DNA from: Planctomycetota bacterium
GTDB taxonomy: Bacteria > Planctomycetota > Planctomycetia > Pirellulales > UBA1268
Length of the DNA stretch: 36,700 nt
Assembly (NCBI GenBank): GCA_003671185.1
Contig: QWPN01000156.1
Coordinates: 1-36,700, forward strand
Direction: 5' to 3'
Below the pieces are notes generated by a model. That model searched no databases, was not told where the DNA came from, and worked only from the letters and a program-made list of their open reading frames with translations. The position numbers and the translations under genes were made by a program. Shown one piece after another: positions 1 through 36,700 of the stretch (position 1 is its first letter; each line of letters begins with the position of its first letter).

Positions 1-1667
1 ACGCGCAGGCTGTAGTCGCCGTCCTGCGGCACCGTGAAGCGCAGAAATTCGGTGGTGCTGTAGGTGGCGGCCGAACTGGCGACGAGGGACTCGCCGGAGC
101 CGGTGCTACGCCACACCTCCAGGGAGAGATTGCTGAGCGCCACGTCCGTAGCCGATGCCAGCGTCGTGCCCAGGGTGCGATCGGCGAACCAGGTGAGGCA
201 GGCCGTGAAGGTATCGCCGGCCGCGAGCGGCGCCGCGAACGAATAGGAGTTGATGCGGCCACTGCCCGCCGTTGAGTCGCTGAACACGCTCCCCAGGTCC
301 CAACCACGAAGCGCCAGGCCACTGCCACCGGTGTCACCCGGCAGGCCCAACGTGGTGTTCTGTCCAGCGATCACGTACTGTGCTCCGTTGAAGGTGATGC
401 TGGCGGGATCGCCGACATAGATCCGGTACGTCGCGTCGAGGTCGAGAATGCCCGCTCCCGAGGCCTGGTCGAGCGCCTGCGTGGTGGTGATCACGCCGCC
501 CAACGTGGCCTGGCCATTGTTCCAGCCTGCCGGGGCCCTGGCTCCCGCCAGCAGGGCCGCTTTGACCACGCGGGCGTCGAGCATTTCGCTCGACGCGACT
601 GCGTCATCAACGAACAGTTTGCCGGCATCGACCATCAGGGCCGCCGCGCCGGCCACGACCGGTGCTGCGAAGCTGGTGCCGCCGATGTTCGGAACGTAGT
701 AGGCCCCCGCGGGTATCGTGGGTTCGTCGAGGGTTGGGTCGGTGCCCGACGTGTGGCCGCCGGTCACGCCGCCGTAGAGGGCCAGCGTCAGGTCGTCGCC
801 CGGGGCGGCGATGTCGACGGTGGGCCGCACGGCGGGGATCATCGTGTTGGTGGCGGGATTGAAAAAATCACCCGGGCCGCGGCTGGAGAACCCGGCCACG
901 GCCGAAAATGGTGGCGTGAGAGTGTCCCCCGTGAGCGCCGCCACCGAGATGCTGTTGTACCCCGAGGCCGGGCCGCCGACGGTGTTGGCCGTGGGGCCCG
1001 CGTTGCCGGCGGCCATCACGGCGACGACGTTGTTCTCCAGCGCCAGGGCGTCGATGGCGATCGTTTCGGCGAACTGCCCGGGTGAATCCGCATAGCCCCA
1101 GCTGCTGTTGAGCACGTTGGCCTTGAGTGTGGAGCCGCCTCCGCTGATCCCGGTCCGCATCGTGGTCACGTAGGGGTAGAGGAAACTCTCCTCGGTGATG
1201 TCGAACGCCCCCGTGTAGTCGCTGCCAGTTTCCGGTATCCAGGCCGTGGCGATCGAGCCCGACCAGAGCTGGGCCGTAGGGGCGATGCCTTCTTGGAAGG
1301 TGTACAACCCGGTGCCGCCGATCGCCTGGCCGACCATCGTGGCGTGCCAGTCGAATTGGCCCAGTTGAGTCCCCACGATGGCCGGATTCTTCACGTACTG
1401 CGAGATGCGGCCGGTCAGGGTGTCGTGGCCGTTCCAGATCGCGCCGGCTTCGACGTTGGCGACGACCGCCCGGCTGCCCCCGAAGCCGAGCCCGTAGAAG
1501 GTCCGGGCTCCGACCAGGTCATTGACATAGACGCCGTTGAAGATGTTGTTGGCGGGCGTTCCGGAGTTGCTGCCCACGATGGCGTGGGTCTCGGATGCGC
1601 CCAAAATGCTGGCCGCTGCGGCAACGACCACCAGCAGGCGGCGCCACGCTGTGCTGCCCCTTCGCAT
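1..1667 (-). CDS. S8 (subtilisin-like) serine peptidase, exported, 3' end beyond window
   Basis: The reading frame starts at ATG 1667 and runs off the left edge, so the C terminus is missing. It is absent from the ORF track because no stop is present. A signal peptide is visible (MRRGS, then a hydrophobic LLVVVAAAASILG stretch ending near ETHA). Subtilase landmarks follow in order: VVANVEAGAIWNGH where the catalytic Asp motif belongs, FDWHATMVGQ for the His motif, MAAGNAGP for the oxyanion-hole Asn, and GGTSFAAP around the nucleophile Ser. The Asp position reads Glu (NVEAG rather than DTG), which is unusual for S8. After the Ser motif comes a beta-rich region (SYSFAAPLAAGDTFTACLTW) typical of C-terminal adhesion-like domains of secreted planctomycete proteases. 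It would act outside the cytoplasm. It is the last visible gene of a five-gene minus-strand run and starts 38 nt after the preceding gene. The substrate is unknown. Confidence 0.87.
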   Translation of the reverse strand, partial: MRRGSTAWRRLLVVVAAAASILGASETHAIVGSNSGTPANNIFNGVYVNDLVGARTFYGLGFGGSRAVVANVEAGAIWNGHDTLTGRISQYVKNPAIVGTQLGQFDWHATMVGQAIGGTGLYTFQEGIAPTAQLWSGSIATAWIPETGSDYTGAFDITEESFLYPYVTTMRTGISGGGSTLKANVLNSSWGYADSPGQFAETIAIDALALENNVVAVMAAGNAGPTANTVGGPASGYNSISVAALTGDTLTPPFSAVAGFSSRGPGDFFNPATNTMIPAVRPTVDIAAPGDDLTLALYGGVTGGHTSGTDPTLDEPTIPAGAYYVPNIGGTSFAAPVVAGAAALMVDAGKLFVDDAVASSEMLDARVVKAALLAGARAPAGWNNGQATLGGVITTTQALDQASGAGILDLDATYRIYVGDPASITFNGAQYVIAGQNTTLGLPGDTGGSGLALRGWDLGSVFSDSTAGSGRINSYSFAAPLAAGDTFTACLTWFADRTLGTTLASATDVALSNLSLEVWRSTGSGESLVASSAATYSTTEFLRFTVPQDGDYSLR

Positions 1668-1705
1668 GACGGTGTGCCCGGGTGTTGTGGAGCCGGTGAA
1701 CCGGA

Positions 1706-1957
1706 TCAGCGCGGGCCAGCCGTGGTTCTCGGTCTGGGACGGAAGGCCCGAGGTCGGACCACGTTCGGCTTGCGCCGTGGGCCGGCAGCGGTCGGTCCTG
1801 CAGTGCGGCGAGGCGGAGGTGCGGCCCGCGTTTTCTCGATCTCCAGAATTCCGAAGTAGGGATCGGGATACTGCCAGTCGTTCTGGGCCCGGGCGTCGGC
1901 CTGGCCCAGGGCTGCAGCGAAGCATAGAGACGCCGCGATCACTCGAATCACGCGCAT
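1706..1957 (-). CDS. small secreted Pro/Arg-rich protein of unknown function
   Basis: Eighty-three residues from ATG 1957, preceded by GAGAG at about 8 nt. The longer track ORF begins 15 codons upstream, but MRVIRVIAASLCFAAALGQA reads as a clean signal peptide and sets the start. The mature part opens with an aromatic, acidic segment (QNDWQYPDPYFGILEIEK) and then becomes a low-complexity tail rich in Pro, Arg and Ala (RPRAFRPRPRTTAGPR). No known domain is recognised. It lies between the tail-anchored pseudo-receiver gene (61 nt upstream) and the S8 peptidase (38 nt downstream) on the same strand. The contrast between an ordered aromatic head and a basic disordered tail could suit a wall or matrix-binding peptide, or a protease substrate or inhibitor, but that is a guess. 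Confidence 0.6.
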   Translation of the reverse strand: MRVIRVIAASLCFAAALGQADARAQNDWQYPDPYFGILEIEKTRAAPPPRRTAGPTAAGPRRKPNVVRPRAFRPRPRTTAGPR

Positions 1958-2018
1958 GCCATAGCTCTCGCAACAGGGACATCCGTCCCCAGAAGTACGC
2001 ACCAGCCGTCCAAATGGA

Positions 2019-2537
2019 TCAGCCGATCATCAGCACGGCGATGGCGATGACGGCTGCACCGACACCGACGGGCAGCGTCAGGTACGGCCTCGCCAGACCG
2101 GCTTCAGCCAGCATCTCGGACCGTGCGTCGGAGGACAGGCCAAGCAAATTTTCGAGGTCGTCGAAACTGATGGGGTGAGAAAGCAAGGCGTCGGCGCCCG
2201 ACTCTCGCGCCTCTGATTCGGCGATGCCCCGGCGACGATCGTGGATGCGCGGGGCATCGACCACCGCCACCCTGGAGTCGGTGGGGATGCCCGCCTTGAG
2301 CAGGGAGACGAAATCGTGCCCCGACATGTCGTCGAGGTGTTCGGCCACCAGCCATGCATCTACATCGAGGTGCCGGGCGAGTTTCAAGGCCTCGGCTCCA
2401 CTGGAGCGGAAGTGGATCGTGAGCCTCCCCTGCCTGGCGCTCGCGGCCAGAGGCCTGTAGGCCTCGAATCGCGGATCGACGACCACCACGTGCGGCACGA
2501 ACGGTTCGCCGAGATCGAACTGCAGCGACGGGCTCAT
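2019..2537 (-). CDS. tail-anchored degenerate receiver-domain protein
   Basis: A 172-residue protein. ATG 2537 is chosen over the upstream GTG at 2570 because GGAG sits about 7 nt before it. Residues about 15-135 resemble a response-regulator receiver: a beta1 strand HVVVVDPRF, the segment DAWLVAEHLDDMSGHDF matching the beta3/alpha3 region, and ADALLSHPI for the beta5 K-P motif. The phospho-acceptor Asp is Ala, the beta1 acidic pair is reduced to one Asp, and the conserved Lys is His, so normal phosphotransfer is not expected. The C terminus ends in LPVGVGAAVIAIAVLMIG, a single membrane span right at the end, implying a tail-anchored protein facing the cytoplasm. It is a clear paralog of the gene just upstream (DAWLL.SDLPDMSG). 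Confidence 0.8.
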   Translation of the reverse strand: MSPSLQFDLGEPFVPHVVVVDPRFEAYRPLAASARQGRLTIHFRSSGAEALKLARHLDVDAWLVAEHLDDMSGHDFVSLLKAGIPTDSRVAVVDAPRIHDRRRGIAESEARESGADALLSHPISFDDLENLLGLSSDARSEMLAEAGLARPYLTLPVGVGAAVIAIAVLMIG

Positions 2538-2592
2538 GGTGGTCTCCAGAAGAACGCGTCTGCCGGTCACATGATGACCGAGAAAGCCCCAC

Positions 2593-3114
2593 TCACTCCA
2601 CGGTCACGGCGTCATGCGACGTCGGCGCCCGCGACCGGCGGATGACGTCCACGGTCACGGGACGAACGAGGTAACCGGACACGCCGGACGCCAAAGCCCG
2701 CTGCTCGTCTTCCAACCGGTAGATGTCGGACACGATGAAGATGCCGGAACGCATGCCCACGCCCACGCGGTCGAGCGACACCCGCGAGCCGGAGAGCAGC
2801 GGATCGACGTCGCCCTGCAGCACGTGCGGCGAGAGCATGTCGAGCAGATCGAAGCCTGACATGTCGGGCAGATCCGAGGCCAACAGCCAGGCATCGGCGC
2901 GGAATCGCCGGGCCAGCCTGACCGCGGAACGGCCATCCACGCAGAAGTGCAGACCAACGTCACCGGACTGGGCAGCCTGCACGAAATCCGGATACCGATC
3001 ACAGGTGGCATCGACGATCACGATCTCGTGGATGCCGACGCTCCGCAGCGACGCGAGGCTGGATGCCGACCGATGATCGGCGCTGGTGTCTGAAATGGCC
3101 TGCGGGGAATTCAT
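2593..3114 (-). CDS. degenerate receiver-domain protein, soluble paralog
   Basis: A 173-residue protein starting at ATG 3114, with GAGG 8 nt upstream. A TTG start at 3144 is possible but has no such site. After a Ser/Ala-rich N terminus, the receiver-like core starts at EIVIVDATCDRYPDF and continues through GLHFCVDGRSAVRLARRF, DAWLLASDLPDMSGFDLL and SGYLVRPVTVD. Counting back from the conserved Pro of LPDMSG, the phospho-acceptor position is Ala, and the beta5 Lys is Arg. No output domain or membrane span is seen. The similarity to the next gene, 55 nt downstream, indicates tandem duplication. Likely roles are protein-protein docking or partner sequestration rather than phosphorelay. No kinase lies nearby. 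Confidence 0.8.
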   Translation of the reverse strand: MNSPQAISDTSADHRSASSLASLRSVGIHEIVIVDATCDRYPDFVQAAQSGDVGLHFCVDGRSAVRLARRFRADAWLLASDLPDMSGFDLLDMLSPHVLQGDVDPLLSGSRVSLDRVGVGMRSGIFIVSDIYRLEDEQRALASGVSGYLVRPVTVDVIRRSRAPTSHDAVTVE

Positions 3115-3332
3115 GTGAAGCGCCTCTGATGTTGAAACGGACAAGTCTTCGTGAACCGTGTTTTTTCAGTGCTGGACCGGCGCGGCGAACGTGACCGCGA
3201 CAAGTCGCACATTTTCTGGGAGGTCAAGTACCGGCCATCAACTCGCAGCAAACCGTCGAACACCAATCTCCCACAGACCTTGCAGCCAGCAGACAACCGC
3301 CAGCCGCTCGGCACCGGGAATCGATTTCGAAT

Positions 3333-3455
3333 TCAGACCAAGGAAACGATCGACAGGAACACAGCGATCGGGAGGGCGCAGAGCAGGAGGTCGACCTGCG
3401 TGAGAGCCCAGCGCGATCCAGCGGCGCAGGAACCCGAACCGGACGAGATGTTCAT
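3333..3455 (-). CDS. 40-residue single-span membrane peptide
   Basis: A short ORF, MNISSGSGSCAAGSRWALTQ followed by VDLLLCALPIAVFLSIVSLV, ending exactly at the end of its hydrophobic segment. It is buried in a longer frame in the ORF track, but the ATG at 3455 has a textbook site, AAGGAG with 7 nt spacing, among the best in the window, which supports real translation. The N-terminal half is polar with Gly, Ser and one Arg; the last 20 residues form one membrane span. It precedes the pseudo-receiver genes by about 220 nt on the same strand. Function is unknown; small regulatory membrane peptides and type I toxin peptides have this build, but no antitoxin RNA is identified. Confidence 0.6.
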   Translation of the reverse strand: MNISSGSGSCAAGSRWALTQVDLLLCALPIAVFLSIVSLV

Positions 3456-3812
3456 GAGCAAACTCCTTTTTCCGACAGACTGAATTCGGTGGCAGACTGA
3501 GGCGGAACGCCCGACCGCTGCCAAGGAAGCAGATGCACGCGGCGTGCCAGAACTGCGTGGCGTTTCGAAAAAAATCGGAAATGGCTGAAATGAGGCCCAA
3601 AAATCGAGTCGTGAGCCGAAGGTCAAGGGCCGGTTCGGCAACCATACAGCCGGGGCGCTGGAGCGAATCGCCCCACTCGCTTGGTCGCTGGCGACCGGGG
3701 GTGGGGCGATTCGCACCACTCCCTGGAACAGCCGATAAGACGGGTTTTTCAGCCTGGGGCAACCCTGCGGCCCGTGATCAGATCCCCCGGGCTGCCGCCG
3801 CAGGTGTGCCGG
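3456..3812. other. 357-bp intergenic region without a supported gene
   Basis: This stretch separates aroB (ending at 3813 on the minus strand) from the 40-residue peptide gene. ORFs of the track across it look like shadows. It contains a perfect inverted repeat at 3663-3714 and a more AT-rich stretch near 3565-3605 that includes a run of seven A. It probably holds the aroB transcript end and the promoter of the minus-strand gene group. I see no RNA gene in it. Confidence 0.6.
3663..3714. repeat. perfect 14-bp inverted repeat with nested hairpin
   Basis: GCGAATCGCCCCAC at 3663-3676 is the exact reverse complement of GTGGGGCGATTCGC at 3701-3714. The 24-nt interior holds a second hairpin, GGTCG-CTGG-CGACC (3683-3696). 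It lies about 100 nt past the aroB stop in the direction of aroB transcription. No T-run follows on either strand, so it is not a standard intrinsic terminator. A transcript-stabilising structure, a bidirectional stop or a protein-binding palindrome are possible. Confidence 0.75.
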
Positions 3813-4940
3813 CTACCCGGCAAGTATCCGTCTCACGACGTCGGCTGCGACGCCGTCGACGACGTCCACGCTGCCGAGGCGGCTGGGGAGCACGAAACGG
3901 AGCCTGCCGTCCAGGGTCTTCTTGTCCCGGCCCATGATGGCGAGCAGCAGTTCCGAATCGAACGAGCCGGCGACGCGGGGGTCGACGGGCAGCCCGAATG
4001 CCTCGATCAGCCGATCCTGTCGGGCAACGAGATCCTGGGGGATGCGGCCCAGGGCGGCGGCCAGCCGCGCGGCCAGCGCCATCCCGATCGCCACCGCCTC
4101 GCCGTGCAGCAGCTTGCCGTAGCCCGATGCCGTTTCGTAGGCATGGGCGAACGTGTGCCCGTAGTTGAGGGCCGCCCGCAGCCCGGAGATCTCTCGCTCG
4201 TCTCGTTCCACGACACCCGCCTTGATGGCGGCTGACCGCTCGACGGCCAACGCCAGGGCCTGTGGTTCCCTGGCCAGAAGGGCCGCCGCATGCTGTTCCA
4301 GCCAGGCGAAGAAGTCGGCATCGAGGATCATTCCGTACTTGATGATCTCGGCGATGCCGCTGACGAATTCCCGGTCCGGGAGCGTCACCAGGGTGTCGAT
4401 ATCCGCCAGCACGCCCCGCGGTTGCCAGAAGGCACCGACGAGGTTTTTGCCGGCGGCGAGGTTGATCCCCGTTTTTCCGCCGATCGCGCTATCGACCTGG
4501 GCGACAAGGGTGGTGGGAACCTGCCAGAGAGCGAGGCCGCGGGCGAACGTCGCCGCCACGAATCCCACCAGGTCCCCGACGACTCCGCCCCCCACGGCCA
4601 CCACGTGGGTGCCGCGGTCGACGGCCAGGCGGCCGAATTCGTTCCACAGCCGTTCCGCCTCCGCCGCCGATTTCGAGGCCTCACCCGAGGCCACGGTAAG
4701 AGCCGTCACGTCGATGCCGACGGCACGGATCGCCTCCGCGACCGTGGCGGCATGCGTGGCAGCGACGGCAGCGTCCGCGATCACGATGGCCCGCCGGGCG
4801 GCGGCGGAGCGCAGGCATGCGCCGCTGGATGCCAGGATGCCTCGTCCGCAGACGATGTCGTATGAGCGATCCGTGACCGCCGCCGCGTCGCCGGGGGGCG
4901 CTGCAACGACGGCCGGGAGATGAACTCTGATCCTGGCCAC
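3813..4940 (-). CDS. aroB: 3-dehydroquinate synthase
   Basis: Converts DAHP to 3-dehydroquinate, the second step of the shikimate pathway, in the cytoplasm with NAD and a divalent metal. About 375 residues, close to the family norm. The NAD-binding half shows GGGVVGDLVGFVAATFARG, then PTTLVAQVDSAIGGKTGIN. The metal site is visible as EIIKYGMI (Glu), LNYGHTFAHAYE (His) and LLHGEAVAIGM (His). GTG 4940 (VARIRVHLP) is chosen because it lies 2 nt after the upstream stop and gives a normal length; the longer track ORF runs through the neighbour. It is probably co-transcribed with the 75-residue gene upstream. No other aro gene is in the window. Confidence 0.96.
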   Translation of the reverse strand: MARIRVHLPAVVAAPPGDAAAVTDRSYDIVCGRGILASSGACLRSAAARRAIVIADAAVAATHAATVAEAIRAVGIDVTALTVASGEASKSAAEAERLWNEFGRLAVDRGTHVVAVGGGVVGDLVGFVAATFARGLALWQVPTTLVAQVDSAIGGKTGINLAAGKNLVGAFWQPRGVLADIDTLVTLPDREFVSGIAEIIKYGMILDADFFAWLEQHAAALLAREPQALALAVERSAAIKAGVVERDEREISGLRAALNYGHTFAHAYETASGYGKLLHGEAVAIGMALAARLAAALGRIPQDLVARQDRLIEAFGLPVDPRVAGSFDSELLLAIMGRDKKTLDGRLRFVLPSRLGSVDVVDGVAADVVRRILAG

Positions 4941-4942
4941 GG

Positions 4943-5170
4943 TCAGGCGACGCTCACCCGGTCGAGGTCTGCCCGGGTGACCGCGATGACGCGGGCGAAG
5001 CCAGTGTGCTGCCGCACGTAATCGAGTTCCACAGCTTCCTGGGGGCTGGCATGGAGCAGCGACGCCACGCGATCTTTGTCCGCCTCGGACCAGTCTTCGC
5101 ACTCCGCGGGCCACACGGTGTGCCGCTCGACGACGAGGGCTTCACGGTACGGGTCGAAGGTGTTGGCCAT
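4943..5170 (-). CDS. 75-residue protein of unknown function, aroB partner
   Basis: ATG 5170 (MANTFDPYREALVVE) has GGAG about 7 nt upstream and is preferred to the longer ORF starting at 5281. The protein is acidic and soluble, with segments TVWPAECEDWSEADKDRVASLL and EAVELDYVRQHTGFARVIAVTRADL that suggest a small alpha-helical fold. No motif is recognised. It ends 2 nt before the aroB start, so the two are almost certainly translated from one message. The tight link could reflect shared promoter use only; nothing in the sequence ties it to shikimate chemistry. Confidence 0.78.
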   Translation of the reverse strand: MANTFDPYREALVVERHTVWPAECEDWSEADKDRVASLLHASPQEAVELDYVRQHTGFARVIAVTRADLDRVSVA

Positions 5171-5228
5171 GGTCGGCTCCAAAAACGTGCTGCTGACGCC
5201 GCCTGAAGGACGGATTGCCGAGTCTCCG

Positions 5229-5234
5229 AGTATA
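5229..5234 (-). promoter_or_regulatory. possible -10 hexamer for the 75-aa gene and aroB
   Basis: The minus strand reads TATACT here, about 60 nt upstream of the ATG at 5170, in the divergent gap between the two transcription units. No good -35 is found at 16-18 nt spacing, so this is a weak call based on position and the near-consensus hexamer. Confidence 0.3.
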
Positions 5235-5319
5235 CAGTGATCGACGGGCCACGCAGGCCAGCCGATTTTCCCCGGTGACATTCAGGATGGCAGCCACGCG
5301 TCCAGCGTCGGATCCCATG

Positions 5320-5844
5320 ATGGCAGAGCCTCGGATCCGGCCCCGGGCCGGAACCATGATCGTCGTGAGCCTGCTTTTGCTGGCCCTCGGGTTGGCCGCA
5401 TTCGCGGTCTGGTTCCAGTGGCGGCAGACCCGGCTTTGCCTGGGGTTCTATGGCGCCGACGCGGCCCGGCGAATCCAAACCTCCGATCGCGTGGAGTTGT
5501 GGCGACTGGCGTGGGACGGGTCGAGGCGGCGGCCCGTCGTGGCGGAGCGACTCGACGTGTCGCGGGCCGGGGGCCTCGTGCACCTGCGGCGTGGCCTCGT
5601 GGAGGACGCGAACTTCGCCTGGGGTGACGGGGGGACAGGCTCGCGTCTGCCGGATGGTGCGTGGGACGAGGCGTTGGCGTTCTTCGAACCCGCGGCGGAT
5701 GCGCCGGCGACGGTGCTGGCCTTCGACATGGACGCGCCGGCCGCCATCACGGTGGTCGGCAGGCCTGGCCGAGTGACCCTGGGGAGGATCGCGGCTGGGT
5801 TCAAGACCTGGATTGATGCCACACGGACTCTGGCACGGCCCTGA
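5320..5844 (+). CDS. single-span membrane protein of unknown function
   Basis: About 174 residues from ATG 5320; ATGs at 5287, 5317 and 5356 are alternatives and none has a strong ribosome site. A short basic N terminus (RIRPRAG) precedes one membrane span, IVVSLLLLALGLAAFAVWF, which predicts a cytoplasmic N terminus and an outward-facing domain. That domain begins QWRQTRLCLGFYG and includes RVELWRLAWDG and VEDANFAWGDGG. The segment RRIQTSDRVELWRL with repeated Trp looks conserved rather than random, but I do not recognise the family. It is divergent from the aroB unit and lies 110 nt upstream of parA on the same strand. Confidence 0.72.
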   Translation: MAEPRIRPRAGTMIVVSLLLLALGLAAFAVWFQWRQTRLCLGFYGADAARRIQTSDRVELWRLAWDGSRRRPVVAERLDVSRAGGLVHLRRGLVEDANFAWGDGGTGSRLPDGAWDEALAFFEPAADAPATVLAFDMDAPAAITVVGRPGRVTLGRIAAGFKTWIDATRTLARP

Positions 5845-5954
5845 TCGAGCATGTTTCCCCAAGATTTGCCGGGAAATTCGGGCTTTTGAAGGTGACGGCC
5901 GCGGCCTATTCTCCCCGGCCCGCGATCTGCCGCGGCCCCCAGGAACTGCCAGCC

Positions 5955-6803
5955 ATGCGCTCGATCGCAGTCGCAAACCAGAAGGGCGGTGTGGGCAAAA
6001 CCACGACCGCCGTGAATCTGGCCGTGGCCCTGTCGCGCGCCGGCAGGAGCGTGTGCGTGATCGACCTCGACCCGCAGTCGCATGCCACGCTGCACCTCGG
6101 CGTAACCCCCGGCGCGCACGGCACGTCGGCGTATGATGTGCTCACGGCCGGCCAGCCCCTGGCGGCGGCAAGCGTCCGGGTCAGCGACACCATCAGTGTT
6201 GTGCCGTCTCACATCGACCTGTCGGCCGTGGAAATGGCCCTCGCCGGCAAGGCTGGACGGGAGTCCATTCTGAGGCAGCGGATCGCGGCCGACCCGCGTT
6301 GCAACGGGCAGGCATGCGGCGGCCCCGCGTTCGACTACCTGATCATCGACTGCCCGCCCTCGCTCGGGCTGCTGTCCCTCAACGCCATGGCCACGGCCGG
6401 CGAGGTGTTGTTGCCGCTGCAGCCCCACTTCCTCGCCCTGCATGGCCTGAGCAGACTGCTGGAGACGATCGAACTGGTTGCCGACCGTGTGAACACCCAG
6501 TTGCGACTGCTCGGCGTCGTGCTCTGCATGTACGAGGCCGGCACCCGCCTGGCCGCGGAGATCGGCCGGGACGTGGAGGCGTTTTTCGCCGGATCCGCGG
6601 CTGCTCACCCGGCCTGGGCCACGGCAAAGCTGTTCCAGGCCCGGGTCAGACGGAACATCCGCCTGGCTGAGGCCCCCAGTTTCGGGCAGTCGATATTCGA
6701 CTATGCCCCAGATTCGCACGGGGCCGAGGACTATGCCGCCTTGGCGGTCGAGGTCGATCAGGCGGCCGCCGTCGACCGTGCCGGGACATCGCGGGCAGCC
6801 TGA
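5955..6803 (+). CDS. parA: ParA/MinD-family ATPase (Soj-like), orphan
   Basis: A 282-residue deviant Walker-type ATPase. KGGVGKTTT at residues 10-18 is the deviant Walker A with its signature Lys, DLDPQSHATLHLG is the A' region with the switch Asp, and IIDCPPSLGLLSLNA is Walker B. The C-terminal third, VRRNIRLAEAPSFGQSIFDY, is the conserved Soj segment. ATG 5955 is used because MRSIAVANQKGG matches the usual family start; the track extends further upstream. Such proteins dimerise on ATP and bind DNA or membrane to position chromosomes or cargo. No parB follows; instead a convergent small ORF overlaps its 3' end. It could be the chromosomal Soj of a split parAB locus or a cargo-positioning ParA. 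Confidence 0.92.
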   Translation: MRSIAVANQKGGVGKTTTAVNLAVALSRAGRSVCVIDLDPQSHATLHLGVTPGAHGTSAYDVLTAGQPLAAASVRVSDTISVVPSHIDLSAVEMALAGKAGRESILRQRIAADPRCNGQACGGPAFDYLIIDCPPSLGLLSLNAMATAGEVLLPLQPHFLALHGLSRLLETIELVADRVNTQLRLLGVVLCMYEAGTRLAAEIGRDVEAFFAGSAAAHPAWATAKLFQARVRRNIRLAEAPSFGQSIFDYAPDSHGAEDYAALAVEVDQAAAVDRAGTSRAA

Positions 6804-7090
6804 CCGGCGGAACGCAGCCGGGCGGCCAAGGCCTGGGATGCCCGTGCCGCCGGACGAGCTGACAGAGGGGCGTCCGGGCCGTACAGCTCGGGCATCCACC
6901 AGTACCGCGACTCGCAGGGATCGATGCCGGCGAGAATGCCAGTGCCATCGAAATCAGCGGCGGAAAAGAGCGGGGTGCCCGGCCGGCCGACGGCGGCAGC
7001 CCCTGCCTCTGCGGGCGGAGCGTAAGGACGCGGCGGTTGCAGTTGGTTTTTCTGGAGCATCGCGGAGGATCGGCCCGAAAGGCTAGACAT
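6758..7090 (-). CDS. small hypothetical protein convergent with parA
   Basis: About 110 residues from ATG 7090 (MSSLSGRSSAMLQKNQLQ); ATG 7060 is an alternative. The central segment FSAADFDGTGILAGIDPCESRYWWMPELYG has the look of real coding sequence, with acidic and aromatic residues not forced by the opposite strand, while both ends are Ala/Pro/Arg-rich and probably disordered. Its last 46 nt overlap the parA 3' end on the opposite strand. No signal peptide or known domain is seen. The frame opposite (6703-7086 plus) is Arg/Pro-rich and looks like a shadow. I am only moderately sure this one is a gene. Confidence 0.48.
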   Translation of the reverse strand: MSSLSGRSSAMLQKNQLQPPRPYAPPAEAGAAAVGRPGTPLFSAADFDGTGILAGIDPCESRYWWMPELYGPDAPLSARPAARASQALAARLRSAGQAARDVPARSTAAA

Positions 7091-7207
7091 CCCGCCACCG
7101 CGACCGGGCAAAGCCGATCGCGGCGGGAGTGTGTGTCGGAAGGCCGCCCTGGCGAAGGTCAGTTTTCCGTCACTTTTTCGAATACCCCACTAGTCTGCCT
7201 TGGGTAA

Positions 7208-7235
7208 TTTGGGCAAGCAAGGGATTTTGGATAAT
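7208..7235 (+). promoter_or_regulatory. possible promoter before the large exported unknown
   Basis: An AT-rich island in otherwise GC-rich DNA contains TTTGGG (7208-7213) and GATAAT (7230-7235) with 16 nt between them, about 55 nt before the ATG at 7290. The -35 match is poor, so confidence is low. The wider gap 7091-7289 shows no other gene. Confidence 0.3.
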
Positions 7236-7289
7236 CTGTGACGCGCGACGTATTCCCATGCCCAGCAAGGGTTTTGGTACGATTCAGGC

Positions 7290-9026
7290 ATGATGTCTGA
7301 CCTGGCCTCGCTGGCGATTGCCGGCGTGAAAACGTGGTTCTGGGGATCTCGGCCGTCACCTGGGCGGCCGGTTTGGGGGCGTTGTACGAAGGCAACGATC
7401 CTCGTCATCGCGGGCATGGCCGCTCTCGTGGGGCCCGATGCAGCGGCCCAAAAGGGTGGATTCCGCAAACTCGCGCCCGGGGTGCTGACCGTCATCCCGC
7501 CCGACAAAACGAGCGCCGACGAACTGCTCCACGGCGACCTCCTAGAGGTGACCGAGGGACTGTCGCGGCCGCCCGAGAACATGGTGTGGGAACCCAAACG
7601 TGCACCCGCGAATACGACCCTCGTGGAACGGGCGCGGGGGCGATCCTTCCCGCGCGACATCTGGTGCCTGGAGTTCGCCTTCAAGCCACCGCGGATGATC
7701 GAAGTCGACATTCCGGCTGCTGACCTGAAGATGCAGCGAAAGCGGGTCTGGTACCTGGTCTACCGGGTCAAAAACACGGGCGGCCGCCGCACCGTGATCG
7801 ACAAACAGGACCCCACGAAACTCACCACCGTGCCCTTTGAGACGCCGGTGCGATTCATCCCGCATTTCGTGCTGGAGAGCCTGGAAGCGCTGTCGGACGC
7901 CGAGGATCTGGCCAAGCATCGTGCCTATCTGGATCGCGTCGTGCCCGCCGCCATGGAGGCCATCCGCCGCCGGGAGGATCCGCGGCAGCGGTTCTACAAC
8001 AGTGCCGAAATGGTGGCGAAGGAGTTGGCGTTCGGCGAGGAACGCTGGGGCGTCGCGGTCTGGACGGATGTCGATCCGCGCATCGATTTTTTCTCGATCT
8101 ACGCCAGCGGCCTGACGAACTCGATCCGCTGGCGGAAACGCAAAGGCGCCGTGATCAACGCCAACGACCCGCCTGGCAGCGACATGGAAGTGGCGCTGGA
8201 GAGCCTGCGGCTCGACTTCTGGCTGCCGGCCGCCGCCGGGGCCGCCGAGCAGGAGATGAGCGTGGGGTATCGCGGCATGTTCGAGCGCATGACGCTGGGC
8301 AGCCGAGTGTTGGAGGCCGCGGGCTGGCCGGCGACGACGAAATCGAATCCTGCAGCGGCCCTGGAACGCATGGGTTTGAAGTGGGACGACCTGCTGGAAC
8401 CTGGCGGAGGAGGAGGCCCCAGCCTGCTGCCGTTGGAGAAAGTGCTGGGCACCATTGCCGGACTGAAGGACCCCGGGGCGCGGGCCACACTCGTGCGGGA
8501 GATGTTTGGCGACGTCGGGGAGGCGGCGCTCGAGTCGCTGGCCGCCGCCGCCGCCGGACCGGTCGATGCGGAACAGGACAAACGCCGCCGTGCGGCTTTG
8601 CAGGCGATGGACCTCACGCCGGAGCAGGTAGGCAAGGATCCCTACTCGGCACTCGCACGAATCGTCGGCAAACTCGATTCCCAGCCCGGCTACGCCCAAC
8701 GGCAGGCCATGGCGGCGAGGTGCTTTGGACCCGCCGGCCGGCGGCTGGAATGGCTGTCGAAGGGAGCCAAGGCGGCGCGGGCGCTGGCGGCGCTCGAGTC
8801 CGTGGCGATCGATCCCAGCAGCATGGCCACCAGCAACGCGCAGGCGGCCTTCGATGCCGTGCGGCCGTCGATCAGCGCCGAGGCCGACCCCGCCGTGCGG
8901 CAGAAGGTGTTGCAGGGGGTGTTTGGCCCGCGTGGCCCGGAACTGTTCGCCGCCGCCGTGGCGGTCCACGAGGGCATTGACCATGACTGGATTTTCCGAT
9001 ACGACACGGACGGACCCGGTCTGTAA
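7290..9026 (+). CDS. large exported protein of unknown function
   Basis: A 578-residue protein. The N terminus is long and basic before a hydrophobic export segment, KATILVIAGMAALVGPDAAAQ, so either the signal peptide is unusually long or translation starts later; no better ATG, GTG or TTG is obvious close to that segment. Residues about 55-260 are rich in charged and aromatic residues (RDIWCLEFAFKPPRMIEVDI, RVWYLVYRVKNTGGRR), suggesting a beta-sandwich domain. A helical Ala/Glu-rich region follows (SLLPLEKVLGTIAGLKDP, EALESLAAAAAGP, GFGPAGRRLEWLSKG-like segments). No catalytic motif is recognised. The gene stands alone, with its own upstream gap and 81 nt before rpmA. Proteins of this kind in planctomycetes are annotated only as hypothetical. 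Confidence 0.82.
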   Translation: MMSDLASLAIAGVKTWFWGSRPSPGRPVWGRCTKATILVIAGMAALVGPDAAAQKGGFRKLAPGVLTVIPPDKTSADELLHGDLLEVTEGLSRPPENMVWEPKRAPANTTLVERARGRSFPRDIWCLEFAFKPPRMIEVDIPAADLKMQRKRVWYLVYRVKNTGGRRTVIDKQDPTKLTTVPFETPVRFIPHFVLESLEALSDAEDLAKHRAYLDRVVPAAMEAIRRREDPRQRFYNSAEMVAKELAFGEERWGVAVWTDVDPRIDFFSIYASGLTNSIRWRKRKGAVINANDPPGSDMEVALESLRLDFWLPAAAGAAEQEMSVGYRGMFERMTLGSRVLEAAGWPATTKSNPAAALERMGLKWDDLLEPGGGGGPSLLPLEKVLGTIAGLKDPGARATLVREMFGDVGEAALESLAAAAAGPVDAEQDKRRRAALQAMDLTPEQVGKDPYSALARIVGKLDSQPGYAQRQAMAARCFGPAGRRLEWLSKGAKAARALAALESVAIDPSSMATSNAQAAFDAVRPSISAEADPAVRQKVLQGVFGPRGPELFAAAVAVHEGIDHDWIFRYDTDGPGL

Positions 9027-9107
9027 CCCGCTCGCATGTGGGCACCGGGTAGGGTATCCTTGACTTGGTCGGATAAGCGTGACGGTCCTCGCCGTGGAGC
9101 GGATCAG

Positions 9108-9362
9108 ATGGCACATAAAAAGGGTCAGGGTTCGAGCCGTAACGGCCGCGATTCGAATGCCCAGCGCCGTGGCGTGAAGAAGTTCGGCGGCCAGCAGGTG
9201 CGGGCCGGCAACATCCTCGTGCGGCAGGTGGGCACCAGTTTCCACCCCGGCAAGAACGTGGGCATGGGTACCGATTACACGCTGTTCGCGCTCTCTGACG
9301 GCGTTGTGATGTTCGACCGCGAAGGCCGCCGCGTGAACGTCGTGGCCGGCTCAAAGGCGTAA
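9108..9362 (+). CDS. rpmA: 50S ribosomal protein L27
   Basis: An 84-residue protein matching L27 over its whole length: [56 protein letters not shown]. The basic N terminus normally reaches towards the peptidyl transferase centre of the 50S subunit. It begins directly MAHKKG, with no cleavable N-terminal extension as in Firmicutes. ATG 9108 is set by homology; the longer frame from 9036 is not needed. obg follows after 7 nt. The usual upstream partner rplU (L21) is absent; the large exported unknown lies there instead. Confidence 0.98.
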
Positions 9363-9369
9363 CCGCCGC

Positions 9370-10368
9370 GTGTTCGTCGACCGCGTGCAGATCGAGGTGG
9401 CGGCCGGCAACGGCGGCCGCGGCATCTGCAGTTTCCGCCGCGAGAAGTACGTCCCCTTGGGGGGCCCCGACGGCGGCGATGGCGGTGACGGCGGCAGCGT
9501 GATCATGCGGGCTGAGGAGGGCGTCGACTCGCTGGCGGCCCTGGCCCACCGCCGCCAATGGCGGGCCACGGACGGCGAATCGGGTGGACCTGCCAATCGC
9601 CAGGGGGCACGGGGCGCGGACCTGGAACTCCGGGTGCCGCCCGGCACGATCGTGATCGACGAGTCGAGTGGCCTGGCGCTCAAGGATCTGGCGGCCGGCG
9701 AGTCGATCGTGGCCGCCCGGGGCGGGGCGGGGGGCCGCGGCAACCTGTTCTTCAAGTCGTCGACCAATCGCGCCCCGCGGGAGACGAAACCGGGCGAGAA
9801 AGGGGAGTGCCGCCGGCTGCTGCTCGAACTCAAGGTGATCGCCGACGTGGGGCTCGTGGGCAAGCCGAACGCGGGCAAGAGCACGTTGTTGTCGCGGGTG
9901 TCGCGTGCCCGGCCCGAGATCGCCGACTACGCCTTCACCACCAAGACGCCGATCCTGGGGATCGTGGCCGTGTCCCGCGACCGGAGCTTCGTGCTGGCCG
10001 ACCTGCCCGGGCTGATCGAGGGCGCCCATGCGGGCGTGGGCCTGGGCCATGAATTCCTCCGGCACGTGGAACGGGCCGGCATCCTCGTGCACGTGGTGGA
10101 GCCCCTCCCCGTCGACGGCAGCGATCCGCTAGCGAATTACCGGGCGATCCGTGATGAACTCGAGCGTTACGATGCCTCGCTGGGCACGCGGCCGGAGATC
10201 GTCGTCATGAGCAAGTGCGAACTTCCTGGCGCCGAGGAGGTGCGGGCGGAGTTCTCACGGGCCATTGGCCGGGAGGTGCTGGCCTTGAGCGCGGTGACGG
10301 GCCAGGGGCTCGACGCCTTGCTGCGGGCAGTGGTGGCGGAACTCGACGCGCGGAGGCCGAGCCCGTGA
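9370..10368 (+). CDS. obgE: Obg-family GTPase (ribosome assembly)
   Basis: A 332-residue GTPase from GTG 9370 that helps assemble the 50S subunit. Residues 1-158 form the Gly-rich Obg fold (GGDGGDGGS, GGAGGRGNLFFKSSTNRAP). The G domain then shows GKPNAGKST (G1), DLPGLIEGAHAGVGLGHEFLRH (G3 and switch II) and SAVTGQGLD (G5). The G4 motif, normally NKxD, reads SKCE. There is no long acidic C-terminal tail as in enterobacterial ObgE. It lies 7 nt after rpmA, the common rpmA-obg pairing, and overlaps coaX by 4 nt (GTGA). Confidence 0.97.
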   Translation: MFVDRVQIEVAAGNGGRGICSFRREKYVPLGGPDGGDGGDGGSVIMRAEEGVDSLAALAHRRQWRATDGESGGPANRQGARGADLELRVPPGTIVIDESSGLALKDLAAGESIVAARGGAGGRGNLFFKSSTNRAPRETKPGEKGECRRLLLELKVIADVGLVGKPNAGKSTLLSRVSRARPEIADYAFTTKTPILGIVAVSRDRSFVLADLPGLIEGAHAGVGLGHEFLRHVERAGILVHVVEPLPVDGSDPLANYRAIRDELERYDASLGTRPEIVVMSKCELPGAEEVRAEFSRAIGREVLALSAVTGQGLDALLRAVVAELDARRPSP

Positions 10369-11195
10369 GCACGACGGCGGGTGGCGGCCCGGTTCCCGGT
10401 GACGCGCTGCTCGTCGCCGATGTGGGCAACTCGCGGATCAAGCTGGCGGTCGTCGCCGACCCGGGCGGCGCCGGACGGCTGCCGCGGGTGCAGAGGCGGC
10501 AGGATTTTCTGAGCCGCGACTTCCGCCCGCGGAACATCGAGCAATGGCTGGCGGGGGCCGCGCCGGGACCGGCCCTGCTGCTCGTGGCCAGCGTGCACGA
10601 CGCCGCGGCCGCGAGGTTGGAGGCCGCTGTCGCAGAGGTGTCGGCCACCCAGCACCGGCCGCTGCGGCAGCGGCGGGTGGCACGCGCCGACCTGCCCGTC
10701 GAGGTGCTCGTCGACGAGCCCCACCGGGTGGGCATCGACCGGGTGGCCGCAGCTGCGGCCGCCGCACTGGTCGCGCCGGCGGGTCGCGGAGCCATCGTGG
10801 TCGACTGCGGCACCGCCACGACCGTGGACATGATTTCGCCCCAGGGCTGCTTTTTGGGCGGGGCGATCCTGCCCGGCCCGGCTCTCCTGGCGCGGGCGCT
10901 GGCCGAGGGCACGAGCCGCCTGCCCGCGGTGGCGGCGCTCGACCACGACCTGCCACCGGCCATGCCTGGACGAACCACGCAGCAGGCGATCGCAGCGGGT
11001 ATCGGCTGGGGCATGCGGGGAGCCGTGGCCAGGCTCGTGGCGGAGGCCCGGGCGTCGCTCGGCGAGGGGGCCGAACTGATCCTCACTGGCGGCTCCAGCG
11101 GCGTCGTGCGCGACGCCCTGCCCGGGGCCCGGGACATGCCAGACCTGGTCCTGCTCGGCATCGCCATGGCGGCCGCCCGTGCCAGGGGGCGGTAG
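10365..11195 (+). CDS. coaX: type III pantothenate kinase
   Basis: A 276-residue kinase that phosphorylates pantothenate in the first step of coenzyme A synthesis. It is of the ASKHA fold: DVGNSRIKLAVV is the phosphate-1 motif, VGIDRVAAAAAA the G-I-D-R motif, VDCGTATTVDMI the phosphate-2 motif, and LGGAILPGP a further family signature. The start is GTG 10365, whose last bases overlap the obg stop. The track ORF is longer only because the frame is open upstream. The location after obg suggests co-transcription by translational coupling. Confidence 0.94.
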   Translation: MSTTAGGGPVPGDALLVADVGNSRIKLAVVADPGGAGRLPRVQRRQDFLSRDFRPRNIEQWLAGAAPGPALLLVASVHDAAAARLEAAVAEVSATQHRPLRQRRVARADLPVEVLVDEPHRVGIDRVAAAAAAALVAPAGRGAIVVDCGTATTVDMISPQGCFLGGAILPGPALLARALAEGTSRLPAVAALDHDLPPAMPGRTTQQAIAAGIGWGMRGAVARLVAEARASLGEGAELILTGGSSGVVRDALPGARDMPDLVLLGIAMAAARARGR

Positions 11196-11302
11196 ACGGC
11201 ATCGCGTCCGGGGGCGATCTGCACCGCTTCCAGCGGATCGTTCTCGGATACAATCGGCGGGCTCGCGGATCGCCAGGCACCCCACACACAGTGACCACCA
11301 GC

Positions 11303-11692
11303 ATGGACCAGCCGACACCTCGGGCCGATCTGGCACGGACGTTGGCGCTGGCCGTGGCGCGGGTGGCCGAAGAGACGCGGGGCAGCGACGTGCGCATCCT
11401 CGACCTGCGCGGCCTGACCCCCGTGTTCGACTACTTCGTGATCGCCACCGGGTCGAGCCGGCGGCAGATGCACGCCATGGCCGACGAGATCGAGGCCACG
11501 GTGAAACGTGAGCTTCGCGATCGCAAACGGGGTGGCGAGGGGTACGAGGAGGGCCGCTGGATCGTGCTCGACTACGGCAACGTGCTCGTGCACCTGTTCG
11601 ATGCCGAATCCCGCGAGTACTGGGACCTCGAGCACTTGTGGGGCGATGCCAAGCAGGTGCCCGTCCCCGCGGCGGGAGCCTCCGCCCGATGA
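11303..11692 (+). CDS. rsfS: ribosome silencing factor RsfS
   Basis: A 129-residue member of the RsfS/Iojap (DUF143) family, which binds L14 on the 50S subunit and blocks subunit joining when nutrients are scarce. Motifs: DVRILDLRGLTPVFDYFVIATGSSRRQMHAMADEI in segments typical of the family, then GRWIVLDYGNVLVHLF and REYWDLEHLWGDA. ATG 11303 is used; an in-frame GTG at 11291 is possible. About 108 nt of spacer separate it from coaX, and its stop overlaps the argS ATG. Its target L14 is encoded in the same window (21726). Confidence 0.96.
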   Translation: MDQPTPRADLARTLALAVARVAEETRGSDVRILDLRGLTPVFDYFVIATGSSRRQMHAMADEIEATVKRELRDRKRGGEGYEEGRWIVLDYGNVLVHLFDAESREYWDLEHLWGDAKQVPVPAAGASAR

Positions 11693-13527
11693 GCGACGGC
11701 GACGGCCCATCGGCCCGCGTGAACTTCCGCGCGGCCCTGCGGGGGATGTTTCGCCAGGCGCTCGAGCGGCTGGCGGCCGACGGCGTCGTGGCCATCCCGG
11801 CGGAGGAGATGCCGGCCCTCCTGGAACAGGTGCGGGAGACGGCCGAACCGAAGTTCGGAGACTATTCAGGGACGATGGCGATGGGGCTGGCCAAGCGCGC
11901 CGGCAGGAAGCCCCGCGACGTGGCGGCCGACATCAGCGGCCGGCTGGCCGCGGCCGCCGGCTACGCCGAACTCTTCGAGCCGCCGGGTGATCCCGTCGGC
12001 CCGGGGTTCATCAACGTCCGCGTGCGAGACGAGGCCCTCTGCGCGGCGGTGGCTGCGGCCGTTCGCGACGATCGGCTCGGTGTGCCGACCGTGCATCCGC
12101 CGCAGACGATCGTCATCGACTTCTCGTCGCCCAATGTCGCCAAGCCGATGCACGTGGGGCACATCCGCTCCACCGTGATCGGCGACGCGCTGGCGCGGAT
12201 CCTGCGGTTCCGCGGCCATGACGTGATCACGGTGAATCATCTGGGCGACTGGGGAACGCAGTTCGGGATGATCCTCTGGGGCTACAAGCGGCTCCGCGAC
12301 CAGCAGGCATACGACGCGCATCCCACCAGGGAACTGGGCCGGCTGTATCGCCTCGTGCGCAAACTCGTCGACGCCAAGCCCGAGGAACTGGCGGCCGATC
12401 CCGAGGCGGCCGCGGTTCTGAGCCGGCACCCGGACGTGGCCCGGGAGGTGCTCGAGGAAACGGAAAAATTGCACCGCGAGGAGGAGGAGAACCTGGCCCT
12501 GTGGCGCACGTTCGAGCCGTTCTGCCACGAGGAGATCGACAGGATCTACGGGCGGCTGGGGGTGACCTTCGACCACGTGCGTGGAGAGAGCTCCTACCGG
12601 AAACTCTTGGCCGGCGTGGTCGAGGATCTGCAATCGCAGGGGTTGGCCCGGGAGAGCCGCGGGGCGATCGGCGTGTTTCTCGACGGCGATGACAAGCCCC
12701 CGTTCCTGGTGCGCAAGGCCGACGGCGGCTACCTGTATGCGACCACCGACCTGGCCGCGATCCGCTGGCGGCTGGAGCACTGGAAGCCCGACCGCATCCT
12801 GTATGTCGTCGACCATCGGCAGAGCCAGCACTTCGACCAACTCTTCGAGACGGCTCGTCGCTGGGGCTGCGGCCCGGTCGCCCTGGTGCACGTGGCATTC
12901 GGCACGGTGCTGGGCGACGACGGCCGGCCGTTCAAGACCCGGTCAGGCGACACGGTGGGGCTGGAGTCGCTGCTCGACGAGGGCGTGGAGCGGGCGCTGG
13001 CCGTGGTGGCGGCCGACGAGGAGATGACCGGCGCCGAGCGGCAGCGGGTCGCCGAGACGATTGGCATCGGGGCCATCAAGTACGCCGATCTGAGCCAGAA
13101 CCGCACCACGGATTACGTGTTCAGCTACGACAAGATGCTGCAGCTGACCGGCAACACCGCGGCCTACATGCAGTATGCCGTGGCCCGGGTGGAGGGGATC
13201 TACGTTAGGGGAGGCGTTGATCGGGATGCCCTGCGGGCGACCTGTGGCCGCGTGATCGCGGCGGACCCTCGCGAGCGGGCGCTGGCGCTCGAACTGCTGC
13301 GTTTCGGCGAGGCCCTCGAGGACGTGGAAGCCGACTACCGGCCCAACCTGCTGACCGCCTATCTCTACGACCTCGCCGGCTGCTACTCGACCCTCTACGA
13401 CGCGCTGCCGGTGCTCAAGGCCAAGGAACCCGAGCGGGGCAGCCGACTGGCACTCTGCGATCTCACTGGAAGGATTCTGCGAAAGGGACTGCAGCTGCTC
13501 GGCATCGGCACCGTGGAGAAGATGTGA
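11689..13527 (+). CDS. argS: arginyl-tRNA synthetase
   Basis: A class I synthetase of 612 residues that charges tRNA-Arg. The N-terminal tRNA-binding domain (residues about 1-115) includes PKFGDYSGTMAMGLAK. The catalytic site carries SSPNVAKPMHVGHIRST, the HIGH-equivalent, and FKTRSGDTV in place of KMSKS, as normal for ArgRS. YATTDLAAI and ILYVVDHRQSQHF are further signatures, and the C-terminal helical anticodon domain ends LLGIGTVEKM. Translation starts at ATG 11689, overlapping the rsfS stop by 4 nt, so the two are coupled. Bacterial ArgRS is usually 550-590 residues, so this is slightly long. Confidence 0.98.
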   Translation: MSDGDGPSARVNFRAALRGMFRQALERLAADGVVAIPAEEMPALLEQVRETAEPKFGDYSGTMAMGLAKRAGRKPRDVAADISGRLAAAAGYAELFEPPGDPVGPGFINVRVRDEALCAAVAAAVRDDRLGVPTVHPPQTIVIDFSSPNVAKPMHVGHIRSTVIGDALARILRFRGHDVITVNHLGDWGTQFGMILWGYKRLRDQQAYDAHPTRELGRLYRLVRKLVDAKPEELAADPEAAAVLSRHPDVAREVLEETEKLHREEEENLALWRTFEPFCHEEIDRIYGRLGVTFDHVRGESSYRKLLAGVVEDLQSQGLARESRGAIGVFLDGDDKPPFLVRKADGGYLYATTDLAAIRWRLEHWKPDRILYVVDHRQSQHFDQLFETARRWGCGPVALVHVAFGTVLGDDGRPFKTRSGDTVGLESLLDEGVERALAVVAADEEMTGAERQRVAETIGIGAIKYADLSQNRTTDYVFSYDKMLQLTGNTAAYMQYAVARVEGIYVRGGVDRDALRATCGRVIAADPRERALALELLRFGEALEDVEADYRPNLLTAYLYDLAGCYSTLYDALPVLKAKEPERGSRLALCDLTGRILRKGLQLLGIGTVEKM

Positions 13528-13613
13528 CCTCATCCGGAAACGGCGGCCGCTTCCCGGCCGTGCCGATCCGCCCGCCCGCCCACAGGCGACGGCAGCACCA
13601 CTCGTGAAGCATC

Positions 13614-15713
13614 ATGGCAGGCACTCTGGAAAAAATCCGCAACATCGGCATCGTGGCCCACATCGATGCCGGGAAGACGACGCTCACCGAGCGGATGCTG
13701 TTTTTCACCAAGACGAGCCACCGGCTCGGCGAGGTCGATCGGGGCACGACGATCACCGACTTCGACCCCGAGGAGCAGGAGCGCGGGATCACGATCTACT
13801 CGGCCGCGGTGTCATTCCGCTGGCAGGACGTGAGCGTGAACCTCATCGACACGCCAGGGCACGTTGACTTCACGGCCGAGGTGGAGCGCAGCCTGCGGGT
13901 GCTGGACGGGGCGGTGGTGGTGTTCTCGGCCCGCGAAGGAGTCGAGGCCCAGAGCGAGACGGTATGGCGGCAGGCCGACAAGTACGGCGTGCCCCGGCTG
14001 GCGCTCGTCAACAAGCTCGACCGCGAGGGGGCGGATTTCTTCGGCACGGTGACCCAGATCGAGAAGCGGCTGGGGGCGCGGCCGCTGGTGCTGCAGATCC
14101 CGCTTGGGCTGGGGCCGCCGCACGTCAACGACCCGTTCCGCGGCCTCGTCGACCTGGTGGAGATGCAGCTGCTCACGTTCCCTCCCAAGGACGAGGCGCT
14201 GGCAGGCGGGGCCGCCCTCGGTGCCGTGACAAGGGGGCCGATCCCGGCCGAACTCGCCGACACGGCCGCCGAGTGGCGGGAGCAATTGGTGTCGAATTTG
14301 TTCGACTTTTCCGACGAACTTGCCGAACTCGCCATGGGCGAGGCGCCGATCCCGGGGGATGCCATCCGCCGGGCGGTTCGGCAGGCCACGATCCGCCGTC
14401 AGGTCGTGCCCGTGCTGGCCGGATCGGCGCTCGACTGCATCGGCATCCAGCCCGTGCTCGACGCCGTCGCCTGGTACCTCCCCAGCCCCGCCGACGTGCC
14501 GCCCGTGGAGGGGCTGGACCCGACCAAGAAGACACCAACGACCATCTCCCGACGGGCCGATTCCCAGGACCCGTTCTGCGGCCTGGTGTTCAAGATCGTG
14601 GCCGAAAAGCATGGCGACCTGTATTTCGTGCGCGTCTACTCCGGCACGCTCAAGGCGGGCAGCCGGGCCTGGAATCCGCTCCAGCAGAAGAAGGAGAACA
14701 TCGCCCAGCTCTGGCACGTGCAGGCCGATCGACGCGAGCAGGTGGACGAGGCCCGGGCCGGTGACATCGTGGGGGTGATCGGCCCCCGTGCCAGCGTCAC
14801 GGGTGACACGCTCTGCGACGCTGCGGCGCCGATCGTGCTGGAGTCGATCCAATTTCCCGAGACCGTGATCTCGATGGCGATCGAACCGGAGACGAGCCTG
14901 GAACGGAAGAAACTGGCCGAGACGCTGGAGATGATGAAGCGACAAGACCCCACGTTCCGGGCCCTGGAAAGCGAGGAGACGGGCCAGACGCTGATCTCGG
15001 GCATGGGGGAGTTGCACCTGGAGGTGATCAGGCATCGGCTGGAGCGGGATTTCAATCTCCATTGCCGCGTCCACAAGCCGCGGGTCAGTTACAAGGAGAC
15101 GGTGGGTCGGGTCGCGACGGTCAGCGGCGAGGCCAACAGGCAGGTGGCGGGCCAGTCGCTGGTGGCCACGGTCACTGTGCGTGCCGAGCCGAACGACCAC
15201 CAGGGCCCGGTGACGGTCGAACAGGGCTGGTTTCCCGAGCAGGAGGCGGTGGCCGCCACGGCGGCGTTGATGACCGAGGCGGTGCGGGAGAGTGCCGAAC
15301 GGGGCGGCCTCAAGGGCTGCCCGCTGTGGGGCGTGCGGATCGTGGTGCTGGAAAGCCCGCTGCCCGAGCCTCCCCCCTCTGACGTGGCAATCCGCATCGC
15401 GGCCGCCGACGCCATCGACAAGCTCCTCAAGGAGGCGGGGACGGTGCTCCTGGAGCCGGTGATGAGGGTGGAGGTCACGGTGCCCGAGGAGCACCTTGGC
15501 GATGTGATCAACGACCTGCAGCAGCGGCGGGCGATCATCACCGCCACCGAAATTCGCGGCGGGGCCACCGTACTCACGGCCGAGGCGCCGCTGGCGAGCA
15601 TGTTCGGTTACTCGGCCGCGGTCCGCAGCGTGAGCCAGGGGCGGGCCAGTTTCACGATGGCCCCGCTCAAGTATGGGCCGGCACCGGCCGAGACGGCCGA
15701 GGCGTTCGTATGA
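13614..15713 (+). CDS. fusA: elongation factor G, divergent (recycling-like type)
   Basis: A 699-residue EF-G. GTPase motifs: AHIDAGKTT (G1), TTITDFDPEEQERGITI (switch I/G2), DTPGHVDF (G3), NKLD (G4), GSALDCIG (G5). Domains II to V are all present, with LISGMGELHLEVIRHRLERDF in domain III and FGYSAAVRSVSQGRASFTM in domain V. Domain IV is altered: the loop usually reading SGGRGQYG is ANRQVAGQS, and the segment usually holding YHDVDSS is PLPEPPPSDV. That pattern resembles mitochondrial EF-G2 and the planctomycete/spirochaete second EF-G, which act in ribosome recycling, so this may not be the translocase. rpsL, rpsG and tuf, the usual partners, are missing. It stands just before the S10 cluster. 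Confidence 0.95.
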   Translation: MAGTLEKIRNIGIVAHIDAGKTTLTERMLFFTKTSHRLGEVDRGTTITDFDPEEQERGITIYSAAVSFRWQDVSVNLIDTPGHVDFTAEVERSLRVLDGAVVVFSAREGVEAQSETVWRQADKYGVPRLALVNKLDREGADFFGTVTQIEKRLGARPLVLQIPLGLGPPHVNDPFRGLVDLVEMQLLTFPPKDEALAGGAALGAVTRGPIPAELADTAAEWREQLVSNLFDFSDELAELAMGEAPIPGDAIRRAVRQATIRRQVVPVLAGSALDCIGIQPVLDAVAWYLPSPADVPPVEGLDPTKKTPTTISRRADSQDPFCGLVFKIVAEKHGDLYFVRVYSGTLKAGSRAWNPLQQKKENIAQLWHVQADRREQVDEARAGDIVGVIGPRASVTGDTLCDAAAPIVLESIQFPETVISMAIEPETSLERKKLAETLEMMKRQDPTFRALESEETGQTLISGMGELHLEVIRHRLERDFNLHCRVHKPRVSYKETVGRVATVSGEANRQVAGQSLVATVTVRAEPNDHQGPVTVEQGWFPEQEAVAATAALMTEAVRESAERGGLKGCPLWGVRIVVLESPLPEPPPSDVAIRIAAADAIDKLLKEAGTVLLEPVMRVEVTVPEEHLGDVINDLQQRRAIITATEIRGGATVLTAEAPLASMFGYSAAVRSVSQGRASFTMAPLKYGPAPAETAEAFV

Positions 15714-15760
15714 GGGGGCACCGCAACGCCGGCCGTTTTCCCGAGCGAAAATCCCGCGTG

Positions 15761-15789
15761 TTGACAGTCCTCGCCGCCGACTTTAGAGT
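15761..15789 (+). promoter_or_regulatory. sigma70-like promoter of the S10 cluster
   Basis: A perfect -35 TTGACA (15761-15766), a 17-nt spacer and a -10 TAGAGT (15784-15789) lie between the EF-G gene and rpsJ. This is the best promoter match in the window. Transcription would start near 15796, giving a leader of about 160 nt before rpsJ. Confidence 0.75.
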
Positions 15790-15841
15790 TCGAGACTCGA
15801 TCGCTGCGACGCCCCCGGCCCCTGGCCGCAGGTTGGCGTCG

Positions 15842-15866
15842 AAAGGAGCCTTTCACGAGGCTTTTT
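15842..15866 (+). terminator. terminator-like hairpin in the rpsJ leader (possible attenuator)
   Basis: AGCCT-TTCACG-AGGCT is followed directly by TTTT. Flanking AAAGG can extend the stem against the T-run with A-U and G-U pairs. Placed about 50-70 nt after the predicted transcription start, it could end transcripts early and so control the ribosomal cluster, or it may be a remnant terminator of the EF-G gene. Confidence 0.5.
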
Positions 15867-15871
15867 CGGGT

Positions 15872-15898
15872 GCCGCCGGCATGAGTGCCGCTGGCGGC
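15872..15898 (+). promoter_or_regulatory. second leader hairpin before rpsJ
   Basis: GCCGCCGGC (15872-15880) pairs with GCTGGCGGC (15890-15898), nine pairs with one G-U, around a 9-nt loop that contains an ATG. That ATG opens a 20-codon frame ending at 15943, just before the rpsJ ribosome site. It has no Shine-Dalgarno of its own. The structure may take part in leader control. Confidence 0.45.
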
Positions 15899-15956
15899 GG
15901 GCGGTCGACATGCTGCCGGTTGTTCGAGCGTTCGTTGGTTTGACTGGAGTTGTTCA

Positions 15957-16286
15957 GTGGCCGGTCCGACACAAGAGATCATCCGCATCCGGATGGAGGC
16001 CTACGACCACGCTGTGCTCGACCAGAGCGCCGCGGAGATCGTGGACACTGCCAAGCGGACGAATTCCGAGGTTCATGGACCGATCCCGCTGCCCACCCGG
16101 GTCGAGCGGTACACGGTGCTCTCCAGCCCGCACATCGACAAGAAGGCCCGCCAGCAGTACGAAATTCGCACGCACAAGCGGGTCATCGACATCGTGCAGG
16201 CAACCGCCAAGACGATCGAGGCCCTCAACAAACTGAGCCTGCCCGCAGGCGTGGACATCAAGATCAAAGCTTCCTCCCGGTCGTGA
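15957..16286 (+). CDS. rpsJ: 30S ribosomal protein S10
   Basis: A 109-residue S10, part of the 30S head and, in many bacteria, a NusG-binding antitermination factor. Core motifs: [81 protein letters not shown] 15957 is chosen because GGAG lies 7 nt upstream and the first residues then match the family length; the track ORF begins 24 codons earlier. It is the first gene of the S10 cluster, after a promoter and a structured leader. An unusually wide 205-nt gap follows before rplC. Confidence 0.98.
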
Positions 16287-16491
16287 TCGGGATGGAGTTG
16301 GGAATGCAATTCACGGACTCACACTGAAGGAGCGCACGACACGACATGCTTGGAAGGCGTTGTGGGTAAGGCCCGGGAGTCCTCCCTGGCGCTCCCGCAG
16401 CCAACGGCTTCGAGCGTGAAGGCGAGGCACGCACGCATGGCTGCCGCAGGGCGGCGGCCAGTGAAAGCGTGTCGCGACGGCGACCATCATC
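16287..16491 (+). promoter_or_regulatory. structured 205-nt spacer between rpsJ and rplC
   Basis: No gene is supported here. Two RNA structures can be drawn. At 16374-16397, CGGGAG can pair with CTCCCG, or alternatively GGGA with TCCC nearer by, so the two pairings exclude each other. At 16439-16459, GGCTGCCGC-AGG-GCGGCGGCC gives nine pairs (one G-U) with a 3-nt loop, ending 32 nt before the rplC ATG. The spacer could be a regulatory element for the L3-L4 part of the operon, or an internal processing site. Confidence 0.5.
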
Positions 16492-17265
16492 ATGACTGCA
16501 TCGACGAAGTCGCTGGAAAAGCCCGCCCGCAAGGGTCTTCTCGGCCGCAAGGTCGGGATGACGCAAATTTTCGCAGCCGACGGCACTGTGGTGCCCGTCA
16601 CGGTGATCGAAGCCGGACCGTGTCCCGTGCTCCTGGTTCGTTCGGCGGACCGTGACGGTTATTCCGCCGTACAGGTCGGCTTTCTCGACAAGCCGCGTCG
16701 GTTGGCCGGTCGGGCGGTGCGGGGCCAGGTGGCCAATCTCGATGGGCGTCGCGCCAAGCGGCGCGTCGAAGCCGGGGTGGCGGCGCCGATCAAGGCTGAC
16801 TGCGAGCCGAAGCGTTTCGTGCGTGAGTTGCGCGGCGTTCACGAGGGTGTCGCGGTGGGGCAGGTCCTCACGGTCGAGGTCTTCGAGGGCGTCGAATATG
16901 TCGACGTTGTCGGCACCACGAAGGGTCGTGGCACGGCCGGCGTCATGAAGCGTCACGGCTTCAAGGGGCAGCGGGCCAGCCACGGCGTGAAGAAAGTCCA
17001 CCGCCATCAGGGTGGCACGAGCATGAACACCTCGCCCGCGCGTGTCTTCAAGGGCAAGCGCATGGCGGGCCGCTTCGGCAACGAGCGGTCGACGATGCGG
17101 AACGTGAAACTCGTCGGCGTCGACAAGGAGCGCCACCTGCTGCTCGTGCGCGGTGCCGTGCCGGGGCCGAACGGGGCCTTTGTGACGGTGATGCAGACCA
17201 ACAAGATTCGTCGGGTGGGCAGTCCCGCCGGCGCGACGGCCAAGAAGAAGGCTGGTGCCAAGTGA
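16492..17265 (+). CDS. rplC: 50S ribosomal protein L3
   Basis: A 257-residue L3, an early assembly protein of the 50S subunit whose central loop reaches the peptidyl transferase centre. Motifs: LLGRKVGMTQIFAADGTVVPVTVIEAGPC, GTTKGRGTAGVMKRHGFKGQRASHG, HRHQGGTSMNTSPARVFKGKRMAGRFGNER. About 45 residues longer than the enterobacterial protein, mainly from a short N-terminal lead (MTASTKSLEKPARKG), an enlarged region around residues 60-110 and a basic C terminus. ATG 16492 has no clear Shine-Dalgarno. Its stop overlaps the rplD GTG. Confidence 0.98.
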   Translation: MTASTKSLEKPARKGLLGRKVGMTQIFAADGTVVPVTVIEAGPCPVLLVRSADRDGYSAVQVGFLDKPRRLAGRAVRGQVANLDGRRAKRRVEAGVAAPIKADCEPKRFVRELRGVHEGVAVGQVLTVEVFEGVEYVDVVGTTKGRGTAGVMKRHGFKGQRASHGVKKVHRHQGGTSMNTSPARVFKGKRMAGRFGNERSTMRNVKLVGVDKERHLLLVRGAVPGPNGAFVTVMQTNKIRRVGSPAGATAKKKAGAK

Positions 17266-17981
17266 ACCTCGCGGTCTACGACATGACGGGCAAGCAGGTG
17301 GGGAGCTACGAGATAGACCCCGCCGAGTTGGCTCCTCGGGTGAGCAAGCAGTTGCTGCACGACGCCGTGGTCATGTACCAGGCCAATCAGCGGCAGGGTA
17401 CGCAGAAGACGAAGACCCGTGGCGAGGTCGCCGGGTCGACCCGGAAGTTGTACCGTCAGAAGGGCACGGGCAACGCCCGTGCCGGAGGTCGACGCAGCGG
17501 CACCCGGCGCGGCGGCGGCCACATCTTCGCCAAGCGGCCGCGCGACTTCGGCTGGCGCATGCCGCGCAAGGCCCTGCAGGCGGCCACCCGCATGGCTCTG
17601 GCCTCGCGGATCGCCGACGACGAAGTGAAACTGATCGACTCGCTGGCGGTGGCGGCGCCGAAGACGGCGGCCGTGGCCGGAATGCTCCGGGCTCTGGGGC
17701 TGGGCGAGAAGACCGTGTTGCTGGCTCCCGAGAAGCACGATGCGAATTTCTGGAAGAGTGCCAGGAACATTTCGGGCGTTTCGGTCGCGCCGGTGGCGGA
17801 GCTCAATGCCTGGTCGATCCTGCGGTCGCGGTCGATCGTGATGACCAAGGCCGCGATCGATGCCTTCCGTGCGGCTGCGAAGCCAGTGGTCGAGCGCAAG
17901 CCGGCGACCGGTGGCCGGAAGCCAGTTGCGGCCAAGGCCAAGCGGCCTTCGCGGGCCGCGGCCGGAAAGGGGGGCAAGTAA
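17262..17981 (+). CDS. rplD: 50S ribosomal protein L4
   Basis: A 239-residue L4, which lines the exit tunnel and in enterobacteria represses its own S10 operon. Motifs: QGTQKTKTRGEVAGSTRKLYRQKGTGNARAG over the tunnel loop, then RRSGTRRGGGHIFAKRPRDF and LPRKALQ-like MPRKALQAATRMALASR. The GTG start at 17262 overlaps the rplC stop by 4 nt (GTGA), implying coupled translation. The C terminus carries an extra basic Ala/Lys tail of about 30 residues (KPVAAKAKRPSRAAAGKGGK). Confidence 0.98.
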   Translation: MNLAVYDMTGKQVGSYEIDPAELAPRVSKQLLHDAVVMYQANQRQGTQKTKTRGEVAGSTRKLYRQKGTGNARAGGRRSGTRRGGGHIFAKRPRDFGWRMPRKALQAATRMALASRIADDEVKLIDSLAVAAPKTAAVAGMLRALGLGEKTVLLAPEKHDANFWKSARNISGVSVAPVAELNAWSILRSRSIVMTKAAIDAFRAAAKPVVERKPATGGRKPVAAKAKRPSRAAAGKGGK

Positions 17982-17984
17982 GTC

Positions 17985-18305
17985 ATGGCAGTGCCCGTTC
18001 CTCCTCCTCCCACCTTCTCGCCCCGGTTGGCGCCGCATCAGGTGATCCTGCGGCCGCTGGTCACCGAGAAGGGCATGCACCGCGCCAACCGGCACAACGC
18101 CTACTCGTTCGAGGTCGTGGTTGAGGCCACCAAGGCCGATATCCGCCGTGCCGTCGAAGAACTGTTCAGCGTCAAGGTCGACAAGGTCGCCGTGCAAAAC
18201 CGGGCGGGCAAGATGCGCCGCAGCCGGGTGCGGCGCACCAGCACGAAGGCGTGGAAAAAGGCCGTCGTGAAGCTCAAGCCGGATTTCAAGATCAACCTGT
18301 TCTAG
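17985..18305 (+). CDS. rplW: 50S ribosomal protein L23
   Basis: A 106-residue L23, located at the tunnel exit where it docks trigger factor and SRP. Motifs: QVILRPLVTEKGMHRANRHNAYSFEVVVEATKADIRRAVEELFSVKVDKV in family order, then KMRRSRVRRTSTKAWKKAVVKL. A Pro-rich lead (VPVPPPPTFSPRLAP) precedes the usual start. It begins 3 nt after the rplD stop; rplB follows after 51 nt. Confidence 0.98.
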   Translation: MAVPVPPPPTFSPRLAPHQVILRPLVTEKGMHRANRHNAYSFEVVVEATKADIRRAVEELFSVKVDKVAVQNRAGKMRRSRVRRTSTKAWKKAVVKLKPDFKINLF

Positions 18306-18356
18306 TCCTGGCCGGCCGCAGGTCGGCCGTGTCCACAACTCACCGGTCCAACTCGC

Positions 18357-19214
18357 ATGGGCATCCGCACATACAACCCCACCAGCCCCGGCCGCCGCGG
18401 CGCCAGTGTCTCGGATTTTGCGGAACTGACGCCGGGCGCTGCCGCTCCGAAGGGGCTTCGTGTCCGCAAGAAGAAGAAGGGCGGCCGGAACAACCAGGGC
18501 AAGATCACGGCCCGGCATCGTGGCGGCGGCCACATGCAGCACTACCGGCTGATCGACTTCCGTCGCAACAAAGATGGTGTGTTGGGGACGGTCCACTCGA
18601 TCCAGTACGACCCTAACCGCACCTGCCGCGTGGCGCTCGTGCACTACGCCGATGGCGAGAAGCGATTCATCCTCGCGCCGGAGGGGTTGGTTGCGGGCGC
18701 CAAGGTGCAGAGTGGCGACTCGGCGCCGCCGGAAGTTGGCAACTGCTTGCCTATGTCGGCGATTCCGCTCGGCATGCAGGTCCACAATATCGAGTTGCAG
18801 GCGGGCCGGGGTGGGCGGTTGTGCCGGTCGGCCGGCTCGTCGGCGGTGCTCGTGGCCCGCGAGGCGCAGTGGGCCCAGCTCACGCTGCCGTCCGGGGAAA
18901 TTCGCCGCGTGCCGGCGGCGTGCCGTGCCACGATCGGCGCTATCGGCAATTCCGAGCACATGAACGTCCGCCTTGGCAAGGCTGGCCGGTCGCGTTGGAT
19001 GGGGATTCGGCCCCACGTCCGCGGCACAGCCATGAACCCGATCGACCATCCGCACGGCGGTGGCGAGGGCCGCACCAAGGGTGGTCGGCATCCTGTCAGC
19101 CCCACCGGTAAGAGTGCCAAGGGCGGCGGCACCCGCAAGCCGCGCAAGCCGTCGGGGTCCGCGATCATTCGGCGGCGCAAGAGCCGTCGCTACGGCCAAT
19201 TGAAGTTGAGGTAA
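18357..19214 (+). CDS. rplB: 50S ribosomal protein L2
   Basis: A 285-residue L2, needed for subunit joining and peptidyl transferase activity. Motifs: [70 protein letters not shown], and [22 protein letters not shown] containing the conserved active-site His. Length is close to standard (about 275). ATG 18357 is fixed by the typical start [14 protein letters not shown]. rpsS starts 7 nt downstream. Confidence 0.99.
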
Positions 19215-19221
19215 GCATCAC

Positions 19222-19518
19222 ATGGGACGCAGTGCCAAGAAGGGGCCGTATATCGACCCCCGCGTGTTCGAGAAGGTCGAGTCGCAACTGTCGAGCGGCA
19301 AGCGCGACCCGATCAAGACCTGGTCGCGGTCGTGCACGATCGTGCCAGAGTTCATCGGGCTGACGTTCATGGTGCACAACGGCAAGCAGCATTTGAAGGT
19401 GTTCGTGACGGAAGACATGGTGGGCCACAAACTCGGAGAGTTTGCCCCGACGCGGACGTTCCGCGGCCATGGTGGCAAGGTCAAGGAGGCCGCCACGCCG
19501 GCGCCGGCCGCCAAGTAG
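19222..19518 (+). CDS. rpsS: 30S ribosomal protein S19
   Basis: A 98-residue S19 of the 30S head near the A site and the B1 intersubunit bridge. Motifs: [72 protein letters not shown] in family order. A short Ala/Pro tail ([11 protein letters not shown]) follows the core. It lies in the conserved rplB-rpsS-rplV order. Confidence 0.99.
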
Positions 19519-19547
19519 CGGCCAGTCCCGGAAGCAGGAAGTGATCC

Positions 19548-19910
19548 ATGCCATACACAGCCACCCACAAGTATGCCCGCATCAGCCCTCGCAAGGTGCG
19601 GGCGCTGGCCGATCTCGTCCGCGGCAAATTTGCCGACGAGGCGCTCGACATCCTGCGCTTCCAGCCACACCGCGGGGCGCGGATGCTGGAGAAGGTGATC
19701 AAGAGCGCGTTGGGCAATGCCGAGCATCAGCAGGCGCCGGGTGTCGACGATCTGGTGGTCGTGGACGCGCGGGTCGACGGTGGTCCGATGTTCAAGCGTA
19801 TCCGGCCGCGGGCCCGCGGCATGGCGTTCGGGATCAAGCGGCGCATGTCGCACATCAAGGTCTCGCTCGACGCGGTGGCGGCCGCACCGAGCGTCGACGC
19901 GGCGGAGTGA
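19548..19910 (+). CDS. rplV: 50S ribosomal protein L22
   Basis: A 120-residue L22, whose long hairpin reaches into the exit tunnel beside L4. Motifs: ATHKYARISPRKVRALADLVRGKFADEALDIL, ARMLEKVIKSALGNAEHQ, then FKRIRPRARGMAFGIKRRMSHIKVSL for the hairpin and final strand. The macrolide-linked hairpin keeps normal length. ATG 19548 matches the family start. rpsC begins 10 nt downstream. Confidence 0.98.
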   Translation: MPYTATHKYARISPRKVRALADLVRGKFADEALDILRFQPHRGARMLEKVIKSALGNAEHQQAPGVDDLVVVDARVDGGPMFKRIRPRARGMAFGIKRRMSHIKVSLDAVAAAPSVDAAE

Positions 19911-19920
19911 GGGCAGAATA

Positions 19921-20616
19921 ATGGGTCAAAAAGTCCATCCGGTCGGTTTTCGCACGGGCATCACCGAGCCCTGGAAGAGCCGTTGGTATGCGTCAAAGAA
20001 GGACTTTCGCGAACTCCTCCTCGAGGACGTGCGCGTGCGGAAGTTCCTCAAGACGAAGTACCGCGCGGCCGCGATCCCCAAGGTCGAGATCGAACGCACA
20101 CGCGACGAGGTGAAGGTCATCCTGCACTCGGCCCGGCCTGGTGTGATCATCGGACGCAAGGGGCAGGAGGTCGATCGCCTGCAGGATGAGTTGCAGGAAC
20201 TGCTCGGTCGGCGCGTGAACCTCAAGGTCGAAGAGGTCAGTCATCCCGAGATCCAGGCCCAGTTGGTCGCCGAGGACATCGCCGACCAGCTCACGAAGCG
20301 AGCGGCTTTTCGGCGAACGCTGAAGCGGGCTCTCGAGACCACCATGGGTGCCGGCGCGAAGGGCGTGAAGATCCAGTTGTCCGGCCGACTCGGCGGCGCC
20401 GAAATGTCGCGATGTGAGAAGGCGATCGCGGGCTCGATGCCGCTGTCGACGCTGCGTGCAAAGATCGATTACGGGTTCTGCGAGGCTCCCACGGCGCAGG
20501 GCAACATCGGGGTCCAGGTGTGGGTCAACCAAGGCATGTACGAGGAGAATGGCGATGGCGCTGATGCCCAAGAGGGTCAAGCACCGAAAAAGCCAAAGAG
20601 GTCGTATAAGAGGTGA
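19921..20616 (+). CDS. rpsC: 30S ribosomal protein S3
   Basis: A 231-residue S3, lining the mRNA entry channel with helicase-like activity alongside S4 and S5. Motifs: MGQKVHPVGFRTGITEPWKSRWYA at the start, the KH domain with GVIIGRKGQEVDRLQ, and RRTLKRALETTMGAGAKGVKIQLSGRLGGAEMSR in the C-terminal domain. The last 20 residues (GDGADAQEGQAPKKPKRSYKR) form a charged tail whose DNA also encodes the start of L16 in another frame, a 62-nt overlap. The track ORF starts further upstream within rplV; ATG 19921 is the family start. Confidence 0.98.
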   Translation: MGQKVHPVGFRTGITEPWKSRWYASKKDFRELLLEDVRVRKFLKTKYRAAAIPKVEIERTRDEVKVILHSARPGVIIGRKGQEVDRLQDELQELLGRRVNLKVEEVSHPEIQAQLVAEDIADQLTKRAAFRRTLKRALETTMGAGAKGVKIQLSGRLGGAEMSRCEKAIAGSMPLSTLRAKIDYGFCEAPTAQGNIGVQVWVNQGMYEENGDGADAQEGQAPKKPKRSYKR

Positions 20617-20971
20617 CGCCTCCCGCGGGAATCGCGTCGTCTTCGGCGACTTCGGCCTCCAGGCCGAGCAGCCGGGATGGCTCCCCGCGGCGACCATCGA
20701 GGCAGGCCGCATCGCGGCGCAGCAGTACCTGCGCACCGATGGCCGGCTCTTCGTGCGCGTGTTCCCCCACAAGTCGATCACATCGATCCCACTCGAGACC
20801 CGTATGGGCAAGGGCAAGGGCGAGCCGGAGTACTGGGCCGCGGTCATCAAGCCCGGCATGATTCTTTATGAGATCGGCGGCGTGGCCGAGGAAGCGGCGC
20901 GGATGTGCTTGGCGCGTCTCGCGCACAAGATGCCGATCCGCGTGCGGTTCGTGAAGCGACGGGTGATGTGA
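20555..20971 (+). CDS. rplP: 50S ribosomal protein L16
   Basis: A 138-residue L16, which helps build the A site of the 50S subunit. Motifs: MALMPKRVKHRKSQRGRIRG at the start, FGLQAEQPGWLPAATIEAGRIA, RLFVRVFPHKSITSIPLETRMGKGKGEPEYWAAVIKPG and AHKMPIRVRFVKR. ATG 20555 has GAGGAG 7 nt upstream, inside the rpsC coding region; even the next Met (20564) would still overlap rpsC, because the conserved PKRVKHRK segment is encoded there. Translation is therefore probably coupled to S3. Confidence 0.97.
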   Translation: MALMPKRVKHRKSQRGRIRGDASRGNRVVFGDFGLQAEQPGWLPAATIEAGRIAAQQYLRTDGRLFVRVFPHKSITSIPLETRMGKGKGEPEYWAAVIKPGMILYEIGGVAEEAARMCLARLAHKMPIRVRFVKRRVM

Positions 20972-20979
20972 GGTCAGCC

Positions 20980-21333
20980 ATGAATACCAAAGCCAAGGAA
21001 TTGCGCGACATGGGCGATGAGCAGATCCGGCTCGTCTGGAAGGACGCCGCCGAGACGCTGTTCCGGCTGCGTATCCAGGCGCAGACCGAGAAGCTGGCCG
21101 CCCCGTCGGAAGTTCGAAAGCAGCGCCGCACGATCGCCCGCTGCCAGACGATCCTCGCTCAGCGAGGCACGCTGGCACCGGCAGTGCCCGTGGCCGCGGG
21201 CGACGACTCGCCGCGGCACGAAAAGCACGCCCGCAAGCATCGGGCCAGTGGTCGTGCCAAGTTGCGGGCGCCGGGCAAGGCCGGCGTGGCCCGGCGGCGC
21301 ACGTTCAAGAAGCGCACGCAGAGCGGCACGTAA
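20980..21333 (+). CDS. rpmC: 50S ribosomal protein L29 with long basic C-terminal extension
   Basis: The first 65 residues are L29: MNTKAKELRDMGDEQIRLVWKDAAETLFRLRIQAQTEKLAAPSEVRKQRRTIARCQTILAQR as a helical hairpin. L29 sits at the tunnel exit next to L23. The protein then continues for about 50 residues (DDSPRHEKHARKHRASGRAK, RRRTFKKRTQSGT), giving 117 in total against the usual 60-70. The extension is strongly basic and probably rRNA-binding or disordered. ATG 20980 is the family start, with rplP ending 8 nt upstream. Confidence 0.95.
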   Translation: MNTKAKELRDMGDEQIRLVWKDAAETLFRLRIQAQTEKLAAPSEVRKQRRTIARCQTILAQRGTLAPAVPVAAGDDSPRHEKHARKHRASGRAKLRAPGKAGVARRRTFKKRTQSGT

Positions 21334-21366
21334 CCCCACCACGAAAGCCATCCTAGGAACGAGCCC

Positions 21367-21729
21367 ATGCCGAAGCGAGTCGAAACAGGAACGGTCACCA
21401 GCGCCGCCGCCAGCAAGACGCGGCGAGTGGAGATTCCGCGTGTCGTGCGGCATCCCAAGTACGGCCGGATTCTCCACCGGCGCACGGTGTGTCACGTCCA
21501 CGACGAGGCTGGCGAGTCGCAGCCTGGCGATCTGGTGGAGATCATCGAGTGCCGCCCCCGCAGCCGCCTCAAGCGCTGGGAGCTCGTGCGGGTGGTGAAG
21601 AAGAGCACGGCTGTTGACGTGGCGTCTCTACGCAGCGGTGCCCGGGCAACCCGTTTGAAGGAGACAGCGGCCAAGGCCGAGGAGGCCGCCGCGGCCGGCG
21701 TCGAGTCGCGTGAGGGACGGACATCATGA
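21367..21729 (+). CDS. rpsQ: 30S ribosomal protein S17
   Basis: A 120-residue S17, a primary 16S rRNA-binding protein with an OB fold. Motifs: [68 protein letters not shown]. The core is about 85 residues; an added C-terminal helix rich in Ala, Glu and Lys ([20 protein letters not shown]) makes it longer than usual. The stop overlaps the rplN ATG by 4 nt (ATGA), which couples the two. Confidence 0.98.
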
Positions 21730-22094
21730 TTCAGATGCAGACGCGACTCACGGTCGCGGACAACACGGGCGCCAAGGAAGTCATGTGCTTCAAGGTGCTG
21801 GGCGGGAGCCGCCGGCGCACGGCCGGCCTGGGCGACGTCATCGTGTGCAGTGTGAAGTCGGTGATTCCCGGCAGTGACGTGAAGAAAAAAGCGGTGGTCA
21901 AGGCGGTGGTGGTCCGCTGCCGGAAGCCCACGCGGCGCGAGGATGGCAGTTATGTCCGCTTCGACGCGAATGCCTGCGTGATCATCGACAACGAGCAGAA
22001 CCCGAAAGGCACCCGCATCTTCGGCGCCGTGGCCCGGGAACTGCGAGACCGCAATTTCATGAAGATCGTCAGCCTGGCGAGCGAGGTGGTGTGA
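21726..22094 (+). CDS. rplN: 50S ribosomal protein L14
   Basis: A 122-residue L14 of the subunit interface and the docking site of RsfS, also encoded in this window. Motifs: [106 protein letters not shown]. Length and sequence are standard. Its stop shares one base with the rplX ATG. Confidence 0.99.
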
Positions 22095-22462
22095 TGCTGA
22101 TCCGATCGGGTGATCTGGTCGAGGTGCGGACGGGCAATGCCCGTGGTACTCGCGCCAAGGTTCTGTCCGTGCTGCCGGCCAAGGAGCCGTCGGGCGCCGT
22201 ACGGCTGGTCGTGGAAGGCGTGAACCGCGTCTATCGGCACGTGCGTCGGAGCCAGAAGAACCCGCAGGGTGGCCGGCTCTCCAAGGAGTTGCCGATCAAT
22301 GCCTCCAACGTGCTGCTGGTCTGCACGGCGTGCGGCAAGCCCGCCCGGCTGGGGGCGCGAGCCACAACGGAAGGCGGCAAGGTGCGGTTTTGCAAAAAGT
22401 GTGGTGCCGACCTGGGCGCCCTGCGGCGTGCCAAGGCGGTGAGGGCCAAGTCGGGCGGCTGA
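22094..22462 (+). CDS. rplX: 50S ribosomal protein L24 with zinc-ribbon cysteines
   Basis: A 122-residue L24, an assembly initiator near the tunnel exit. The KOW segment IRSGDLVEVRTGNARGTRAKVLSVLPAK opens the protein, followed by VVEGVNRVYRHVRRSQKNPQGGRLSKELPINASNVLLV. Two CxxC pairs, CTACGKPARLG and FCKKCGADLG, suggest a bound zinc. ATG 22094 overlaps the rplN stop (TGATG); GTG 22091 directly before is an alternative. Confidence 0.98.
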   Translation: MLIRSGDLVEVRTGNARGTRAKVLSVLPAKEPSGAVRLVVEGVNRVYRHVRRSQKNPQGGRLSKELPINASNVLLVCTACGKPARLGARATTEGGKVRFCKKCGADLGALRRAKAVRAKSGG

Positions 22463-22532
22463 TTCGTGCGGTGGCCGCTCGCAGGCCGCCGGACGCAGAA
22501 GACAAAATCCAGGACTTTCGAGGGTCGATTCG

Positions 22533-23141
22533 ATGGCGAAGAAGAGCAAGGCAACTGCAGCAGCGGCACCGGCTGGCACCCCGCGCATGCTGGAGCACTA
22601 CGTGAACGCCGTGCGGCCCCAGTTGGCATCGTCGCTGGGCCGCACCAATCCGCACGCCATCCCGCGGCTGGAAAAGATCGTGGTCAGCATGGGTGTCGGT
22701 GTGGCGGTGACCGAGAAGAAGTACCTGGAGGAGGCGATCGGTGCACTCGCCCAGGTGACGGGCCAAAAGCCGGTCGCGACCCTGTCGAAGGCGGCCGTGT
22801 CGGGCTTCAAGCTCCGGGAGAACCTTCCGATCGGCTGCAAGGTCACGCTGCGAGGTCGCCGCATGTACGAATTCATGGATCGGCTCGTCTCGCTCGCCCT
22901 CCCCCGGGTCCGCGACTTCCGCGGCCTTTCCAGCACCGCCTTCGACGGCAATGGGAACTACAGCCTGGGGCTCTCGGAGCAGATGGTGTTTCCCGAGATC
23001 AATCCCGACAAGTACACCCGCCCGCAGGGCATGAACATCACCTTCGTCACGTCGGCCCGCAGCGACGACGAGGCGCGGGCGTTCCTGTTGGCGATGGGCA
23101 TGCCGCTCAAGAAGGAAGGCGAGGGCGACGCCGCGGCGTAG
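22533..23141 (+). CDS. rplE: 50S ribosomal protein L5
   Basis: A 202-residue L5, which contacts 5S rRNA and P-site tRNA. Motifs: NPHAIPRLEKIVVSMGVGVAV, ITGQKP-like VTGQKPVATLSKAAVSGFKLRENLPIGCKVTLRGRRMYEFMDRLVSLALPRVRDFRGLS, SLGLSEQMVFPEINPDKYTRPQGMNITFVT. An N-terminal extension (MAKKSKATAAAAPAGTP) adds about 15 residues. ATG 22533 follows a 70-nt spacer after rplX. Confidence 0.98.
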   Translation: MAKKSKATAAAAPAGTPRMLEHYVNAVRPQLASSLGRTNPHAIPRLEKIVVSMGVGVAVTEKKYLEEAIGALAQVTGQKPVATLSKAAVSGFKLRENLPIGCKVTLRGRRMYEFMDRLVSLALPRVRDFRGLSSTAFDGNGNYSLGLSEQMVFPEINPDKYTRPQGMNITFVTSARSDDEARAFLLAMGMPLKKEGEGDAAA

Positions 23142-23198
23142 CGGTGTCACCGGATGTGAATCCCGGGCCGAGGCAATCGGACTGATCGAACGAGAACT

Positions 23199-23384
23199 AT
23201 GGCAAGTAAATCCAAGATCGCAGCCGCAAAACGGAAGCCGAAATACTCCACGCGCGTGGTACGCCGCTGCATGTTGTGCGGCCGTCCGCGTGCCGTGTAC
23301 CGCAAGTTCGGCACCTGCCGGATTTGCTTCCGGAAGTTGGCCGATCAGGGCCTGATTCCCGGCGTGAAGAAGGCCAGTTGGTAG
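23199..23384 (+). CDS. rpsN: 30S ribosomal protein S14, zinc-binding type
   Basis: A 61-residue S14 of the short zinc-binding form: [40 protein letters not shown] with two CxxC pairs holding the metal. The zinc-free form is about 100 residues. It belongs to the 30S head. The usual order rplE-rpsN-rpsH is kept. ATG 23199. Confidence 0.99.
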
Positions 23385-23458
23385 TCGTCCACAAAGCGGC
23401 GTTCCGCGTACCTGTCGAGACTTCGGACAAGCGAGACTAAGAGAAGGGTTCAGCTGAC

Positions 23459-23854
23459 ATGATGACCGACCCTATCGCCGACATGCTCACCCGTATCCGC
23501 AACGCGGTGCGCATCGAACGCGCGACCGTGGAGGTGCCGAGCTCGAAGGTGAAGCGCGGCCTGGCCGAGGTGCTGAAGCGTGAGGGCTTCATCTGGGACT
23601 GGCGCGAGGTCGAGGCGGCGCCAGTGCCGCACCTGCAGCTGGAGCTCAAGTATGGCCCCAACGGCGAGCGGCTCATCCGGCATATCCGCCGGGTCAGCTC
23701 GCCGGGGCGGCGCGTGTACAGTCGTTCGGTGCGGCTGCGGCCGGTGCTGGGCGGGCTGGGCATCTCGATCCTGTCCACGTCGAGCGGCGTGGTCAGCGAC
23801 CGCGAGGCACGGCAGAAGAAGTTGGGCGGCGAAGTCCTCTGTGAATTGTGGTAG
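23459..23854 (+). CDS. rpsH: 30S ribosomal protein S8
   Basis: A 131-residue S8, a central 16S rRNA binder and, in E. coli, translational repressor of the spc operon. Motifs: MTDPIADMLTRIRNAVRIERATVEVPSSKVKRGLAEVLKREGFI, KYGPNGERLIRHIRRVSSPGRRVYS, LGGLGISILSTSSGVVSDREARQKKLGGEVLCELW. ATG 23459 and the adjacent ATG 23462 are both possible. Confidence 0.99.
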   Translation: MMTDPIADMLTRIRNAVRIERATVEVPSSKVKRGLAEVLKREGFIWDWREVEAAPVPHLQLELKYGPNGERLIRHIRRVSSPGRRVYSRSVRLRPVLGGLGISILSTSSGVVSDREARQKKLGGEVLCELW

Positions 23855-23874
23855 TCGGAAAGGGCAGGTAGGCA

Positions 23875-24414
23875 ATGTCGCGTATCGGCAAGGCACCAGT
23901 TTCGATCCCCAAAGGCGTAAAGGCGGCCGTGTCCGCCGGCACGCTCACGGTTGAGGGACCGCTGGGCAAACTCGAGCACCGTCTGCATCCGGCGGTGAGC
24001 ATCGACGTGGACGCCACGGCGATCCGGGTGACGCGTAAGAGCGACGGCCGGCTCGACCGTTCGGTGCATGGACTGACCCGTGCTCTGGCGGCCAACATGG
24101 TGGAGGGAGTTTCCAAGGGCTTCGAGAAGAAGTTGGAGATCGTGGGCGTCGGCTATCTGGCCGCCATCCAGAAGAACCTGCTCCAGTTGCGCGTCGGCTT
24201 CGCCAACGAACTTCAGGTGCCAATCCCGGCCGGGCTCACGGTGACCTGCCCCGACCAAACCCACGTCACGATCAAGGGCATCGACAAGCAACTGGTGGGC
24301 CAGTTTGCCGCCGAAGTCCGCTCGCTGCGGAAGCCCGAGCCCTACAAGGGCAAGGGCATCCGTTACGAGAACGAGCAAGTTCGTCGCAAGGCCGGTAAGG
24401 CCGTCACCAAGTAG
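23875..24414 (+). CDS. rplF: 50S ribosomal protein L6
   Basis: A 179-residue L6, near the factor-binding site of the 50S subunit. Motifs: [68 protein letters not shown], and the family signature [23 protein letters not shown]. Length is standard. ATG 23875 follows the rpsH stop by 20 nt, with AAGGGCAGG upstream. Confidence 0.99.
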
Positions 24415-24424
24415 GACGATCACC

Positions 24425-24793
24425 ATGGACCATTCCCGATCCATTCTCCGGCAACGACTGCGGCGGCGGCACCGTGTGCGCCGCGACATCCGCGGCACTG
24501 CCGACAGGCCACGGCTCACGGTATTCCGTTCGCACAAGCACATCTATGCCCAGGTCATCGACGATGCGGCAGGCCGGACGCTGGCCTCTGCCAGTTCTCG
24601 GGACCGCGAAATTCGCGACTCGGTGGGCTTCGGCGGCAACAAGCAGGCGGCCGAGGCGATCGGCCGTGCGGTGGCCGAACGGGCGAAGGCGGCTGGCGTC
24701 AAGCAGGTCTGCTTCGACCGCGGCTCCTTCCGGTATCACGGTCGCGTGGCGGCCTTGGCTGATGCGGCCCGAGCCGCGGGATTGGAGTTCTGA
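24425..24793 (+). CDS. rplR: 50S ribosomal protein L18
   Basis: A 122-residue L18 that binds 5S rRNA together with L5. Motifs: [101 protein letters not shown] 24425 lies 10 nt after rplF. The longer track ORF runs back into rplF in another frame and is not used. Confidence 0.99.
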
Positions 24794-24862
24794 TCGGGCG
24801 TGTCAGCGACTGCATTCATGGTTTGAACACGGCACCGCACACACCAGGGGAGATCATTCAAC

Positions 24863-25354
24863 GTGTCGACAGGCAAGGAATCACGGACCGGTGAGTTCGT
24901 GGAAAAGGTGGTGAAGGTGCGTCGCTGCGCCACGGTCGTCAAGGGCGGCCGGCGGTTCAGTTTTGCCGGCCTCGTCGTCGTGGGGAACGGCCGCGGCAAG
25001 GTGGGGTGCGGCTACGCCAAAGCGAACGAGGTGCCTCCTGCCGTCGAGAAGGCGATCAAGGACGGGATGAAGAATCTCATCGAGGTCCCGGTCGAGGCGG
25101 GCACGATCCCGCATCGCGTGGAGGGGCGTTACGAGACCGCCAAGGTGATCCTCCTGCCGGCCAGCCCCGGCACAGGCATCATCGCCGGCGCGGCCGTCCG
25201 TGCCGTGTGCGAATCGGCCGGCATCCACGACGTGCTCTCCAAGGCCCACGGCTCCACGAATCCCGTTAATCTGGTCAAGGCCTCGCTGCATGCCCTCCAG
25301 CAGTTGCGCACCAAGGCCGAGGTGGAGCGGTTGCGCGGCGTGTCGCTGGGCTGA
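24863..25354 (+). CDS. rpsE: 30S ribosomal protein S5
   Basis: A 163-residue S5, important for decoding accuracy and mRNA entry. Motifs: EFVEKVVKVRRCATVVKGGRRFSFAGLVVVGNGRGKVGCGYAKANEVPPAVEKAI, VEAGTIPHRVEGRYETAKVILLPASPGTGIIAGAAVRAVCESAGIHDVLSKAHGSTNPVNLVKASLHAL. The start is GTG 24863, with GGGGAG upstream at about 10 nt. rpmD (L30), which normally follows, is absent; rplO comes next after 76 nt. Confidence 0.98.
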   Translation: MSTGKESRTGEFVEKVVKVRRCATVVKGGRRFSFAGLVVVGNGRGKVGCGYAKANEVPPAVEKAIKDGMKNLIEVPVEAGTIPHRVEGRYETAKVILLPASPGTGIIAGAAVRAVCESAGIHDVLSKAHGSTNPVNLVKASLHALQQLRTKAEVERLRGVSLG

Positions 25355-25430
25355 GAAACGATCGGTTCACCGCGTTTGGCGCCGGTGCCGAACGCTTGCT
25401 CGACCAGAGGAATTTGAATCCCACGCGATC

Positions 25431-25937
25431 ATGAAACTCAACGACGTCAACAACGGAATCCACGGGCACGAAAAGCGGCTGCGGGTCGGCCGGGGCCCGG
25501 GGTCGGGTCGGGGCCGCACGGCGGGCCGCGGCAACAAGGGGCAGGGGCAGTTGGCCGGTTGGTCGGCGCCCGCCATCTTCGAGGGTGGCTGCATGCCGCT
25601 CATCCGCCGCATTCCCAAGCGCGGCTTTCACAACAGCCACGGACGGATCGTCAAGAGCGTCAACGTCGAGGATCTCCAGGAGGCGTGCGCCGCGGGCAGC
25701 GACGTGACTCCGGCCTCCCTGCGTTCGGTTGGAGTGGCCAAGGGCATCTGGCATGAGTTAAAAATCCTCGGGAACGGGGAGTTGTCGAAGGCGCTCAAGG
25801 TGTCCGCCCACCACTTCAGTGCCCAGGCGCGGGCCAAGATCCTCGCCGCGGGTGGCACCGTGACGGAACTGCCCGGGCCGGCTCCCGTGGTTCGCAAGGT
25901 GAAAAAGACGTCGCGGAAAAAGCCTGCCGCCGGGTAG
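25431..25937 (+). CDS. rplO: 50S ribosomal protein L15
   Basis: A 168-residue L15, a late 50S assembly protein. Motifs: MKLNDVNNGIHGHEKRLRVGRGPGSGRGRTAGRGNKGQ at the Gly/Arg-rich start, FEGGCMPLIRRIPKRGFHNSH, then the C-terminal fold ending FSAQARAKILAAGGTVTELP. A basic tail of about 20 residues is added. ATG 25431 is fixed by the family start. It precedes secY by 43 nt, as in the spc operon. Confidence 0.98.
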   Translation: MKLNDVNNGIHGHEKRLRVGRGPGSGRGRTAGRGNKGQGQLAGWSAPAIFEGGCMPLIRRIPKRGFHNSHGRIVKSVNVEDLQEACAAGSDVTPASLRSVGVAKGIWHELKILGNGELSKALKVSAHHFSAQARAKILAAGGTVTELPGPAPVVRKVKKTSRKKPAAG

Positions 25938-25980
25938 GGTACGGCTCCCCGTCCCCAGCCGCTCCCCAGGAGTTCAGGCC

Positions 25981-27357
25981 GTGCTTGAGAAAATCCGCGT
26001 CATCTTCACGATCCCGGAGTTGCGGCAGAAGATCCTGCTCACGCTGGGCCTGCTGGCGATTTACCGGGTCGGCTGGCAGGTTCCGCTGCCGATCGTCGAT
26101 GCCAAGGTGATGACGGCTTTCGCCCAGCAGACCGGCGGCATCGGCGACCTGCTCAAGACGGTTGCCGTGTTCTCCGCCAGCCAGTTGTCTCAGGCCACCA
26201 TCTTCGGCCTGGGCATCATGCCCTACATCTCGGCGTCGATCATCTTTCAGTTGCTGGGGACAGTCTGGCCGCCGCTGGAGCGGTTGCAGAAGGAAGGCGA
26301 GGCCGGCCGCAAGAAGATCAACGAGTACACCCGGTACGCCACCGTGCTGATCTGCGTCGTGCAGAGTTGGGCCTACGTGGCCTTCTTGGCGTCGCAGCGG
26401 GCGCGGGTCGGCGACCAGGAGCAGTCGCTGATCCAGGAGAGCCTGCTCGACGCACAGGGCGGCCTGCCATTCACCTGGCAGTTCGTGGCAGTCATGACCA
26501 TGACCGCGGGCACGATCTTCCTCATGTGGCTGGGCGAGCAGATCGACGAGTTCGGAATCGGCAATGGCATCAGCCTGCTGATCATGGCTGGCATTCTTGC
26601 CGGCATGCCCAGTGCCCTGGTCGAGCTCGGCAGTGACATGACATGGGAACTGGGGGGCGGTGGCGGCAAGATGGGCGTGGAGACGTTGCTCGTGCTGGCG
26701 GCGCTGTTCGTGGGCGTGGTGGCGGGCGTGGTTTTCATGACGCAGGGGCAGCGCCGTATTCCTACGCAGAGCCAGAAGGCCGTGCGTGGCCGTCGCGTGT
26801 TCGGCGGCACGCGGCAGTACCTGCCGTTGCGGGTCAACCAGGCGGGCGTGATGCCGATCATCTTCGCCAGTTCGCTGCTGCTGTTCCCGCAACTGCTGTT
26901 CCAGTACCTGAGCATGGCGTTTCCCGGAAATGCGGTGCTGACGTCGCTCCACGACTCGTTCCAGCGCGGTCAGTCGTACCTCTACAACATCTGCTACATC
27001 GCGCTCATCTACTTCTTCTGCTACTTCTGGACCGCCATCACCTTCAACCCCAAGGAGATGGCCGACAACCTCAAGAACTTCGGTGCCTTCATCCCGGGGT
27101 ATCGTCCCGGCAAACGCACGGCTGACTATCTGGAGAAGGTGATGGAGCGGATCACCTACGTGGGAGCCGGCTTCCTGGCCCTGGTGGCCGTGATCCCCAC
27201 GGTGGTCGGTGGGTTCCTGGGCATTCCCGCGCAGATCGCCAGTTTCTACGGCGGCACAGGGTTGCTGATCGCTGTCAGTGTGGCCTTCGATCTCGTGCAA
27301 AAGATCGACAGTCACCTCGTGATGCGAAACTACAGCGGATTGCTGGAGAAAAGCTGA
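25981..27357 (+). CDS. secY: protein translocase subunit SecY
   Basis: A 458-residue inner-membrane channel protein of the Sec translocon, expected to have ten membrane spans. Motifs: RQKILLTLGLLAIYRVGWQVPLP (span 1), FGLGIMPYISASIIFQLLG (span 2), GEQIDEFGIGNGISLLIMAGILAG, then ITFNPKEMADNLKNFGAFIPGYRPGKRTADYLEKVMERIT on the cytoplasmic side. The GTG at 25981 has AGGAG 8 nt upstream. Slightly longer than E. coli SecY (443). It lies in its usual place between rplO and adk and supports membrane insertion of the exported proteins. Confidence 0.98.
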   Translation: MLEKIRVIFTIPELRQKILLTLGLLAIYRVGWQVPLPIVDAKVMTAFAQQTGGIGDLLKTVAVFSASQLSQATIFGLGIMPYISASIIFQLLGTVWPPLERLQKEGEAGRKKINEYTRYATVLICVVQSWAYVAFLASQRARVGDQEQSLIQESLLDAQGGLPFTWQFVAVMTMTAGTIFLMWLGEQIDEFGIGNGISLLIMAGILAGMPSALVELGSDMTWELGGGGGKMGVETLLVLAALFVGVVAGVVFMTQGQRRIPTQSQKAVRGRRVFGGTRQYLPLRVNQAGVMPIIFASSLLLFPQLLFQYLSMAFPGNAVLTSLHDSFQRGQSYLYNICYIALIYFFCYFWTAITFNPKEMADNLKNFGAFIPGYRPGKRTADYLEKVMERITYVGAGFLALVAVIPTVVGGFLGIPAQIASFYGGTGLLIAVSVAFDLVQKIDSHLVMRNYSGLLEKS

Positions 27358-27447
27358 CTCCGGTAGGGCCGTCCGCCCTGCCGCCGCCCGCCATCCGGAG
27401 TCCGGGTAAGCGGCCTTCCCTTCCACCCCTCGCCACGCGGACGTTCC

Positions 27448-28023
27448 ATGCGGCTCATCCTCATCGGCCCTCCGGGCGCCGGCAAGGGAACGCAGTGCCA
27501 ACGGCTCGTGGAATTGCTTCGGGTGCCGCACCTCTCCACCGGCGAAATGCTGCGGGCCGAGGTGCGTTCCGCCACGACCGCCGGCCGCGAGGCGGCCCGC
27601 TTCATGGACCAAGGCCAGTTGGTGCCGGATCCGATCATCGTGGGGATGGTGAGCCGGCGGTTGCAGGCCCCGGATTGCCGTGGTGGCTGCCTGCTGGACG
27701 GATTTCCCCGCACCCTTCATCAGGCCGAGACGCTCGATGACCTGCTGGAACGACGCGCCATGAGCGTGGACGGAGTCATCGAACTGGCCGTGCCACGGGA
27801 CGAACTGGTGCGCCGCATGTTGGCGCGTGGTCGCGAGGACGACGACCCGGAAATTTTCGCCAAACGGATCAGCAGTTTCGAGGTGCAGACGGCACCCCTG
27901 CTCGATTACTACGGCCGCCAGGGAAAGCTCGCCTCGATCGACGGCCTGGGCACGGCCGACGAGATTTTCGAGCGCGTCAGGGCGGCGGTGCGCCGGTTCG
28001 ATCGCACCCTCCGGGGCCGCTGA
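27448..28023 (+). CDS. adk: adenylate kinase, short-LID form
   Basis: A 191-residue nucleotide kinase catalysing ATP + AMP to 2 ADP. Motifs: LIGPPGAGKGTQ (P-loop), HLSTGEMLRAEVRS for the AMP-binding region, DGFPRTLHQAETLD, RGREDDDPEIFAKRISSFEVQTAPLLDYY. The LID segment is the short version without the 27-residue insertion or zinc cysteines. ATG 27448 lies 90 nt after secY. The order secY-adk-map is common in bacteria. Confidence 0.97.
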   Translation: MRLILIGPPGAGKGTQCQRLVELLRVPHLSTGEMLRAEVRSATTAGREAARFMDQGQLVPDPIIVGMVSRRLQAPDCRGGCLLDGFPRTLHQAETLDDLLERRAMSVDGVIELAVPRDELVRRMLARGREDDDPEIFAKRISSFEVQTAPLLDYYGRQGKLASIDGLGTADEIFERVRAAVRRFDRTLRGR

Positions 28024-28128
28024 CGGTGCCGCCGTGGCCGGGCCGTGCAGCGGGAATCCGCAGCGGTATACTGTGGGGGGTCGTGGTGCCGGTGGTCGTT
28101 CCGTTCCGGACAAGGGTGATCAGCCTTG

Positions 28129-28935
28129 GTGAATCTGCGTTCTCCGCGTGAAATCGCCCTCATGCGCCGCGCCGGCCTCGTGGTCTGGGGCGCCCACCAG
28201 TTGGCCGCCTCGATGGTTCGGCCCGGTGTCACCACGGGCGAGATCGATGCCGCCGTGGACAGCTTCTTCGCTGCGCACGGCGCGGTGGCCTTGTTCAAGG
28301 GCGTCCCGGGCAAGGTGCCCTTTCCCGCCGCGTGCTGCATCTCGGTCAACGACGAGGTCGTGCATGGCATTCCCGGCCCTCGCGTGTTGCGATCCGGAGA
28401 CGTGGTGAGCATCGACACTGGCTGTAGCGTGGGAGGCTGGTGCGGCGACTCGGCCGTGACGCACCCGGTCGGCGAAGTTTCCCCGGAGGTGCGGCGGTTG
28501 CTCGACTGCACGTCGGGTGTGCTGGCGCTGGCGATCCAACTGATGGCCACGCGGAGCCGCTGGAGCGACGTCGCCACGGAGATGGCCAAGTTCGTGCGGG
28601 ATTACGGCTTTGCGGTGGTGGAGAACTTCGTGGGCCACGGCATTGGCCGCAGCATGCACGAGGACCCCCAGGTCCCCAATTTCTGCACGCCGGCCTTTCG
28701 CAAGAACCATGATTTCGACCTCGAACCCGGCTTGGTGATCGCGGTTGAGCCGATGGTGAACATGGGCTCGAAGAAGGTGCGGGCACTGCCCGATCACTGG
28801 ACGCAGTCGACGATCGACGGGATGCCCAGCGCCCACTTCGAGCACACGGTGGCGATCACCGACGGGGGGCCGGTCGTTCTCACCGCCCAGCCGGGGGCGG
28901 GGGAGGAGATCGGAGCCTCGGGGTCGGCGGCCTGA
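28129..28935 (+). CDS. map: type I methionine aminopeptidase
   Basis: A 268-residue metallopeptidase that removes the initiator Met from new proteins. The metal ligands are visible: [19 protein letters not shown] (two Asp), [12 protein letters not shown] (His), [12 protein letters not shown] (Glu) and [10 protein letters not shown] (Glu). GTG 28129 is preferred; the TTG at 28126 listed in the track is the codon before it. No long zinc-finger N terminus is present. The usual next gene infA is absent, and the rpmJ promoter follows instead. Confidence 0.96.
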
Positions 28936-28981
28936 CGCCGACCCCAAAACGACCGTGCAGGCCGGGAATTGCAGCACCCCC

Positions 28982-29011
28982 TTGTGAACGGCCGGTGCCG
29001 CGATCTATAGT
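28982..29011 (+). promoter_or_regulatory. sigma70-like promoter before rpmJ
   Basis: TTGTGA (28982-28987), an 18-nt spacer and TATAGT (29006-29011) form a good promoter about 70 nt upstream of rpmJ. It would give the rpmJ-rpsM-rpsK-rpsD-rpoA-rplQ block its own transcript start, separate from the S10 promoter. Confidence 0.65.
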
Positions 29012-29078
29012 CTGTGGCTCGGTCGATGTCAGCCAATTTCCGTCCCAGGCGTGGTCGGTTGTCGCCACGAGTTCGTCC

Positions 29079-29192
29079 ATGAAGGTCCGTGCCAGCGTCC
29101 GTCGCATGTGCGAGAAATGCAAGATCGTGCGCCGTCGTGGCGTGGTGTTCGTGGTCTGCGCGGACCCGCGGCACAAGCAGCGGCAGGGGTGA
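29079..29192 (+). CDS. rpmJ: 50S ribosomal protein L36, zinc-binding type
   Basis: A 37-residue L36: [37 protein letters not shown], with three Cys and one His as zinc ligands. It binds 23S rRNA near the GTPase-associated region. The track frame begins 28 codons earlier, but the family start is ATG 29079. A 158-nt gap follows before rpsM. Confidence 0.98.
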
Positions 29193-29313
29193 CGGATGAT
29201 GGCGGGTGACGATCGTGGCCGGTGGTGGCTCGTTTCCGGACGGGCCGCCCCGCGAGCGGCGGCAGGAACGGCGACGAGTGCCCGTTCCGCTTGTGTGCTC
29301 CACGGTTCGATGT

Positions 29314-29338
29314 TTCACGTTTCTCAGCTTCACGTTTC
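29314..29338 (+). repeat. two copies of TTCACGTTTC before rpsM
   Basis: TTCACGTTTC occurs at 29314-29323 and 29329-29338, 15 bp apart start to start, ending 12 nt before the rpsM ATG. The stretch is richer in T than its surroundings. It could be a binding site or an RNA element, or chance. Confidence 0.45.
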
Positions 29339-29350
29339 GGGAATCCAGCC

Positions 29351-29734
29351 ATGCCGCGTCTGATGGGCGTCGACATCCCCTCCGAGAAGAAGACCATCTT
29401 CTCGCTGCAGTACCTGTACGGGGTCGGAGCCCGCGTGGCCCGCGAGTTGTGCCACAAGGCTGGCGTCGATCCGCTGGGGCGGGCCCGCGACCTGCATGAG
29501 GATGAGCTGGCGAGGCTGGCCGCCCTGCTCGACAAGGACTACACGGTGGAGGGCCAGCTGCGGCGGCAGGTGGCCCAGAACATTTCGCGGCTCAAGGACA
29601 TCGGTAGTTATCGCGGCTTGCGTCATCGCCGCGGGTTGCCCGTACGCGGGCAGCGGACACGGACAAACGCCCGCACCCGCAAGGGACCGAAGAAGACGGT
29701 TGCCGGGAAGAAGGGCGTGAAGGATCTCAAGTAA
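29351..29734 (+). CDS. rpsM: 30S ribosomal protein S13
   Basis: A 127-residue S13 of the 30S head, contacting the 50S subunit and P-site tRNA. Motifs: [41 protein letters not shown], the helix-two-turn-helix region, and [35 protein letters not shown] at the basic C terminus. ATG 29351 is the family start; the track frame runs further upstream through the spacer. Confidence 0.99.
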
Positions 29735-29797
29735 CAGGCGGCGGGGCGCACCGCGCCATTCCCCTCACGGACCACGTACGACCCCCAGGACGAGAGC

Positions 29798-30175
29798 ATG
29801 TCGAAGGTTGCCAAGACGAAGAAGAAGAGCGTGACGGCGGGCATCGCCTACATCGTCGCCAGTTTCAACAACACGACGGTCACGATCACCGATGTTCGCG
29901 GTGACACGCTGTGTTGGGCGAGCGGTGGCACGTGCGGCTTCAAGGGAAGTCGCAAGGCCACTCCCCACGCCGGCCAGTGCGCCGCCCAGCAGGCCGCGGA
30001 AAAGGCCGCCAAGTTCGGCGTCAAGGATCTCGAAGTGCGGGTCAAGGGGCCTGGTTCGGGTCGGGAAAGCGCCATCACTGCCCTGCAGGCTGCCGGCATG
30101 AACGTGAAGAGCATCGAGGACATCACCCCGCTGCCCCACAACGGCTGCCGGCCGCCCAAGAAGCGCCGCGTCTGA
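29798..30175 (+). CDS. rpsK: 30S ribosomal protein S11
   Basis: A 125-residue S11 of the 30S platform near the mRNA exit. Motifs: [103 protein letters not shown]. Near-standard throughout. It sits between rpsM and rpsD as in the alpha operon. Confidence 0.99.
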
Positions 30176-30248
30176 TCCGGCCTCGCCGGCACTTGTACCG
30201 CCCACCCCTCACGTCATCCCCACTCCCTCGCACGAACGATAGCCGACC

Positions 30249-30875
30249 ATGGGACGCATCACCGGACCTGTTTGCCGCCTCTGCCGCCGTGACGGACTCA
30301 AGTTGTTCCTCAAGGGCAGTCGCTGCGACACGCCCAAGTGCGCCCTCGAGCGCCGCGCCACGCCTCCCGGCATGGTGCAGAAGCGACGCAGCAAGCCGAC
30401 CGACTACGGCCTGCATCTTCGCGAGAAGCAGAAGGTCAAGCACTATTACGGCGTTCTGGAGCGGCAGTTCCGCACGTACTTCGCCCGCGCCGAGCGTGGC
30501 AAGGGCAACACCGGCGAGTCGCTGATGTCGCTGTTGGAGCGACGGTTGGACAACGTGGTGCATCGGCTCGGGTTCGCCGCGTCGCGGGCCGCGGCCCGGC
30601 AGGTCGTGCTGCACGGCCACATCACCATCAACGGCAGGCGCGTCGACGTCCCCAGTTACCTCGTCAAGGCGGGGGACCTGGTGCGCGTGAAGAATCGGGC
30701 CAAGAGCCTGCAGCTGGTGCATGCCGCCCTGGCTGACTTCCGTCGCGAGGTGCCCGACTTCCTCTCGCGGGGCGAGGGTGCCATTCCGGAGGGCCGCGTC
30801 GATCGGCTGCCGGTCGCCGAGGACGTGTCGATCCCGGTGCAGGCGAATCTGATCATCGAATTGTGTTCCAAGTGA
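30249..30875 (+). CDS. rpsD: 30S ribosomal protein S4, zinc-binding type
   Basis: A 208-residue S4, a primary 16S rRNA binder and, in E. coli, repressor of the alpha operon. The N terminus has four Cys (VCRLCRRDG and RCDTPKCALE), the zinc-holding form. The S4 RNA-binding domain is at RLDNVVHRLGFAASRAAARQVVLHGHITINGRRVDVPSYLVKAGD. The C terminus ends VQANLIIELCSK. ATG 30249. Confidence 0.99.
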   Translation: MGRITGPVCRLCRRDGLKLFLKGSRCDTPKCALERRATPPGMVQKRRSKPTDYGLHLREKQKVKHYYGVLERQFRTYFARAERGKGNTGESLMSLLERRLDNVVHRLGFAASRAAARQVVLHGHITINGRRVDVPSYLVKAGDLVRVKNRAKSLQLVHAALADFRREVPDFLSRGEGAIPEGRVDRLPVAEDVSIPVQANLIIELCSK

Positions 30876-30893
30876 CTTTTCAAGGAGTCTCGC

Positions 30894-31883
30894 ATGCATA
30901 TCCGCTGGCGTGGTCTTGAGCTGCCCGGTGCGGTCACGGCCGACCCCAAGACGCTGTCGTCGACGTACGGCAAGTTCACTGCCGAGCCGTTCGAGCGCGG
31001 GTTCGGCACTACGGTGGGCAACAGCCTGCGTCGCGTGTTGCTGTCGAGTCTGGAAGGCAGCGCCGTCACGCAGATCAAACTGTCTGGCGCCCTGCACGAG
31101 TTCACGACCATCAAGGGCGTTCTCGAGGATGTCACCGACATCGTGCTCGCCGTGAAGAGCCTGGTCGTCAAGAACCACAGTGACTCGACCCGCGTGGTCC
31201 GCATCGAGAAGAGTGCCCGCGGCCCGATCACGGGAGCAGACATCCAGACCGACGACGCCGTGGAGGTGGTGAACAAGGATCTGCTGATCGCGACGCTCAC
31301 CGACGACGTGCCGTTCGAGTTGGAGATGGTGGTTGAGAACGGCCGTGGCTACGTGCCGTCCAGCGAGCACAGCCAGGCCTCCCAGGAAATCGGCATCATC
31401 CCGGTCGACGCGGTGTTCAGCCCTGTGACCCGAGTCAAGTACGAGGTCGAGGAGACTCGTGTCGGCCAGAAGACCAACTACGACAAGCTGACGATGGAGA
31501 TCTGGACCAACGGCACCGTGACGCCCGAGATGGCGCTGGTGGAGGCCGCCAAGATCCTGCGGAAGCACCTCAACCCGTTCGTGGGCTACACGAAGCCGGG
31601 GCCGGTCGTGCCTCTGGCTGCCGCCGCGAGCTTGTTTGCGGTGGAGGCGCCCCTGGAGAGCCGGCTGGGGATGCTGGTCTCCGACCTGAGGCTGTCCCTG
31701 CGTGCCAGCAACTGCCTGCACGAGGCCGGCATCGAATCGCTGCGGGATCTCGTGTCGCGTCCGCGTGAAGAGTTGCTCGAGGTGCGGAACTTCGGCGACA
31801 CCACGCTGGAGGAGATCGAGGGCAAGTTGAAGGAACTGGGCCTGCACCTGGGCATGGAAGTGGCGGCCGGCGCCAACGCCTGA
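30894..31883 (+). CDS. rpoA: RNA polymerase subunit alpha
   Basis: A 329-residue alpha subunit that nucleates RNA polymerase assembly. The N-terminal dimerisation domain shows [31 protein letters not shown] and the assembly region [29 protein letters not shown]. The C-terminal DNA-binding domain is [48 protein letters not shown], retaining the UP-element-contacting Arg. ATG 30894 has AAGGAG at 6 nt. It follows rpsD by 18 nt. Confidence 0.99.
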
Positions 31884-31935
31884 GCGTTGCCGCGACCCGC
31901 TGCCGCAGAATAAAGAGCATTCGGAGGAGCACGTC

Positions 31936-32517
31936 ATGCGTCATCGTCGCAAAGGTCGCGTCCTGGGCCGCAGTCCGTCCCATCAGCGGGCACTGCTGAG
32001 GAATCTCGCCTCGGCCCTCATGCTCACCGAGCGGAAAGGCGACGCCGACGAGGTCGGTGCGCCGAAGGTGGCCGGCCGGATCGTGACCACGCTCGCGAAA
32101 GCCAAGGAAGTCCGGCCGCTGGTGGAGCGGTGTGTGACCGTCGCCAAGCGCGGTCTCGTGGCGGCCGAGCGGGCGCGGCAGTTCGGCACGTCGGCCGAGC
32201 GGGACTCCGCGGAATGGAAGCGTTGGCGCGAAAGCGAGCAGTGGCAGTCTTGGGCGAAGGCCATGGCGCCGGCTGTGGCGGCTCGTCGCCGGGTCGTGCA
32301 ACTGCTTGGTGACAAGAAGGCGGCCCGCATCGTGTTCGAGCAGGTCGCTCCGCGGTTCACCGACCGGCCGGGCGGCTACACTCGGATTCTTAAGTTGGCC
32401 ACGCCCCGGCTCGGCGACGCCGGCCCCCGGGCGATTCTGGAATTCGTGGGGGCTGACGTGGCCGGCAGCGTTTCGCGGCCGCCCCGGGTCGAGTCGGCCC
32501 GGCCATCCCGGGCCTGA
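31936..32517 (+). CDS. rplQ: 50S ribosomal protein L17 with insertions
   Basis: L17, located near the tunnel exit. Conserved parts: MRHRRKGRVLGRSPSHQRALLRNLASALM, TTLAKAKEVRPLVERCVTVAKRG and ERFTDRPGGYTRILKL-like APRFTDRPGGYTRILKL. The protein has 193 residues against about 120-130 in E. coli. Extra material is an early insert (KGDADEVGAPKVAGR), a central Trp-rich insert (SAEWKRWRESEQWQSWAKAM) and a C-terminal tail. ATG 31936 has GGAGG upstream. It is the last gene of the alpha-type block. Confidence 0.97.
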   Translation: MRHRRKGRVLGRSPSHQRALLRNLASALMLTERKGDADEVGAPKVAGRIVTTLAKAKEVRPLVERCVTVAKRGLVAAERARQFGTSAERDSAEWKRWRESEQWQSWAKAMAPAVAARRRVVQLLGDKKAARIVFEQVAPRFTDRPGGYTRILKLATPRLGDAGPRAILEFVGADVAGSVSRPPRVESARPSRA

Positions 32518-32618
32518 CGTCCCTGCGGGAATAGGCTCCCGGGCGTGATGCGAATAGAATCGTAGGTCGCGGGAGTGTCCCGTGGGCCGCGTTTCGCAGT
32601 ACCCCGGCTGAGGAAACC

Positions 32619-34322
32619 ATGCGGGATCGCTTCGCTTCAACGCGGGCATTCGGCCCCTGGCTGTTCCTGGCCGCGGCGCTCACGCATCTGCCGCTGCAGT
32701 CGGCCGAGGATGAGCACTTCGGCATTCCCCAGGTCAAGTTCATCAACGCGCAGATCTCAGCCGGCTGGACCGACGCCAAGCTCACGCCGTCGAAGGCCGC
32801 CAACGACGGCGAATGGTGCCGCCGTGTGCACCTCGACCTGATCGGCCGCGTTCCCACGGTCGACGAGTTGAACCGGTACGTGGCCGACTCCTCGCCCGCC
32901 AAGCGGGCGGAACTGGTGTCGCGGCTGCTGGGCGACGATTACGTCGACGAATATGCCCGTCACTGGACCGACGTGTGGGCGACCGTGCTCATCGGCCGCA
33001 ACGTGCAGAACGAGCGGGTCAATCGTCCGGGCATGCGTCAGTACCTGCGGCGGGCCCTGTCCAAGAACATCCCCTACGACCAGTTCATGGAGGAATTGGT
33101 GACGGCCACCGGAGCCAACACCAACAAGAAGGACGTGGAGGGATTCAACGGCGCTACCAACTTCCTCAGCGGGAAGATGGAGGAGATGGGGGTCGAGAAT
33201 GGCGTGCAGGCCACGGCCAAGACGGCGCAGATTTTCCTGGGGCTGCAGGTGCAGTGCACGCAGTGCCACAATCACCCCTTCAACAAGGGGAAGCAGAATC
33301 AGTTTTGGGAGATGAACGCCTTCTTCCGGCAGACGCGGGCCCTGCGCAAGCGTGCCGGGACCGACGACGTGCAGTGGGTCGAGCTGGTCGACGAGGATTT
33401 CGCCGGGGAAGGGGGCAATCCCGAGGAGGCTGAGCTCTACTACGAACTCCGCAACGGCCTCATGAAGGTGGCCTATCCCGTGTTTGTCGACGGCACGGAA
33501 ATCTCCAAGAGCGGCTACCTGCCCGCCAAGCTCGAGGACGGCTCGTCGTACGGGGTGCACCGGCGGCGCGAACTGGCCCTCCTCATCAAGGCCAGTCCCT
33601 TTTTCCCTCGGGCGATCGTCAGCCGCATGTGGGCCCATTTCCTGGGCTACGGCTTTACCAAGCCGGTGGACGACATGGGCGAGCATAATCCGCCCTCCCA
33701 TCCCGAACTCCTCGACGGCCTGGCGGAGCGATTCCGCGAACAGAGCTTCGACCTCAAGGAACTGGCCCGCTGGATCGTGCTGTCCAGGGCGTACTCACTG
33801 TCCAGTGTGACGTTGGCGGGCAACTCCCGGGACGATCCCGCGCTCGGTGAAAAGCCGAAGTTCTCGCACTTCTACCTGCGGCAGATGCAGGCCGAGCAGC
33901 TGTACGAATCGCTGCTCACCGCCACGCAGGCCGACAAGACCCGCAGCGGCGAAGACGCGGCCAAGACCAAGGACAAGTGGATGTCCCAGTTCGTGATCGC
34001 CTTCGGCACGGATGAGGGGGACGACGCCACCACCTTCAACGGCACGATCCCGCAGGTGCTGATGATGTTCAACGGAGAACTGGTCAAGCAGGCCACCAGT
34101 ACCGGCAAGGGCGGTTTCCTCGACAAGGTGGCCAGCAGCCCCATGGCCAGCAAGAAAAAGATCGAGACGCTCTACCTGGCCGCGTTGGCCCGCAAGCCCT
34201 CGACCACGGAGATCGAGACCGCCAACAAGCTGCTGGTGGCCCGGGGCGGCGACGTCGTGGGGGCCCTGCAGGATGTCTGGTGGGCCGTGCTCAACTCCAA
34301 CGAATTCATCATCCAGCACTGA
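32619..34322 (+). CDS. DUF1549/DUF1553 (PSCyt2/PSD1) exported protein
   Basis: A 567-residue protein of the planctomycete DUF1549 plus DUF1553 family. An N-terminal hydrophobic stretch (FGPWLFLAAALTHLPLQS) indicates export. DUF1549 covers residues about 45-245 (RRVHLDLIGRVPTVDELNRY, IPYDQFMEELVTATG) and contains VQCTQCHNHPF, a CxxCH-type motif that could bind haem or a metal. DUF1553 lies in the second half: FFPRAIVSRMWAHFLGYGFTKPVDDMGEHNPPSHPELLDGL. The function of these families is not established; they are expanded in planctomycetes and are often next to DUF1501 genes, as here. It starts 101 nt after rplQ. Confidence 0.95.
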   Translation: MRDRFASTRAFGPWLFLAAALTHLPLQSAEDEHFGIPQVKFINAQISAGWTDAKLTPSKAANDGEWCRRVHLDLIGRVPTVDELNRYVADSSPAKRAELVSRLLGDDYVDEYARHWTDVWATVLIGRNVQNERVNRPGMRQYLRRALSKNIPYDQFMEELVTATGANTNKKDVEGFNGATNFLSGKMEEMGVENGVQATAKTAQIFLGLQVQCTQCHNHPFNKGKQNQFWEMNAFFRQTRALRKRAGTDDVQWVELVDEDFAGEGGNPEEAELYYELRNGLMKVAYPVFVDGTEISKSGYLPAKLEDGSSYGVHRRRELALLIKASPFFPRAIVSRMWAHFLGYGFTKPVDDMGEHNPPSHPELLDGLAERFREQSFDLKELARWIVLSRAYSLSSVTLAGNSRDDPALGEKPKFSHFYLRQMQAEQLYESLLTATQADKTRSGEDAAKTKDKWMSQFVIAFGTDEGDDATTFNGTIPQVLMMFNGELVKQATSTGKGGFLDKVASSPMASKKKIETLYLAALARKPSTTEIETANKLLVARGGDVVGALQDVWWAVLNSNEFIIQH

Positions 34323-34441
34323 TCATCGCCCCGGTTTCGGGCCCGCGGTCCGGTGGCGACGGGGCTGGGAATAACGGATACTGCAAAGGGCGAATCACAA
34401 CGGGACGCTGTTCGTCCCGCATCCTCCCGGGGAGTCCTGCC

Positions 34442-35719
34442 ATGTCCCGCCTGATCGACATCCCCCACGGCATGAGCCGTCGCCACTTCCTCAGCCACAT
34501 GGCCGGGGCCGCCGCTTTGGCTGCGCCGGCGACGGCGTTCACGAACTCGATCCTCGCCAACGCCACCGACATGCGGAAGCGGCACAAGGCGGCCATCCTG
34601 CTCTGGATGGGCGGCGGGCCGAGCACCATGGACATCTGGGACCTCAAGCCCGGTGCAGCCACGGGCGGTCCCTTCAAGCAGATCGCCACCAGCGCCGACG
34701 GCGTCGCCATCAGCGAGCACATGCCGCTCATGGCCAAGCAGATGCACCACATGGCGATCGTGCGCTCCATGAGCACACGCGAGGCCGACCACATGCGCGG
34801 CCGCTATTACATGCACACCGGCTACGTCCCCAACCCGAACGTCGAGCACCCCGGGTATGGCTCGGTGATCGCACACGAACTCGTCAGCCAGGTGCCCGAT
34901 CTTGAGATCCCTCCGTTCGTCTCCGTGGGAGGCGGCAGCGTAGGCCCGGGCTTCCTGGGCATGACCTGGGCGCCATTCGTGGTCGATTCCAACGGCAACG
35001 TCCGTAACCTCGACATGGGCATCGACCCGGCCCGTCTCCAGCAGCGCATGGCGATGCTGGAGACGATCGAGAAGAAGTTCATCGGCGAGAAGCGCGGCGG
35101 TTCCGCCGACGACCACATGAAGGTGCTCGACAAGACCGTCAAATTGATGACGAGCCAGCAGATGTCGGCCTTCAAGGTGGCCCAGGAGCCGAAGGACGAG
35201 CAGGACAAGTATGGCACCACTGGATTCGGCAAGGGCTGCCTGATGGCCCGCCGGCTCGTGGAGATGGGCGTGCCTTTCGTGGAGGTCGACCTGGGAGGCT
35301 GGGACAACCACGCCAACATCTTCACCACCCTGCAAAACCAGAAGTTGCCGGAACTCGACAAGGCGATGAGTGCCCTGGTCAGCGACCTGGCCGACCGCGG
35401 CATGCTCGAGGATACGGTGGTGATGTGGATGGGCGAGTTCAGCCGCACGCCCAACATCAATGGCGGTGGCGGCCGCGATCACTGGGCTCGCAGTTGGAGC
35501 GTGGTGGTGGGCGGCGGCGGTTTCAAGCGCGGGGTGGCCGTTGGTGAGACGAGTTCCGACGGCAAGGAGGTCGTCTCCGAGCCCTACACATCGCAGGACC
35601 TGATGGCCAGCACACTGAAGGCCCTGGGCATTTCGCTGGAGACGACGTTCACGGCGAAGAACGGCCGGCCGATGAAGATCGCCAACTCCGGCAAGGTGAT
35701 CAAGGAGCTGTTTGCCTGA
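34442..35719 (+). CDS. DUF1501 protein with Tat signal
   Basis: A 425-residue DUF1501 protein, related in fold to alkaline-phosphatase/sulfatase-type enzymes. The N terminus MSRRHFLSHMAGAAALAAPATAF is a twin-arginine signal with the SRRHFL core, implying folded export, perhaps with a cofactor. Family motifs: AAILLWMGGGPSTMDIWDLKPG, READHMRGRYYMHTGY, VDLGGWDNHANIF, MWMGEFSRTPNINGGGGRDHW, YTSQDLMASTLKALGI. The Asp/His residues in these motifs are likely metal or catalytic ligands. ATG 34442 follows the DUF1549/DUF1553 gene by 119 nt; the longer track frame is not needed. Confidence 0.95.
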   Translation: MSRLIDIPHGMSRRHFLSHMAGAAALAAPATAFTNSILANATDMRKRHKAAILLWMGGGPSTMDIWDLKPGAATGGPFKQIATSADGVAISEHMPLMAKQMHHMAIVRSMSTREADHMRGRYYMHTGYVPNPNVEHPGYGSVIAHELVSQVPDLEIPPFVSVGGGSVGPGFLGMTWAPFVVDSNGNVRNLDMGIDPARLQQRMAMLETIEKKFIGEKRGGSADDHMKVLDKTVKLMTSQQMSAFKVAQEPKDEQDKYGTTGFGKGCLMARRLVEMGVPFVEVDLGGWDNHANIFTTLQNQKLPELDKAMSALVSDLADRGMLEDTVVMWMGEFSRTPNINGGGGRDHWARSWSVVVGGGGFKRGVAVGETSSDGKEVVSEPYTSQDLMASTLKALGISLETTFTAKNGRPMKIANSGKVIKELFA

Positions 35720-35799
35720 TTCCCCCGCGCCCCGTCCGGCCGCCCGCCGCCGATGATGCACCGACGGGCATTACCGGGGCGAAGGGCACTGTGAGGCCG

Positions 35800-36700
35800 A
35801 TGCTCCGCCTGGTGGCACCGGTGCTGCTCGAACAGGTGCTGGCCCTGTCGGTCGGCTTTGTGGACAAGTGGCTGGCGGGCAACCTGTTCTCCGGCGCGGA
35901 GCCGCTGGCGGCGGTGGGCCTCGTCGCCTACAGCCTGGCGTTCCTGCCCGTACTGTTCGTGCTGCCGTCGGCGGCCGCGACCGCACTTGTGGCACGGCAT
36001 GTCGGGGCGGGTGACTGGGCGGCCGCCCGCCGGGCCGCCGCCCAGGCGTTCCTGGTGGCGGTTGTGCTGACCATCGTGTCGCTCGCGGCCGCGGCCGTCT
36101 GGGGCCCTGGGCTCGTGCGGGTGCTGGGGCTGCCCGAGGGCAGCGGCCGCCTGGCGGTCGCCTACTTGGCCATCGTGCTGCCCGCCCTGCCGGCCATGAT
36201 GCTGATCCAAGTCGGGGTGGCAGCCCTGCGTGGTGCCGGGGACATGGTGGCCGGCCTCCTGGCAATGTCGGTCGTGAACCTGGTCAACGCGGGGGCCAGT
36301 TTTGCGCTGGCCACAGGACTGCTCGGCCTGCCCCGACTGGGGTGGGAGGGGCTCGCCTGGGGAACGGTGCTGGGCTATGGCTGCGGCGCGGCCTGCGTGC
36401 TGATCCTGGTTCGCACCCGGGATGCCCGCATGCGGCCCCGGGCCGCGGACTGGCGTCCGCACTGGGACTGGATGCGGCGAATCGCCCGCATCGGGCTGCC
36501 GGCCGGCACCGATGCCGCCGCCAACGCCTGCTGCCACATGGTGTTTCTGTCGGTTGTCAACCGGCTGGGGGACGTGGGCGCCGCGGCCCATGCGGTGGCG
36601 ATCACGATCGAGTCGCTCGCGTTCCTCCCAGGCAGCGCCTTCCAGGTGGCGGCGGCGACACTGGCGGGGCAGTTTCTCGGGGCCCGAGATGAACGTCGGG
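35800..36700 (+). CDS. MATE-family efflux transporter, 3' end beyond window
   Basis: The visible 300 residues match the MATE/MOP family of cation-coupled multidrug or metabolite exporters: RLVAPVLLEQVLALSVGFVDKWLAGNL in span 1, GLVAYSLAFLPVLFVLPSAAATALVARHVGAGDW, GVAALRGAGDM after span 5, and a second-half start ARIGLPAGTDAAANACCHMVF. The frame is open to the right edge, so the protein is truncated by the window. ATG 35800 is used, with GTG 35791 an alternative after GAAGGG. It is 80 nt after the DUF1501 gene. The substrate cannot be read from the sequence. Confidence 0.9.
   Translation, partial: MLRLVAPVLLEQVLALSVGFVDKWLAGNLFSGAEPLAAVGLVAYSLAFLPVLFVLPSAAATALVARHVGAGDWAAARRAAAQAFLVAVVLTIVSLAAAAVWGPGLVRVLGLPEGSGRLAVAYLAIVLPALPAMMLIQVGVAALRGAGDMVAGLLAMSVVNLVNAGASFALATGLLGLPRLGWEGLAWGTVLGYGCGAACVLILVRTRDARMRPRAADWRPHWDWMRRIARIGLPAGTDAAANACCHMVFLSVVNRLGDVGAAAHAVAITIESLAFLPGSAFQVAAATLAGQFLGARDERR

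Follow-up and report, generated by a model that had tools for sequence, protein, structure and literature searches.

A candidate ribosomal-protein leader with a conserved four-way junction ahead of rpsJ in a family of Pirellulales

Introduction

What kind of RNA precedes rpsJ in the S10 operon of a planctomycete, and could it regulate the operon as the leader of Escherichia coli does? In E. coli, uL4 controls its S10 operon by premature termination in the leader, with RNA polymerase paused at an attenuator hairpin and stabilized there by uL4, and conservation of this leader is reported for enterobacteria, Haemophilus and Vibrio alone (PMC10931766). An S10 r-leader has also been described for Firmicutes, including Clostridia (PMC7247131), while a 2020 report of 20 r-leaders has none for Planctomycetes, a phylum that its main text does not mention (PMC7247131). 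Our literature search found no account of planctomycete S10 leaders. The window analyzed here is a 36,700-nt stretch from a planctomycete of the order Pirellulales, and is one of the 166 contigs of a draft genome that is 85% complete. A preliminary description of this DNA had placed a promoter, an attenuator-like hairpin, a second hairpin with an ATG frame, and the rpsJ ribosome site in the leader, and each of these was found at the coordinates it gave (Table 1).

The rpsJ locus and its promoter

A Pfam scan around the leader identified an EF-G-type factor upstream and the gene order rpsJ-rplC-rplD-rplW-rplB-rpsS-rplV downstream. The promoter matches 10 of 12 consensus bases, where 0.1 sites would be expected by chance in the scanned stretch, and it would place the transcription start at about 15795-15797. 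A promoter-like TTGAC...TA...T site lies 5′ of rpsJ in nearly all of the members of the order that were listed, whereas the long structured leader of the junction type described below belongs to the window's family.

Table 1. Features of the rpsJ leader and the adjoining operon start in the window
Feature	Position	Strand	Basis or remark
Sigma-70-type promoter	15761..15789	+	TTGACA 15761-15766, 17-nt spacer, TAGAGT 15784-15789
Closing stem P0/P1, 5′ strand, CGATCGCT	15798..15805	+	Pairs with 15900-15907; covaries in relatives; MFE
Arm P2, GCGACGCC...GGCGTCGA, inner CGGCC/GGCCG	15806..15842	+	Covariation helices 3 and 4; alignment
Arm P3, AAGGAGCCTT-TCAC-GAGGCTTTTT	15843..15866	+	MFE; covariation helix 5
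Arm P4, nine-pair hairpin of the preliminary description	15872..15898	+	Sequence; covariation helix 6
Mini-ORF, 20 codons	15881..15943	+	ATG 15881 in P4 loop, stop TGA 15941-15943; not conserved
Closing stem P1/P0, 3′ strand, GGCGGTCG	15900..15907	+	Covariation helices 1 and 2
Shine-Dalgarno GGAG of rpsJ	15946..15949	+	Outside conserved fold
rpsJ (S10), GTG start	15957..16286	+	Pfam Ribosomal_S10, 3e-36
E2, conserved RNA element	16326..16419	+	rpsJ-rplC gap; R2 match in window, 100.7 bits

A four-way junction in the leader

In the minimum free energy (MFE) fold, positions 15798-15907 of the window form a four-way junction, with a closing stem P0/P1 and three arms, P2, P3 and P4. The attenuator-like hairpin of the preliminary description is P3, and the T-tract assigned to it is the hairpin's own 3′ strand; its core reads AGCCT (15847-15851)-TTCACG-AGGCT (15858-15862)-TTTT, and when A-U and G-U pairs are counted it has ten pairs, 15843-15852 with 15857-15866. 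The nine pairs of P4 join GCCGCCGGC (15872-15880) to GCTGGCGGC (15890-15898) across the loop ATGAGTGCC, and this register is the MFE form in the window, the ten-pair form having -19.5 kcal/mol, with an alternative register, looped by TGAG, that is about 2.5 kcal/mol less stable and matches P4 of leaders L009 and L016. The window leader alone has a folding energy z of -1.55, and 11 of 200 shuffles were equally good, so that its significance comes only from the comparison with relatives.

For that comparison rpsJ was located in related genomes and the DNA upstream of it was compared, and the leaders of several genera share a common plan in which P0/P1, P2, P3 and P4 are followed by the 3′ strand of the closing stem. 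P2 is typically GCGACGCCCGCGGCC...GGCCGC...GTCGC in the relatives, P3 has a GAAAA/UUUUC base and an apical part of very variable length, and the closing 3′ strand is often CTGCGATCGATTGGA. A plain MAFFT alignment was too divergent, with RNAalifold retaining only part of P3, and the seed was for this reason aligned by hand: 19 leaders, drawn from one Pirellulales family and representing several of its genera, were fitted to the fold with loops trimmed and gaps written as N. In this alignment 91.5% of 698 cells are paired, compared with 69.8% when shuffled and 37-48% when slid, though hand fitting and loop trimming make such pair counts lean toward structure. Changes on both sides occur in 31 of the 40 pairs, and each of the six helices contains such pairs in the hand-fitted alignment.

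The covariance model R1, built from the 19-leader seed, served as an independent test of the fold. It recognizes the window at 15795-15912 with 43.9 bits, and it found seven held-out leaders, all 5′ of rpsJ (L131, 39.0 bits; L134, 37.3; L123, 34.1; L128, 33.6; L137, 28.6; L143, 24.4; L140, 20.2). The covariation test that the preliminary description had called for thus came out in favor of a conserved structured RNA, with compensatory changes among the 19 hand-fitted leaders and recovery of held-out leaders by the model. That the arms are chance hairpins in GC-rich sequence might be argued from the single-sequence fold, which barely exceeds shuffles, and from the occasional false match of R1 in GC-rich coding DNA (L155, 45 bits, with neither P3 nor P4), a match that also means that R1 bit scores in such DNA need caution; this reading is contradicted by the covariation and by the held-out leaders that R1 found at rpsJ, and we consider it very unlikely.

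Phylogenetic distribution of the junction

A search of 72 genomes of the family with R1 (E 0.01) gave 22 matches, 20 of them ahead of rpsJ and the remaining two false, in coding DNA. The junction is a conserved, single-copy element on the coding strand, tied to rpsJ and found only ahead of it. Across 247 genomes of the order the R1 matches were confined to the window's family, and no relatives of the leader were found beyond it. The lack of an R1 match is not proof of absence, because the leaders of several members of the window's own genus fit the plan by eye yet score below threshold.

Some members of the family carry only a short leader (L003, L007 and L032/L114) or a single hairpin (L111-L113, L118 and L119), and the junction is therefore dispensable. 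In genus g26 (L111, L112, L113, L118 and L119), the junction is replaced in most species by one long hairpin, e.g., GCCGAAAACCGGCCGAAAAGGTTGTTTTCGGC, and since L120 of the same genus retains the full junction, the leader has been lost or swapped within g26. In genus g24 (L147-L150), P3 seems to be a very long arm closed by GGAAAGAG/CUCUUUC, with an inner UUUUC/GAAAA and no terminator-like stem.

Dispensability in several species, and the single hairpins that take its place in most of one genus, would suit a constitutive, ligand-free 5′ UTR, in which the junction would shield an abundant mRNA at its 5′ end without sensing anything. The fixed order of arms and the conserved motifs nevertheless exceed what protection of a 5′ end would need, and confinement to rpsJ fits the typical r-leader (PMC7247131), so that we judge a ligand-free stabilizer improbable.

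Transcription attenuation, translation, and the mini-ORF

The preliminary description had read the leader as laid out like a transcription attenuator, and for this reading the evidence is mixed: the T-tract is enriched in relatives, but it is lost in sister lineages that keep the plan, and a terminator call in the window and a conserved antiterminator are both absent. Among the 19 core leaders, the 8 nt that follow the GC stem of P3 contain a mean of 5.1 T (background, 1.7), with at least four T in 18 of the 19, and such a T-rich tract after P3 would fit a termination or pause site. In the window itself the tract is only TTTTTCGG, and a scan for a GC stem followed directly by at least five T in 8 called no plus-strand terminator, P3 included, between positions 15000 and 16500. 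A helix scan of the leaders found no conserved alternative antiterminator, yielding only the helices of the structure, their slips, and weak pairing of short G-rich stretches with the T-tract; this is compatible with attenuation, because uL4 in E. coli works via a paused polymerase at the attenuator hairpin. Transcription attenuation at P3 appears possible from these sequence comparisons.

The T-tract of P3 also forms, as its 3′ strand, half of a conserved purine/pyrimidine helix at the base of the arm (helix 5), which counts against attenuation and bears on a second reading, in which the same r-protein leader acts on translation or mRNA stability, either by blocking ribosome access at rpsJ or by exposing a cleavage site, with P3 merely structural and its pyrimidine tract there only to pair with the conserved GAAAA. 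In its favor, the GAAA/UUUC base of P3 is the conserved helix itself, the P3 of the window fails the terminator scan, and sister lineages keep the P3 pairing yet lose the T-tract (GC stem and T-tract are missing, with the P2/P3 plan kept, from L121, L127, L129, L130, L133, L140 and L147-L150). The rpsJ Shine-Dalgarno is also partly paired in the predicted ensembles, with a mean unpaired probability of 0.34, but this value spans 0.06-0.78 and no pairing is shared, and the conserved structure of the window stops about 40 nt short of the Shine-Dalgarno. With the Shine-Dalgarno outside the conserved fold and so variable in predicted accessibility, a common translational lock is not evident, and we regard action on translation or stability as a realistic but minority possibility.

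The 20-codon frame that opens with the ATG in the P4 loop had been noted as a part of the layout, and raises the question of leader-peptide attenuation like that of amino-acid operons, with the choice between hairpins set by translation of the mini-ORF. The ATG does open such a frame in the window, but an ATG within P4 occurs in 3 of the 19 leaders, the closed 20-codon frame is found only in the window, and no Shine-Dalgarno precedes the ATG there. The mini-ORF accordingly fails as a functional part; the ATG in the P4 loop is best seen as a coincidence of sequence, and the mini-ORF as fortuitous. Leader-peptide attenuation was rejected, since no conserved leader ORF with a ribosome site was found in the 19 leaders, and we give it next to no credence.

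Function of the leader

Our preferred reading, in which we place about even confidence, is that this Pirellulales family has, as the 5′ leader of its S10 operon, a cis-acting ribosomal-protein leader, with putative protein binding that acts mainly at P3. Two features of r-leaders are found here, a structure backed by covariation (in the hand-fitted alignment) and a position in the 5′ UTR of r-protein genes (20 of the 22 matches). An operon protein in excess over rRNA would bind the junction, and the first candidates are uL4 and uS10, since these two are the known or named ligands of other leaders of S10 operons. Binding may then act mainly on RNA polymerase at P3, a step that is less certain than the ligand step, with the bound protein stabilizing a pause or a premature end at the T-rich descending strand of P3. 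Action on polymerase is suggested by the conserved structure ending, in the window, about 40 nt before the Shine-Dalgarno without pairing to it. Given the mixed evidence for attenuation and the lack of an evident translational lock, r-leader function is placed well above any specific mode of action.

One close comparator is the E. coli S10 leader, which likewise is structured and separates rpsJ from the promoter of the S10 operon, in an operon that includes rplD, whereas the leader here is a four-way junction in Pirellulales; the two are likened by anatomy and position. Premature termination at a leader hairpin, the model in E. coli, where it depends on uL4 and NusA, is possible in the Pirellulales leader. 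The Firmicutes S10 r-leader precedes the same operon and is likewise a predicted cis-regulatory RNA, the two being compared by description. In the case of the attenuating r-leaders of B. subtilis, bL20 and L10(L12)4, the likeness is r-protein feedback by premature termination; these use alternative terminator and antiterminator folds (PMC10931766), whereas no alternative fold of this type is conserved in the Pirellulales leaders. From the sequence comparison, the junction is best read as a new ribosomal-protein leader, alike in kind to the E. coli L4 leader but not assigned to its family or to any other named one.

A second RNA element between rpsJ and rplC

The 205-nt gap between rpsJ and rplC contains a second conserved element, E2, with a 93-nt core, GGAGCGCACGACACGACATGCTTGGAAGGCGTTGTGGGTAAGG...GCTCCCGCAGCCAACGGCTTCGAGCGTGA, that is far more conserved than the rpsJ leader junction, with 28 invariant columns and 78% mean identity among 22 diverse members. 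RNAalifold on an ordinary MAFFT alignment gives a fold of 27 pairs, in which 92.6% of cells are paired (86.3% when shuffled), and within the apical hairpin 6 of 7 pairs show compensatory changes. The invariant upstream GGAG and an internal CUCC of E2 could pair as a pseudoknot or a competing helix, a pairing that covariation cannot decide because both hardly vary.

The covariance model R2 matches all 60 of the family loci searched and, as a single copy, 47 of 50 sampled genomes of the family, whereas it matched no other genome sampled from the order; among 294 sampled genomes of the phylum it matched the window's own genome only. E2 is present in species that have no rpsJ leader junction (L003, L007 and L032). 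E2 is probably a second r-leader or sensor RNA ahead of rplC. The Archaeoglobi L4 r-leader candidate is comparable in lying ahead of rplC-rplD-rplW-rplB, as E2 does, though it is archaeal, and no Rfam family matched E2.

We tentatively suggest, at somewhat below even confidence, that one S10 operon holds two unrelated, family-specific sensor RNAs, in which the junction controls entry and the near-universal E2 controls the genes from rplC on, so that uS10 and the large-subunit proteins would be regulated separately, possibly by two r-proteins. If true, such a pair of structured RNAs in a single S10 operon would offer a new system in which to study how RNAs of different shape bind one and the same r-protein, and whether a single long operon can be divided into halves under separate control. 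The junction and E2 have defined ends and many natural variants, and are therefore directly testable with purified uL4, uS10 and uL3.

Similarity to other RNAs

Neither the leader nor E2 matched an Rfam family at gathering or relaxed thresholds, the relaxed search giving only a chance match to PYLIS_2 (E 3.4). Mimicry of rRNA was considered as well, and local alignment of the leader and E2 with the 23S and 16S rRNA of relatives exceeded shuffles only in one 24-nt match, where positions 15830-15853 of the window leader resemble the 16S rRNA of G004 (L187; AGGTTGGCGTCGAAAGGAGCCTTT versus AGGTTGGGGTGCCCGAAAGGGAGCCTTT). None of 100 shuffles was as good, but this was one of many comparisons and the resemblance is absent from L120, leaving it a weak lead from sequence.

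Outside the window's family, L021, a member of a different family in the order, carries a strong hairpin of terminator-like form, GGGCCCTCGGCAGCTTCGAGGGCCTTTTT, that lies between rpsJ and its promoter. This hairpin is preceded by GGGCTGGAAACA, which resembles the GGGCTGGAACA found 5′ of P3 in L005.
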